From positions 1 through 41,634 of the IMG/VR virus record IMGVR_UViG_3300031673_000158: 41,634 bases of DNA, one strand, 5' to 3'. Shown in pieces: positions 1 through 41,634 of this stretch. Each line of letters opens with the position of its first letter. The first letter of the stretch is position 1. The notes under the pieces are model-generated. The model saw only the letters and a list, made by a program, of their open reading frames with translations, did not search any database and had not been told where the DNA came from. Both the position numbers and the translations under genes were made by a program. Source of the DNA: a virus.

Positions 1-128
1 TTCGCACCCAGTAAATTCGCATATCGTAAATCCGCACCTTCCAAATTCGCACGTTGCAAATTCGCACCCTGTAAATCCGCATCCTGCAAATTCACACCCG
101 CTTTTATTTTATAACCTTTCACGTTCAT
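1..128 (-). CDS. Pentapeptide-repeat protein, C-terminus beyond left edge
   Basis: Reading leftward from ATG at 128, the protein begins MNVKGYKIKAGVNLQDADL and continues as A(D/N)LxG/R units, the pentapeptide repeat that folds as a right-handed quadrilateral beta helix. Only 42 codons are inside the window. GGAGG at 140-136 lies 7 nt before the ATG and fixes the start. Pentapeptide proteins include DNA mimics and structural spacers; no specific role can be read here. It is the last visible gene of the leftward unit starting at the promoter near 414. Confidence 0.8.
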   Translation of the reverse strand, partial: MNVKGYKIKAGVNLQDADLQGANLQRANLEGADLRYANLLGA

Positions 129-156
129 TTTCAAACCTCCAATCAAATTCGTCAAT

Positions 157-207
157 TTAATTCGCTAAATTCGCACCACACAAGTCCTTGCCATTGCCAT
201 CTGGCAA
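157..207 (-). pseudogene. Possible remnant of a second pentapeptide gene
   Basis: The frame ending TAA at 159-157 reads LPDGNGKDLCGANLAN, finishing with a pentapeptide-like GANLAN just upstream of the intact pentapeptide gene. It has no good ribosome binding site and only a TTG as possible start. An 8-bp inverted repeat CCTTGCCA/TGGCAAGG (186-193, 202-209) overlaps it. This may be a scar of duplication within the pentapeptide locus; the support is short. Confidence 0.3.
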
Positions 208-224
208 GGTATTGAGGAGTTTAC

Positions 225-350
225 TTATCTGGTAATCATTACCTCAATAGGTTTTCCTTCTTCGACAGTAATTCTTTTTGTTATAGTTCCTCCTGTTGCT
301 CCCATTCCAACTTCTGGCTTTACTGTTACTTCAAAAAGTGTCTTTTTCAT
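225..350 (-). CDS. Small protein of unknown function (41 aa)
   Basis: ATG at 350 follows AGGGGA with a 6-nt gap. The product starts MKKTLFEVTVKPEVGMGATG and continues with a beta-rich tail (TITKRITVEEGKPIEVMITR). It is the first gene after the phage promoter at 414-372. No signal peptide or membrane segment is visible. I do not recognise the family. Confidence 0.6.
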   Translation of the reverse strand: MKKTLFEVTVKPEVGMGATGGTITKRITVEEGKPIEVMITR

Positions 351-371
351 TTCATTCCCCTAATATATTGA

Positions 372-414
372 TCTCTTATAATTAAATTATAATATATTTT
401 AGAAGATATACAAA
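372..414 (-). promoter_or_regulatory. Phage promoter element, copy 1
   Basis: TTTGTAT at 414-408 and TATAAT at 391-386 are separated by 16 nt from TTGTAT. The conserved downstream TTTAATTATAAG follows. It precedes the 41-aa gene and the pentapeptide gene. Confidence 0.75.
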
Positions 415-433
415 TTTTATTTCTTTACCGTGG

Positions 434-532
434 TTAAAACTCAAAAAAATTGTCATTTTTCCTAAACGTGATAGAAAAAGCACTGATAAGGCACGGTAAC
501 AAAATAGCTAAAGATATTAGTATTCTTCCCAT
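434..532 (-). CDS. Small membrane peptide (32 aa)
   Basis: ATG at 532 follows GGAGA with a suitable gap. The product MGRILISLAILLPCLISAF plus a short polar tail is one hydrophobic helix, so a membrane location is likely. The start abuts the stop of the preceding broken gene (TAAATG), suggesting translational coupling. No family recognised. Confidence 0.5.
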   Translation of the reverse strand: MGRILISLAILLPCLISAFSITFRKNDNFFEF

Positions 533-693
533 TTAATCTCCATTCACTTTGTTTAGAGCTTGTTTAATTTCTTTTAAGGTCACCAAACTACCAGAGATAT
601 AGCACTGGTGCGCTCGTTTTGATAAATTTTTGCACCATGTATAATGGTAAACCAAATAGCAATAAACAAACAAATTATTTTCCAAATTAGCAT
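533..693 (-). pseudogene. Frameshifted small membrane protein
   Basis: ATG at 693 has an AGGAG site and opens with a membrane helix (MLIWKIICLFIAIWFTIIHG), but this frame stops at 580. The -1 frame continues with a protein-like tail, AKNLSKRAHQCYISGSLVTL then KEIKQALNKVNGD, and its TAA at 535-533 directly abuts the next ATG. The two readings join at an A5 run (plus-strand T at 627-631), where one extra A would restore a 53-aa protein. A biological lesion, a sequence error or slippage are all possible. Confidence 0.5.
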
Positions 694-735
694 TTTACTT
701 TCTCCTATTTCTTTTGATTAATTGTGTAGTATTAA

Positions 736-771
736 TTAGTTCTGTGTGTGTAAATGTATATCACAACCCAT
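736..771 (-). pseudogene. Truncated MGCDIH-type phage protein
   Basis: ATG at 771, preceded by AGGAAATAAC, reads MGCDIHLHTQN and then stops. MGCDIH is, from memory, the start of a conserved phage hypothetical family that is normally over 100 residues, so this looks like an amputated N-terminus. It lies just downstream of the 118-aa gene at 781-1137. Confidence 0.4.
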
Positions 772-780
772 GTTATTTCC

Positions 781-1137
781 TCAATCAATTATATCATCTC
801 TAAATCTTGGAGCGGCCACAAGCTTAAAGTTATCATGACCATGACGTTCAATAACCTGTTCTCGAACGTACTCAATATCATCCGTTGCACAGAATCCTTC
901 AAAAGCTCCATCAATAAATACCTGATATCCAATGGGCTGCTTGGGTTTCTTTGGAATAAATAATTCAGCCAGTTCTTTTTTCGCAGCTTCAATGGCGGCG
1001 ACTCGTTTAAGGCCCCTCACAGATTTGGTATTTGTTAACCAGGCCTCGTTCATTCTTATAATCATCGTTAAAGAACGTTTTAAGGAGATAGCATGAGTAT
1101 AATTACCTATCGCAACTTCGTATTCTTTATAAGTCAT
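781..1137 (-). CDS. Hypothetical protein (118 aa)
   Basis: Soluble, charged protein starting MTYKEYEVAIGNYTHAISLK, with a Lys/Ala-rich central stretch and an acidic C-terminus (RFRDDIID). No signal peptide, membrane helix or catalytic motif is evident and I do not recognise the family. It lies 3 nt downstream of the 69-aa gene at 1141-1350 and is probably co-transcribed with it from the promoter at 1419-1377. The start has no strong Shine-Dalgarno site, consistent with coupling to the upstream gene. Confidence 0.65.
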   Translation of the reverse strand: MTYKEYEVAIGNYTHAISLKRSLTMIIRMNEAWLTNTKSVRGLKRVAAIEAAKKELAELFIPKKPKQPIGYQVFIDGAFEGFCATDDIEYVREQVIERHGHDNFKLVAAPRFRDDIID

Positions 1138-1140
1138 GAT

Positions 1141-1350
1141 TTATAATTCCCGTGTATTTATTGTTACTACCTGGGAACCACCGCAGCCGGCCATACCTTG
1201 CGTGACTGAGTTTATTTCATGAATGCCGTCAATGCTGTGTAAATTGGCATAGTCCATATTGGTTCTTACATCTCTCGTATCCAGGACAACTTCGGCATCC
1301 CAGTTCCCCTTCTTAGCTAAACACTCAATCAATTCTCTTACTGTTGTCAT
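1141..1350 (-). CDS. Conserved phage-type hypothetical protein (69 aa)
   Basis: Begins MTTVRELIECLAKKGNWDAE. The pattern 'TVRELIE-L-K-x-DAEVVL' followed by a beta-rich second half resembles small phage proteins of the type TVKELIELLxxxDPDAEV; the function of that group is unknown to me. It is the first gene behind the phage promoter at 1419-1377, with a GGAGGAGAAA site before the ATG. The C-terminal half contains GCGG, but no metal site is obvious. Confidence 0.7.
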   Translation of the reverse strand: MTTVRELIECLAKKGNWDAEVVLDTRDVRTNMDYANLHSIDGIHEINSVTQGMAGCGGSQVVTINTREL

Positions 1351-1376
1351 TTTATTTCTCCTCCTAAAATATATTG

Positions 1377-1419
1377 GCCCTTATATTTAAATTATAATAT
1401 ATTTTAGGCGAAATACAAA
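1377..1419 (-). promoter_or_regulatory. Phage promoter element, copy 2
   Basis: TTTGTAT at 1419-1413, TATAAT at 1396-1391, spacer 16 nt from TTGTAT, then TTTAAATATAAGGG. It precedes the 69-aa and 118-aa genes. Confidence 0.8.
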
Positions 1420-1487
1420 TAAAAATCAAATATGTTAACAGTAGGACTATCAACTATTTTGCGGTAGGATAGCTCACCCTCATTATT

Positions 1488-1835
1488 TCAATTGCCAACT
1501 ACCGCTAACATTTGAGTTCGACACCGAGAACATCTTCGAAATAATTCAGTTCTGGATTTTTCTATATCTACTACACATGATTTCTGTTCATCGGAAAGAT
1601 AGGATATATCAAATTCATTCAGTAAAGAATAATGATTCATTCCTCTCTTTTTCATTTCTGAAACCAATTGATCATGTCTTTCCTTTAAACTTCTGGGCTG
1701 AAAAAGATTATTCCTAATGTAGCCGACCACTGCTTTCCTAAGATTCAAATGGCCTACAAACATATGGCATTCTACGTGCTCACCAAGAAGGTGCTGCCTA
1801 CACATACACTCGGGATTAACCATCCACATTCTCAT
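1488..1835 (-). CDS. Pyrimidine dimer DNA glycosylase-like protein (115 aa)
   Basis: Start chosen at ATG 1835 (AGGAATTG just upstream); a longer frame to 1910 would run into the tRNA-Gln gene. The N-terminus MRMWMVNPECMCRQHLLGEH, followed by VECHMFVGHL and LKERHDQLVSEMKKRG, matches phage proteins grouped with the T4 DenV/Pyr_excise family, where the LxGEH glutamate would correspond to the catalytic Glu. T4 DenV cleaves the glycosidic bond at UV dimers using its N-terminal amine. Here residue 2 is Arg rather than Thr, so activity is uncertain. Cysteines at the C-terminus (CSRC) may bind metal. Confidence 0.5.
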   Translation of the reverse strand: MRMWMVNPECMCRQHLLGEHVECHMFVGHLNLRKAVVGYIRNNLFQPRSLKERHDQLVSEMKKRGMNHYSLLNEFDISYLSDEQKSCVVDIEKSRTELFRRCSRCRTQMLAVVGN

Positions 1836-1853
1836 ACAATTCCTTTCTGATAT

Positions 1854-1924
1854 TAGGCTGTCAAGGAATCGAACCTTGGACTGCGGGATCAAAACCCGCC
1901 GGGTTTCCACTACCCCAGCAGCCT
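1854..1924 (-). tRNA. tRNA-Gln (anticodon UUG)
   Basis: A 71-nt cloverleaf reads leftward from 1924. Acceptor AGGCTGC/ACAGCCT (seventh pair C-A), 3-bp D stem GGG/CCC, anticodon stem GCGGG/CCCGC with loop TTTTGAT giving anticodon TTG, and T stem CAAGG/CCTTG with loop TTCGATT. CCA is not encoded. It lies between the HAD gene (stop at 1940) and the glycosylase-like gene, so it is probably processed from the same transcript. It would supply decoding of CAA-rich phage mRNAs. Confidence 0.9.
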
Positions 1925-1939
1925 ACGCACTAACACTAC

Positions 1940-2329
1940 TTAGGGGGAGCCTATGTCATAATTGTCTTTGTCTAACAGCCTAACCTGACGAATAACATCT
2001 TGCCAACTACCTCTATAACCCACTCCTCGATCATCAATGTAAAGTTCTGCAACGGGCTTATCCATCTCTAATATGAGCTTATCATATGGTAGGTCATTGT
2101 CTTCCAGGAAGTCATGTACCAATTGGATATGCTGTTCTCGATTATACTTACACAGAGTGTGATCCCAATAAGTTGCGGTCCTACAAGAATGGATGTGTAT
2201 TTGATAACCAAGTTCCTTGAGCTTTAATAAAGCTTCTCGTACGTCTGGCTGAGGAGTCCCAATTTCGGGAAACTCAAAAGTACTTATCGTACCATCAAAA
2301 TCTATAATTGCTATCTTCTCATGTGCCAT
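1940..2329 (-). CDS. HAD-superfamily phosphatase-like protein (129 aa)
   Basis: Small HAD hydrolase without a cap domain. Motif I is DFDGT (residues 10-14, nucleophile Asp and acid/base Asp), motif II the Ser of HSCRT (about 48-52), motif III the Lys of MDKP, and motif IV the acidic YIDDR (about 97-101). Such phage proteins dephosphorylate small metabolites or nucleic acid ends; the substrate is not deducible. ATG at 2329 lies close downstream of the coiled-coil gene, and tRNA-Gln follows its stop by 15 nt. Confidence 0.75.
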   Translation of the reverse strand: MAHEKIAIIDFDGTISTFEFPEIGTPQPDVREALLKLKELGYQIHIHSCRTATYWDHTLCKYNREQHIQLVHDFLEDNDLPYDKLILEMDKPVAELYIDDRGVGYRGSWQDVIRQVRLLDKDNYDIGSP

Positions 2330-2348
2330 TATTGATCCCTGTGAATAT

Positions 2349-2999
2349 CTATTTTAATGGGTGCCTTTTTAACATATCTTTGCCCATTTGTTCTCTATCT
2401 TCCAAGAGCAGAATTAGTTTACTATTTGCCTCATCCATTTTTTCAATTGGAATGTAGTTTTCAAATATTTCGTTATACACCTCTTTCAACTTGATGTGCT
2501 CAGCTTGAAGTTGTTCAATTTCAACTCTTTGTGCCTCAAATTGCTGTGCTCCTACTTTTCGTAGATAAGCATCATCGGCGGTCAGGCGTTCGATGATGTC
2601 ACAGAGTTGTAATAATTCTCCGTACTGAAATTCTATACCGATTATTCGGTGTTGCCTGATATCATCGTCAATTATCAATTTTGTGTTATTCACGGCCATA
2701 TTGTATTGGCGTCGAATGCTTTGTGTTTCATACGTCGTCTCAGGCTTCTTTTGGGCCTCAAGTTCGGCGGTCAGGCAGTCAATTTTGTTGCAGGCTTCCG
2801 ATAACGCAACCATCATTAGTGTTATCTCGGTTTGTTCGTCCAATATTCTCCGGCATCTCTTCGTAAACTCCATCGGCTCAGGCTTCTTTCGAGCCTTGGC
2901 AAGTTCAGAAGTCAAACGTTTTATTTCTTCATCCCGCTGACTCCAGTGTTCTTGCTTTGCCTTTTCATAATCGGAATAATCAAATTTTTCATTATCCAT
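2349..2999 (-). CDS. Coiled-coil protein (216 aa)
   Basis: ATG at 2999 is preceded by AAGGAAATAGTCCT and gives MDNEKFDYSDYEKAKQEHWS; the longer frame starts with TTG and lacks a better site. The protein is mostly charged helix with heptad-like segments (IKRLTSELAKARKK; LQAEHIKLKEVYNEIFENY). No enzyme motif or signal peptide. Function unknown; a scaffold or interaction protein is possible. It lies between the signal-peptide protein and the HAD gene in one leftward unit. Confidence 0.7.
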   Translation of the reverse strand: MDNEKFDYSDYEKAKQEHWSQRDEEIKRLTSELAKARKKPEPMEFTKRCRRILDEQTEITLMMVALSEACNKIDCLTAELEAQKKPETTYETQSIRRQYNMAVNNTKLIIDDDIRQHRIIGIEFQYGELLQLCDIIERLTADDAYLRKVGAQQFEAQRVEIEQLQAEHIKLKEVYNEIFENYIPIEKMDEANSKLILLLEDREQMGKDMLKRHPLK

Positions 3000-3142
3000 A
3001 GGACTATTTCCTTCCCATTCTTTCAATCTCAATTTCAAACCACTATCTTTTCGTGGGCTATTGCTATTTCTAGTAATATAAATTTAAAATCAAGTCTACC
3101 CTGTGGGCCTCCTTGCCCCTACCTCATCTGATTGCTTTTAGT

Positions 3143-4141
3143 TTAACGATACAGCTCTACCAAAACATTGGCTCTTGTCAATGTCTCGCTTGAACTGGTT
3201 CCAATTCCTGCCGCCCCATTAAATATACTCTGTGGACTGCCTACCTGAGTACCACCGCCACCAATAACAAACGAGTCAACTTTAACCAACGGATTTGAAA
3301 AACCCTTGTAGACTATTACTGTGGCGCCCGCTTGAGCAGCTCGGAATGCTACTGCGGCCATGACCTGATGTTCGCTTTTGTTCAGATCCTTTGCGAAAGC
3401 CTGACCTTCACCAATCTTAGTCATACCCATAACTCGTACTAAACCTGCAGGAAGAACTCGGATGGATCTTTGAGCTTTATACTTCGCAAATGTAGCGATT
3501 TCAATCTGATACGTATTGTCCCATTCTGGCCAAAGGATACCTAAGAATCGACCAGGATTTGCAAAACGTGTGAGTTCTTTATAATTGTACGAGTTTCGCT
3601 GAAGGTCAAAAATACTCTTGCTAATGTGCATTTCATCTTCGGTCAATTTTTCTGGCTCAGCCAAAGGATTGGTAGGATTCAGAAGGTCCGTCGGATTTAT
3701 TTCCGTATAGGACGAATTGTCTGAAATGTTAATCTGATTCTGATTGCCTTCATTTACCTGTCCCTGACCCTGAAGCTGACCTTGCTGTTGACCCTGCTGC
3801 TGACCTTGAATATTAGAATTCTGATTACTGTTGTCATTAACATTCTTGTTCTTGTTCTCATTGATGTTCTTGTTCTTGTTCTCATTGATGTTCTTGTTCT
3901 TGTTCTCATTGATGTTCTTGTTCTTGTTCTCATTGGTGTTCTTGTTCTTGTTCTCATTGGTGTTCTTGTTCTTAATATCGCCTATATTGGCATTGGCAGA
4001 AGCGTTACCACCCTTACCACCTTCTCCGCCCTTATTTGTAATACTGGTGGTTCCGCCAATGTGCAAAGAATCCGCGTAACTCACATTCGTTACTGCCAAT
4101 AAGGCTACTACCAAAAGTACTGCTGTAATTAACTTCTTCAT
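3143..4141 (-). CDS. Exported Asn-rich repeat protein (332 aa)
   Basis: ATG at 4141 follows GAGGAGAAGTAAA. The N-terminus MKKLITAVLLVVALLAVTNV with SYA|DS is a typical Sec signal peptide. A glycine stretch (GGEGGKGGNASANAN) leads to about five 8-residue NENKNKN(I/T/V) repeats encoded by 24-bp DNA repeats, then a QGQQQGQ tract, then a folded-looking C-terminal half of about 180 residues containing HQVMAAVAFRAAQAGATVIV. Export through Sec is unusual for a phage early-region protein; a surface role such as superinfection exclusion is possible but is inference. Family not recognised. Confidence 0.75.
   Translation of the reverse strand: MKKLITAVLLVVALLAVTNVSYADSLHIGGTTSITNKGGEGGKGGNASANANIGDIKNKNTNENKNKNTNENKNKNINENKNKNINENKNKNINENKNKNVNDNSNQNSNIQGQQQGQQQGQLQGQGQVNEGNQNQINISDNSSYTEINPTDLLNPTNPLAEPEKLTEDEMHISKSIFDLQRNSYNYKELTRFANPGRFLGILWPEWDNTYQIEIATFAKYKAQRSIRVLPAGLVRVMGMTKIGEGQAFAKDLNKSEHQVMAAVAFRAAQAGATVIVYKGFSNPLVKVDSFVIGGGGTQVGSPQSIFNGAAGIGTSSSETLTRANVLVELYR
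3841..3974. repeat. 24-bp coding tandem repeat
   Basis: About five tandem copies of a 24-bp unit (minus strand AATGAGAACAAGAACAAGAA plus four bases) inside the exported protein gene encode the NENKNKN repeats. Third-position changes give T, I and V variants. Copy number is likely to vary by slippage. Confidence 0.85.
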
Positions 4142-4173
4142 TTTACTTCTCCTCATTAATTAGTTTCGTTTTT

Positions 4174-4196
4174 ATGAAACAAACAATTTGTTTCAT
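4174..4196. promoter_or_regulatory. 10-bp perfect inverted repeat upstream of the exported protein gene
   Basis: ATGAAACAAA (4174-4183) and TTTGTTTCAT (4187-4196) flank a 3-nt loop, 33 nt upstream of the signal-peptide gene's start. In RNA it forms a tight hairpin; as DNA it could be an operator. There is no U-tract, so a terminator is less likely. Confidence 0.45.
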
Positions 4197-4287
4197 CTGG
4201 TACCTCTACTCCCCATAAGTGTGCTATTAATTCCTCCCCCTAGTTAATATTTGTAAAACACACAATGTTCTATTGTTACTCCAGTAA

Positions 4288-4380
4288 TTAAAAACCAAAT
4301 GAGTAATCCTGCCAAAAACAAATGGCAAGATAACCCAGAGCCAAACCCAAAATAACTACTATATATAATGTTGATCTCAT
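4288..4380 (-). CDS. Small membrane peptide (30 aa)
   Basis: ATG at 4380 follows GGAGATTGAA. The product MRSTLYIVVILGLALGYLAI plus CFWQDYSFGF is a single hydrophobic helix. It sits between the GWV-family gene (4393-4602) and the exported protein gene. Unknown function. Confidence 0.5.
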   Translation of the reverse strand: MRSTLYIVVILGLALGYLAICFWQDYSFGF

Positions 4381-4392
4381 TTCAATCTCCAC

Positions 4393-4602
4393 TTAAACAA
4401 GAATTCTTTTTGCCCTGCCTCGTCGGCTAAGCTCAATTTTATGCACTGTTTCATGTGTATACTTTTCTCCCAAAGCGTCTGCACGCGTCTCATATACCTC
4501 AGCGTCTCGAAGTAAAGCAACCTTTTGACCAAACCTGCCCAGGAACCAAGGATTTACACATCTTTTTTTGTTTTGTATTACCCAACCGTATTTCTTTTTC
4601 AT
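4393..4602 (-). CDS. Small basic GWV-family protein (69 aa), paralogue of the gene at 20029
   Basis: Starts MKKKYGWVIQNKKRCVNPWF and ends HKIELSRRGRAKRILV. The gene at 20029-20241 on the other arm shares the layout: (Y/F)GWV near the N-terminus, a central R-x-A-x-V-(Y/F)-x-T-R segment, and a C-terminal K-(I/V)-EL-S-(R/K)-x-G-(R/K)-AK. They are evidently paralogues. The high basic content suggests nucleic-acid contact. First gene behind the promoter at 4667-4624. Confidence 0.65.
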   Translation of the reverse strand: MKKKYGWVIQNKKRCVNPWFLGRFGQKVALLRDAEVYETRADALGEKYTHETVHKIELSRRGRAKRILV

Positions 4603-4623
4603 TTTTATCTCCTAATATATTCG

Positions 4624-4667
4624 GTTTCTTATACTTAAATTATAATATACTTTTGAGAAAATACAAT
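4624..4667 (-). promoter_or_regulatory. Phage promoter element, copy 3
   Basis: TTGTAT at 4666-4661, TATAAT at 4644-4639, 16-nt spacer, then TTTAAGTATAAGAAAC. The first base of the TTTGTAT consensus is A here. It drives the GWV-family gene and the exported protein unit. Confidence 0.8.
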
Positions 4668-4792
4668 TCATAATACAAAGAAATATAAATTATTATCATG
4701 TAGCCCGGCATCTCTATAATTTGAAAACATACTTTAAGTACATCTTTTTCTAAACTACCCATACCTTTGATTAAAGTTTCAAACAGAGTCAT
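4640..4792 (-). CDS. Small protein running into a promoter (50 aa)
   Basis: ATG at 4792 follows AAGGATTGATTAA. The product starts MTLFETLIKGMGSLEKDVLK and has a hydrophobic second half. Its last 9 codons lie inside the next phage promoter and the stop TAA is within the TATAAT box, so the tail is either constrained by the promoter or the real gene is shorter. Its start overlaps the stop of the preceding broken gene (ATGA). Confidence 0.4.
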   Translation of the reverse strand: MTLFETLIKGMGSLEKDVLKVCFQIIEMPGYMIIIYISLYYELYFLKSIL

Positions 4793-4921
4793 TTAATCAA
4801 TCCTTCTTTATCCCCTGTTTTAGATTTTGTCATTTCATTATTCTTATATGTTGATACTAATCTGGCCAACTGTTCTTGTTTTTTTGTACCAGTCTTTTAA
4901 CCAACTCATATTCTGTTTCAT
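4789..4921 (-). pseudogene. Frameshifted small protein
   Basis: ATG at 4921 opens MKQNMSWLKDWYKK and then this frame stops at 4844. Removing one A from an A7 run (plus-strand T at 4879-4885) gives the continuation QEQLARLVSTYKNNEMTKSK then TGDKEGLIK, whose TGA overlaps the next ATG (ATGA). The restored protein is 43 residues, hydrophilic and probably helical. Ribosome binding site is weak (GGGATACT). Confidence 0.5.
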
Positions 4922-4937
4922 AGTATCCCGCTTTCTA

Positions 4938-5192
4938 TTATTGTGCATTTTCAAAGTATTCTGATAATTCCCACCAGATTCTGTTGCGGTCAAACACAGT
5001 TAAGTCAATCGTCGATGGAAACAATTTTCTTAACCCGCATGCTTTACAAAAAAGTGCGTTATGCATCTCAGAGACCGTCTTCATGTATACAAATCCTTCA
5101 CATATGACATGTACACCAAGACAATTATAGCTCACATTACCATGGTATCTGATTGATTCACCTGTTTCCCTATCTACAGTGATATTTTTCAT
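4938..5192 (-). CDS. Hypothetical protein with Cys pair (84 aa)
   Basis: Start set at ATG 5192 behind AAGGCGAG. The protein starts MKNITVDRETGESIRYHGNV and contains a C-terminal CKACGLRK followed by FPSTIDLTVF. CxxC plus earlier cysteines (NCLGVHVIC) could form a zinc site. Function unknown. It begins just after the stop of the nucleotidyltransferase fragment (5194), consistent with one operon. Confidence 0.55.
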   Translation of the reverse strand: MKNITVDRETGESIRYHGNVSYNCLGVHVICEGFVYMKTVSEMHNALFCKACGLRKLFPSTIDLTVFDRNRIWWELSEYFENAQ

Positions 5193-5193
5193 G

Positions 5194-5511
5194 TTATCTC
5201 GCCTTATATTTATGGTATAATAGAATTTCTGCCATGTCAATACACAGTTTATTTATCTTCTCTTTGTCCGGCCAAAAAGGTAGTCGAGATAGAGAGTAGG
5301 CCATTTCCGCGGCGGCAAACAACCTTTCTGCTTCAACTTTAACCTGCTCCAAAGACCACTCACCACGCTTGATTTCTAAAAGTTGTCCGGCATCTTTTCT
5401 TTGAACTTGCAGTCTTCCGTTACCCAGAAATTCAATTCCCATCCGTAAAATTCTAATGAGATGAGAGGCGTGTTTATTCATTCGAGCCGCAGTGAATTCT
5501 TTTAAGGACAT
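5194..5511 (-). CDS. C-terminal part of a phage nucleotidyltransferase-like protein (105 aa)
   Basis: The segment MNKHASHLIRILRMGIEFLG, then LEIKRGEWSLEQVKVEAERL and SRLPFWPDKEKINKL, looks like the C-terminal helical domain of the COG3541-type predicted nucleotidyltransferases common in phages. The N-terminal catalytic half with GSxxYG and DxD is absent. ATG at 5511 has a GAGGA site, so the remnant could still be made as a small helical protein, but it should lack transferase activity. No catalytic half was found in the preceding 100 nt. Confidence 0.5.
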   Translation of the reverse strand: MSLKEFTAARMNKHASHLIRILRMGIEFLGNGRLQVQRKDAGQLLEIKRGEWSLEQVKVEAERLFAAAEMAYSLSRLPFWPDKEKINKLCIDMAEILLYHKYKAR

Positions 5512-5610
5512 AAGTTCCTCAATTGAAAGTTTGTTAAATCCACGGATGAGACATCAACAAACATCCATCTTTTCTTATCTATAACGCTCACGGTTTTTAT
5601 TAATTTCCGC

Positions 5611-5718
5611 CTATTTGGTATTTGTTCCTTTTCGATTGTGTCCTGGAAGAAACCGGTTTCCAAAGTTATTCACTCTTTGACCACATTGACCACATTGACA
5701 AAACGGTAATTTATACAT
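5611..5718 (-). CDS. Small Cys-rich, zinc-ribbon-like protein (35 aa)
   Basis: ATG at 5718 follows CAGG. The product has CQCGQCG then RVNNFGNRFLPGHNRKG. CxCGxCG...GNRFLxGHN is the metal-binding block seen at the N-termini of phage HNH/NUMOD-type proteins; here it stands alone. It may be a residual zinc knuckle or a small DNA-binding protein. The 97 nt to the next gene also contain a weak GTG frame that I cannot support. Confidence 0.5.
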   Translation of the reverse strand: MYKLPFCQCGQCGQRVNNFGNRFLPGHNRKGTNTK

Positions 5719-5745
5719 TTAACCTGGGTATTCTAATATGGGATA

Positions 5746-6771
5746 CTAATCAATATTTTTGTGACATACTGGGCACAACTCAGAATGGTGGACTAATTTG
5801 GCTGCCACCTTATCCAGTATTCCTCTACTGTTTGGCTTATCCTCAAAGAGTGAGCTATGCGTGTCAATTGAAGTAAAAATGTTGTATAAATCGAGCAAAT
5901 TTTCTGCTCCCTCATCAATCATAGTATTCCGAACTTCCGTTGCCAGGTCGGTTGGCACGTGCGATTGGTTAAGAACGGAATCCAAAATCTCCGAAGTATT
6001 ACTGTCGATCTTGTGTCCTGCCAATCCTTTAAGATTGATGACTTCCTGATTGAAGAGTTTACGAGATTCGATTATTGTACTCTGCAACCAAGCACTGAGG
6101 TCTTCTTTATCATCCCGGCGTTTCCAGGAACCCAATTGATGCTCAGTTGTGGCTCCATTAGAACAGAATTGGCGGAACACATAAGGAGACACCCTTGTGG
6201 CTGTAACACCCGTAACACTATGCTCAATCCGAATTCCCGCATTGTACAGATCATCTTTTGGTCCTATTGAAACTTGTTCCGGAGTTAAGACACTGAATTT
6301 GAAGGCTGTGGGTTCACCACACACCTTGTGGTAGCCAGCTATTGATTTGCCGAGAACGCCTTCTGTAGCATCCATAATTTCCGATATTTTAATATGTTTG
6401 AAATTGGCCATCGGAATTGCGGATATAGCATTGTCTCCTATAGTCAGAAGTCTGAGTTTGTTTCCGGCCAAGGCTGTCTGATACCAGTACTGCAGGTGAG
6501 GTATAACCAAGCTATCGACTTGGTCCACTGGAATCTTTTTCAAGTATGGCTTCGGAAACCCAATATGGGTTAACAAGTTGCCCAGAGCAGCAGACGTGAG
6601 TGTATTTTTACCTTTACTGTGCCGAATTGTAGTTTTTCCTTCTGCGTCGATGATAAAATTCACCGTCCCATCTAATTGCAAGTCCAGCGCCGTGGATGCT
6701 TCACTTTCGGCAACTATGTTCAGGACTTCTGCCCGAGTCATGACACCTTTTAACTCTGTTAACGTACTCAT
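5746..6771 (-). CDS. DUF932-like protein with C-terminal CxxC (341 aa)
   Basis: Large soluble protein beginning MSTLTELKGVMTRAEVLNIV. A central VSPYVFRQFCSNGATTE resembles the conserved 'R..CSNG/CTNG' block of DUF932 (phage/plasmid TIGR03299-like) proteins, whose biochemical role is unclear. The last residues CPVCHKNID give a CxxCH metal-binding motif not usual in that family. Sole large gene of the unit behind the promoter at 6852-6808; the restored downstream genes may be co-transcribed. Confidence 0.55.
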   Translation of the reverse strand: MSTLTELKGVMTRAEVLNIVAESEASTALDLQLDGTVNFIIDAEGKTTIRHSKGKNTLTSAALGNLLTHIGFPKPYLKKIPVDQVDSLVIPHLQYWYQTALAGNKLRLLTIGDNAISAIPMANFKHIKISEIMDATEGVLGKSIAGYHKVCGEPTAFKFSVLTPEQVSIGPKDDLYNAGIRIEHSVTGVTATRVSPYVFRQFCSNGATTEHQLGSWKRRDDKEDLSAWLQSTIIESRKLFNQEVINLKGLAGHKIDSNTSEILDSVLNQSHVPTDLATEVRNTMIDEGAENLLDLYNIFTSIDTHSSLFEDKPNSRGILDKVAAKLVHHSELCPVCHKNID

Positions 6772-6807
6772 TTTTGTTCCTCCAAATAATGTTAGTTTAA
6801 TTTTTCA

Positions 6808-6852
6808 TGTTCCTTATACTTAAATTATAATGTACTTTAATGAGAATACAAA
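6808..6852 (-). promoter_or_regulatory. Phage promoter element, copy 4
   Basis: TTTGTAT at 6852-6846, TATAAT at 6829-6824, 16-nt spacer, then TTTAAGTATAAGGAAC. It precedes the DUF932-like gene. Confidence 0.85.
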
Positions 6853-6873
6853 TGAAAAATTTAAATTTAGCAA

Positions 6874-7212
6874 TTAATTTATGGGAACCAGTAATTTAAG
6901 TGCCTTTTCAAGAGTCACTTGCCGGTAGAAAGAATCCGGGCGAAAAACCGTAAGGTAGTTCACTGAACTCACTTCGGTTGGATGGCATAATTCTTCCGCA
7001 GAGGTATCCTTTATTTGTACTCTTCCAAGAGCACCGTGCTCCATTTCTTCCTCAGCTATCCGATCTGCGAGCCAGGCAATCAAATGTACTCTGTTCTCCC
7101 GAGTGATCACCTCGGTAATACAATACAAACGGTAGTCCGGTGCTCCCACTCGAATAGCTTTAGGGGTATGGATAAAAAGTGTTCCAGCATATTTTTGTGG
7201 ATCAATTACCAT
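6874..7212 (-). CDS. Hypothetical protein (112 aa)
   Basis: Starts MVIDPQKYAGTLFIHTPKAI and continues with alternating beta/alpha predicted segments, e.g. YRLYCITEVITRENRVHLIA. No motif recognised, no signal peptide. The start overlaps the end of the upstream Cys-rich gene region and the gene ends just before promoter copy 4. Probably co-transcribed from promoter copy 5. Confidence 0.6.
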   Translation of the reverse strand: MVIDPQKYAGTLFIHTPKAIRVGAPDYRLYCITEVITRENRVHLIAWLADRIAEEEMEHGALGRVQIKDTSAEELCHPTEVSSVNYLTVFRPDSFYRQVTLEKALKLLVPIN

Positions 7213-7219
7213 CTCTACC

Positions 7220-7459
7220 TCAACTATGATTATTCTTAGCCAATAAAGGACAAGGCTTCAATCCTTCAAGAACTGGAAATTTTGGGGTTCCCTTTCCAGA
7301 ATCTGTAGATGCCCTCACAACGGATCTAGAAACTCGTATACACCGGGTACCCTTATTTGCGAAATTGTAACAATTCCAAGGGTACTTACCTCCATAGTAA
7401 TGTTGATGTTCACAACTGATGCATTCTTTTTTTGGCGTAATAAAAGGTACTTGGCACAT
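7220..7459 (-). CDS. Cys-rich hypothetical protein (79 aa)
   Basis: Start chosen at ATG 7459 after GAAGGAAATTAAA; a longer frame begins with TTG. N-terminus MCQVPFITPKKECISCEHQH carries CxxC and His, followed by WNCYNFANKGTRCIRV, so one zinc ion could be bound by C-x2-C, H and the later cysteines. Function unknown. First gene behind promoter copy 5. Confidence 0.6.
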   Translation of the reverse strand: MCQVPFITPKKECISCEHQHYYGGKYPWNCYNFANKGTRCIRVSRSVVRASTDSGKGTPKFPVLEGLKPCPLLAKNNHS

Positions 7460-7482
7460 TTTAATTTCCTTCAAATGGTTAT

Positions 7483-7527
7483 TGTTCCTTATACTTAAAT
7501 TATAACGTACTTTAATGAGAATACAAA
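7483..7527 (-). promoter_or_regulatory. Phage promoter element, copy 5
   Basis: TTTGTAT at 7527-7521, TATAAT at 7504-7499, 16-nt spacer, then TTTAAGTATAAGGAAC. Nearly identical to copy 4, including the spacer and upstream AAT-rich bases. Confidence 0.85.
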
Positions 7528-7544
7528 TGAAAAATTAAAATTTA

Positions 7545-7694
7545 TTAGTAATAAACAATAAATGTTGGTTTCTTAACTTTTTTTGCTTTGTCTATTGTAT
7601 CCTGTGTTCCATGGGATTCACCATTCCAAAAAGCCAGTACCATATCACAAGCGTCTACTATTTGTTGATTGCGAATAAATCCATAGGAATATCC
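7545..7694 (-). pseudogene. C-terminal remnant of a DUF2493/SLOG-type protein
   Basis: An open frame of 49 codons without a start reads GYSYGFIRNQQIVDACDMVL then AFWNGESHGTQDTIDKAKKV. This matches the second half of DUF2493 (SLOG-like nucleotide-binding) proteins, where RNxxMVDxADxLxAFWDGxSxGTxxTID is characteristic. The N-terminal beta strand and glycine loop are gone and a TAA precedes the fragment. It is a decayed gene. Confidence 0.55.
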
Positions 7695-7709
7695 TTAATT
7701 GTCTTTTAT

Positions 7710-7952
7710 TTACACACTTTTATGCAATTCAAGTAAAAGAATAGGAACCTTAATCATATGGACACTCCCGCCGTGATGCCGACCTAGAAAAGAATTTTCA
7801 ACAGTTTCTAGACCATGTGTAATACCTACAATTCGTAATCTTTTTCCACTTTCAGATACCACGGAGTCTCCTACCATTGGTCGACAACAAACCTCTTCTG
7901 GCCAGTGTTCCTGTTTGTAATTATCTAAATTGGTTCTACATCTGACTTTCAT
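7710..7952 (-). CDS. Hypothetical protein (80 aa)
   Basis: ATG at 7952 is preceded by AAGGAGATTAAT, so the long frame up to 8015 is not used. The protein starts MKVRCRTNLDNYKQEHWPEE and contains VGDSVVSESGKRLRIVGITH, a small beta-barrel-like block, followed by HHGGSVHMIKVPILLLELHK. This is a recurrent type of short phage protein of unknown function. Confidence 0.65.
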   Translation of the reverse strand: MKVRCRTNLDNYKQEHWPEEVCCRPMVGDSVVSESGKRLRIVGITHGLETVENSFLGRHHGGSVHMIKVPILLLELHKSV

Positions 7953-7962
7953 ATTAATCTCC

Positions 7963-8229
7963 TTATGAATTAGGTAGAATTTCATCTGGAAAGGCACTTG
8001 GAAAAATCCAGACATAATAAATTTTGGGTGTTTTACTAAAAAATGCTTTTAGAAAGCAATCTAAACCCCTAAATCCTTGTTTAAGGATGGCAGGATGTAT
8101 ATTAACCTGTTCCCAGAACGACATTGGGGGTAAATCAAATGGGTTCTTGATCTCAATTGCATCCGGCGACTGTCGAATTATATCAATCCAGATAGCATCT
8201 TTCTTTGTTTGGTTGTGTTTGAATATCAT
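7963..8229 (-). CDS. Hypothetical protein (88 aa)
   Basis: ATG at 8229 behind AAGGAAG gives MIFKHNQTKKDAIWIDIIRQ; the start overlaps the stop of the 163-aa gene (TTATGA), indicating coupling. A proline/tryptophan-rich middle and an aromatic C-terminal half (IYYVWIFPSAFPDEIL). No recognisable family. Confidence 0.6.
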   Translation of the reverse strand: MIFKHNQTKKDAIWIDIIRQSPDAIEIKNPFDLPPMSFWEQVNIHPAILKQGFRGLDCFLKAFFSKTPKIYYVWIFPSAFPDEILPNS

Positions 8230-8717
8230 AAATCTTCCTTTTTGATATAAAGTTCTTGACTTAAGGCTTTCTCCCAACAAGTTTCGCAGGAACACCACCG
8301 GTATAGGAGGTTATCCCTTCCATTTACAGCAAATTCAATTATCACGGAATTGCTATTTCGGCCGGGAGTTTCCAACATATCCAAAAGAATAGGATTTGGA
8401 CCCTCCCACATATCCATCTCACCGGGGTGTTCTGTCAACTGCCCAATGCCATACATTAATTCTCGTGGCAATTTTTCTTTTTCAACAACAGGGCGGAGAG
8501 AAGTAGGAATATAAGTATCCCGAAGCTCAAGTTTTTCTAAACCTGCCTCTTTATGAAAATCCGGATCTTCTTTATCTGGGTCTTCTATGGGAACCCACCA
8601 CTGTTTTAAAAATACTGCTGGACCCAAAACTTTAAAAATTGTTCCAAACCTGTACCAACCTGGTTTGATTGCAGCAGTATCTCCTGCTTTCCAATCTATT
8701 CTTGATTTTTCTTCCAT
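8226..8717 (-). CDS. Hypothetical protein (163 aa)
   Basis: Starts MEEKSRIDWKAGDTAAIKPG. The first 45 residues (W-x-AGD-x-A-x-I...FGTIFKVLGPAVFL) have the look of a small SH3/KOW-like beta barrel. The C-terminal part contains RWCSCETCWEKAL with C-x-C-x2-C, a possible metal site. Function unknown. Confidence 0.6.
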   Translation of the reverse strand: MEEKSRIDWKAGDTAAIKPGWYRFGTIFKVLGPAVFLKQWWVPIEDPDKEDPDFHKEAGLEKLELRDTYIPTSLRPVVEKEKLPRELMYGIGQLTEHPGEMDMWEGPNPILLDMLETPGRNSNSVIIEFAVNGRDNLLYRWCSCETCWEKALSQELYIKKEDL

Positions 8718-8724
8718 ATCATCC

Positions 8725-9087
8725 TCACAGTATAAGGTTGCTTTGATTTAATGAACCACCATTTGGCTCAGGTCTTTTTATAATTTGTGTAACAAAGTAC
8801 TCATCTTCACCCACACCCTCGGGACCTTCTATTTTTATACCTTCCCAGGTGAGTTTGTAAAGAGCCTCTGATACAGTACAGTTTACCAAAATCTGCTCAC
8901 CCGCGACAAAGAGTGCTGCAGCAGGCTTTCCTATGGGACCACCAGTAGGACCAGCCACATCACTGGGTATTGCCGCTGGTACTACGGAATACACCGATTC
9001 TGCTTGTAAAATTCTGGGTGTGCTGGCCATTTTCAACTGGCCCCCTTCTTCACTTAGCATAACTTGCGTAAATTCTACCCATCTCAT
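8725..9087 (-). CDS. Hypothetical protein (120 aa)
   Basis: Starts MRWVEFTQVMLSEEGGQLKM behind a GAAAGGAAAGCAAA site. A Gly/Pro-rich middle (SDVAGPTGGPIGKPAAALF) separates two beta-rich halves. No signal peptide, membrane helix or catalytic motif. Seven nt separate it from the next gene, so the two are probably co-translated. Confidence 0.6.
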   Translation of the reverse strand: MRWVEFTQVMLSEEGGQLKMASTPRILQAESVYSVVPAAIPSDVAGPTGGPIGKPAAALFVAGEQILVNCTVSEALYKLTWEGIKIEGPEGVGEDEYFVTQIIKRPEPNGGSLNQSNLIL

Positions 9088-9103
9088 TTTGCTTTCCTTT
9101 CAA

Positions 9104-9202
9104 TTACCTAGTAAGTAAGTATAGGGCTATTAATCCTATTATTCCTACGACCATTAATATTATTCCTACAGTTATTTCTCTCCTGTTTTCTTTCTTGGTC
9201 AT
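9104..9202 (-). CDS. Small membrane peptide (32 aa)
   Basis: ATG at 9202 follows GAAAGGAAAGTA. Product: MTKKENRREITVGIILMVVG then IIGLIALYLLTR, a basic N-terminus and one transmembrane helix (positive-inside orientation). Lies between rtcB and the 120-aa gene. Confidence 0.55.
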   Translation of the reverse strand: MTKKENRREITVGIILMVVGIIGLIALYLLTR

Positions 9203-9242
9203 TACTTTCCTTTCAATTTTTAATTTAATCTTAATGTTATTT

Positions 9243-10556
9243 CTATCCTTTCACCACGGCCAATGGTTCGAGTTCCACCACAATGTCAACCAGATCCGCC
9301 TGAAGCTCCATCACTCTTTGAATATCCTTATACGCTCCAGGAGCTTCATCAAGGCTATCTTTGCCTCGAACTGAATGTATGATTCCTTTGGCGTCTAATT
9401 TATCTTGTTCATCTTTAAGGGATAAAGTCTCCTTTGCTTTCGTTCGACTCATCAATCTTCCAGCACCATGAGAACAAGAATGGAAACTTTCAGGATTCCC
9501 CTTGCCCCGAACGATATAGCTTTTTGAACCCTGACTGCCGGGAATGATTCCTATTGTTCCCTCTCTTGCTAAAGTTGCTCCCTTTCTGTGTACCATCACA
9601 TTTTCACCAAAATGATTTTCAAGAGTAGCGTAGTTGTGTGCTATATTAATTGCTGAGTTCAATCCTCCTTCAATATTTATGGCTTCTCGGGGTATTCCGG
9701 GCATCCAATCAACCACTTCCACAAAGCACTCAAGTATTCTTTGCATCATCACATTTCGGTTACGCAAAGCAAAAGCAACACAATACTCCATTTCAGCCAA
9801 ATAGGCAATGCCTTCATTAGAATCCAAAGGTAAGAACGCCAGTTCACTTTTTGGCGGAATTGCTGTGAACCATTTTTTATTGAGTTCTTTGGCCACCTCA
9901 TTATAATGATGAGCCACTTTGAAACCTAGATTTCTACTACCTGAATGTAACATAATCCAAATATGTCCATCAGAACCTTTTTGGATCTCCACGAAATGGT
10001 TCCCTCCGCCTAAAGTTCCCAACTGGGTAAGTGCATTGTGGTACTCATTGTATACTACAGAAACAGGAAACACCTCATCCGGTAGTATGTCTAAATTGGG
10101 CATCAGACCTCTATGCTGTGGTTTCTTATGGTGCTTGAATCCAGTAGGCACTGCTTGACGAATTTTTGATAGAATTTTCTTTAACTGCTCTGCTGTAATA
10201 CTGGTCAAGGGAGTTCTGATTGCCATCATCCCACACCCAATATCCACACCCACAGCATTTGGAATGACTACCTTTTTAGTGGCTATAACACCACCAATGG
10301 GCATCCCATAACCACAATGAGCGTCCGGCATTAAACATACCCACTTATATGCAAAGGGAAGGTTGGCCAAATTCTTAGCTTGTTCTAACGTCTTCTCATC
10401 AATTTCATCAAGCCAGGCTTTGATTGGAAGTGCTTCGGTATTGATTACCAGGCATTCCAAATCTTCTTTTGTTTGCTCACGGCTTACCGATTCATCAGAA
10501 AATAATCGCGTAGCAGCATCAACAGCTTCATCAAATAATTGTTCATGGTCAGTCAT
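9243..10556 (-). CDS. rtcB: RNA 3'-phosphate/5'-OH ligase RtcB with captured N-terminus (437 aa)
   Basis: GTP- and Mn-dependent ligase that joins 2',3'-cyclic phosphate or 3'-phosphate RNA ends to 5'-OH ends. Motifs: GVDIGCGM (103-110, metal Cys108), GGGNHFVE (183-190), HSGSRN (204-209), VHRKGAT (322-328), PGSQGSKSY (339-347) and SHGAGR (362-367), whose His is guanylylated. Residues 1-36 (MTDHEQLFDEAVDAATRLFS onward) are not RtcB: they are encoded by DNA repeated at 15420-15543, and true RtcB sequence starts near VINTEALPIKAW. ATG at 10556 has AAAGGAA. A likely role is reversal of tRNA cleavage by host anticodon nucleases. Confidence 0.93.
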   Translation of the reverse strand: MTDHEQLFDEAVDAATRLFSDESVSREQTKEDLECLVINTEALPIKAWLDEIDEKTLEQAKNLANLPFAYKWVCLMPDAHCGYGMPIGGVIATKKVVIPNAVGVDIGCGMMAIRTPLTSITAEQLKKILSKIRQAVPTGFKHHKKPQHRGLMPNLDILPDEVFPVSVVYNEYHNALTQLGTLGGGNHFVEIQKGSDGHIWIMLHSGSRNLGFKVAHHYNEVAKELNKKWFTAIPPKSELAFLPLDSNEGIAYLAEMEYCVAFALRNRNVMMQRILECFVEVVDWMPGIPREAINIEGGLNSAINIAHNYATLENHFGENVMVHRKGATLAREGTIGIIPGSQGSKSYIVRGKGNPESFHSCSHGAGRLMSRTKAKETLSLKDEQDKLDAKGIIHSVRGKDSLDEAPGAYKDIQRVMELQADLVDIVVELEPLAVVKG

Positions 10557-10573
10557 GTTCGTTCCTTTCAAAC
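10450..10573. repeat. 124-bp dispersed direct repeat, copy A
   Basis: Matches 15420-15543 with only 3 mismatches by eye. It carries the ribosome binding site, start codon and first 36 codons of the fused rtcB. The near-identity means the copy is recent or kept alike by recombination. An extension (10558-10595) also matches 15332-15367 with a 1-nt indel. Confidence 0.9.
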
Positions 10574-10702
10574 ACCGGCAGGAGCGGGCAGGATTCTAAC
10601 CTGCTGGTCAATCTTCTCCGACATCTGCGGATTATATACCGCCTCTGTGTATTTGACCTTCCAAGCTGTAGCGTTTCACACACGCCGCCGCCCCGCCGAT
10701 TA
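10566..10702 (-). other. GC-rich, tRNA-like foldable element upstream of rtcB
   Basis: Reading leftward, GGGGCGG (10694-10688) can pair with CCGCTCC (10587-10581). Inside are GCGT/ACGC, a GGTCAA/TTGACC stem (10658-10653 with 10611-10606) enclosing GCGG/CCGC, and GCAGG-TTAGAAT-CCTGC (10604-10588), which looks like a T arm with C56 changed. It is too long and lacks a normal anticodon arm for a tRNA. A GTG frame with an upstream GGAG also runs through it (53 codons, Arg-rich), so coding cannot be excluded. Confidence 0.4.
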
Positions 10703-10730
10703 TTCACTTGTTAATCTCCATACTTTTTAA

Positions 10731-10808
10731 CTAAATAAAATAATGTGCTATAAAACAGTACAATAACAAAAACAAAAGCAAACAAAATCCTAACTGTAAA
10801 TTATTCAA
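10731..10808 (-). CDS. Possible small membrane peptide with TTG start (25 aa)
   Basis: TTG at 10808 follows AGGAATAAAAG; product MNNLQLGFCLLLFLLLYCFI plus AHYFI is one hydrophobic helix. Evidence is only a ribosome binding site and composition. It lies between hairpin element E2 and the tRNA-like element. Confidence 0.3.
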   Translation of the reverse strand: MNNLQLGFCLLLFLLLYCFIAHYFI

Positions 10809-10834
10809 CTTTTATTCCTATCATAAAAATCACC

Positions 10835-10883
10835 GAGGCGACAGGAATATCTACCTTCTACCATTTGTGCATCCTGCCGCCCC
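10835..10883 (-). other. GC-rich hairpin element E2
   Basis: GGGGCGGCAGGA (10883-10872) pairs with TCCTGTCGCCTC (10846-10835) as a 12-bp stem on minus-strand RNA; the two plus-strand A-C mismatches become G-U pairs, which favours function as leftward RNA. The loop is 25 nt. The AGGA in the stem is a plausible ribosome binding site for a 19-codon ATG frame that starts in the loop. Confidence 0.45.
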
Positions 10884-10903
10884 CCGACGGATAAGAGGGA
10901 GGA

Positions 10904-10987
10904 TTATGTCAATTGTTTCTTCAAATTCAAGTAAGACTCGTAAGAGAGTTCAATGGTTTTATCGTCAATGACGATAGTGTACTTGGC
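10904..10987 (-). pseudogene. Startless gene fragment (27 codons)
   Basis: The frame reads AKYTIVIDDKTIELSYESYL then NLKKQLT and stops at 10904. It resembles small phage proteins of the type KYTVxIDxKxIELSEES, but a TAA stands directly before it and there is no usable start, although GGAG is correctly placed upstream. A one-base indel near the start would explain it. Confidence 0.4.
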
Positions 10988-11002
10988 TTACCCACTCCAA
11001 TA

Positions 11003-11314
11003 TCAATCTTTAAAATATCGGATATTAACAATATTCTCCTTTGAGATATCTTCCTGGGAGACGGTGAAAGAATCATTACCACAGTTCGCGGTATTGAGAT
11101 TTCTTTTCTTCGCCGAACCCTTGAGCCATTGGATGATAAGTGAAGATGGACGATCTTCTACAACTACCACCCTATCATAAACAGCTCGCGTTGTTGTAAT
11201 ACTGGCAAACTTTTTCCCGGCTATCAACATTCTTTTTTCCCAGTTAATGGCAAAATTTATACCATTATTTGCCTTCGGCTTTGACCTTGACTTTGACTTT
11301 TCTTTTACGATCAT
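11003..11314 (-). CDS. Hypothetical basic protein (103 aa)
   Basis: ATG at 11314 behind AAGGGGAACAA. N-terminus is strongly basic (MIVKEKSKSRSKPKANNGIN), followed by a mixed alpha/beta body (RAVYDRVVVVEDRPSSLIIQ). Might bind nucleic acid through the tail; no family recognised. Confidence 0.6.
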   Translation of the reverse strand: MIVKEKSKSRSKPKANNGINFAINWEKRMLIAGKKFASITTTRAVYDRVVVVEDRPSSLIIQWLKGSAKKRNLNTANCGNDSFTVSQEDISKENIVNIRYFKD

Positions 11315-11349
11315 TTGTTCCCCTTATTAAATAGTGTTATTCAGTCCAA

Positions 11350-11571
11350 TTATATAACAATCCACCCCTTATTTGCCATGTAGGCTACGAGTAAAAAGAA
11401 ACCCACAACTACTGCAATTTGAAATACTGCTCCTGCAAGCCAGATTGCCACCCCAACAAGAGCTTTAATACAATGTCCTAGCAATGCTCCGAAGAAGAGA
11501 ATAACCAAACCTAATGAAGGAATTACCAGTGTAAGAACTGCCCACTTTAATATCTTGAATAGTATGTTCAT
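11350..11571 (-). CDS. Membrane protein with two hydrophobic helices (73 aa)
   Basis: ATG at 11571 after AAGGAGAAAAGAA; the longer frame is not needed. Product MNILFKILKWAVLTLVIPSL continues with FFGALLGHCIKALVGVAIWL and a further hydrophobic stretch (VFQIAVVVGFFLLVAYMA), so two to three transmembrane helices. Unknown role; size and composition are compatible with a holin-like or exclusion protein, but nothing specific supports that. Confidence 0.6.
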   Translation of the reverse strand: MNILFKILKWAVLTLVIPSLGLVILFFGALLGHCIKALVGVAIWLAGAVFQIAVVVGFFLLVAYMANKGWIVI

Positions 11572-11582
11572 TTCTTTTCTCC

Positions 11583-11711
11583 TTAAGCTAAAATTGATAA
11601 CCTTAACCAATGGTACTTTTCTGGCTTTGGGGTGTATATATCAAATTTCTTCTGCTTTTTGATCCTATCCACCACTCTTGTCACATTAACTTGTACTATT
11701 TCTTTCGCCAT
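11583..11711 (-). CDS. Small basic protein (42 aa)
   Basis: ATG at 11711 follows GAAGGTGAA. Product MAKEIVQVNVTRVVDRIKKQ then KKFDIYTPKPEKYHWLRL. First gene behind promoter copy 6 and 12 nt before the membrane protein gene. Unknown function. Confidence 0.55.
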   Translation of the reverse strand: MAKEIVQVNVTRVVDRIKKQKKFDIYTPKPEKYHWLRLSILA

Positions 11712-11743
11712 TTCACCTTCTTTATCAACCTCGAATTAAATAG

Positions 11744-11788
11744 TATTCCTTATATTTAAATTATAATATATTCTAGGTAGAATACAAA
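11744..11788 (-). promoter_or_regulatory. Phage promoter element, copy 6
   Basis: TTTGTAT at 11788-11782, TATAAT at 11765-11760, 16-nt spacer, then TTTAAATATAAGGAAT. It starts immediately after the sigma-like gene and drives the leftward unit that ends with rtcB. Confidence 0.85.
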
Positions 11789-11800
11789 TGAAATTCAAAA

Positions 11801-12310
11801 TTATTTTAATATTTTGTCGTGTATACTGCCTCGTAATTCTCGCTCCCTTTCGCAGGATATATTTAGAGCCTCTCTTGTAAGTTTTCTCCTGAATTTGACC
11901 GGGCTACCTATAAACGAAAGTACCATCTTAACATATTCAAGTTCATCCGGTGTAAAATCCTGCAGAATGTATCTCATAGCCACTATATCAAAGGCACTAT
12001 GAGAGAATTTGGCAGCGCTATACTGAGCATGTGTTGCCGGCGTGATTTCAATACCACGAGTGATTTCATTCCTCCGATAAGATTGGGAGACAATACCCCC
12101 AAAATGCTGTCTAAGAATCCTTATAAAGAATGTCTTAAAACTACACCCCTTCTTTGGGTCAAACATATCTCTTTTTACCACCATAAACATTTTCCTTCCT
12201 TCCTGGATGAAATCATCAAGCTCATATCCGGAAGGCTTTCGTATTTTTTTCAAGGCAACGTAGGCATGTTCTTCAATCAATTTGGTGTATGTCTCTACTG
12301 TTTCACTCAT
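11801..12310 (-). CDS. Sigma-factor-like protein (169 aa)
   Basis: Residues 15-70 (AYVALKKI...YELDDFIQEGRKMFMVVKRD, then FDPKKGCSFKTFFIRILRQH) fit sigma-70 region 2: a DDxxQEG block and the 'FDPxxGxxFxTFxxxxxR' pattern that contacts the -10 element. The C-terminal 50 residues (FTPDELEYVKMVL...LTREALNISCERERELRGSI) can form a region 4-like helix-turn-helix. It lacks a primary sigma region 1 and is ECF/SigH-sized. It is the best candidate to direct host polymerase to the 15 repeated promoter elements. Likely transcribed from promoter copy 7 or the host-type promoter at 15.86 kb. Confidence 0.6.
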   Translation of the reverse strand: MSETVETYTKLIEEHAYVALKKIRKPSGYELDDFIQEGRKMFMVVKRDMFDPKKGCSFKTFFIRILRQHFGGIVSQSYRRNEITRGIEITPATHAQYSAAKFSHSAFDIVAMRYILQDFTPDELEYVKMVLSFIGSPVKFRRKLTREALNISCERERELRGSIHDKILK

Positions 12311-12334
12311 GGTGTCTCCTAAATGAATGTTCCA

Positions 12335-12753
12335 TTATTTATAGTCTTTAATTAAAAATTCCACCACAACCACGCGTGGACTCTTGGATTTGATTTAAGT
12401 GTTAATCGCCGAGGGATAATGTACGCCCAAGCTTTTTTCAAGCTGCGAATGGGTTGAGCCAAGCACATGCACCCAGTCTTTAGTTTTCTGTCCGGTGGTG
12501 TCAAACCGGGTTGAATCAAACCATACTTATCCGCCCCGATATTCCAATCCTGGTATAATTCTTCCATGGTTTGGGGTACTTCCAATTCAAAGGGTCTCGG
12601 AGGTTCCATTTTTGGATCAAAGCTAATTTTGGTGTAATCCAAACCGCCATCAATGGCAATAGAACCACAGATACAACCTCGCATATCATGTGTGGCTCGA
12701 CTGAATACAGAAGTATTACATTTTGTACAGGTAATAACATATACAGTTGTCAT
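12335..12753 (-). pseudogene. Frameshifted DUF7695-like protein with extension
   Basis: The N-terminal 45 residues have TCTKCNTSVFSRATHDMRGC and CICGSIAIDGGLDYTK, a CxxC...CxCG zinc ribbon typical of phage DUF7695-like proteins. After PPDRK the annotated frame turns into unlikely sequence and ends at 12352. Adding one A to the A4 run at 12484-12487 restores TKDWVHVLGSTHSQLEKSLG and VHYPSAINT up to a TAA at 12395; beyond it the same frame reads IKSKSPRVVVVEFLIKDYK to 12335. So one indel and one nonsense codon, or two adjacent genes. Confidence 0.5.
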
Positions 12754-12766
12754 GGTTTAGTTCCTT

Positions 12767-13048
12767 TTATTTGTATTTGTTAGCTCGAATTTTAGCAAAC
12801 TCTGCCAATTGCTCCTCAGTGAGAGTAACAACACATATAGCATCAGTTATTTTTTCAACAATATCCATAGTCCCCATTACCTTGTATAGAGCCATGAAAT
12901 GAAAGCTCAAATCGTCCCGAACCTCAAAAAGAAAACGTCCTACACCGTCTGATCTCCAACAGCTGTCGTGGTAAGATATACACTCCCATTTTCCTTTTCC
13001 TTTTTGAAGATAAACTCCAACATAATTGGCCGGAGCATGGATCAACAT
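12767..13048 (-). CDS. Hypothetical protein (93 aa)
   Basis: ATG at 13048 overlaps the stop of the upstream gene (ATGTTGA), so translation is probably coupled. Starts MLIHAPANYVGVYLQKGKGK, with a Trp/Cys-containing middle and a helical acidic C-terminus ending RANKYK. No known motif. Confidence 0.6.
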   Translation of the reverse strand: MLIHAPANYVGVYLQKGKGKWECISYHDSCWRSDGVGRFLFEVRDDLSFHFMALYKVMGTMDIVEKITDAICVVTLTEEQLAEFAKIRANKYK

Positions 13049-13209
13049 TTGTACCAGCTTATTTTTACAAGGAAGTGTACCAACAAAGCTTTTCTACCGG
13101 CGGGTTCGCCATCAGATCCAACACACCCATTTTGCCATTTCCCGGCTTTGAGGAGAAAGGCTTCCTGAATGACATTACCAAGCATGTACAAAGCATTGAG
13201 ACTACTCAT
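13042..13209 (-). CDS. Hypothetical protein (55 aa)
   Basis: ATG at 13209 after AGGGAGAAAATC; the longer frame to 13257 overlaps other genes. MSSLNALYMLGNVIQEAFLL followed by KAGKWQNGCVGSDGEPAGRK. Its start overlaps the TGA of the restored upstream gene (ATGA) and its stop overlaps the next start. Unknown function. Confidence 0.55.
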   Translation of the reverse strand: MSSLNALYMLGNVIQEAFLLKAGKWQNGCVGSDGEPAGRKALLVHFLVKISWYKC

Positions 13210-13366
13210 GATTTTCTCCCTAGTAAGTCTGTCTCGCGTGAACTGTGGGGAAACCATACAGCCTCTGGAACATAATAGGAATGTTCCAACAGATGATAAC
13301 CCTCATACAAACGCAGGCATAGTTATTACAAATTTTACACTTTTTGTTCTTCTTTTTCTTTTCCAT
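13206..13366 (-). pseudogene. Frameshifted Cys-rich small protein
   Basis: ATG at 13366 (AGGAGAGAAA upstream) opens with five Lys and CKICNNYACVCM, a likely zinc knuckle. The original frame then ends at 13220 with unlikely sequence. The -1 frame from 13304 reads EGYHLLEHSYYVPEAVWFPH then SSRETDLLGRKS and its TGA overlaps the next ATG. One missing G before the AGGG would explain it. Confidence 0.5.
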
Positions 13367-13374
13367 TTTCTCTC

Positions 13375-13501
13375 CTAAAATTTAGTTTGGCAGTAGGTGA
13401 TAACTTGAACTACTAAATCAACAAACGCAAATGAGGCAGTTAACCAACCTATCTTTGAGACACTGACGCCTATAAGTATTCCGGCTATAACTTTTATCAT
13501 A
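13375..13501 (-). pseudogene. Frameshifted small membrane protein
   Basis: ATG at 13501 follows GGAGAATGTATT and opens MIKVIAGILIGVSVSKIGWL, then stops at 13418. Removing one A from the AAA at 13441-13443 (plus-strand T) gives TASFAFVDLVVQVITYCQTK, ending at 13375 just before the next ribosome binding site. The restored 41-residue protein has two hydrophobic helices. Confidence 0.45.
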
Positions 13502-13669
13502 ATACATTCTCCAATAATAAATCATAAATAAACTTAATATTCTCTGTACTGGTGTAACATCCATTTACTCCTAACATAGTGCAATATAAGCTGCGATAAA
13601 ACAAATCCATATTCTTCTGTCAAATGACCAGGAATAAAATCTTTCAGCCAGTGTTATTTTCTCATTCAT
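13498..13669 (-). pseudogene. Damaged small gene with competing frames
   Basis: AGGAG precedes two ATGs (13669 and 13665). The first gives a 32-aa frame (MNEKITLAERFYSWSFDRRI then WICFIAAYIALC) ending at 13571. The second gives MRK, an in-frame TAA (13656-13654), then HWLKDFIPGHLTEEYGFVLS and QLILHYVRSKWMLHQYREY to 13534. The third frame ends GCYTSTENIKFIYDLLLENV, with TGA overlapping the next ATG. Frame switching between protein-like segments suggests more than one lesion. Confidence 0.35.
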
Positions 13670-13685
13670 TTGTATCTCCTAACTA

Positions 13686-13731
13686 TTGTCTCTTATATTT
13701 AAAGTATAATATACTATAGAAGAAATACAAA
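13686..13731 (-). promoter_or_regulatory. Phage promoter element, copy 7
   Basis: TTTGTAT at 13731-13725, TATACT at 13708-13703, 16-nt spacer, then TTAAATATAAGAG. It drives the small-gene block leading to the sigma-like gene. Confidence 0.8.
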
Positions 13732-13738
13732 AAGAAAA

Positions 13739-13933
13739 TTAAATACTATCAGTGGAAGTTTTCAGGTTCTCTACATGCTCTTTGCATTTGTCTGTATCAA
13801 GAAATGTTCCCAAGTACTCCTGTCCAAAGTATAGATACCAACCTTGATTTGACCGGATGGCTTTGAACCAACCTATCTGCGTTTTATAGTTGACCTCAAA
13901 GTCTTCTTCATATATTACTTGTGTGATATCCAT
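13739..13933 (-). CDS. Hypothetical protein (64 aa)
   Basis: ATG at 13933 behind GGAGAATAAA; an earlier in-frame ATG lacks a site. Starts MDITQVIYEEDFEVNYKTQI and has aromatic beta strands (GWFKAIRSNQGWYLYFGQEY). Ends right beside promoter copy 7. Unknown function. Confidence 0.6.
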   Translation of the reverse strand: MDITQVIYEEDFEVNYKTQIGWFKAIRSNQGWYLYFGQEYLGTFLDTDKCKEHVENLKTSTDSI

Positions 13934-13934
13934 T

Positions 13935-14189
13935 TTATTCTCCATCCCAGATTTTAAATTTCTTTTGAGCGATATGCCACATGCTATCTAACTCTGCTGC
14001 ATCATGACCACCAAACAAATACTGACATTGCCAACGTATTAAAGCCGCTACTTCGAGGATAGTGCAGAAAACTGGTTTGAATTCTGGCAAAGCACAACCA
14101 TATAAATGAGTGTTATCAATATGAAGTAAATCTGTGTCCGGTTGTTTAAGAGCTATGTTCACTACTTGTTTGAATTGTTTTGCTGCCAT
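13935..14189 (-). CDS. Hypothetical protein (84 aa)
   Basis: ATG at 14189 after GGAGAAAATAAA. MAAKQFKQVVNIALKQPDTD begins a mostly helical protein with cysteines and Trp (RWQCQYLFGGHDAAELDSMW). No family recognised. Two nt from the next gene. Confidence 0.6.
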   Translation of the reverse strand: MAAKQFKQVVNIALKQPDTDLLHIDNTHLYGCALPEFKPVFCTILEVAALIRWQCQYLFGGHDAAELDSMWHIAQKKFKIWDGE

Positions 14190-14190
14190 T

Positions 14191-14442
14191 TTATTTTCTC
14201 CAAATGTGAGCCAGGAAAAGATAGATACTCTGAACGGATAATATATAAACACTGACATTGGGATCCTTTGGAGCGAAGTCGCCTCTGAATCCTTTTACAA
14301 TGCCCGTTCTACCATTGAAATCCTTGTGTCCAATGATCCGAACCAACTTACCAATCACCCAATCTAATCCTTCAATTTTTTATGTGATTTTCTTGTCTTT
14401 AGATACCTTCTTATCATTGAGGGTACCTTTGTCATGTTCCAT
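14191..14442 (-). pseudogene. KOW-like small protein interrupted by TAA
   Basis: The frame from ATG 14442 reads MEHDKGTLNDKKVSKDKKIT, then TAA (14382-14380), then KIEGLDWVIGKLVRIIGHKD followed by FNGRTGIVKGFRGDFAPKDP in the same frame, ending at 14191. The second half looks like a KOW/SH3-type barrel. The TAA sits where Lys (AAA) would fit, so a single A-to-T change is the simplest cause. The frame is open upstream of the ATG, so the true start is uncertain. Confidence 0.5.
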
Positions 14443-14507
14443 AATGTTGTTTCTAAAATCCAAGCCATGCAAAACAATATGGCAAATGCAATAATTATTT
14501 CTTTCAT
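14364..14507 (-). CDS. Small membrane-anchored basic protein (47 aa)
   Basis: ATG at 14507 follows AAAGGGTAGAAAG. Product MKEIIIAFAILFCMAWILET has one transmembrane helix and then a basic tail (RRYLKTRKSHKKLKD). It overlaps the interrupted KOW-like gene in another frame. Unknown function. Confidence 0.45.
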   Translation of the reverse strand: MKEIIIAFAILFCMAWILETTLWNMTKVPSMIRRYLKTRKSHKKLKD

Positions 14508-14585
14508 CTTTCTACCCTTTCGTAAAATTGTTAATTTGATTTTCTTTGCTCATCTCATTTTCTCTTTCATTTCAAAGCCAAAAAT

Positions 14586-14644
14586 GGGGCGGACAGGTTT
14601 CAGCATAACTATTATATAAGACTTGTTATCGCCGCCGCCGCCCC
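14586..14644 (-). other. GC-rich inverted-repeat element E3
   Basis: On the minus strand GGGGCGG (14644-14638) pairs with CCGCCCC (14592-14586) across 45 nt that include an ATAAC/GTTAT hairpin. The element follows GCGG repeats and ends in ATTTTTGG. It is far richer in GC than its surroundings and shares its ends with E1, E2, E4 and E5. Confidence 0.45.
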
Positions 14645-14660
14645 GCTGGTTCTTAAGTTT

Positions 14661-14857
14661 TCAAATAATTATAATATCAGATTTCAAACACATCTCTTTG
14701 TATGATTCGTGAGCTTCTTTTGCTTTTCTATGTTCTTCTTTTTTGTGCCTTTTCTTTTGGTATCTGCCTCAGCTTTTGCCAATCTAAATAACATTCCGAG
14801 ATTTGTGACTATTTTTACTGACCGGTATAACTTTACTCTTGCTTCATCTTCCGTCAT
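14661..14857 (-). pseudogene. Frameshifted basic helical protein
   Basis: ATG at 14857 after AAAGGAGAAAAA starts MTEDEARVKLYRSVKIVTNL. The original frame ends at 14684 after a low-complexity Lys stretch. Adding one A to an A4 run (plus T at 14750-14753) restores RHKKEEHRKAKEAHESYKEM then CLKSDIIII, ending at 14661. The restored protein of about 66 residues is a charged helix. Confidence 0.5.
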
Positions 14858-14874
14858 TTTTTCTCCTTTCACAA

Positions 14875-14934
14875 AACCGGCGAGGGCAGGTCAATGCTCT
14901 GGTCAGGGAGAATTGAAGCCGGCCCCTGCCGGTT
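14875..14934 (-). other. GC-rich hairpin element E4
   Basis: AACCGGC (14934-14928) pairs with GCCGGTT (14881-14875), extended after one mismatch by GGGGC/GCCCT; inside, TCAATTCTC/GAGCATTGA makes a further hairpin. It lies between the stop at 14939 and the AAAGGAG site of the next gene, so it is a leader hairpin for that gene. A terminator is unlikely without a U-tract. Confidence 0.5.
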
Positions 14935-14938
14935 ATTC

Positions 14939-15526
14939 CTATAACCAGTCCGGCCGATTATCCTTGATCCATTCTTGGACATTAACTGTTTCACGCTTTA
15001 CAATGTCACATGCCCAAACTTGGTACTCTTCTAATACAGCAGTCACAAACTCTTCGGCGGATTCTTTCATTCTGTCTGTGGTTTCTGTGTAACTGCCGTC
15101 TGGGTCTCCGTAATTCTCATCTAATCCCTCTATGAATCGCTCCAAGATTCCAGCAGCTTCTTTTTTTATATTGGGTTCAGTGTGAGCAAAACCACAAACC
15201 TCTATGGTCTCAGGTAGATCAATATCATCATCCATACCATCTAACATAGACTCTATTGCATCGTCCATTTCGGTATGTGTCAAACGTTCATCGTCCGCCT
15301 TACCCCATAATACTATTTTTCGTTCCATTATTTCGTTCCTTTCAAACACCGGCAGGGCGGGCAGGATTTGTCTTACGTACCGATCCAATGTATCTATTAG
15401 TATCTGGATTTCACCCATTAGGCATTCCAAATCTTCTTTTGTTTGCTCGTGGCTTACCGATTCATCAGAAAATAATCGCGTAGCAGCATCAACAGCTTCA
15501 TCAAATAATTGTCCATGGTCAGTCAT
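14939..15526 (-). CDS. Hypothetical acidic protein, probably a fusion of two genes (195 aa)
   Basis: ATG at 15526 with AAAGGAACGAAC starts MTDHGQLFDEAVDAATRLFS, a segment nearly identical to the fused N-terminus of RtcB. After VRQILPALPVFERNEI, encoded partly by GC-rich element E5, an internal ATG at 15328 with its own AAAGGAACGAA site begins MERKIVLWGKADDERLTHTE. The second half (LPETIEVCGFAHTEP; FIEGLDENYGDPDGSYTETT) resembles a separate phage protein that starts MERKxVLWG. No stop separates the two, so either one long product or two starts are possible. Function unknown. Confidence 0.6.
   Translation of the reverse strand: MTDHGQLFDEAVDAATRLFSDESVSHEQTKEDLECLMGEIQILIDTLDRYVRQILPALPVFERNEIMERKIVLWGKADDERLTHTEMDDAIESMLDGMDDDIDLPETIEVCGFAHTEPNIKKEAAGILERFIEGLDENYGDPDGSYTETTDRMKESAEEFVTAVLEEYQVWACDIVKRETVNVQEWIKDNRPDWL
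15332..15367. repeat. GC-rich repeat element E5
   Basis: Minus-strand CCTGCCCGCCCTGCCGG followed by TGTTTGAAAGGAACGAA matches the 3' part of the element before rtcB (10558-10595) with one 1-nt difference. It supplies a ribosome binding site to the internal start at 15328. Confidence 0.7.
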
Positions 15527-15543
15527 GTTCGTTCCTTTCAAAC
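15420..15543. repeat. 124-bp dispersed direct repeat, copy B
   Basis: Matches 10450-10573 with 3 mismatches. Here the repeat covers the start of the 195-aa gene and continues smoothly into protein-like sequence (MGEIQILIDTLDRY), so this is probably the ancestral copy. Confidence 0.85.
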
Positions 15544-15561
15544 TACGCTACAACCAGCTTT

Positions 15562-15798
15562 TCACCTTTTGAGTAGCCTTACACGGTTATTTTTGGAAAC
15601 AGAAGCAGGACAACACCAAAAACTATTCCAGCCTCCACTACAATCCATGCCAAGAGAAACCAAGTGTGGGCCATATCTCTGAACAATTCCGCCCGCGTAA
15701 TTCCCAATCGTCCAGGAAACTATAACGGCAACATCTCCGTCTTCCATATCACCAACCCAGATACTTTTCGATTTTTCTTTTTTCTCTAATTCAATCAT
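15562..15798 (-). CDS. Hypothetical protein (78 aa)
   Basis: ATG at 15798 behind AGGAGCAAAACA; the longer frame would cross the promoter at 15873-15847. MIELEKKEKSKSIWVGDMED starts a small beta-rich protein with Trp and Cys near the end (CSGGWNSFWCCPASVSK). First gene behind the host-type promoter. Confidence 0.6.
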   Translation of the reverse strand: MIELEKKEKSKSIWVGDMEDGDVAVIVSWTIGNYAGGIVQRYGPHLVSLGMDCSGGWNSFWCCPASVSKNNRVRLLKR

Positions 15799-15846
15799 TG
15801 TTTTGCTCCTAATCTTTAATAAATTTGTCCCATTCACACAATACCT

Positions 15847-15873
15847 ATTATACCACATTTTTTGGAAAGTCAA
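15847..15873 (-). promoter_or_regulatory. Host-type sigma-70 promoter
   Basis: TTGACT (15873-15868) and TATAAT (15852-15847) separated by 15 nt, with TG one base before the -10 (extended -10). It differs from the phage element and resembles a vegetative promoter. It could start early leftward transcription through the small genes toward the sigma-like gene. Confidence 0.55.
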
Positions 15874-15878
15874 GACAA

Positions 15879-16087
15879 TTATTCTGGTTTGATTAAAATT
15901 TTATCTTTTCCTTCTTTTACTTTTAACACCACGCCCAAGCCGCCTTAGAACTCGGAAAAATTTGACCATAATGTGAGCCGTGATATATCTTATTGTTAAT
16001 CTTTCGAAACACCTGTAACTTGGCGCCTTTAATGTCCCCACCAGTAGTTACACTAACAACCCAACCTTTTTGACAGACAGTTTCCAT
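15879..16087 (-). pseudogene. Frameshifted small protein
   Basis: ATG at 16087 after GGAGGTTAAA starts METVCQKGWVVSVTTGGDIK and reads FPSSKAAWA before ending WC-stop at 15923. The -1 frame from 15932 continues VVLKVKEGKDKILIKPE to 15879. A single missing base in GGGCG would restore a 68-residue protein. It is the first gene behind promoter copy 8. Confidence 0.55.
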
Positions 16088-16105
16088 TTTAACCTCCAAC
16101 CTAAT

Positions 16106-16150
16106 TGATTCCTTATACTTAAATTATAAAATACTTTGGAAGGAATACAA
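16106..16150 (-). promoter_or_regulatory. Phage promoter element, copy 8
   Basis: TTGTAT at 16150-16145, TATAAT at 16128-16123, 16-nt spacer, then TTTAAGTATAAGGAAT. Confidence 0.85.
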
Positions 16151-16226
16151 GAACCAAATTAAATTATTTTATCGCCGGGGACCATTTGTAGATTTTTCTA
16201 GGAAATCTTAACCTTTTTACATAGGA

Positions 16227-16430
16227 TCACCGCTTTAAAATACTTGCTTGATAAATACCCGATCTGTGTACCACAATTAAAAATTCTCTTGTTTTAGGAC
16301 GGGTGTATTCATCAATAGTTAAATCCACCTTATTTTCAATCATTGCTTGCAAAGCTAATTTAGCCAAGTGTTCATAAGCTTTATTTACATCATCAACTGT
16401 AACATTATTTGTTTCAGACTTCTGGAACAT
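16227..16430 (-). CDS. Hypothetical protein (67 aa)
   Basis: ATG at 16430 after AAAGGGAAAAAG. MFQKSETNNVTVDDVNKAYE begins a helical, soluble protein ending in a beta segment (REFLIVVHRSGIYQASIL). Function unknown. Last gene of the unit from promoter copy 9. Confidence 0.55.
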   Translation of the reverse strand: MFQKSETNNVTVDDVNKAYEHLAKLALQAMIENKVDLTIDEYTRPKTREFLIVVHRSGIYQASILKR

Positions 16431-16481
16431 CTTTTTCCCTTTCTATTCCAAGGTTTATTTACCATTTCCTGAATTTTTGGT

Positions 16482-16532
16482 CTAGTACAACATTCCAACC
16501 AGTAAACAAATCGTAATTAATGTCTTCTTCAT
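16482..16532 (-). pseudogene. Probable broken lipoprotein gene
   Basis: ATG at 16532 after GGGGTAGG reads MKKTLITICLLVGMLY and stops. Deleting one A in GGAATG would give ...CLLVGC-CTRPKIQEMVNKPW, a classic lipobox (L-x-G-C) with a polar continuation. The repaired end is unclear because it runs into the next gene. Confidence 0.3.
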
Positions 16533-16542
16533 CCTACCCCAA

Positions 16543-16647
16543 TTAAATTTTAGAAATAAACACACTTAAATAAACAATGTCTGCTACAAATGCAGACAGT
16601 ATTACCACCACCAAACATATACTCAAAAATGTAGTTAATGCCTTCAT
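16543..16647 (-). CDS. Small membrane peptide (34 aa)
   Basis: ATG at 16647 after GAGGTAAGAA. MKALTTFLSICLVVVILSAF then VADIVYLSVFISKI: one or two hydrophobic helices. Sits between two lipoprotein-like genes, suggesting an envelope-directed block. Confidence 0.5.
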   Translation of the reverse strand: MKALTTFLSICLVVVILSAFVADIVYLSVFISKI

Positions 16648-16650
16648 TTC

Positions 16651-16887
16651 TTACCTCACATTCTGATAAAAGTTATGAGGATAATTCATGGTAAGTAAAC
16701 AACCTAACTGTGCCGGCCAATCCTCATGTAAAACTGGACTACAGCATTTTCCAATTGTACTGTCCACGATTTTATCACTTTTGCTGATTGTACAACAACC
16801 ACTTCCTGACAGTGCTATTATGGTCAACACCACGACTATCAACAGCACTGTTAACTTATTTGTAATTGATAACTTTTCCAAATTCAT
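16651..16887 (-). CDS. Putative lipoprotein (78 aa)
   Basis: ATG at 16887 after AGAGGAGAAACAAG. A basic start and hydrophobic core (MNLEKLSITNKLTVLLIVVV, LTIIALSGSG) precede CCTISK, a reasonable lipobox with Cys lipidation. The mature part has several more cysteines (GKCCSPVLHEDWPAQLGC). First gene behind promoter copy 9. A role in superinfection exclusion is conceivable but not shown. Confidence 0.55.
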   Translation of the reverse strand: MNLEKLSITNKLTVLLIVVVLTIIALSGSGCCTISKSDKIVDSTIGKCCSPVLHEDWPAQLGCLLTMNYPHNFYQNVR

Positions 16888-16921
16888 CTTGTTTCTCCTC
16901 TAACTAAAGTAACATTTCTTT

Positions 16922-16965
16922 CTGCCCCATAGTTATATTATAATGTATTTTGAAAGAAATACAAA
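16922..16965 (-). promoter_or_regulatory. Phage promoter element, copy 9
   Basis: TTTGTAT at 16965-16959, TATAAT at 16942-16937, 16-nt spacer. The downstream part diverges (ATAACTATGGGG). It is the leftward promoter at the divergence point. Confidence 0.75.
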
Positions 16966-16984
16966 TAAAATAAAAATTTTCTTA

Positions 16985-17139
16985 AACTAAATAAATAAAC
17001 ACAGTTAGAGAGGTACTGTTGGTATAATTATAACATAGGGTTGTAAAGATGGTTGATTAGAAAAAGGAATACCCACGACCACTTTTACTTATAAATGAAT
17101 AATTCTGAACTAGGTTGAAAATGAAAGTATAATAAAGGT
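16985..17139. promoter_or_regulatory. Divergent intergenic control region
   Basis: This AT-rich gap separates leftward and rightward genes. It holds an extended -10 TGGTATAAT (17020-17028) within the near-palindrome GGTATAATTATAAC, and a second TATAAT at 17128-17133 placed so that transcription would begin at or next to the NADAR ATG (17140). No clear -35 is visible for either. It probably contains the rightward early promoter and its operator. Confidence 0.4.
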
Positions 17140-17775
17140 ATGGAAGACATAATACAATTTTGCCATGAATATGAATTTTTGAGTAACTTCTATCCCTCTG
17201 AATTTACTTGGGAGAATAATCAGTGGCCCACAGTTGAACATGCTTTCCAGGCAGCAAAAACTTTGGACCCTCAAGCTCAAAAAGAAATCAGAGAAGTTGT
17301 GATGCCGGGTGATGCAAAAAGACTTGGAAGAACTGTTAAACTCCGGGATGACTGGGAGGAGATAAAGATTTCAATAATGACTGAACTTGTTTTGGAGAAG
17401 TTTGATCAAAATCCTTTATTAATGGATAAGTTATTGGATACTCAAAATGCAAAGCTCATAGAAGGAAACTGTTGGCATGATAACATCTGGGGAGATTGCT
17501 TTTGTAATAAATGTTCCCGGCGAATAGGTCAGAACTGGTTAGGTACCATTTTAATGGAAGTTAGAAACATAACAAGAGAACAGAATTTAAGAGAAGCAGT
17601 ACGGGTGTATATTGAAGCCAAAGTAAAATTGACACTTTGTATGCAGGAACATTTTCGCCAAGTTTGCCATCCATGTAGGGAGTACGCAAGGTGTTTAGTA
17701 TATGCTGGATATGTTGAGACTTGGATGAACTTGCAGAAAGCGTATAAGATAGAGGATGTGGTGGAGAAGGAGTAG
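17140..17775 (+). CDS. NADAR (YbiA-like) domain protein with C-terminal extension (211 aa)
   Basis: NADAR fold: EYEFLSNFYPSEFTW (10-24), WPTVEHAFQAAKT (29-41), GDAKRLGR (57-64), and LLDTQNAKLIEGNCWHDNIW (about 96-115) followed by WLGTILMEVR. Family members hydrolyse N-glycosidic bonds of nucleotide-like substrates, and some remove ADP-ribose from guanine in DNA, acting as antidotes to DarT-type toxins. Residues about 150-211 are an extra helical, Cys-containing domain (CMQEHFRQVCHPCREYARC) of unknown role. It is the first rightward gene and its start nearly coincides with a predicted transcription start. Confidence 0.8.
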   Translation: MEDIIQFCHEYEFLSNFYPSEFTWENNQWPTVEHAFQAAKTLDPQAQKEIREVVMPGDAKRLGRTVKLRDDWEEIKISIMTELVLEKFDQNPLLMDKLLDTQNAKLIEGNCWHDNIWGDCFCNKCSRRIGQNWLGTILMEVRNITREQNLREAVRVYIEAKVKLTLCMQEHFRQVCHPCREYARCLVYAGYVETWMNLQKAYKIEDVVEKE

Positions 17776-17777
17776 TA

Positions 17778-19133
17778 ATGACTAACAACAAAAATGAAAA
17801 CAAGGTAACTTTCTTGGTATTGAGAGATATTTTTCTACAAGATCCCGACCTCAAAAAATTCAAAGGATATACCGCTAGAGTTCTGTGGGCATTGATTGAT
17901 TTTTATGATAAATTAAAAGGCAAACCCGGATGTTGGGCATCCAATCAAACCCTGCGTACCTTTCTTGGTGTATCTGAAGAAACACTTCGTGCAAATCTAA
18001 GAGTACTGGAAAAGTTGGGAAAAATATACAAAGAGGGTGAAGGAAACAACAGAGTATATTATTCCAATTTTGATTTGAATACAGAGAAACCTAAATTAAA
18101 TGGTTTAGATACAGAGGAACTCGGTACAGAGGAACTAGCATCTGGTACAGAGGAACTAGCATCTGGTACAGAGGAACTAGCATCTGGTACAGAGGAACTA
18201 GCATCTGGTACAGATAATCCGGGGTTATATAATAATAAAAGAAAAGAATATAATATAAAAGAAAAAGAAAAAGATATTCTTTCCTCTGATAAGACATCAG
18301 AGGTTACTTCTTCTAAAATAAAAATTCTAGGAGAAGAATCTGAACCATACTTAATAGCCAGCTATTTACGAGCGCTTGTTTTGAAAAAATATCCAAAGTA
18401 TGATTTTACAAGATGTCAAAATAAAATTTACTTAAAGAATAAACTTCAAAAATGTGCTCGATCAATTGATCTTATGATTAGAATTGACAAAAGACCTCCC
18501 GCTGAAATTATTGAAGTTATTGAGTGGGCTCAAAATGATGAGTTCTGGTGTAAAAATATTTTATCCGCTGACAAGTTAAGAATTCAGTATGATAGATTGC
18601 TCATTGCCATGCTTCCAAAAAATGGTTCGAAAGAAAAGCAAATAGTGTTAATTCATGATCCAAGACCAGATATTACAGAAAAAATTGAAGGTCAATATCG
18701 GCGTTTTATGGGAGGTAACTATGTAGCTTCAACTGCAGATCGAAACAATTTTATTGAAACCACTAAAATCATGCTTGAGAAACTCGGGCCCAAGCCCCCG
18801 GCAGATCACGTAGACGCCCTGTTGGATGATATTGTTCTAACTTTACGAGAGGTGTACTCAAATAAAGGCGGTGTGGTTTATCCTAAAATGTTTTGCTCTG
18901 ACCATACCTGGAATAAATTGCTGCCTCAAATTCTTACAAATATGGGATGTCCCATGCAGATGGCGTATGCTTATGATTCACAATCCCTTAAGGAGTTTGA
19001 TGGTGTAGTAGCTGAGGAAGAACAGCTAACAAAAGATATTAAAAGAAATATGGGGAGGCAGAATCCAGAGTCACCTAAATCTGTTGGCGATGATGACTGC
19101 CCGGAACTTGATTATATAAACAATGTTGAATGA
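17778..19133 (+). CDS. Replication initiation protein with N-terminal winged helix and internal iterons (451 aa)
   Basis: Residues 10-105 form a winged helix-turn-helix typical of phage replication proteins (ARVLWALIDFYDKLKGKPGC, WASNQTLRTFLGVSEETLRA, NLRVLEKLGKIYKEGEG). A linker follows with four perfect GTEELAS repeats encoded by 21-bp DNA repeats, then a charged stretch and a helical C-terminal domain (about 190-440) that could load the helicase, as lambda O or DnaD-like proteins do. It sits just right of the divergence point. Starts 2 nt after the NADAR stop, with GGAGAAGGAG. Confidence 0.65.
   Translation: MTNNKNENKVTFLVLRDIFLQDPDLKKFKGYTARVLWALIDFYDKLKGKPGCWASNQTLRTFLGVSEETLRANLRVLEKLGKIYKEGEGNNRVYYSNFDLNTEKPKLNGLDTEELGTEELASGTEELASGTEELASGTEELASGTDNPGLYNNKRKEYNIKEKEKDILSSDKTSEVTSSKIKILGEESEPYLIASYLRALVLKKYPKYDFTRCQNKIYLKNKLQKCARSIDLMIRIDKRPPAEIIEVIEWAQNDEFWCKNILSADKLRIQYDRLLIAMLPKNGSKEKQIVLIHDPRPDITEKIEGQYRRFMGGNYVASTADRNNFIETTKIMLEKLGPKPPADHVDALLDDIVLTLREVYSNKGGVVYPKMFCSDHTWNKLLPQILTNMGCPMQMAYAYDSQSLKEFDGVVAEEEQLTKDIKRNMGRQNPESPKSVGDDDCPELDYINNVE
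18123..18214 (+). repeat. Four 21-bp iterons inside the initiator gene (candidate origin)
   Basis: Units at 18123-18143, 18144-18164, 18165-18185 and 18186-18206 are identical (GGTACAGAGGAACTAGCATC plus T), followed by a partial copy (18207-18214) and preceded by a degenerate one (about 18109-18121). Perfect conservation at silent positions, unlike the 24-bp repeat elsewhere, suggests the DNA itself is selected or recently expanded. Arrangement matches iterons bound by lambda O. Confidence 0.7.
18215..18290 (+). other. A/purine-rich tract beside iterons (candidate unwinding element)
   Basis: Directly after the iterons, 18226-18275 is almost entirely A, T and G with runs such as AATAATAAAAGAAAAGAATA and AAAAGAAAAAGAAAAAGAT. 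In lambda the equivalent strand-asymmetric AT-rich segment next to the iterons is where the origin melts. It encodes only low-complexity residues (NNKRKEYNIKEKEKD). Confidence 0.55.
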
Positions 19134-19141
19134 GGATAATC

Positions 19142-19486
19142 ATGTCTTATGCTGAAGTATTAAAAGATCCACGTTGGCAAAAGAAATGACTTAAAATACT
19201 TGAACGGGATAACTGGGAATGCACTTCCTGTGGTAATGGTACTAAAACACTACATGTGCACCACAGGGTGTATGATGTAGATGGTACTCCTTGGGATATC
19301 CCAGATGAGCTGCCTGTAACTTTGTGTGAAACTTGCCATACAGAGGAGTACGAGCAAGGTAAGATTCAAGCGGCCAGGTTACTAAAACTTTGTAAATCCT
19401 GTCTTTTGTCACATGAGATGCACGAGTTATCTCAGGTGCTCAGTCAATACGGTTTAAGTTCAGATTCTAAAATTTTGGTAACGTGA
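19142..19486 (+). pseudogene. HNH endonuclease-like gene with in-frame TGA
   Basis: ATG at 19142 (TGAGGATAATC) gives MSYAEVLKDPRWQKK, then TGA (19187-19189), then in the same frame LKILERDNWECTSCGNGTKT, LHVHHRVYDVDGTPWDIPDE and LPVTLCETCHTEEYEQGK. CxxC, HVHH and CxxCH form a typical HNH/zinc module. Related proteins have Arg at the TGA position (KKRLKILERD), so AGA to TGA is the simplest change. The UGAC context is leaky, so low-level readthrough is possible. The 115-codon frame is otherwise intact. Confidence 0.65.
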
Positions 19487-19602
19487 GATGGTTATTTAAT
19501 AATATGAATGAAATTCTTCATGATGAGTCTGTTTTTGAGGAACTTAGGAGGAGTTTACACGCTACTCAAGTACTAAGACATAGTTGTCGTAGAAAGATTT
19601 AA
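19483..19602 (+). CDS. Small protein with GTG start (39 aa)
   Basis: GTG at 19483 overlaps the HNH stop (GTGA), implying coupled translation. Product MRWLFNNMNEILHDESVFEE then LRRSLHATQVLRHSCRRKI is a charged helix. An internal ATG at 19504 has no site. It ends at the first base pairs of promoter copy 10. Confidence 0.4.
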   Translation: MRWLFNNMNEILHDESVFEELRRSLHATQVLRHSCRRKI

Positions 19603-19648
19603 TTTGTATTTCTTTCAAAGTATTATATACTTTAAATATAAGGAATAT
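19603..19648 (+). promoter_or_regulatory. Phage promoter element, copy 10
   Basis: TTTGTAT at 19603-19609, TATACT at 19626-19631, 16-nt spacer, then TTAAATATAAGGAAT. First rightward copy. Confidence 0.85.
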
Positions 19649-19671
19649 CAATTATATTTATTGGAGATGAA

Positions 19672-19982
19672 ATGAAAATATTAATGAAAAAAGTATTGGC
19701 GGTTCTGGGTGTTATCCTACTAGTAGTAGGATCACCGTGTGTGCCGGATAAACCTATAGATGTTTCTAATTGGGACGATGCCGGAACAGTCGTGTCAGTA
19801 AAGTGTATCAACGGCAACTGGTCTACAGAATTCAAACAGAATTAATAACTACACGTGGTGTATACTTATTTTTTGGGTATTTATCTTGTGACTTTGGCAC
19901 AAAAGTTTTACGCAGTCCCAGTGCACACTATGTAGCTATAAATACGAATGGCAATAACTGGTTAATTAAAGAGTTACTTTGA
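19672..19982 (+). pseudogene. Frameshifted secreted or membrane-anchored protein
   Basis: ATG at 19672 after GGAGATGAA starts with a signal-anchor (MKILMKKVLAVLGVILLVVG) and reads to TEFKQN, stopping at 19845. Adding one A at 19834-19836 gives TELITTRGVYLFFGYLSCDF then GTKVLRSPSAHYVAINTNGN and NWLIKELL, ending at 19982. The restored protein of about 103 residues would be anchored with an extracytoplasmic beta-rich domain. Confidence 0.6.
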
Positions 19983-20028
19983 GAGAATTAAATACAAGAT
20001 AGTAACTAATAGTGTTTAAGAGGTATTT

Positions 20029-20241
20029 ATGAAAAAGAAACAGAGTAACCAATTCGGTTGGGTTCTGAAAACGAAGGTCGAGCCAAAGGAGCTTGGGGAT
20101 GATCAGTGTCGGTTAATAGGGCATGCCAGAGTTTTTACCACTCGTAAAGAAGCTCGAAAATTGAAAAGAGATGACGAGTTAGTTTGTAAAGTTGAGTTAT
20201 CTAAAAACGGCAAAGCAAAGAAAATAATTGGGAGGGGTTAA
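20029..20241 (+). CDS. Small basic GWV-family protein (70 aa), paralogue of the gene at 4393
   Basis: ATG at 20029 after GAGGTATTT. MKKKQSNQFGWVLKTKVEPK ... RVFTTRKEARKLKRDDELVC ... KVELSKNGKAKKIIG parallels the minus-arm gene at 4393-4602 in order and spacing of motifs. The basic C-terminal KxGKAKK could contact nucleic acid. Function unknown. Confidence 0.65.
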   Translation: MKKKQSNQFGWVLKTKVEPKELGDDQCRLIGHARVFTTRKEARKLKRDDELVCKVELSKNGKAKKIIGRG

Positions 20242-20242
20242 A

Positions 20243-20382
20243 ATGAGAAAACACAGTTGGATAATAACATTTGATAAGAAATCCAAAGGTATCACAACTA
20301 GAGCGGGGCAAGAACTTTTGTCTACAGTTCCGAACGGGTACGTAAGGTGATCATAGAGGTGGAAATAGTTCCAGGGAGATAA
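20243..20382 (+). pseudogene. Frameshifted small protein
   Basis: ATG at 20243 after GGAGGGGTTAAA starts MRKHSWIITFDKKSKGITTR and reads AGQELLSTVPNGY before ending at 20350. The -1 frame from 20344 continues KVIIEVEIVPGR, with TAA (20380-20382) just before the ligase start. One missing G in TACGTAAGG restores a 46-residue protein. Confidence 0.55.
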
Positions 20383-20383
20383 A

Positions 20384-21661
20384 ATGGGTAGAAAAGTAAG
20401 TGAGTTACGAGATGAGTGCACTTCGAGGGGAATTGTACTGCCAGAAGGTAAGATCGGTAGTAGTGTGATGATAAAGTTGTTGGCCAATTACTCCATTGAG
20501 CAACGAGGTGGTTGGGAAAGTTTGTCCTGGGGAGTGCAGCAGAGGTTGAAGTTAGACGATCTCATGCTTTGTGCTTCATACAAACACATGAAACCCGAAG
20601 AGCAGCGGGAGTGTATGGAGTCAGATGACTGGATTGCTGAGCGGAAGTTAAATGGTTGTAGAATGCTTATTACTTATCATCCGGATGAGGGGTTTGGATT
20701 CTTCTCCCGGAACATATCGGTAACAGATTTTCTACCGATAGATTATACTGATAAGATTTTGGTGCCACAGGATAAATGTGATGGTGATTTACATTCTGCC
20801 CGTTCTTTTATTGGGGCATTTGATAAATCCTTTATCCTCGACGCAGAGGCTCTGTGTGACAAAGCAGATATTGATACCACCCTATACCTTAAAACGGGAG
20901 GAACAACGACAGGCTCGAAGCTGAACGCGGTAATAACTATCCTGGCCATAGGAACCGAGATAAGTCACAGGATTCAGAGGGAACAGGCACCACTTCGCTT
21001 AACAGTCTTTGATGCCATATATGATAAGGCTACTCTGGTTGATAATTCTTTGCGAGAAAGGTTGATTGTAAGAGCGCAACTTATCCAGATGTTACACACT
21101 GCAGGCGTCGGAATTGATGTTGTAGATTCAGCCCCGGATTCCAATCAGGAGTTTTATGATCAAATGCTTGCTGAAGGTGATGAGGGAGTTGTTCTTAAAC
21201 ATTTGGATTCGGCGTATATTCGAACATCCAAACGCTCAAAGATAGGTTTTGTGAAACGTAAACGTTCAATGGAAGAAGCTGGCGGAGCAGATATTGACGC
21301 CTATATTACGGGATTTTTTGCTTCAAGTCCTAAAAGAGCCTGGGCTCATTTGATAGGCGGTCTTGAGATGTCTGTTTTATTGGTGGATAAGGATGGAAAT
21401 GAGCGGGAGACAGTCATTGCTCGAGTGGCCGCGATGAAATTAAAATTGCGGGAAGAAATGACCATATACGATGCTGAAGGAAAGCCAATGTTGAATCCAG
21501 ATTTTTTGAGAAGGGTTTTGGTTGTAAACGGTCAGGACTGCTCTCCGAAGTCAAAAAGATTTATGCACGCTACTGTCGATTGGGACCGGGGCTTTCGGAA
21601 GGATAAAACTCCATATGCCTGTCGTATGGAAGAAGAGTTTTTACTTTCACAAATTTTATAG
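20384..21661 (+). CDS. ATP-dependent DNA ligase-like protein with SAP-like N-terminus (425 aa)
   Basis: Nucleotidyltransferase motifs: I WIAERKLNGCR (Lys88 expected to be adenylated; KLNG instead of the usual KxDG), III LTVFDAIY, IV EGVVLK, V FVKRKR. Residues 1-35 (VSELRDECTSRGIVLPEGKI) look like a SAP DNA-binding helix pair. The C-terminal 110 residues should be the OB domain. It seals nicks in replication and repair. GGGAGATAAA precedes the ATG. The Asn in motif I is unusual for DNA ligases. Confidence 0.8.
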   Translation: MGRKVSELRDECTSRGIVLPEGKIGSSVMIKLLANYSIEQRGGWESLSWGVQQRLKLDDLMLCASYKHMKPEEQRECMESDDWIAERKLNGCRMLITYHPDEGFGFFSRNISVTDFLPIDYTDKILVPQDKCDGDLHSARSFIGAFDKSFILDAEALCDKADIDTTLYLKTGGTTTGSKLNAVITILAIGTEISHRIQREQAPLRLTVFDAIYDKATLVDNSLRERLIVRAQLIQMLHTAGVGIDVVDSAPDSNQEFYDQMLAEGDEGVVLKHLDSAYIRTSKRSKIGFVKRKRSMEEAGGADIDAYITGFFASSPKRAWAHLIGGLEMSVLLVDKDGNERETVIARVAAMKLKLREEMTIYDAEGKPMLNPDFLRRVLVVNGQDCSPKSKRFMHATVDWDRGFRKDKTPYACRMEEEFLLSQIL

Positions 21662-21670
21662 GAGATACTT

Positions 21671-21829
21671 ATGATGACTCTAACGTGGAAAGAATTTAAA
21701 GAGAAAATGGAAGCACAGGGTGTAACTGACGATATGGAGATTGATTACATAGATTTTGGTTGTACATGCCTGGGTGATGGCCCGGATGCATATATTGATA
21801 TAACGTATAATGAGGTTAGTATACACTGA
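21671..21829 (+). CDS. Small acidic protein (52 aa)
   Basis: ATG at 21671 after GGAGATACTT (a second ATG follows at once). MMTLTWKEFKEKMEAQGVTD then DMEIDYIDFGCTCLGDGPDA ends with a beta hairpin. Intact, unknown function. Confidence 0.55.
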   Translation: MMTLTWKEFKEKMEAQGVTDDMEIDYIDFGCTCLGDGPDAYIDITYNEVSIH

Positions 21830-21840
21830 AAGGTATTACT

Positions 21841-22086
21841 ATGGATGACAAGAAAAAAGCTGAGTTAAGAGAAGTTGCTGACGAATTCGATCTTTTGAGG
21901 CAATTGATTAGGGCAAGATTGTATGATCCTGGTCAACCTCAGATGGTTTGTAGTCCTGGCGATGTTTGTGAAAGGAATTGTACTGCTGAGTTAATCGCGG
22001 GTCGGATTATTGCGGCAAGGCAAACCCACAAGCAAATAAATATTAGTATTGGGCAGCATAATGATTATCCGGGGCAATCACAATAA
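21841..22086 (+). CDS. Hypothetical protein (81 aa)
   Basis: ATG at 21841 after AAAGGTATTACT. MDDKKKAELREVADEFDLLR is helical; a middle CSPGDVCERNCTAELIAGRI has three cysteines. Its end overlaps the start of the next gene by 26 nt. Unknown function. Confidence 0.55.
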   Translation: MDDKKKAELREVADEFDLLRQLIRARLYDPGQPQMVCSPGDVCERNCTAELIAGRIIAARQTHKQINISIGQHNDYPGQSQ

Positions 22087-22642
22087 GCCAAAGTACAACA
22101 TTAAGTATGTACCAAAGTCGAAAGACTTGAAAGTGGCGGTACTTTCACACTTCCGTTTTGGTCGACAATGTATTTGTATTGACGAATTCAACGGAGCAGA
22201 CGTTATCGTGGATACAGGTACAGAAATTATCGAAGTAGAGATTAAGGTTACAAAGAGTGATTTAGTTGGGGGTGAAAAATTTAAAGCACTCAAGCATAAA
22301 TTATATGCTTTGGGTCGGGCGTATGCACGCTGCCATCCTAATAGGTATTTATTTTGTGTTCCGACGCATCTGCTTGAGGACGCATTAGATTGGGCTGAAG
22401 AGTTGAATCTAAAATATGGGGTTATGAGTTTTGATACATCAGGTTTTGAGCGTCGACTTAATTTTGATAGGTCTTTAAGGGCAGGAGATCTTATTCGTAC
22501 TGCTCGTAGAGCTAAAAAGTTACACGAAGAATACTCCATGAAGCAGCGGTGGAAGATTGCAAAGAGGGCGACCAGCAAGGTGATTACACTTTTGGAGAAA
22601 AATCAAACTAGTCGATTTAAGCAAATAAAAGAAGCATTATAA
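22061..22642 (+). CDS. Putative PD-(D/E)XK-fold nuclease-like protein (193 aa)
   Basis: MIIRGNHNKPKYNIKYVPKS starts the protein; the core ADVIVDTGTEIIEVEIKVTK has an acidic residue, then E-I-K on the next strand, the layout of PD-(D/E)XK nucleases. A helical C-terminus is strongly basic (RTARRAKKLHEEYSMKQRWK). It could be a repair or recombination nuclease, or an inactive relative. Start at 22061 is chosen over the TTG at 22049; neither has a strong site. Confidence 0.45.
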   Translation: MIIRGNHNKPKYNIKYVPKSKDLKVAVLSHFRFGRQCICIDEFNGADVIVDTGTEIIEVEIKVTKSDLVGGEKFKALKHKLYALGRAYARCHPNRYLFCVPTHLLEDALDWAEELNLKYGVMSFDTSGFERRLNFDRSLRAGDLIRTARRAKKLHEEYSMKQRWKIAKRATSKVITLLEKNQTSRFKQIKEAL

Positions 22643-22657
22643 TGAAATGAGAGTACG

Positions 22658-23137
22658 ATGTATTATTTCACAGCAGATGAGCACTACGGGCATGCTGCAA
22701 TTATTAACCATTGTAGTAGACCATTCGAAAATGTTGAAGAGATGAATGCTGAGATTATTCTTCGGCATAATGAGATTGTTGGTGTAAATGATATTACAGT
22801 ACATGTAGGAGATTTTTGTTGGGTTCGAAATAAAGAAGGAGCAGCTGAGTATATTAAGCAGTTGAAAGGAAATCATATATTTATTAAAGGTAGTCATGAT
22901 AAATGGCTGCCTGCTTCTGCAAAATACATGTGGCGTAAAATGATAGAAGGCCAGTTTGTTGTTGCCTGTCATTATGCAATGCGCAAATGGGAAAGAGGCC
23001 ATCATGGTTCTTGGCAGGTTTATGGTCATTCTCATGGAAGACTTCCTCCAATAGGAAAACAGTATGATGTAGGTGTGGACAACAATAATTTTTATCCTGT
23101 TTCATTTAATAGGTTAAAAGAAATAATGAATACCTAG
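22658..23137 (+). CDS. Metallophosphoesterase (calcineurin-like, 159 aa)
   Basis: All metal-site motifs are visible in order: DEHYGH (7-12), GDF (about 51-53), GSHDKW (about 77-82, the usual GNHD variant), CHYAM (about 107-111) and GHSHG (about 123-127). Small phage phosphoesterases of this type act on 2',3'-cyclic or phosphodiester substrates. Given RtcB, RNA ligase and a cREC-like protein in the same genome, RNA end processing is an attractive but unproven role. Confidence 0.85.
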   Translation: MYYFTADEHYGHAAIINHCSRPFENVEEMNAEIILRHNEIVGVNDITVHVGDFCWVRNKEGAAEYIKQLKGNHIFIKGSHDKWLPASAKYMWRKMIEGQFVVACHYAMRKWERGHHGSWQVYGHSHGRLPPIGKQYDVGVDNNNFYPVSFNRLKEIMNT

Positions 23138-23150
23138 AAAGAGAGAAAGC

Positions 23151-24026
23151 ATGAAATTTCCATGGTATAAGTATTGTGAATTGCCAGTATCAAAAAGAAA
23201 CACTCTACAGATTTTTATTACCAATCGGTGTAATTTACGTTGTGAGGGTTGTTTTGCAAGAAATGTAATGAAAGACACCCCACCAGATGGTCGTACAGTG
23301 GACATATCAATTGGAGAATATCGGAAAGTCATACAGAGGGGTATTTACAAAGGAGTAAAGCAGATAAATATTTTAGGTGGAGAACCCTTTCTACACACTG
23401 CTTTGCCAGAATTTTGTAGGTATAATGCTGCACTTGGTTTGAAAACAACCATTTATACTAATGGAAGTTATTTGTATTGGGAGCGGAATCTTCATGGGGC
23501 TAAACTCCGAGTTTCTATCTATGGATTGGCTGGGGACAAGGGGATGATAAATTTATCTGAGCAGGCAATTAAATATTCTTTTGATGCCAATTTTATGGTA
23601 GGTGCTGGAACAACTGTGAAAGAGGTAGTTGAAGTTGCAGAAACGGTTGAAAAAGATTTCGGATGTAAGGTGTTTTTCATATCTTCAATAAGGGAGTTGG
23701 ATAAGGGAGATTTCTTTTATGACACGGAACGGACAATGCCTGTTCTGCAATACAAAGAATTGGTTCACAAGTTCCTGTATGAGTATTCGGGACATATGGA
23801 GATTCATATTTCTAAGAGAGGGGTTTTTGAAAGCACGCTGGATTTACCCCATTGTCATTGTAAGTTTGCTAATTATTTTATAGGTGGAAAAATCATACAA
23901 TGTCCCTATGATGTGGTGAATTTGAAATATCAGGATGATTATGAGTTTGGCGTTCGGGATTGTCAGCAGAATTCAACGTGTTTAATGTCAAAGATTGTGG
24001 TTACCCGGAGGTTTGATACCGTATAA
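23151..24026 (+). CDS. Radical SAM protein (291 aa)
   Basis: Iron-sulfur motif C-x3-C-x2-C in TNRCNLRCEGCFARN (about 26-40) and the SAM-binding ILGGEPFLH (about 76-84). The C-terminus has further cysteines (LPHCHCKF, IIQCPYDV, DCQQNSTCLM), compatible with an auxiliary cluster as in SPASM/twitch proteins. Substrate unknown; it is not QueE, which is encoded at 38692. GAGAGAAAGC precedes the ATG. It ends the unit before promoter copy 11. Confidence 0.85.
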   Translation: MKFPWYKYCELPVSKRNTLQIFITNRCNLRCEGCFARNVMKDTPPDGRTVDISIGEYRKVIQRGIYKGVKQINILGGEPFLHTALPEFCRYNAALGLKTTIYTNGSYLYWERNLHGAKLRVSIYGLAGDKGMINLSEQAIKYSFDANFMVGAGTTVKEVVEVAETVEKDFGCKVFFISSIRELDKGDFFYDTERTMPVLQYKELVHKFLYEYSGHMEIHISKRGVFESTLDLPHCHCKFANYFIGGKIIQCPYDVVNLKYQDDYEFGVRDCQQNSTCLMSKIVVTRRFDTV

Positions 24027-24042
24027 AATAAATTTAATTTTG

Positions 24043-24087
24043 TTTGTATTTCTCCAAAGTACCTTATAATTTAAGTATAAGGAACCA
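24043..24087 (+). promoter_or_regulatory. Phage promoter element, copy 11
   Basis: TTTGTAT at 24043-24049, TATAAT at 24065-24070, spacer 15 nt (the only 15-nt copy), then TTTAAGTATAAGGAAC. It heads the long replication operon. Confidence 0.85.
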
Positions 24088-24110
24088 ATAAATAAATAAG
24101 GAGGATAGCA

Positions 24111-24332
24111 ATGTTAGAAGAACCTAAAAGAGAGTGGGGTCCAGAGGATGAACAAGCAGCAGCGGAAGGAACTTCAATTGCGAAGGGGAACGCTCGGAGG
24201 GTGAGAATAACTAATAAGAAACCGAAGGCCAGGAATTTGGATACCCGAGCTTTGGAAGATGCATTTGATGAACACTATGGCGCTACAGGTTACATAGCTA
24301 AAAAGGGGGAAGAAGAAAATGAAGGCATTTGA
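24111..24332 (+). CDS. Hypothetical charged protein (73 aa)
   Basis: ATG at 24111 after AAGGAGGATAGCA. MLEEPKREWGPEDEQAAAEG then a basic middle (NARRVRITNKKPKARNLDTR). Probably partly disordered. First gene behind promoter copy 11; its end overlaps the next start. Confidence 0.6.
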   Translation: MLEEPKREWGPEDEQAAAEGTSIAKGNARRVRITNKKPKARNLDTRALEDAFDEHYGATGYIAKKGEEENEGI

Positions 24333-24717
24333 TGAAGATATAAAAGATGACGTGGTTAAGAATTTGGATGACTTGGCAAAAGTTAGAGGAATAATTGAAT
24401 CTTTTCAACAGGAACAAAAGGACCTTGTGGATCAAGCATTTCTTAACTGTCCCGATTTGAGGGCTCGCCAGGAGGAAATTAATAAGAGTCTTGGAGTGCT
24501 GGAAGAGAATAGCAAGGAGTTTACTAAGGTTCTTACTGAAGCAGTTCTTAAGTGTGAAGAGTCAGTTAAGGGGGAAAAGTTGCAGGCTGTTTTTAGCCAG
24601 GGAAAGACAACCTGGGATACCTCTGGACTTAATGGTTATGCTTTGGTTCATAAAGAGCTTCTTAAGCTCAGGAAGACAGGAAAGCCATCCGTGAGCATTC
24701 GAGAGATAAAATCATAA
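24319..24717 (+). CDS. Coiled-coil protein (132 aa)
   Basis: MKAFDEDIKDDVVKNLDDLA begins a long helical region (residues 10-85), then a conserved-looking block KTTWDTSGLNGYALVHKELL and KLRKTGKPSVSIR. This helix plus 'W-D-T-x-GL-x-GYA' arrangement recurs in phage proteins near replication genes and is reminiscent of Gam-like ends, but I cannot assign it. GGGGGAAGAAGAAA upstream. Confidence 0.6.
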   Translation: MKAFDEDIKDDVVKNLDDLAKVRGIIESFQQEQKDLVDQAFLNCPDLRARQEEINKSLGVLEENSKEFTKVLTEAVLKCEESVKGEKLQAVFSQGKTTWDTSGLNGYALVHKELLKLRKTGKPSVSIREIKS

Positions 24718-24737
24718 CTTGTTTGGAGATGTCGATC

Positions 24738-25094
24738 ATGTTTGAGGGGAACCCAGATAATAGTAGCTTTAGTAAAGGGCAAAGTCAAGCGGGTGCTAAG
24801 GTATCCCCTATTAGGGATTCCGAGGTAATGGCAATTCTTACAGGAATTGGAGTGGATAGCCCTATCATTTTTAGTTTGATATGGGGGTATGAAATGGGCG
24901 CCACAAAAAATCAATTGTTTCCAGTGGCACTTAAGGAAACTGTACAGAGTATCCAAGAGCATGTAGAGAAAAGGGATACAGCTTATGATGCGGCGGAGGT
25001 GAAGCTTCACGGTATTATTATAGATCTTTTACAAGTTGTGTACGAAAAACAGGTAAATAATATTGTTGATATTTCTTTAAAGGGTGGGAGATAA
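24738..25094 (+). CDS. Hypothetical protein (118 aa)
   Basis: Start at ATG 24738, 9 nt after GGAG; upstream TTG/ATG codons are in frame but lack sites. MFEGNPDNSSFSKGQSQAGA is polar, the rest helical (PVALKETVQSIQEHVEKRDT). No motif recognised. Confidence 0.5.
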   Translation: MFEGNPDNSSFSKGQSQAGAKVSPIRDSEVMAILTGIGVDSPIIFSLIWGYEMGATKNQLFPVALKETVQSIQEHVEKRDTAYDAAEVKLHGIIIDLLQVVYEKQVNNIVDISLKGGR

Positions 25095-25095
25095 T

Positions 25096-25302
25096 ATGAA
25101 AGTTTATCTTGTGGAAGTTGAGCTTGTTAAAGGTGGAAAACTTGAACCCATAGCCGTCAAAATTAATTTTGAGCTGGCTTATGGTCTTGTAGGGGGTAGA
25201 GTAGCCATTGTAACTGAAATATATTTGGATGAAGAATACCCTGATGGGATTGGGGGTTGTCAGCACTGGCACTTTGGAGAAGAGGAAGTAGTAGAAGGGT
25301 AG
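25096..25302 (+). CDS. Hypothetical protein (68 aa)
   Basis: ATG at 25096 after GGGAGATAAT. MKVYLVEVELVKGGKLEPIA starts an alpha/beta protein with an acidic end (GGCQHWHFGEEEVVEG). HWH could bind a metal. Unknown function. Confidence 0.6.
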   Translation: MKVYLVEVELVKGGKLEPIAVKINFELAYGLVGGRVAIVTEIYLDEEYPDGIGGCQHWHFGEEEVVEG

Positions 25303-25341
25303 CCGTGAAAATATATTTGAAATTATGATTGGAGATTAGTT

Positions 25342-25557
25342 ATGTTTTCAGTAAGACAAAAGAGAGAAATAGCAGATAAGATTCAGAAGATACTTAGAGA
25401 AACAAATCATTCTGAGTTGCCTGTGGGTGAGATACAATTTCAAATACATGTAGACGGCGTCGATGATGGGTCCTGGGCGGACATTGAAAATAATGGAGCA
25501 GTGGTGAGCCCAGCAGTGAATTTATATAATGAAAGACAGGATTTGGTTAGTGACTAA
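25342..25557 (+). CDS. Hypothetical protein (71 aa)
   Basis: ATG at 25342 after GGAGATTAGTT. MFSVRQKREIADKIQKILRE is a helix, followed by beta segments (IQFQIHVDGVDDGSWADIEN). This helix-then-sheet layout is common in small phage proteins; function unknown. Confidence 0.6.
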   Translation: MFSVRQKREIADKIQKILRETNHSELPVGEIQFQIHVDGVDDGSWADIENNGAVVSPAVNLYNERQDLVSD

Positions 25558-25567
25558 AGATTGAATT

Positions 25568-25819
25568 ATGCCAACATACGACTATAAATGTAAAAATTGT
25601 GGCCACATCCTGGAGCTTTTTCAATCTATAATTGAGAAGCCCATACGTAGATGTCCTAGTTGTAAGCGTTTGAAGTTACATAGATTGATAGGTGCTGGTG
25701 GTGGGATCCTATTCCGAGGGTCAGGCTTCTACCAAACGGATCACAGGAGTAAAGCCTATAAGCAGGCAGCAGAGGAGCACAAAACTAAAAAGAAAATAAA
25801 GGGCGTTGGAGAGGAATAA
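25568..25819 (+). CDS. FmdB-type zinc-ribbon protein (83 aa)
   Basis: MPTYDYKCKNCGHILELFQS and RRCPSCKRLKLHRLIGAGGG match the FmdB/CxxC_CxxC_SSSS zinc-ribbon family: two CxxC knuckles 25 residues apart and the GSGFYxTDHR tail (FRGSGFYQTDHRSKAYKQAA). Members are small metal-binding regulators of uncertain role. Position in a phage replication operon is notable but seen in other phages. Confidence 0.8.
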   Translation: MPTYDYKCKNCGHILELFQSIIEKPIRRCPSCKRLKLHRLIGAGGGILFRGSGFYQTDHRSKAYKQAAEEHKTKKKIKGVGEE

Positions 25820-25820
25820 A

Positions 25821-26216
25821 ATGGAAGAAACTAATGTTGAAAATGCTGAGGAAATTCAGAGTATTGAAACTCATTTTGAAATGTTACTGGATCCAGAAGA
25901 GCAGGAGCGTATTGGGGCCAGTATAGTTGGTCCAGGAGGTCAGGTACGGGATATAAGTTTTCGGGTATTTCGTCTTTTGACTGGGTACCTCAAGTTAAAA
26001 ACAAGACTTCAAAAGTATGGAGCCCGGAAGAATCAAATTAAGATAACCGTGACTTTTGATGTGGGTGATGTGGCAGATAAGGAATTACTTTTGGAATCTG
26101 TAGAAGCCGCTTGTGGGGATATGTTGTATCACAAGGATTTGGAAGATCAGCGTTCAAATTGGGGTGATATGGTTCGATTCAATAATGTTTGTATAAATAC
26201 AGATGAAGACAGATGA
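25821..26216 (+). CDS. Hypothetical protein (131 aa)
   Basis: ATG at 25821 after GAGAGGAATAAA. Acidic N-terminus (MEETNVENAEEIQSIETHFE) followed by a basic central part (LKLKTRLQKYGARKNQIKIT) and an alpha/beta C-terminus. Its stop overlaps the next start. Unknown function. Confidence 0.6.
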   Translation: MEETNVENAEEIQSIETHFEMLLDPEEQERIGASIVGPGGQVRDISFRVFRLLTGYLKLKTRLQKYGARKNQIKITVTFDVGDVADKELLLESVEAACGDMLYHKDLEDQRSNWGDMVRFNNVCINTDEDR

Positions 26217-26593
26217 AGAAGAAAGTTAACTTAACCTCGGAAGAGACTGAAAAACTCAAACCTATATTGGGTAAATTGGGTCTTGAAATTACAGTTATGT
26301 ATGAAACTGCGTGTAATCTATGTGGTAAGAAGTTTCGATCAAAAGATGAGAAACAAGTTAGTAAGAGACTTGAAAAACACGTAGATGAAAAATGTAACGC
26401 TGCAAAATGGTTGAGGGGAACTGCTGAGATTTTGAAACTATTGGGTCTTAAGAAGGTTGTGTATGGTGACTTAGTTTATATTCAAGATGGAAAGTTCCCC
26501 ATAGGGTATAGTCATATGGGACTCGAGGAGTTAGGTATATTAGATAGGGCCCGTGATTTAATTAATTTTAGAGAAGGAACTTCAAATGAGTAG
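26213..26593 (+). CDS. C2HC zinc-finger protein (126 aa)
   Basis: MKKKVNLTSEETEKLKPILG then CNLCGKKFRSKDEKQVSKRL and EKHVDEKC, giving C-x2-C...H-x5-C, a zinc finger likely to bind nucleic acid or protein. It overlaps both neighbours by a few bases, placing it tightly in the operon just before the helicase, so a helicase-loading or accessory role is plausible but unproven. Confidence 0.65.
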   Translation: MKKKVNLTSEETEKLKPILGKLGLEITVMYETACNLCGKKFRSKDEKQVSKRLEKHVDEKCNAAKWLRGTAEILKLLGLKKVVYGDLVYIQDGKFPIGYSHMGLEELGILDRARDLINFREGTSNE

Positions 26594-27992
26594 TCACAAA
26601 GTGATCTCCCAGCACATTCAAGATTGCTTCACATACCTCGCTATCACAGACGTCACTTTTCTTAGGATGGCCAGAACAGCAATCAAGTCCAGTTATTTTA
26701 GTTCCCGGGTGACTGAGGATATCATAAATCTTTGTTATTCTTTTTACGATCTGTGTCAGGAAGCGCCAAAGGACCATTTACACGATGAGCTTGTTAGATT
26801 TACCAATAAGTTTGACGAGGATAAAAAGCAGCTTTACCATAAGTATGTGACACGCATCCAGCAGATGGATCCTCCAAATCAAAAGTATGTCATTTCTAGT
26901 TTTAGTAAATTTGTACAAGCTCGGGAGTTGGAGGAGTATTTGATAGATGCCGCTCCATTGGTTGAGAGGGGGGAGTTTGATTCAGCCAGGGAGTTACTTC
27001 AAAGAGCACTTAGATCTGGAATGGCTCAGGAGGAAGATGGTATAGAGTACCCGGGCAATTGGCCACCATCATACCAGAATAACGTTGGATTTAGAGAAGT
27101 AATATGTCCAACAGGAATTGCAATTATAGATAAAGGAATTGGTGGTATAAAGAGAGCAGGCTTGACTTGTATTTTTGCCGGGTATAAGGTTGGTAAAACT
27201 TGGGGTTGTATTCAACTGGCAAAAGAAGCTCTTATGGCTGGAAAAAAGGTATTGGAAGTTTCTCATGAAGCCTCCGCGGAAGAAGTTGAAATGAGACATG
27301 ATATGACGTTCGGAAGTTTAGTTGATGCCGAAGGTCCAAGAGAGGTGGAGTTTGTTGAGTACGATCACGAAGGAACTAAGATCGCTTCTCATATGGAACT
27401 TAGAGAGAGTGTTTTCAGTAGTGCCGCAGTAAAAGCTGTTCGTGATAAAGTTCGAAGATTTGGTGGAAAAGCTATTATCAAAAAGTATCCTATGGGTACC
27501 TGTTCCGTTGGAGAAATTGAGAGATATCTGGATTACCTTGAAACATTTAAACATTTTATTCCAGATATGCTTATTAGTGATTATGTAGAAAAGATGAGGA
27601 TGCCCAAGGCTGGAGAAGGTAGGGATTCAATAAATGAGACATATATCAATTTAAAGAGAATAGGGGATGAGCGGGATATTGCCGTTGTTACCGCCAGTCA
27701 GATAAAGACAAAGTACTTGGAGAGCAGTGATATCAGTGAAGCGGGTGCACCTGCCGAGGATGCCAGAAAATTGGGCAACATTGATTTAGGTTTGTTTTTT
27801 GGTATGAGCAGGATACAGGCGACAAGGAATCTTATGCAGGCATATGTTCTTGTTAACAGATCGGGGCCACAAAAGTTCGGGTGTGTAGTAAGCAGAAACT
27901 TGATGGTGGGACAACTTGCCCTGTCATGTTGGCCAATTAAATTTACTGAGGAGAATAGTAATGGGTCGGGCGGTAAAAAGAGTAATGGATAG
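26586..27992 (+). CDS. DnaB-family replicative helicase-like ATPase (468 aa)
   Basis: N-terminal 150 residues are helical, as in DnaB/gp41-type helicases. The RecA-like core has Walker A AGYKVGKTW (198-206), a catalytic Glu region KKVLEVSHEASAEEVEMR, a Walker B-like MLISDYVEKMR and a sensor VVTASQIKTK. The C-terminal GPQKFGCVVSRNLMVGQ fits the end of the RecA fold. It should unwind DNA 5'-3' as a hexamer together with the primase at 37714. ATG overlaps the stop of the zinc-finger gene. Confidence 0.8.
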   Translation: MSSHKVISQHIQDCFTYLAITDVTFLRMARTAIKSSYFSSRVTEDIINLCYSFYDLCQEAPKDHLHDELVRFTNKFDEDKKQLYHKYVTRIQQMDPPNQKYVISSFSKFVQARELEEYLIDAAPLVERGEFDSARELLQRALRSGMAQEEDGIEYPGNWPPSYQNNVGFREVICPTGIAIIDKGIGGIKRAGLTCIFAGYKVGKTWGCIQLAKEALMAGKKVLEVSHEASAEEVEMRHDMTFGSLVDAEGPREVEFVEYDHEGTKIASHMELRESVFSSAAVKAVRDKVRRFGGKAIIKKYPMGTCSVGEIERYLDYLETFKHFIPDMLISDYVEKMRMPKAGEGRDSINETYINLKRIGDERDIAVVTASQIKTKYLESSDISEAGAPAEDARKLGNIDLGLFFGMSRIQATRNLMQAYVLVNRSGPQKFGCVVSRNLMVGQLALSCWPIKFTEENSNGSGGKKSNG

Positions 27993-28032
27993 GTTAGGTA
28001 CAGCTATGACCAATGCTGTACAATGCCCCTAA
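27961..28032 (+). CDS. Possible short peptide overlapping the helicase end (23 aa)
   Basis: ATG at 27961 is 8 nt after GAGGAG inside the helicase gene. Product MGRAVKRVMDRLGTAMTNAV plus QCP. The site is strong, but the peptide is too short for any other support. The 45 nt up to 28077 hold nothing else I can identify. Confidence 0.25.
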   Translation: MGRAVKRVMDRLGTAMTNAVQCP

Positions 28033-28077
28033 ATTTGTTAATTTTTCTTCATGATTGTGCAAAAATGGAAGAGGGTG

Positions 28078-28344
28078 ATGATACCAAAAATCAATCCGAG
28101 TAATTTTACATGGCAACTGTGGCGAGGTGGTACCCTATTGGATCTAGGTGTGGGAGTGAATGTAAAAGAATTTATTTTGGCTAAGAAGGTTGTATTAAAG
28201 AAATATGCAATTGGATATTGTAATGCGCGTTCGTTATTATGTAGGCCTAAGAATAATTCGTACGCAGTGATGTTCCAAAAAGGAAGTTTGCAGTTTTGGA
28301 CACATTTAATGCCGGAAGAGTTTAAGCAAATTTTTGAGGTGTAG
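28078..28344 (+). CDS. Hypothetical basic protein (88 aa)
   Basis: Start at ATG 28078 (GGAAGAGGGTG) rather than 28051. MIPKINPSNFTWQLWRGGTL starts a small beta/alpha protein with many Lys and aromatic residues (VVLKKYAIGYCNARSLLCRP). Unknown function. Confidence 0.5.
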   Translation: MIPKINPSNFTWQLWRGGTLLDLGVGVNVKEFILAKKVVLKKYAIGYCNARSLLCRPKNNSYAVMFQKGSLQFWTHLMPEEFKQIFEV

Positions 28345-28345
28345 A

Positions 28346-29056
28346 ATGATTACCTTAACAAAAGACAAAATTATACATACTAATGGTTGGGGCGAGCACA
28401 GTGATAAGTTTGTCCGAGAAGAAGTAAGTTCCTTCTGGGGTTATCTTGAAGATGCTGTGCAATTCAGTGATGATTTTACTTTGGGTGATCTTTTTCGGCA
28501 TTTACAAAAGTTAGGAGAGCCTTTTGTGTCTTTGATATTTGGTTCTGCTCTTGGACATCTTCCTTTTCAACTTTTTATTGATGACATGAAAACACCTGCA
28601 GAAGATGAAGGGGATAAGTTAACCTACTTAGAAGTTCGAAGGTATGGTGAACGGTGGGAACACTCTGGCGAGATTGATTTACACATTGGTTTCAGTGGAG
28701 TGGGTGAATCAAAGGATTTTAATTATGCAATTGAGTTTACTTCTTTATATCTATTAAAAGATCTCCCTCTTCGATTGAATAAGGAGTTTGAAATTAGTGA
28801 GATGAGATTTCCTTCAAGGATACTTAGGGCTTATCTGAAATTTCGAGATTGGATTCATCTGCCTGTGTCTGGGTGGAACACGGCATTTAGTTATGTTTAT
28901 GTTAAAGGGCCGTGTTGTTTTTCGGTGTATGAGGTGATTGTGACAATTCTTTCTGAGCTTAGTTTTGTGGGGGAACCAGAAATGAGAGACAGGGAGTTGG
29001 ATGAAGTTATAACATTTGTAAATGAAATAAAACAGGAGTTATCTGATGGCAGATGA
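28346..29056 (+). CDS. Hypothetical protein (236 aa)
   Basis: ATG at 28346 after GAGGTGTAGA, overlapping the upstream stop region. MITLTKDKIIHTNGWGEHSD opens a soluble alpha/beta protein with DLFRHLQKLGEPFVSLIFGS and LTYLEVRRYGERWEHSGEID. No motif matches that I recognise. Its last codons overlap the next gene. Confidence 0.65.
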   Translation: MITLTKDKIIHTNGWGEHSDKFVREEVSSFWGYLEDAVQFSDDFTLGDLFRHLQKLGEPFVSLIFGSALGHLPFQLFIDDMKTPAEDEGDKLTYLEVRRYGERWEHSGEIDLHIGFSGVGESKDFNYAIEFTSLYLLKDLPLRLNKEFEISEMRFPSRILRAYLKFRDWIHLPVSGWNTAFSYVYVKGPCCFSVYEVIVTILSELSFVGEPEMRDRELDEVITFVNEIKQELSDGR

Positions 29057-29270
29057 AGATAATCAACGGGCTGAGATTTTACAGAAACAACTTGATTTTG
29101 AGTGTAAAAATTTGGGGAAAAGTCTTGATGTATTACAGGAATCTATAGATCTTTTACGCGTGCGTGTTAAGTATCAAACGTTTGATTTAGAAGCCACAAA
29201 AAGAGAGAAAAAGATGTTGGAAAATATAATTGAGGATATGTTGGAGAGGGAAGCAGATGAATTTAATTGA
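29046..29270 (+). CDS. Coiled-coil protein (74 aa)
   Basis: MADEDNQRAEILQKQLDFEC begins an almost wholly helical, charged protein with heptads (LDVLQESIDLLRVRVKYQTF; KREKKMLENIIEDMLEREAD). It overlaps both neighbours. Probably a subunit or scaffold; function unknown. Confidence 0.6.
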   Translation: MADEDNQRAEILQKQLDFECKNLGKSLDVLQESIDLLRVRVKYQTFDLEATKREKKMLENIIEDMLEREADEFN

Positions 29271-30180
29271 GAATACCATGTTACTTGTCAATCAGGTTAT
29301 GGATAATGCAAAATCTGTAGTTATTAATGAGAGAGCCACTGCAGATGTGGCAATAGATATTATACAATGCCGGTCATCTGGAAGTGGTCCTCAGTTTAAC
29401 GCCGGAGGATATCCAAAAAGTATTGATTCTATTGATCCAAAGGCACTTAACAAATTGCTTTTGTATGAGATTATTGCTAATTCAGTAAACTACTGTTATT
29501 GGTATGGTTCTCACCTTATTCGTCCCAATGGTTCTGATTGTACAAAGATGTATAAACTCCTGGATGAGAGTTTTATTGTGATGAATAAATTAAGAGAGAT
29601 GGCAGTGTACGATCCACAACATGAAGTGAGGATAATCATTGATACTTTTATTGATAAATTGAGTATGGCACGTTTTCCTCTTTTGGATCATAGGATACGT
29701 CATCTTAAGGAAGTGCGGGCTCGAGAAGATCTTCTTTATGTAATTGATAAATGCGTGACAACTAATGATTTTTCTGTGGATGGCTGGTTGGAGTACTTGG
29801 TTAGGGCTTTCCCTGGGTATGGAAAAGACTTATTTTTGAAACGAGCCTTTTTGTTTATTATGGAGATGTATCGAAGGTGTAGATTGTTTAAGGAAGAGAT
29901 AGGAAGAATTCCTGTTCCTGCGGATTATCAAATTCCTAAAATGTTAAGATCATTGGGTTGTTTATCCTATACTCACCCACTACAGCTTTCGGTTGAGGAT
30001 GGGCGTTTGATACCCGAAGGTAGTAGCATGGAAATTGAGATTCGAGCAGCAACTATTGTGGCCTGCAGTAAGATTGCTAAGATAACTCACTGTAGTTGTG
30101 AAGTGGTGGATACCTATTTATTTAGTAAAAGGAATGAGTGTAAAGATCCATTCCATTTAACGGTTACAACAAGTTATTAG
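29257..30180 (+). CDS. Hypothetical protein (307 aa)
   Basis: ATG at 29257 after AGGGAAGCAG. MNLIENTMLLVNQVMDNAKS leads into a mostly helical protein with many Tyr, Arg and Cys. Segment KALNKLLLYEIIANSVNYCY, with a nearby His, and YLVRAFPGYGKDLFLKRAFL resemble a conserved queuosine/HhH-like helical enzyme only weakly; I make no assignment. Located between helicase genes. Confidence 0.6.
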   Translation: MNLIENTMLLVNQVMDNAKSVVINERATADVAIDIIQCRSSGSGPQFNAGGYPKSIDSIDPKALNKLLLYEIIANSVNYCYWYGSHLIRPNGSDCTKMYKLLDESFIVMNKLREMAVYDPQHEVRIIIDTFIDKLSMARFPLLDHRIRHLKEVRAREDLLYVIDKCVTTNDFSVDGWLEYLVRAFPGYGKDLFLKRAFLFIMEMYRRCRLFKEEIGRIPVPADYQIPKMLRSLGCLSYTHPLQLSVEDGRLIPEGSSMEIEIRAATIVACSKIAKITHCSCEVVDTYLFSKRNECKDPFHLTVTTSY

Positions 30181-30206
30181 GAAATATAACTCGGGAAGAA
30201 TTTTTA

Positions 30207-31709
30207 ATGGAAAACATTGTTAAAGATCAATTTGATTGGAAGGGTTTATCCGATGAGGAACTCCATTACATCTTTCAAAACGTAAATTTTCCCCTTAAAC
30301 CTATGAGGCATCAGTATGTTTCTTTGGTTTTTGGTACTAGTAAGGTTAGGGCTTCTTTCTGGCATGACGTGGGCACAGGAAAAACATTGAGTGCCCTATA
30401 CCTTGCCAAACTTTGGGGTTGTAAAAGGACTTTAGTAATATGCCCCCATTCAGCATTTTCTTCCTGGAGAAGAGATCTTAGGGATAATACCAATTTTTCT
30501 CATTCTTTTATTGTAGGAAGTGGAAGAGAAAGGAAGCGTCAGCTTAAAAGCACAAAAGATGTCCATGTTATCACCTACGAGGGTTTGAAAACTCTTTATG
30601 CCAAATTGATAAGGGGAGAGGGTTGGGTGATACAGGATGACTCCTTCATTCACGGTTTTGATAACATAATTTTAGATGAGGATCACAGGTGTGGAAATTA
30701 TGAATCTTTGCAGTCAAGAATTTGTTATGAGTTATCAAGAAGAGCGGAGCACTGCCTCGGAATGACCGGAACACTTACTGATGGATCTTTTTTGGAGCTA
30801 TTCAATATCTATAGAGTTATTGATATGGGGAAGTCTTTGGGTACAAATTTCTTCGCTTATCGTTTTAAGTATTTTGATAAGGTGGTACATGGACAGAAGT
30901 ACGGAAGACAGTGGGTTGAATGGGAACTTAAGGAAGGAGCGGAGCAGGAAATACTGAATAGGCTTTCTGATTCGACATTATGTTATGAAAGAGCGGAGTG
31001 TTTTGATCTGCCTCCAGTACAGGAAGTTGTTAGATACATTCCTGCTACAAAGGAATTTCTTGATTTTCAAGCGGATGTTGTAAATAATAGACCATTGAAG
31101 ATTCCAAAATTCGGCGGTGTAGTTACAAAAAAGATTAAAGCAGTAGCTCATGTGTTACGGGAACTGCCAAGCGGATTTTTCTACCATGGAGACGATAAGT
31201 TTGTTTACCGGTTGAAGAAGAATCCGAAGCTTGAAGCACTTATTGATATAATTGAAGATACAAGTTCTAAGGTGGTTGTTTGCTATTGGTACCGTGAGGA
31301 GCGGGTTATTTTGGAGGAGGGTCTTCGTAAGGCTAAGATTTCTTTTTGCTCAGCGGCAGGTGGTATGGAGTCAGATGATTTTGATGCGGAGATTGAGCGG
31401 TTTTCAAAGGATAGGAGTGTTCGAGTGCTCCTTGCTCAAACTACTGTTGCTTCTGAGGGATTTGATGCTTTTGTGGCGACCGTGATTGTGTTCTTTTCTC
31501 CTGTGGGTTCTCCAAAAAGGAGGAAACAGTGCGTAGGGCGAATACAAAGGAAGGGTCAGGAGAAAATGTGCCTGGTCATAGATCTTGTTTTGGAAGGTTC
31601 TTTTGAAGAAAAAATTATTCAGAATCGGGGGCCAAGATTTAGTCTTGTGAAATCAGCCATGGACTACGTCAGAGATTTTCACAAGGGATCCAATGAGGTT
31701 GAGGTATAA
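30207..31709 (+). CDS. SNF2-type SF2 helicase/ATPase (500 aa)
   Basis: Superfamily 2 motifs in order: I WHDVGTGKTL (52-61), Ia LVICPHSAFSSWRRDL, II LDEDHRCGN (DEDH box), III GMTGTLTDGSFLEL, IV/V KVVVCYWYREERVILEEGLR and QTTVASEGFDAF, VI RRKQCVGRIQRKGQEKMCL. This is the Snf2 pattern of double-stranded DNA translocases, as in phage replication and recombination modules. No nuclease domain is fused. It ends close to the next gene's GGAGG. Confidence 0.88.
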   Translation: MENIVKDQFDWKGLSDEELHYIFQNVNFPLKPMRHQYVSLVFGTSKVRASFWHDVGTGKTLSALYLAKLWGCKRTLVICPHSAFSSWRRDLRDNTNFSHSFIVGSGRERKRQLKSTKDVHVITYEGLKTLYAKLIRGEGWVIQDDSFIHGFDNIILDEDHRCGNYESLQSRICYELSRRAEHCLGMTGTLTDGSFLELFNIYRVIDMGKSLGTNFFAYRFKYFDKVVHGQKYGRQWVEWELKEGAEQEILNRLSDSTLCYERAECFDLPPVQEVVRYIPATKEFLDFQADVVNNRPLKIPKFGGVVTKKIKAVAHVLRELPSGFFYHGDDKFVYRLKKNPKLEALIDIIEDTSSKVVVCYWYREERVILEEGLRKAKISFCSAAGGMESDDFDAEIERFSKDRSVRVLLAQTTVASEGFDAFVATVIVFFSPVGSPKRRKQCVGRIQRKGQEKMCLVIDLVLEGSFEEKIIQNRGPRFSLVKSAMDYVRDFHKGSNEVEV

Positions 31710-31729
31710 TTATCTAGGAGGCTGTAATT

Positions 31730-32218
31730 ATGAATAATGAACAAGAACAAGAATTTGGTGAGATGTTATCTTCAGAGCAGATTGATTTAGAAATTAGTAA
31801 AGTGGCAGCTTTCTTTAAGCGGATTCCAGATGAATTGAAAGCTGTTGCTTCTATACATCTCATTCTTGAGATAGTAAATCAGGGTAGTAGAGATTATTTT
31901 CAGGCACTTGGTCTTTTTGATGAGGCGAAGACCAGTTTTCGTGAGATGGCTTTATCAATTGGAGAAGGGAATGATGAGGATGATTTATTGAGTAAGGCAT
32001 TTGAGAATTCCCAACAATTCCGGTGTACGTGTGAGTTGAAGTACGACCAAGACCGTGCTATTACTCCAGGAGAAATTTGTACTATTGGATTCATGGGAAA
32101 GGATGATCGTTACAGCGGGGGTGAAAGATATGAAGTTTTTCAAGAAGATGGACAGCATTTTAGTATTTGTCAGGAAAGTCTTGAAGAACATTTTGAAGAA
32201 GCAGATGATATAAATTAA
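31730..32218 (+). CDS. Hypothetical acidic protein (162 aa)
   Basis: ATG at 31730 after AGGAGGCTGTAATT. MNNEQEQEFGEMLSSEQIDL is helical; the C-terminal third (ITPGEICTIGFMGKDDRYSG; YEVFQEDGQHFSICQESLEE) is beta-rich. No family recognised. It precedes folE in the same operon. Confidence 0.6.
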   Translation: MNNEQEQEFGEMLSSEQIDLEISKVAAFFKRIPDELKAVASIHLILEIVNQGSRDYFQALGLFDEAKTSFREMALSIGEGNDEDDLLSKAFENSQQFRCTCELKYDQDRAITPGEICTIGFMGKDDRYSGGERYEVFQEDGQHFSICQESLEEHFEEADDIN

Positions 32219-32231
32219 GAAAGGGAATAGT

Positions 32232-32795
32232 ATGAAGTTTGATAAAAATAAAATGGTTATAGGTATTACAGCATTTTTAGAAGGTTTAGGTCTTGATCTT
32301 AAAGATCAGCACCTTATTCGCACACCAACTCGAGTAGTGGAAGCCTGGGTAGAAACTTTTGCTTCAGGATATCTGTATACTGATGCAGATATTGAGAAGA
32401 TGCTGTCAGTTGAATTTAAGGATAGTTATGATGAGATGATAGTGGTAAAGGATATTCCTTTTACTTCTCATTGTTCACATCATCTTGTTCCTTTTATAGG
32501 CACAGCTAAGATAGGTTATGTACCAAATGGCAGAATTGTGGGATTGTCAAAACTTGCTCGAGTTTTGGATGTTTTTGCTCACAGACTCCAAGTTCAGGAA
32601 CAACTGGCGGAGCAGGTTGCTGAGTCGATCAATAAATATTTGGCCCCTAAAGGGGTGGGAGTGGTGTTGCAGGCAAGTCACATGTGTATGACAAGTAGAG
32701 GAGTTAAGAAGCCTGGCAGTCAGATGGTTACAAGTTGTTTGCTTGGTGAGATGCGGACTGATAGATCAATGAGAGAAGAATTTTTGAATTTTTAA
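32232..32795 (+). CDS. folE: GTP cyclohydrolase I (187 aa)
   Basis: Converts GTP to 7,8-dihydroneopterin triphosphate, the entry to folate and 7-deazaguanine synthesis. Zinc ligands are in FTSHCSHHLVPF (Cys81, His84) and SHMCMTSRG (second Cys). Conserved GLSKLARVLDVFAHRLQVQE and RTPTRVVEAW are present and the length is that of the bacterial type I enzyme. With the QueE gene at 38692 it most likely feeds queuosine-like or DNA base modification. Confidence 0.92.
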   Translation: MKFDKNKMVIGITAFLEGLGLDLKDQHLIRTPTRVVEAWVETFASGYLYTDADIEKMLSVEFKDSYDEMIVVKDIPFTSHCSHHLVPFIGTAKIGYVPNGRIVGLSKLARVLDVFAHRLQVQEQLAEQVAESINKYLAPKGVGVVLQASHMCMTSRGVKKPGSQMVTSCLLGEMRTDRSMREEFLNF

Positions 32796-32840
32796 TTTGT
32801 ATTTCTTCTTAAGTATATTATAATTTAAGTATAAGGAATA
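32796..32840 (+). promoter_or_regulatory. Phage promoter element, copy 12
   Basis: TTTGTAT at 32796-32802, TATAAT at 32819-32824, 16-nt spacer, then TTTAAGTATAAGGAAT. Begins at the folE stop. Confidence 0.88.
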
Positions 32841-32858
32841 CTATTTAGGAGAAATGAA

Positions 32859-33149
32859 ATGTCAGAATTAAGTAAGAAAGAGTTAGAGCAGATGGCCGCG
32901 ATCGGTTCAGTGCTCATAGCAAAGTTATCCAAGGAGGAGTTGTGCACATTATCATTAGTGCATGATTGTGGGACATTGGATACTATTATGGATAAGGAAG
33001 TGAATCCACAGGTTGTTAAGGATTTTCCGGAGTTGTTTGTTATGCCTGAAGACTACCCCGACATACAGGAAGTTAGTAAAGAGGAGTATGAGGATATGAT
33101 GGATGACTCTACGGGTAGGCTTCTGGAAAAAGAAGAGGGTTTCGAGTAG
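32859..33149 (+). CDS. Hypothetical acidic protein (96 aa)
   Basis: ATG at 32859 after AGGAGAAATGAA. MSELSKKELEQMAAIGSVLI is helical, and the C-terminus is highly acidic (EVSKEEYEDMMDDSTGRLLE). No motif. First gene behind promoter copy 12. Confidence 0.6.
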   Translation: MSELSKKELEQMAAIGSVLIAKLSKEELCTLSLVHDCGTLDTIMDKEVNPQVVKDFPELFVMPEDYPDIQEVSKEEYEDMMDDSTGRLLEKEEGFE

Positions 33150-33182
33150 GATACTTACGGATCGGAATTGTAGGAGAATAGG

Positions 33183-33313
33183 ATGTACGAAAATATTAGT
33201 TTGGCTGACGTAATTCTCATTCTTATTGATTCGGATACCGATGTTGGTGTCATCCATTACCATGCCATGCTGATATTATTGCTGATTATCTTAATAGTTT
33301 AGGAACACAGTGA
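33183..33313 (+). pseudogene. Frameshifted small protein
   Basis: ATG at 33183 after GGAGAATAGG reads MYENISLADVILILIDSDTD then VGVIHYHAM, and ends in a hydrophobic tail at 33302. The -1 frame from 33269 gives ADIIADYLNSLGTQ with TGA overlapping the next ATG (TGATG). One missing G in ATGCTG restores a 43-residue protein. Confidence 0.5.
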
Positions 33314-33485
33314 TGGCACAAATAAATGAGAAGCAAAAGTCATGGGGCCATAACATAGGAGGAGCTAAACTTACGTTTTGACTATGCTAAGGGCAAGATA
33401 AATTTAAGGCAATTCAACAGGAGATACAAACAGTTAATGAAACAAGGGAAAAATAATACGAGACGGAAAGGCGGTGAAAGAATGA
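33313..33485 (+). pseudogene. Small basic protein gene with two frameshifts
   Basis: ATG at 33313 reads MAQINEKQKSWGHNIGGAKL and stops at 33381. The +1 frame continues RFDYAKGKINLRQFNRRYKQ and LMKQGK; after an A5 run (33449-33453) a further +1 shift gives IIRDGKAVKE with TGA overlapping the next ATG. Both shifts are explained by one extra base in short homopolymers (TT, A5). The restored protein is about 57 residues and basic. Confidence 0.5.
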
Positions 33486-33692
33486 TACTATTTCAAATTG
33501 TTCGTAAAAAAATGGGACTTAACTTGTTCGGTTTGCTGTGGTTTAGGCATATTCGGCTATATAGCTCTGCCGTTTGAAATTGGTTGGTGGTTCAGCACAG
33601 ACTCAAAGAATAACAAATGTAGAGAAATTAGTTTCAGTTTTTTTAATGTTTTACATATTACATTCAATACTGGAAATGGCATAAGTAAATAG
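33482..33692 (+). pseudogene. Frameshifted small protein with Cys pairs
   Basis: ATG at 33482 reads MILFQIVRKK; the original frame ends at 33577. Removing one A from the A7 run at 33506-33512 gives WDLTCSVCCGLGIFGYIALP then FEIGWWFSTDSKNNKCREIS to TAG at 33692. The restored protein has CxxCC and about 69 residues. Confidence 0.45.
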
Positions 33693-33695
33693 GAA

Positions 33696-33726
33696 AACCA
33701 CGTATTTCTCCAATAAGAAAGTGGTT
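33696..33726 (+). other. RNA hairpin in a 80-nt gap
   Basis: AACCAC (33696-33701) and TTTCT (33705-33709) pair with AGAAAGTGGTT (33716-33726): 11 bp with a 3-nt bulge and a 6-nt loop. No U-tract follows, so a processing or pausing signal is as likely as a terminator. Confidence 0.35.
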
Positions 33727-33772
33727 GAAAGTAAGAAATAAATTTAATCAAGTTTAATGAAAGGAAAAAACA

Positions 33773-34027
33773 ATGGAAGAAATAACTAAAGGTAAGGTAT
33801 TTGAAATGAAAGTAAAAATTAATGATGAAGCTTGTGATGTAAAGGTAACAAAGGATTGTGCTAATACAAAATCTGAGAAAGTGGCTTTTAGCATATTAAT
33901 TAATGACTGGTATGTGTTGGCAATCCTCAAAAACGGTAAAGTGGCCAGATGTAAGGGCATTGGTCGCGGTTCATCTTTACAATTAGATGAAAAAAGAAGA
34001 ATAAAAATAGCACAAGGAGAGTACTAA
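33773..34027 (+). CDS. Hypothetical protein (84 aa)
   Basis: ATG at 33773 after AAAGGAAAAAACA. MEEITKGKVFEMKVKINDEA begins a small beta-rich, lysine-rich protein (VAFSILINDWYVLAILKNGK) with three cysteines. Its stop overlaps the next ATG (TAATGA context). Unknown function. Confidence 0.6.
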   Translation: MEEITKGKVFEMKVKINDEACDVKVTKDCANTKSEKVAFSILINDWYVLAILKNGKVARCKGIGRGSSLQLDEKRRIKIAQGEY

Positions 34028-34344
34028 TGAAACTATACTTAGACGACATAAGAAAAGCTCCGGAAGGTTGGGTGCCAGTACGTACCTTCGGAGATGCTAT
34101 TCAATTGCTTGAGCAGCAGGTGGTGGAGGAGATGAGTTTTGACCATGATCTGGGTGATATTTTCACTGGACTTGATGTGGTTAACTGGATAGAGAGAAAA
34201 GTATTTGAGGAGGGATATAACCCACCAAAGATGTGGATTCATACTGGGAACCCTGTGGGTCGAAAGAATATGCTCCTCGCAATAGAGAGCATTGAACGTT
34301 TCATAAAGGAAGGACCGGTTCAAAAAATTGATGACAAATGTTAG
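34027..34344 (+). CDS. cREC-type (cyclic-phosphate processing receiver) domain protein (105 aa)
   Basis: MKLYLDDIRKAPEGWVPVRT, then VVEEMSFDHDLGDIFTGLDV and MWIHTGNPVGRKNMLLAIES reproduce the receiver-like fold of cREC proteins: LDD, DHDLG and the HTxNPxG strand-loop. This family was proposed from genome context to act with RNA ligases and cyclic-phosphate ends. Here it coexists with rtcB and an Rnl5-type ligase, which supports that link. The phosphoacceptor-type Asp residues are present. Confidence 0.7.
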   Translation: MKLYLDDIRKAPEGWVPVRTFGDAIQLLEQQVVEEMSFDHDLGDIFTGLDVVNWIERKVFEEGYNPPKMWIHTGNPVGRKNMLLAIESIERFIKEGPVQKIDDKC

Positions 34345-34901
34345 ATAAAAGCAAGATTTATGCGGGCTACTCAGGGTCAGGTGTACCATATAAAGGTCAG
34401 ACACCACAACCAAGATTTAAGCGGGTCAGAATTCTATTCGAGGATGGCATCAGTTTTTATGCGGCGTACTTGATAGATACGGATAAGGATAGTAGAGGTT
34501 ATGGGAGGAGGTACTCAGTTAAGAAGCACTGTTTCTTTTTGAAAGAGATAGCTCCAGAGCCGGACAAAATACACATATCTCATAGTACCTGTCCTATTTG
34601 CCTAGGTGCCATGATATTTACTGCCTGTGTTAAAGAGATACCCCAGGAACCAAAGGTTCCATCCCACAATATTTGTCCTTTTTGTGCCGTGGTCACACCT
34701 GTTGTTATTTGTATGCACAGACCTACAGACACCGAACTTTTTCAATTGATTATGGGGTCGAATTTGGTTATTCAAGATGGTAAAATTCGGAAGAACAGGT
34801 TTGGTCCTACTGGGGTACCGGCTGGAGTTATAGCTTATGATAATGCAGATCTTATAATAGAGGGCGGGCAGGTGGTGCGGAATCGAGTTACTAGAAGATA
34901 G
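34338..34901 (+). CDS. Hypothetical protein with zinc-ribbon-like cysteines (187 aa)
   Basis: Starts MLDKSKIYAGYSGSGVPYKG with ATG overlapping the cREC gene end. A beta-rich N-terminal half (RVRILFEDGISFYAAYLIDT) is followed by CPICLGAM and CPFCAVVTPVVIC, two CxxC knuckles, and a C-terminal repeat-like NLVIQDGKIRKNR / DLIIEGGQVVRNR. Function unknown. tRNA-Glu follows 12 nt after its stop. Confidence 0.6.
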   Translation: MLDKSKIYAGYSGSGVPYKGQTPQPRFKRVRILFEDGISFYAAYLIDTDKDSRGYGRRYSVKKHCFFLKEIAPEPDKIHISHSTCPICLGAMIFTACVKEIPQEPKVPSHNICPFCAVVTPVVICMHRPTDTELFQLIMGSNLVIQDGKIRKNRFGPTGVPAGVIAYDNADLIIEGGQVVRNRVTRR

Positions 34902-34913
34902 TGGGTACTGAAG

Positions 34914-34985
34914 GGCCCCATCGTCTAGCGGATAGGATATTAGGCCTTCAACCTGAAGACAGGGGTTCGATTCCCCTTGGGGCTA
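34914..34985 (+). tRNA. tRNA-Glu (anticodon UUC)
   Basis: 72-nt cloverleaf: acceptor GGCCCCA/TGGGGCT (first pair G-U), anticodon stem TTAGG/CCTGA with loop CCTTCAA, anticodon TTC, and T stem AGGGG/CCCCT with loop TTCGATT. No CCA is encoded. Position 33 is C instead of the near-universal U, which normally makes the U-turn. The rest is canonical for bacterial tRNA-Glu. Confidence 0.9.
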
Positions 34986-34986
34986 T

Positions 34987-35082
34987 AAAGGACATGCCGA
35001 TATTGGGCTAATGGCGGGTCAATACCGTCCGATTCAGGGTTGCCATCATGCAACTGATGCCTGGATTGTAGCAGTCCTTTTT
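34987..35082 (+). ncRNA. Candidate structured RNA, three-way junction, next to tRNA-Glu
   Basis: P1: AAAGGAC-A-TGC (34987-34997) pairs with GCAGTCCTTT (35071-35080), 10 bp with one bulge. P2: CG-A-TATTG (34998-35005) with CAATA-C-CG (35020-35027). P3: CGATTCAGG (35030-35038) with CCTGGATTG (35060-35068), 9 bp, capped by GTTGC/GCAAC (35039-35054). U5 follows P1, so the whole can end a transcript. It begins one base after the tRNA discriminator region and has no open frame. Confidence 0.55.
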
Positions 35083-35093
35083 GTTTATTTGTA

Positions 35094-35138
35094 TTTGTAT
35101 TTCTCCCAAAGTATATTATAATTTAAGTATAAGGGATA
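35094..35138 (+). promoter_or_regulatory. Phage promoter element, copy 13
   Basis: TTTGTAT at 35094-35100, TATAAT at 35117-35122, 16-nt spacer, then TTTAAGTATAAGGGAT. A partial TTTGTATTT precedes it at 35088. Confidence 0.88.
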
Positions 35139-35158
35139 GTTTATTGGGAGGTGATATA

Positions 35159-35377
35159 ATGAAAAGAAAAAATTCCAGGATTAAAAAATCGCGGCATCTT
35201 CATTCCGTAGATTGTGGGACACTTTTCCATAAGAGAGAGGAAAGAGACATTTGGATTAAGGACCATTTTTTGCGGGTATCTTTTCCAGATTGTGTAGAAC
35301 GTCAGACCTATATCAGGTCTTTGATTAAGGGGTTTGATGAAGAACCAGTTATTCCAGAAGGTCAATTTACAAGATAG
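35159..35377 (+). CDS. Hypothetical basic protein (72 aa)
   Basis: ATG at 35159 after GGGAGGTGATATA; the longer frame crosses the promoter. MKRKNSRIKKSRHLHSVDCG is strongly basic, followed by KREERDIWIKDHFLRVSFPD. Might bind nucleic acid. First gene behind promoter copy 13. Confidence 0.6.
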   Translation: MKRKNSRIKKSRHLHSVDCGTLFHKREERDIWIKDHFLRVSFPDCVERQTYIRSLIKGFDEEPVIPEGQFTR

Positions 35378-35386
35378 GAGATTAGA

Positions 35387-35680
35387 ATGAAATTTGATAG
35401 AAAAGTACTGTAGTATATTGCTTATGGTGATTGTCCTGATGGTTTTGAGAAGATGGAAGATAGTATTGTAGAGAATGATCATTGGGCCATACTCCATTCA
35501 ATGGTGTTTAAGTTTGAGGGTAAGTTTTATCAGTCAAGTTACCGTGTGGGAGCTACTGAAATGCAGGATGAATCTCCTTATGAATATGATGGAGACCAGG
35601 AGGGTATGGTGGAATGTTTTGAAGTAGTTCAAAAGGAAGTTGTAACTAAAGTGTGGGTTGCGGCTGGAGAAATAAAATGA
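35387..35680 (+). pseudogene. Small phage protein interrupted by TAG at codon 9
   Basis: ATG at 35387 after AGGAGATTAGA reads MKFDRKVL, TAG (35411-35413), then YIAYGDCPDGFEKMEDSIVE, NDHWAILHSMVFKFEGKFYQ and SSYRVGATEMQDESPYEYDG in the same frame to 35680. The body is intact and well behaved, so TAG replaces a sense codon (GAG, AAG or CAG). Reinitiation at the internal ATG (35453) or readthrough could still give product. Confidence 0.6.
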
Positions 35681-35831
35681 AAGAATTTGTGATACGTGTA
35701 TTCATGATTGTGACCGAGATTTAATGGCTGGAATACCAATTTCTTGTGAATCTTATGATGATGGTATAGTTAGTATTTGGAAATACCTAGCAGATTTTTT
35801 CAGAAGATTAATTAGGTGGGCAGAAAAATGA
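35677..35831 (+). pseudogene. Frameshifted Cys-rich small protein
   Basis: ATG at 35677 (overlapping the previous stop) reads MKEF and then ends at 35724 in the original frame. Adding one T at 35686-35688 gives CDTCIHDCDRDLMAGIPISC and ESYDDGIVSIWKYLADFFRR, with TGA overlapping the next ATG. CxxC...C...C suggests a small metal-binding protein of 51 residues. Confidence 0.55.
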
Positions 35832-36034
35832 AAACAGCTTATGTAGTCAAAAAAGATGGCAAGTACCTGGTAGATTCTGCTCCTGTTGAGCCAACTTACT
35901 CTGAAAATATTGATGACGCTGAACTTTTTGAACAGGAGTTCGATGCGACGGATGTAGTAGAGACTGGAAAGCGTGATTTGGAGATGGTTGGAGAAACTGT
36001 AATTGAAGTTAGTATTGAAATAAAGGAGATATAA
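35828..36034 (+). CDS. Hypothetical protein (68 aa)
   Basis: ATG at 35828 overlaps the upstream TGA. MKTAYVVKKDGKYLVDSAPV with ENIDDAELFEQEFDATDVVE is a recurrent phage layout (YVVKKDxKYL...DAELF). It then ends in a beta strand (GETVIEVSIEIKEI). Unknown function. Confidence 0.6.
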   Translation: MKTAYVVKKDGKYLVDSAPVEPTYSENIDDAELFEQEFDATDVVETGKRDLEMVGETVIEVSIEIKEI

Positions 36035-36327
36035 TGCCATACATTAATAAAGTAGGAAGAGAGATAATCAATCCCATGCTCAAGCATGTTAATGTTGAGG
36101 ATATGGGAGCGGGTGAGCTAAATTATACTATAACAAGTTTATGCCACCGATGGATTGCCCGTAAAGGTCTTAAGTATATCAATCTTGCGATAGTGTTTGG
36201 TGTACTTATTACCGCTCTTTTGGAGTTGTATCGAAGGATCGCTGCACCCTATGAGGACAAGAAAATTCGAGATAACGGTGAGGTTTCTGAATTGGAAAAG
36301 ACATTGAATTCAAAGGAGAGCTCATAA
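36034..36327 (+). CDS. DUF6899-like phage protein (97 aa)
   Basis: MPYINKVGREIINPMLKHVN, GELNYTITSLCHRWIARKGL, YINLAIVFGVLITALLELYR and RIAAPYEDKKIRDNGEV follow the pattern of the small helical phage family with 'MPYI...GELNY-IT...ELYRRxxxPYEDxKI'. No biochemical role is known to me. It overlaps the preceding stop (ATAATG). Confidence 0.7.
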   Translation: MPYINKVGREIINPMLKHVNVEDMGAGELNYTITSLCHRWIARKGLKYINLAIVFGVLITALLELYRRIAAPYEDKKIRDNGEVSELEKTLNSKESS

Positions 36328-36464
36328 TGACAGTAGATGATAGAGATACCAAAGTTTTGTTGGAGAATAAGAAATACAGGCTTCTTCGGATAGATGCACC
36401 TCCTGGGAAAGTTCACAGTTTTGATATATGCCATGGAACGTCTCGACTTCATATGAGTAAATAA
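36327..36464 (+). CDS. Hypothetical protein (45 aa)
   Basis: ATG at 36327 after AAGGAGAGCTCATA. MTVDDRDTKVLLENKKYRLL then RIDAPPGKVHSFDICHGTSR. The VHSFDICHG segment faintly resembles the end of the last visible gene (HVHTFDC). Unknown function. Confidence 0.5.
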   Translation: MTVDDRDTKVLLENKKYRLLRIDAPPGKVHSFDICHGTSRLHMSK

Positions 36465-36468
36465 TATA

Positions 36469-36486
36469 CTGACGGAACAACGTCAG
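36469..36486. promoter_or_regulatory. Inverted repeat CTGACG/CGTCAG
   Basis: Perfect 6-bp arms (36469-36474 and 36481-36486) around GAACAA, 50 nt before the RNA ligase gene. It could be an operator or short RNA hairpin; no U-tract follows. Confidence 0.35.
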
Positions 36487-36535
36487 ATATCAAATAATGT
36501 GAGACAAGCTATCACTAATTTCATGGAGAAAAATA

Positions 36536-37717
36536 ATGAAACTGGAAAAGAGTGAAACAAACAACGCCATAATTACAGAGTTGTGTAGTGTTCGAAAGCA
36601 CCCCAACGCGGATAGATTGAACCTTGCTACAGTTTTAGGTGCTCAAGTTATTGTGGGTCTTGATGCAAAAGATGGTGATTTAGTGATTTACTTCGATTCT
36701 AATTTGAAGTTGTCCCCCGAGTATCTCCATTGTAATAATTTGTATTCGAGTAAAGAATTAAATGCTGATCCAACAAAGAGTGGTTATTTTGGAAAGAACG
36801 GTCGGGTTAGAGCTCAAAAGTTCCGGGGTGAGATAAGTAACGGTTACGTGGCCGAACTTGGATCTTTGAATATGATACCAGGAGTTGTGGTAAACGGAAT
36901 TGGTATGTACTGGAGTTCAGGCACTGAGTTTACTTCCATTAATGGGGTGGAGATTTGTAGTAAGTTTGTTGTGCCCACTAAACATACACAGGGGCAACCA
37001 AGACCGGTTATATCTGAGATGTTTCACAAGCATTGGGATACCAAACAATTGATGAGAGAGTTGGGTTCTATCCCCGAAGATGCTATTTGTTACATTGAGG
37101 AAAAAATTCATGGAACTCACGGCAGAACTGGAAATGTTTTGTGCAAGATTAGTAGACCTTGGTGGAAGTTTTGGGGACCTGTGGAGGAATGGAAAGTTAT
37201 AAGCGGAACCCGCAGAGTAGACAATATCAGTTACCATATACCAGCCGTGCGGTTGGAAATAGAGAGAAGGATAGCTCCCCATTTACACAAGGGAGAGGAA
37301 GTTTATTATGAGATTTATGGTTACGTTGGTGGAAAACAAATTCAAACAGGTTTTCCCTATGATTGTCGCGGAGGTGAGTTTAAGGTAGTTTTGTATAGGG
37401 TAACTATCACTTCATTAGATGGGGTTTGCTATGACCTTAGTAGAAAACAAGTATACAGGAGAGCAGAGGAATTGGGGTTGGAGAAGCCGTATCTAATAGA
37501 AATCTGTGATCAGGGAGATTACCTAGTTGATTATGTTCAAGGGATTTGTAAAGGTAAATCTCATTTAGATTCGAGTACTTTGTGTGAAGGAGTAGTTGTT
37601 TGGTTTGAGGACAGTTATGGAAATTGGGGATGTTTGAAGCATAAGTCTGAAGAATTTTTGTTGTCTCAGGACAAACGTTACGAAAAGGGTGAGGGCGATG
37701 TTGAGGACGAACTTTGA
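36536..37717 (+). CDS. RNA ligase, Rnl5/DRB0094 type (393 aa)
   Basis: N-terminal OB-like domain (KHPNADRLNLATVLGAQVIV, residues 21-40) resembles the tRNA-binding-like domain found in Deinococcus Rnl5. Nucleotidyltransferase motifs: I YIEEKIHGTHGR (Lys190), Ia ISGTRR, III VYYEIYGYV, IV LCEGVVVWF, V CLKHKS. It should adenylylate 5'-phosphate ends and seal RNA in duplexes or hybrids, repairing breaks with 3'-OH/5'-P ends. That complements RtcB. ATG at 36536 after GGAGAAAAATA. Confidence 0.82.
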   Translation: MKLEKSETNNAIITELCSVRKHPNADRLNLATVLGAQVIVGLDAKDGDLVIYFDSNLKLSPEYLHCNNLYSSKELNADPTKSGYFGKNGRVRAQKFRGEISNGYVAELGSLNMIPGVVVNGIGMYWSSGTEFTSINGVEICSKFVVPTKHTQGQPRPVISEMFHKHWDTKQLMRELGSIPEDAICYIEEKIHGTHGRTGNVLCKISRPWWKFWGPVEEWKVISGTRRVDNISYHIPAVRLEIERRIAPHLHKGEEVYYEIYGYVGGKQIQTGFPYDCRGGEFKVVLYRVTITSLDGVCYDLSRKQVYRRAEELGLEKPYLIEICDQGDYLVDYVQGICKGKSHLDSSTLCEGVVVWFEDSYGNWGCLKHKSEEFLLSQDKRYEKGEGDVEDEL

Positions 37718-38682
37718 TTGAGCGACAAAAAATAATTGACATTTACACCAACTGTGATATTGAACATTGGACTGAAGGAAAGAATGTTACAACTAATTGG
37801 GTGAATGTCACCTGTCCATTCTGTGATGATCACTCTAACCATTGTGGCGTGAATCCTGCGACTTCAATTTTCTCTTGTTGGTTGTGCGGAGCAAAGGGCG
37901 GCTTTATTGATTTGTTGATGAAGCTCACTGGACAGTCTTTCACTGTGTGCAAGGAAATGGTTGAGGACTCGGCAGTCTCTTTTAAGGTACGTCCACTCGA
38001 TAGGATTACAAATATTTTCCAGGGAGAAATTGCGGTTGAGTCTGATGAAGTTGAGAAGGAAGTTCATTGTGTGTTACCAGAAAGATTTGAACTCATCACC
38101 GAGGATACTTGGTCTCCTCTTCTTGATACTTATCAAAAGAGAAGGAATATTTTAAGGAGTACCATAATTGATAGTGGTTGTGGAATCTGCCGTTCTGGAA
38201 GGTATATGAATCGTATGGTTATTCCAGTTGTGTGCGGAGGTAAATTAGTAGCTTATCAAGCAGCCGACATGTCAGGTACTTCCAATTTAAAATATCAAAG
38301 TTCTCCATTATCAATGGGCAATATAAATGATTACCTTTATGGCTATGACGCTATAGATAGGAGAATGATAGTTGTTGAGGGAATTCTTGATAAGTGGCGA
38401 GTGGGAATTGAGGCAGTGGCGGCATTTACTTCGTCCATTTCTCAGAAACAAATAAAGTTAATTTTGGCTAAAGGCTTGGATGAACTATACTTTTGTTTTG
38501 ATCCCGAATTGCGGGCTATTAATAAAGCCAGAAAGGTAGCTAAGGAGTTTGAAGCGTATATTCCAAAAGTTGGGGTACTTCGGTTGCCTACTAAGATTCA
38601 GACTTCTACTTATCACAATGAAGATCCTAATGATGTCGGTCGAGAAAAAATCTATCAATTAATAGAAGAACTAGATTTGTAG
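37714..38682 (+). CDS. DnaG-type primase (322 aa)
   Basis: CHC2-type zinc finger: CPFCDDHSNHCGVNPATSIF then SCWLCGAKGGFIDLL (residues 34-68). Toprim-like block: NDYLYGYDAI, MIVVEGILDKWR and ELYFCFDPELRAINKA. It synthesises RNA primers with the DnaB-like helicase. Start is TTG at 37714, overlapping the ligase stop (TTGA), with GAGG upstream; translation is probably coupled. The protein ends without a DnaB-interaction domain. Confidence 0.85.
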   Translation: MIERQKIIDIYTNCDIEHWTEGKNVTTNWVNVTCPFCDDHSNHCGVNPATSIFSCWLCGAKGGFIDLLMKLTGQSFTVCKEMVEDSAVSFKVRPLDRITNIFQGEIAVESDEVEKEVHCVLPERFELITEDTWSPLLDTYQKRRNILRSTIIDSGCGICRSGRYMNRMVIPVVCGGKLVAYQAADMSGTSNLKYQSSPLSMGNINDYLYGYDAIDRRMIVVEGILDKWRVGIEAVAAFTSSISQKQIKLILAKGLDELYFCFDPELRAINKARKVAKEFEAYIPKVGVLRLPTKIQTSTYHNEDPNDVGREKIYQLIEELDL

Positions 38683-38691
38683 GAGAACAGA

Positions 38692-39408
38692 ATGATTAAA
38701 CTTAATGTACAATCAATCTTCGATTCGGTAGACGGAGAAGAGAATGGGTTCAATGGTGCAGGTCAATTGACTACTTTCATTCGTTTGAAAAAATGTAATC
38801 TTAAATGTAGGTGGTGTGATACGCAATACGCACAAGAGGCAGAGCCTGAAAACTGGATGACTATAGATGAAGTTATTCAACGGATTCATTTTCCAAAGGT
38901 AACAATAACCGGTGGTGAGCCCTTGCTTCAGAAAGAAGCAGTGGAGGAACTCTGTAAGATACTATACTTGTACGAACATATAATATCCATAGAAACGAAT
39001 GGAACTATTCAACCAACCTATTTTGTAGACGGAGTTAGGTACATAGTTGACTTTAAACTTATGTCATCAGGTGTGATGAATAAGATGAATTCATTAGCGT
39101 TTTTAGTTCTTCGACCTTATGATGTAATAAAGTTTGTGATTTCTGATGAGGAAGATTACAAGTATGCAAAGATGTTGATTATTGAGCATCCAAATTGGGA
39201 AGCAAGGAAAGTTTTCAGTCCGGCGATGGCAATCAGGGAAATTCCTAAAGTGGGGGCAAGTTGTTTAGATGCTTGGCCCGTAGAAAATGTTGTGGATACC
39301 TTATGGCCCAGGCAACTTGCAGAGATGATGATTCGAGATCAGGTAGACGCACAGTATAGCTTGCAGATACACAAAGTTCTCTGGCCCGGAATTAAGGAGG
39401 AAAGGTAG
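38692..39408 (+). CDS. queE: 7-carboxy-7-deazaguanine synthase (QueE) (238 aa)
   Basis: Radical SAM enzyme converting carboxytetrahydropterin to CDG in 7-deazaguanine synthesis. N-terminus LNVQSIFDSVDGEENGFNGA is the usual QueE substrate loop. Motif KKCNLKCRWCDT has C-x3-C-x2-C (Cys35, 39, 42), followed by VTITGGEPLLQ and SIETNGTIQP. The C-terminal SLQIHKVLWPG matches QueE 'LQxHKxxWG'. QueC and QueD are not in this window. Confidence 0.88.
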   Translation: MIKLNVQSIFDSVDGEENGFNGAGQLTTFIRLKKCNLKCRWCDTQYAQEAEPENWMTIDEVIQRIHFPKVTITGGEPLLQKEAVEELCKILYLYEHIISIETNGTIQPTYFVDGVRYIVDFKLMSSGVMNKMNSLAFLVLRPYDVIKFVISDEEDYKYAKMLIIEHPNWEARKVFSPAMAIREIPKVGASCLDAWPVENVVDTLWPRQLAEMMIRDQVDAQYSLQIHKVLWPGIKEER

Positions 39409-39409
39409 T

Positions 39410-40276
39410 ATGCATGGTGGATTAAAAAGTTTGATGATTTTGGACGGGTACTATCACATATTTAGATCCCTATATGCACCAACCGGAACTCAGTTTACAA
39501 GTCCATCTGGTGAACCCACATCCGCTACGTACATGTTTGTCGTTTCTTTACTTAAGATGATTCGGGAACAACAACCGGAGGCAGTAGTTGTGGCTATGGA
39601 AGGAAAGAGTAAGACATTCCGAAGTGAACTTTATCCGGAATACAAGCATGGCCGGGAGAAACCACCTGAGGAATTCACGGTTCAGAGGGATCGAATTGAG
39701 CAGATTCTCGGGGCTATGCACATTCCTGTACTTCGAGCTAAGGGCTATGAGGCAGACGATATCATAGGAACACTTTGTAAGAGAGCCTACTCCACCAATT
39801 ATGAGGCCATTATCTGTTCTAATGACAAAGATATGTACCAGTTGTTGAATGAGGTTACTTGTATATTCAATGCGAGCACCTGCCAGTATATGTATGTTGA
39901 GGATATGGTGAAGAAGACAGGGGTACAGCCGCATGAATTCATAGATTACCTGGCTCTACAGGGAGACGGTGGAGATAACGTCCCCGGGCTTCCAAATGTC
40001 GGACCTAAGACTGCTGCTAAGTGGATTCAGAAGTATGGTAACATAGAAAATCTACTTGAGCATGTGGATGAAATAAAAGGTAGGCATAATGGTACTTTGA
40101 AAGAAAATAAAGAGTTACTTCTTTTGTGTAAGAAATTAGTAACTATTGTCACTGATGTTCCTATTGTTACAGATTTCAATAGCTTTGATTTGCAGGAATA
40201 CAATTGTGATAAGCTGCTGGAGATATTTAGGGAATTGGGATTCCGGCAGTTGATTTTGAATATGGGATTGGATTAA
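39410..40276 (+). CDS. 5'-3' exonuclease, Pol I N-domain/FEN type (288 aa)
   Basis: Acidic metal-site motifs: LMILDGYYHIFRS, KGYEADDIIGTL, CSNDKDMYQLL and LQGDGGDNVPGLPNVGPKTA (helix-hairpin-helix). Also PEYKHGREKPPEEF, the arch-region signature. It removes RNA primers and flaps, as T4 RNase H or T7 gp6 do. No polymerase domain is attached. ATG at 39410 after GGAGGAAAGGTAGT. Confidence 0.9.
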   Translation: MHGGLKSLMILDGYYHIFRSLYAPTGTQFTSPSGEPTSATYMFVVSLLKMIREQQPEAVVVAMEGKSKTFRSELYPEYKHGREKPPEEFTVQRDRIEQILGAMHIPVLRAKGYEADDIIGTLCKRAYSTNYEAIICSNDKDMYQLLNEVTCIFNASTCQYMYVEDMVKKTGVQPHEFIDYLALQGDGGDNVPGLPNVGPKTAAKWIQKYGNIENLLEHVDEIKGRHNGTLKENKELLLLCKKLVTIVTDVPIVTDFNSFDLQEYNCDKLLEIFRELGFRQLILNMGLD

Positions 40277-40292
40277 TATTTATAGAGTTTTA

Positions 40293-40337
40293 TTTGTATT
40301 TCTCCTAGAATATATTATATTTTAAATATAAGAACGG
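40293..40337 (+). promoter_or_regulatory. Phage promoter element, copy 14
   Basis: TTTGTAT at 40293-40299, TATATT at 40316-40321, 16-nt spacer, then TTAAATATAAGAAC. Confidence 0.82.
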
Positions 40338-40355
40338 TATTATTTAGGGGATGAA

Positions 40356-41405
40356 ATGGAAACCAACATGGGATATACTAAGATGAAAGTTAGGCACGAA
40401 AAATATTGGGATAACTTTGAAGAACGTATTAATCAAACGGTAGATGCTATGATTAAAGGTAGCAATCCTCTTTTAGGACGTATTGCTCTTCATATCACTT
40501 CTCGTTGTAATTTTAAATGTGATTACTGTAATGAACATTTGAATAATTCTGTATTGCCCATGAGTTTATTTCTTAAGATTGTAAATGAATACTCACAAAT
40601 GGGCGGAGGAATTCTACATATTACTGGTGGGGAACCAACTGCTGTAAAGTGGTTGGATGAAGCTATTCAAAATACATCAGAAAATGTAACAATAAATTTG
40701 AATACTAATTGTTATCGGCTTCTTAAAAGAAAAACTTACGAATTCATAGATAGAATAAAGGTATCCTTGGATACGAGTAACAGGGAGTACTTTGATAATC
40801 TTGTGCACTGTTCAGGAGCTTTTGATAGAATAGTGGCCAATCTTTGGAAATTGTCTGAGTATAATAAAACTAAGGATGTCAGTATTACTTTCACCCTAAC
40901 TCGAGAAAACTTTCGAGAAGTTCCAGAATTTTTATCCTGGTATTATAGAAAGCTATCCCGGGTGTACGCTATTTTCTTTTCCATTTATAAGGGAACGGAT
41001 GAAAGATTTCTTTTTAGAGAGGATGACCAAATAGCTTTTTGGGACGATGTGGTGCCAAAAATGAAACAAGTATTTAAAGAGAATGATGATAAGGAAAGTT
41101 TGTGGTTATTTGAACATTCTTACAATCAGAATACTTTGTCAACTTCATGTAGATATCCTGAAAATATAGAGGTTCCCTGTCATATTTCCAAGAGTGAACT
41201 AACTATAAATGAAGAAGGAAATGTTTGGAGGTGCTCTCATCTGTTTCGAGATAAAGTTCCATGCAGCTCCTATAACATAAAAAATGAGTCTTTGGAATAT
41301 ATACATAATAACTTGATACAGATAAAATATTCTCAGTGCCTGATTGGATGTAATTTAAAGTTAATACACTTTAATCAAGAAGTTCAGGAAGGACTGGGGT
41401 ACTAA
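40356..41405 (+). CDS. Radical SAM protein with C-terminal Cys-rich domain (349 aa)
   Basis: ATG at 40356 after AGGGGATGAA. Cluster motif HITSRCNFKCDYCNEH (C-x3-C-x2-C, about 51-58), SAM motif LHITGGEPTAV, then a TIM-barrel body. The C-terminal CRYPENIEVPCHISK, VWRCSHLF, VPCSSYN and SQCLIGCNLK form a SPASM-like auxiliary cluster domain. Such enzymes modify peptides or small molecules. It is alone between two phage promoters, so it is a separately controlled unit. Substrate unknown. Confidence 0.85.
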   Translation: METNMGYTKMKVRHEKYWDNFEERINQTVDAMIKGSNPLLGRIALHITSRCNFKCDYCNEHLNNSVLPMSLFLKIVNEYSQMGGGILHITGGEPTAVKWLDEAIQNTSENVTINLNTNCYRLLKRKTYEFIDRIKVSLDTSNREYFDNLVHCSGAFDRIVANLWKLSEYNKTKDVSITFTLTRENFREVPEFLSWYYRKLSRVYAIFFSIYKGTDERFLFREDDQIAFWDDVVPKMKQVFKENDDKESLWLFEHSYNQNTLSTSCRYPENIEVPCHISKSELTINEEGNVWRCSHLFRDKVPCSSYNIKNESLEYIHNNLIQIKYSQCLIGCNLKLIHFNQEVQEGLGY

Positions 41406-41427
41406 ATGCCTGATATTTTAAATTTTA

Positions 41428-41472
41428 TTTGTATTTCTTTTAAAATATATTATATTTTATATATAAGGAACG
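41428..41472 (+). promoter_or_regulatory. Phage promoter element, copy 15
   Basis: TTTGTAT at 41428-41434, TATATT at 41451-41456, 16-nt spacer, then TTATATATAAGGAAC. Confidence 0.82.
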
Positions 41473-41494
41473 ATATTAAATTGGGAGAAATAAA

Positions 41495-41634
41495 ATGGTT
41501 TTATTTTTAAATGAAAAAACAGGTTGTTTTTGGCAGATTGATAAAAGCAACGGAAGCAAAAAAGAAATATCCTGGGGTTCTGCAATGGAGTTAATTGAAA
41601 AAGCCAGCGGCCATGTTCACACCTTTGATTGTCA
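41495..41634 (+). CDS. Hypothetical protein, cut by right edge
   Basis: ATG at 41495 after GGGAGAAATAAA. MVLFLNEKTGCFWQIDKSNG then SKKEISWGSAMELIEKASGH and VHTFDC up to the window end. Unknown function; first gene behind promoter copy 15. Confidence 0.55.
   Translation, partial: MVLFLNEKTGCFWQIDKSNGSKKEISWGSAMELIEKASGHVHTFDC

Follow-up and report, generated by a model that had tools for sequence, protein, structure and literature searches.

A likely replication origin within the O-like initiator gene of a phage from IMG/VR

The initiator gene and its surroundings

The window analysed here is the whole 41,634-nt stretch of IMG/VR virus record IMGVR_UViG_3300031673_000158. Near its middle, an O-like replication initiator gene carries a set of direct repeats followed by an A/purine-rich tract. 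The genes and features considered below are:

17140–17775, + strand: NADAR-domain gene, directly upstream of the initiator gene and co-oriented with it (PF08719, E 2.7e-32)
17778–19133, + strand: O-like replication initiator gene, 451 aa (phrog_391, phrog_2514)
17868–18065, + strand: predicted winged-helix DNA-binding domain, residues 31–96 (AlphaFold2 topology)
18080–18091, + strand: degenerate iteron core TACAGAGAAACC, 10/12
18110–18121, + strand: perfect 12-base iteron core TACAGAGGAACT, set 15 nt rather than 21 ahead of the next core
18123–18143, + strand: iteron 1, GGTACAGAGGAACTAGCATCT
18144–18164, + strand: iteron 2, identical to iteron 1
18165–18185, + strand: iteron 3, identical to iteron 1
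18186–18206, + strand: iteron 4, identical to iteron 1
18207–18214, + strand: partial iteron GGTACAGA, 8 bases of a fifth copy
18221–18277, + strand: A/purine-rich tract, presumed unwinding region (84% AT, 79% purine, 63% A)
18336–18647, + strand: middle domain of the initiator, residues 187–290, with matches to other O-like and DnaD-like phage proteins
18648–19130, + strand: C-terminal helical domain, residues 291–451, conserved in the three phages compared (44–54% identity)
26586–27992, + strand: phage-encoded DnaB-like replicative helicase, presumed partner of the initiator (phrog_19, E 1.3e-33)
37714–38682, + strand: phage DNA primase (phrog_47, E 1.9e-40)

The initiator product matches phrog_391, 'replication initiation O-like' (E 1.1e-26), and phrog_2514 (E 4e-23), and the PHROG families that match it comprise annotated O-like initiators and DnaD-like loaders. 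An HTH_36 match at residues 31–81 (E 7e-5) falls below the Pfam gathering score, and a PDB sequence search returned nothing relevant. Our AlphaFold2 model, built from 3 sequences with a mean pLDDT of 48, was used for the order of helices and strands only. Helices at residues 31–46, 56–63 and 67–79 are followed by strands at 83–86 and 93–96 (pLDDT about 45–66), an H-H-H-E-E order that in this low-confidence model is that of a winged helix. Residues 97–189, which are coded by the repeat array and the AT tract, are unstructured in the model. The placing of the repeats in the linker of a winged-helix initiator, made in a preliminary description of this DNA, is thus consistent with both the family matches and the predicted domain order. 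The C-terminal domain is modelled at pLDDT 70–83 across much of residues 300–380 and matched no named family. The top PDB fold matches of the whole model were 4pql, 5kbj and 4pt7 (Foldseek; weak, E 0.04–0.13), initiator and Rep-DNA entries that we take to be RepA initiators of staphylococcal plasmids such as pSK41. They offer a hint of a winged-helix initiator; the pSK41-type RepA proteins are plasmid proteins, and at these E values we claim no membership among them.

The two transcription arms diverge between 16,887 and 17,140, 1.0–1.2 kb from the array and in agreement with the distance of about 1 kb given earlier. The cumulative GC-skew minimum, which had been put forward as a check on the origin, lies at 17,002, about 1.1 kb upstream of the array. 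Although close to the array, this minimum is not diagnostic of an origin because it falls where the coding strand switches. Third-position skew on the coding strand is positive in each arm, and we therefore rejected GC skew as independent evidence. The DnaB-like helicase gene starts 7.5 kb downstream of the initiator gene, and no P or DnaC loader family was found among the right-arm ORFs scanned (some of the small ones included). The record lacks end repeats, and the ORFs scanned yielded no structural genes, so that it may be a fragment and the phage could have a second origin.

Several other features of the window were noted. The NADAR-domain protein possibly counters guanine ADP-ribosylating defences, and an HNH-like reading frame (19142–19486) is broken by an in-frame TGA near 19187. 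A putative secreted protein (3143–4156, − strand) contains six NENKNKN-type 24-nt repeats at 3829–3973. An RtcB-type tRNA-splicing ligase (9243–10571, − strand) and an RNA ligase (36536–37717, + strand) make up an RNA-repair set within one phage, and genes for a GTP cyclohydrolase, a QueE-like protein and other radical-SAM proteins (32232–32795, 38692–39408, 23151–24026 and 40356–41405) are perhaps a 7-deazaguanine DNA-modification set. A recurring intergenic element, which reads roughly TTTGTATTCCTCCAAAAGTATATTATAATTTAAATATAAGG (TTGTAT, about 17 nt, TATAAT) on the strand used by the surrounding arm, is present at 16136, 24058 and 35109. It recurs in the two related contigs described below, L007 (1131, 3289, 4147, 6242 and 10208) and L021 (5700, 9598 and 19610), and looks like a phage-specific promoter family common to all three phages.

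Repeats and a weak duplex between the initiator domains

Four perfect tandem copies of the 21-mer GGTACAGAGGAACTAGCATCT occupy 18123–18206 on the + strand inside the initiator ORF, between the predicted winged helix and the C-terminal domain, a copy number that depends on the metagenome assembly and may be somewhat off. Three partial copies flank them, one more than the two of the preliminary description, which had otherwise given the array as we find it. The 21-mer is unique to the array in the whole 41.6-kb record, and the 12-base core, allowing up to 2 mismatches, occurs outside the array twice in the window, about the number expected by chance (expectation calculated by hand). The observed repeat score of the initiator gene was reached by 0 of 300 codon shuffles and likewise by 0 of 300 synonymous-codon shuffles. 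No DnaA boxes lie near the array. Dyad symmetry of the repeats was considered and rejected, since the best pairing, at most 6/8 pairs and in one partial copy, is unconvincing next to the 8/9 pairs of lambda.

The A/purine-rich, strand-asymmetric tract begins 7 nt past the array, directly after the repeats, as the earlier reading of the sequence had it. When duplex weakness was ranked by nearest-neighbour energy over 40-mers, the weakest 40-mer of the tract (18225–18264) was the third weakest duplex in the window, with 0.04% of window positions as weak or weaker. The tract also contains a 25-nt direct repeat (80%) at 18227 and 18253.

As a positive control, the same script was applied to lambda gene O (NC_001416), where it recovered the four annotated iterons, with spacings of 20, 24 and 23, and a weakest 40-mer that begins 4 nt past the last of them. 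O-like genes from ten other phages gave a mixed picture. Four of them (Lactobacillus phage LBR48, Vibrio phage K73, SfIV and Klebsiella phage 5 LV-2017) have repeats beyond chance immediately 5′ of their weakest stretch. No convincing array emerged from the other six (PBL1c, 031MP002, Dorito, Austintatious, LmoP7 and SpaA1), and not every member of the family therefore has in-gene iterons. For Klebsiella phage 5, as for the related contig L021, the automatic array end takes in one stray copy, and the main copies stop just before the weak stretch.

The array of the window, taken alone, could be a protein repeat, because all its copies lie in a single reading frame at multiples of 3 nt; each 21-mer encodes a GTEELAS heptad. 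Replication slippage could have expanded such heptads in a flexible linker with no role at the DNA level, the AT tract being then simply a lysine/asparagine-rich part of that linker. Linkers of this composition are AT-rich and common in AT-rich genomes, which counts against reading the tract as part of an origin, and the other in-gene tandem repeat of the window, the NENKNKN repeat at 3829–3973, shows no sign of being one. Slippage accounts less well for the flanking core at 18110, which is intact at 12/12 positions despite its different spacing. The copies are also identical at synonymous sites beyond what shuffles produce, although recent duplication would account for that as well. With the window copies confined to one frame, it takes the relatives to distinguish a function of the DNA from a repeat in the protein.

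Conserved layout and changing repeats in two relatives

Queries of IMG/VR with the ligase and the helicase yielded two related contigs. L007 (13.2 kb) has a ligase 76% and a helicase 85% identical to those of the window; in L021 (24.2 kb) the values are 73% and 87%. In both, the initiator gene is flanked by the NADAR gene (or what remains of it) on one side and the genes for DNA ligase and DnaB on the other. The NADAR gene is intact in L007 and a remnant with a premature stop in L021, which has an additional gene between the remnant and the initiator. Four further candidates proved to be the same contigs again (L006 and L019 are L007; L022 and L023 are L021), L005 was set aside as a distant O-like protein only, and L020, found by its DPRPDIT(E) pattern, is a DnaB-type helicase gene rather than an initiator. 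A DNA-level search of GenBank phages gave no match to the window, tblastn of the L007 initiator against phages gave none either, and two queries found no relatives in bacterial genome contigs.

Both relatives keep the initiator and carry repeats in the same linker, with sequences unrelated to those of the window and to each other; the window's repeat is absent from the L007 initiator gene, and that of L007 from the window's. The preliminary description had held that relatives retaining the gene without repeats would speak against an origin, and neither contig is of that kind. In L007 (initiator gene 4774–6219), CCCAGATAAAAAG-type repeats lie at 5177, 5199, 5222 and 5243. Their spacings of 22, 23 and 21 occupy two reading frames, and they are therefore conserved as DNA and not as protein. 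L021 has GTTCAGAAAAACATGAAC twice and CTTAATAAAAATCTTAA[G/C] twice, two pairs only, which are marginal at 4–16 of 300 synonymous shuffles. An AT tract follows the repeats on their 3′ side in each relative, at 5283–5322 in L007 and 8657–8696 in L021, where it is the weakest 40-mer of the 13.2-kb and the 20.3-kb locus, respectively. The layout is thus conserved, whereas the protein sequence of the linker is only 17–26% identical among the phages. Given these relatives, slippage of a linker without a DNA role is a highly improbable account of the repeats.

L007 and L021 are most alike in the middle domain (73% identity), followed by the C-terminus (48%), the DNA-binding domain (36%) and the linker (26%). 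In a sample of three phages, these values are suggestive and would fit joint replacement of the DNA-binding domain and its sites.

Three further observations concern the relatives themselves. The L007 array is bracketed by a perfect 14-nt inverted repeat, GAAGTAGGGGGTTC (5149–5162) and GAACCCCCTACTTC (5260–5273), and the L007 AT tract holds a near-threefold perfect 12-nt repeat, TAATGATAAGAT, at 5301–5335, which recalls the AT-rich repeats of unwinding elements. In L021, a reading frame at 17613–18827 resembles a TnpB/OrfB-type transposon protein, as judged by eye.

A probable origin in the initiator gene and its nearest known counterparts

Taken together, 18080–18277 is very probably a replication origin of the phage, lying within the coding sequence of its own initiator. 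The preliminary description proves right in what it observed and, to the extent that computation can tell, in how it read the site. Supporting this reading are the repeats, the weak duplex, the homology of the gene, the order of its domains and a layout kept with changing repeats in two relatives. From these we infer that the initiator binds, the tract opens and replication starts at this site. The winged-helix N-terminus of the initiator would bind the TACAGAGGAACT-containing 21-bp repeats and, with 21 bp equal to two helical turns, initiators would sit side by side on the same face of the helix. The resulting nucleoprotein complex would strain and open the A/purine-rich tract that adjoins the array on its 3′ side, after which the middle and C-terminal domains may recruit the DnaB-like helicase and the primase that the phage itself encodes. 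The rightward operon is transcribed across the site, which may aid opening, as in lambda.

Alternatively, the initiator could bind the repeats for copy-number control or autoregulation, and the main origin could be at another site, such as the divergent intergenic region at 16.9–17.1 kb or a place outside the fragment. The GC-skew minimum (17,002) falls in that region, as does a weak duplex at 16929–17008; the record, an IMG/VR contig, lacks end repeats; and phage SPP1 has two origins, of which one alone, oriL, lies inside the initiator gene (gene 38) (PMC6316719). We nevertheless consider a main origin elsewhere highly improbable: the divergent region lacks an iteron array, having a single 2-mismatch core at 17006, which is about chance; its skew minimum is accounted for by the coding-strand switch; and an unwinding-like tract adjoins the in-gene repeats in 3 of 3 phages.

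The proposed in-gene origin shares with those of lambda, P22 and SPP1 about 20-bp repeats between the domains of the initiator, an adjacent AT tract and, as its host gene, an O-like initiator. In the lambda paradigm, the initiator binds repeats within its own gene and the neighbouring tract opens (PMC5043065). In lambda ori as in the window, four repeats of roughly 20 bp lie midway along the initiator gene, a purine-rich AT tract, in lambda the weakest duplex of gene O, follows directly on their 3′ side, and transcription crosses the site. The lambda iterons, however, are inverted repeats bound by O dimers, whereas the 21-mer has no clear dyad; and lambda uses P with host DnaB, whereas the window phage encodes a DnaB-like helicase of its own, and the right-arm ORFs scanned include no P family. 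Neither of the marks of lambda ori proper, dyad iterons and a P-type loader for host DnaB, was found in the window, which may be a partial record. The lambda-like layout of the preliminary description consequently holds for the anatomy, which the gene O control reproduces, but not for the dyad or the loader, in which the window resembles P22 and phage L more.

The Salmonella phages P22 and L (gene 18 with gene 12) carry in-gene repeats, four of about 20 bp in P22 and six of 11 bp in L; both have a phage-encoded DnaB-type helicase as partner, and the repeats vary from one related phage to another within an unchanged layout (PMC8022706). The window system is best read as nearest to these two rather than to lambda, because it has its own DnaB-like helicase, no P-type loader that we could find and no clear dyad in its repeats. 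Like P22 and L, it pairs a distant O-like initiator and phage-specific in-gene repeats with a phage DnaB-type helicase. It differs in the remote sequence of its initiator, in the added C-terminal domain of ~160 aa, in having a NADAR gene rather than lambdoid regulators upstream, and in its separate helicase and primase genes several kb away. The helicase gene starts 7.5 kb downstream of the initiator gene, not beside it as in lambdoid early operons, and the system thus 'works like' P22 and L without being classed as lambdoid. SPP1 oriL is alike in having direct repeats and an AT-rich unwinding element inside the initiator gene, together with a phage DnaB-type helicase; the second origin of SPP1, oriR, and its loader gp39 have no counterpart found in the window.

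More tentatively, the DNA-binding domain and the in-gene iterons may be exchanged as one cassette, with the remainder of the initiator retained, and, as part of the same proposal, the extra C-terminal domain of ~160 aa may be a built-in recruiter of the DnaB-like helicase that makes a separate loader unnecessary; we regard this combination as possible rather than probable.

An origin in the initiator gene, with repeats that diverge along with the DNA-binding domain, is a known principle from lambda, P22, phage L and SPP1, and the lineage is new. Our analysis places a likely origin in a phage lineage with no DNA-level relative among the GenBank phages searched. The three natural initiator/iteron pairs at one locus are material for the protein–DNA specificity code of O-like initiators.
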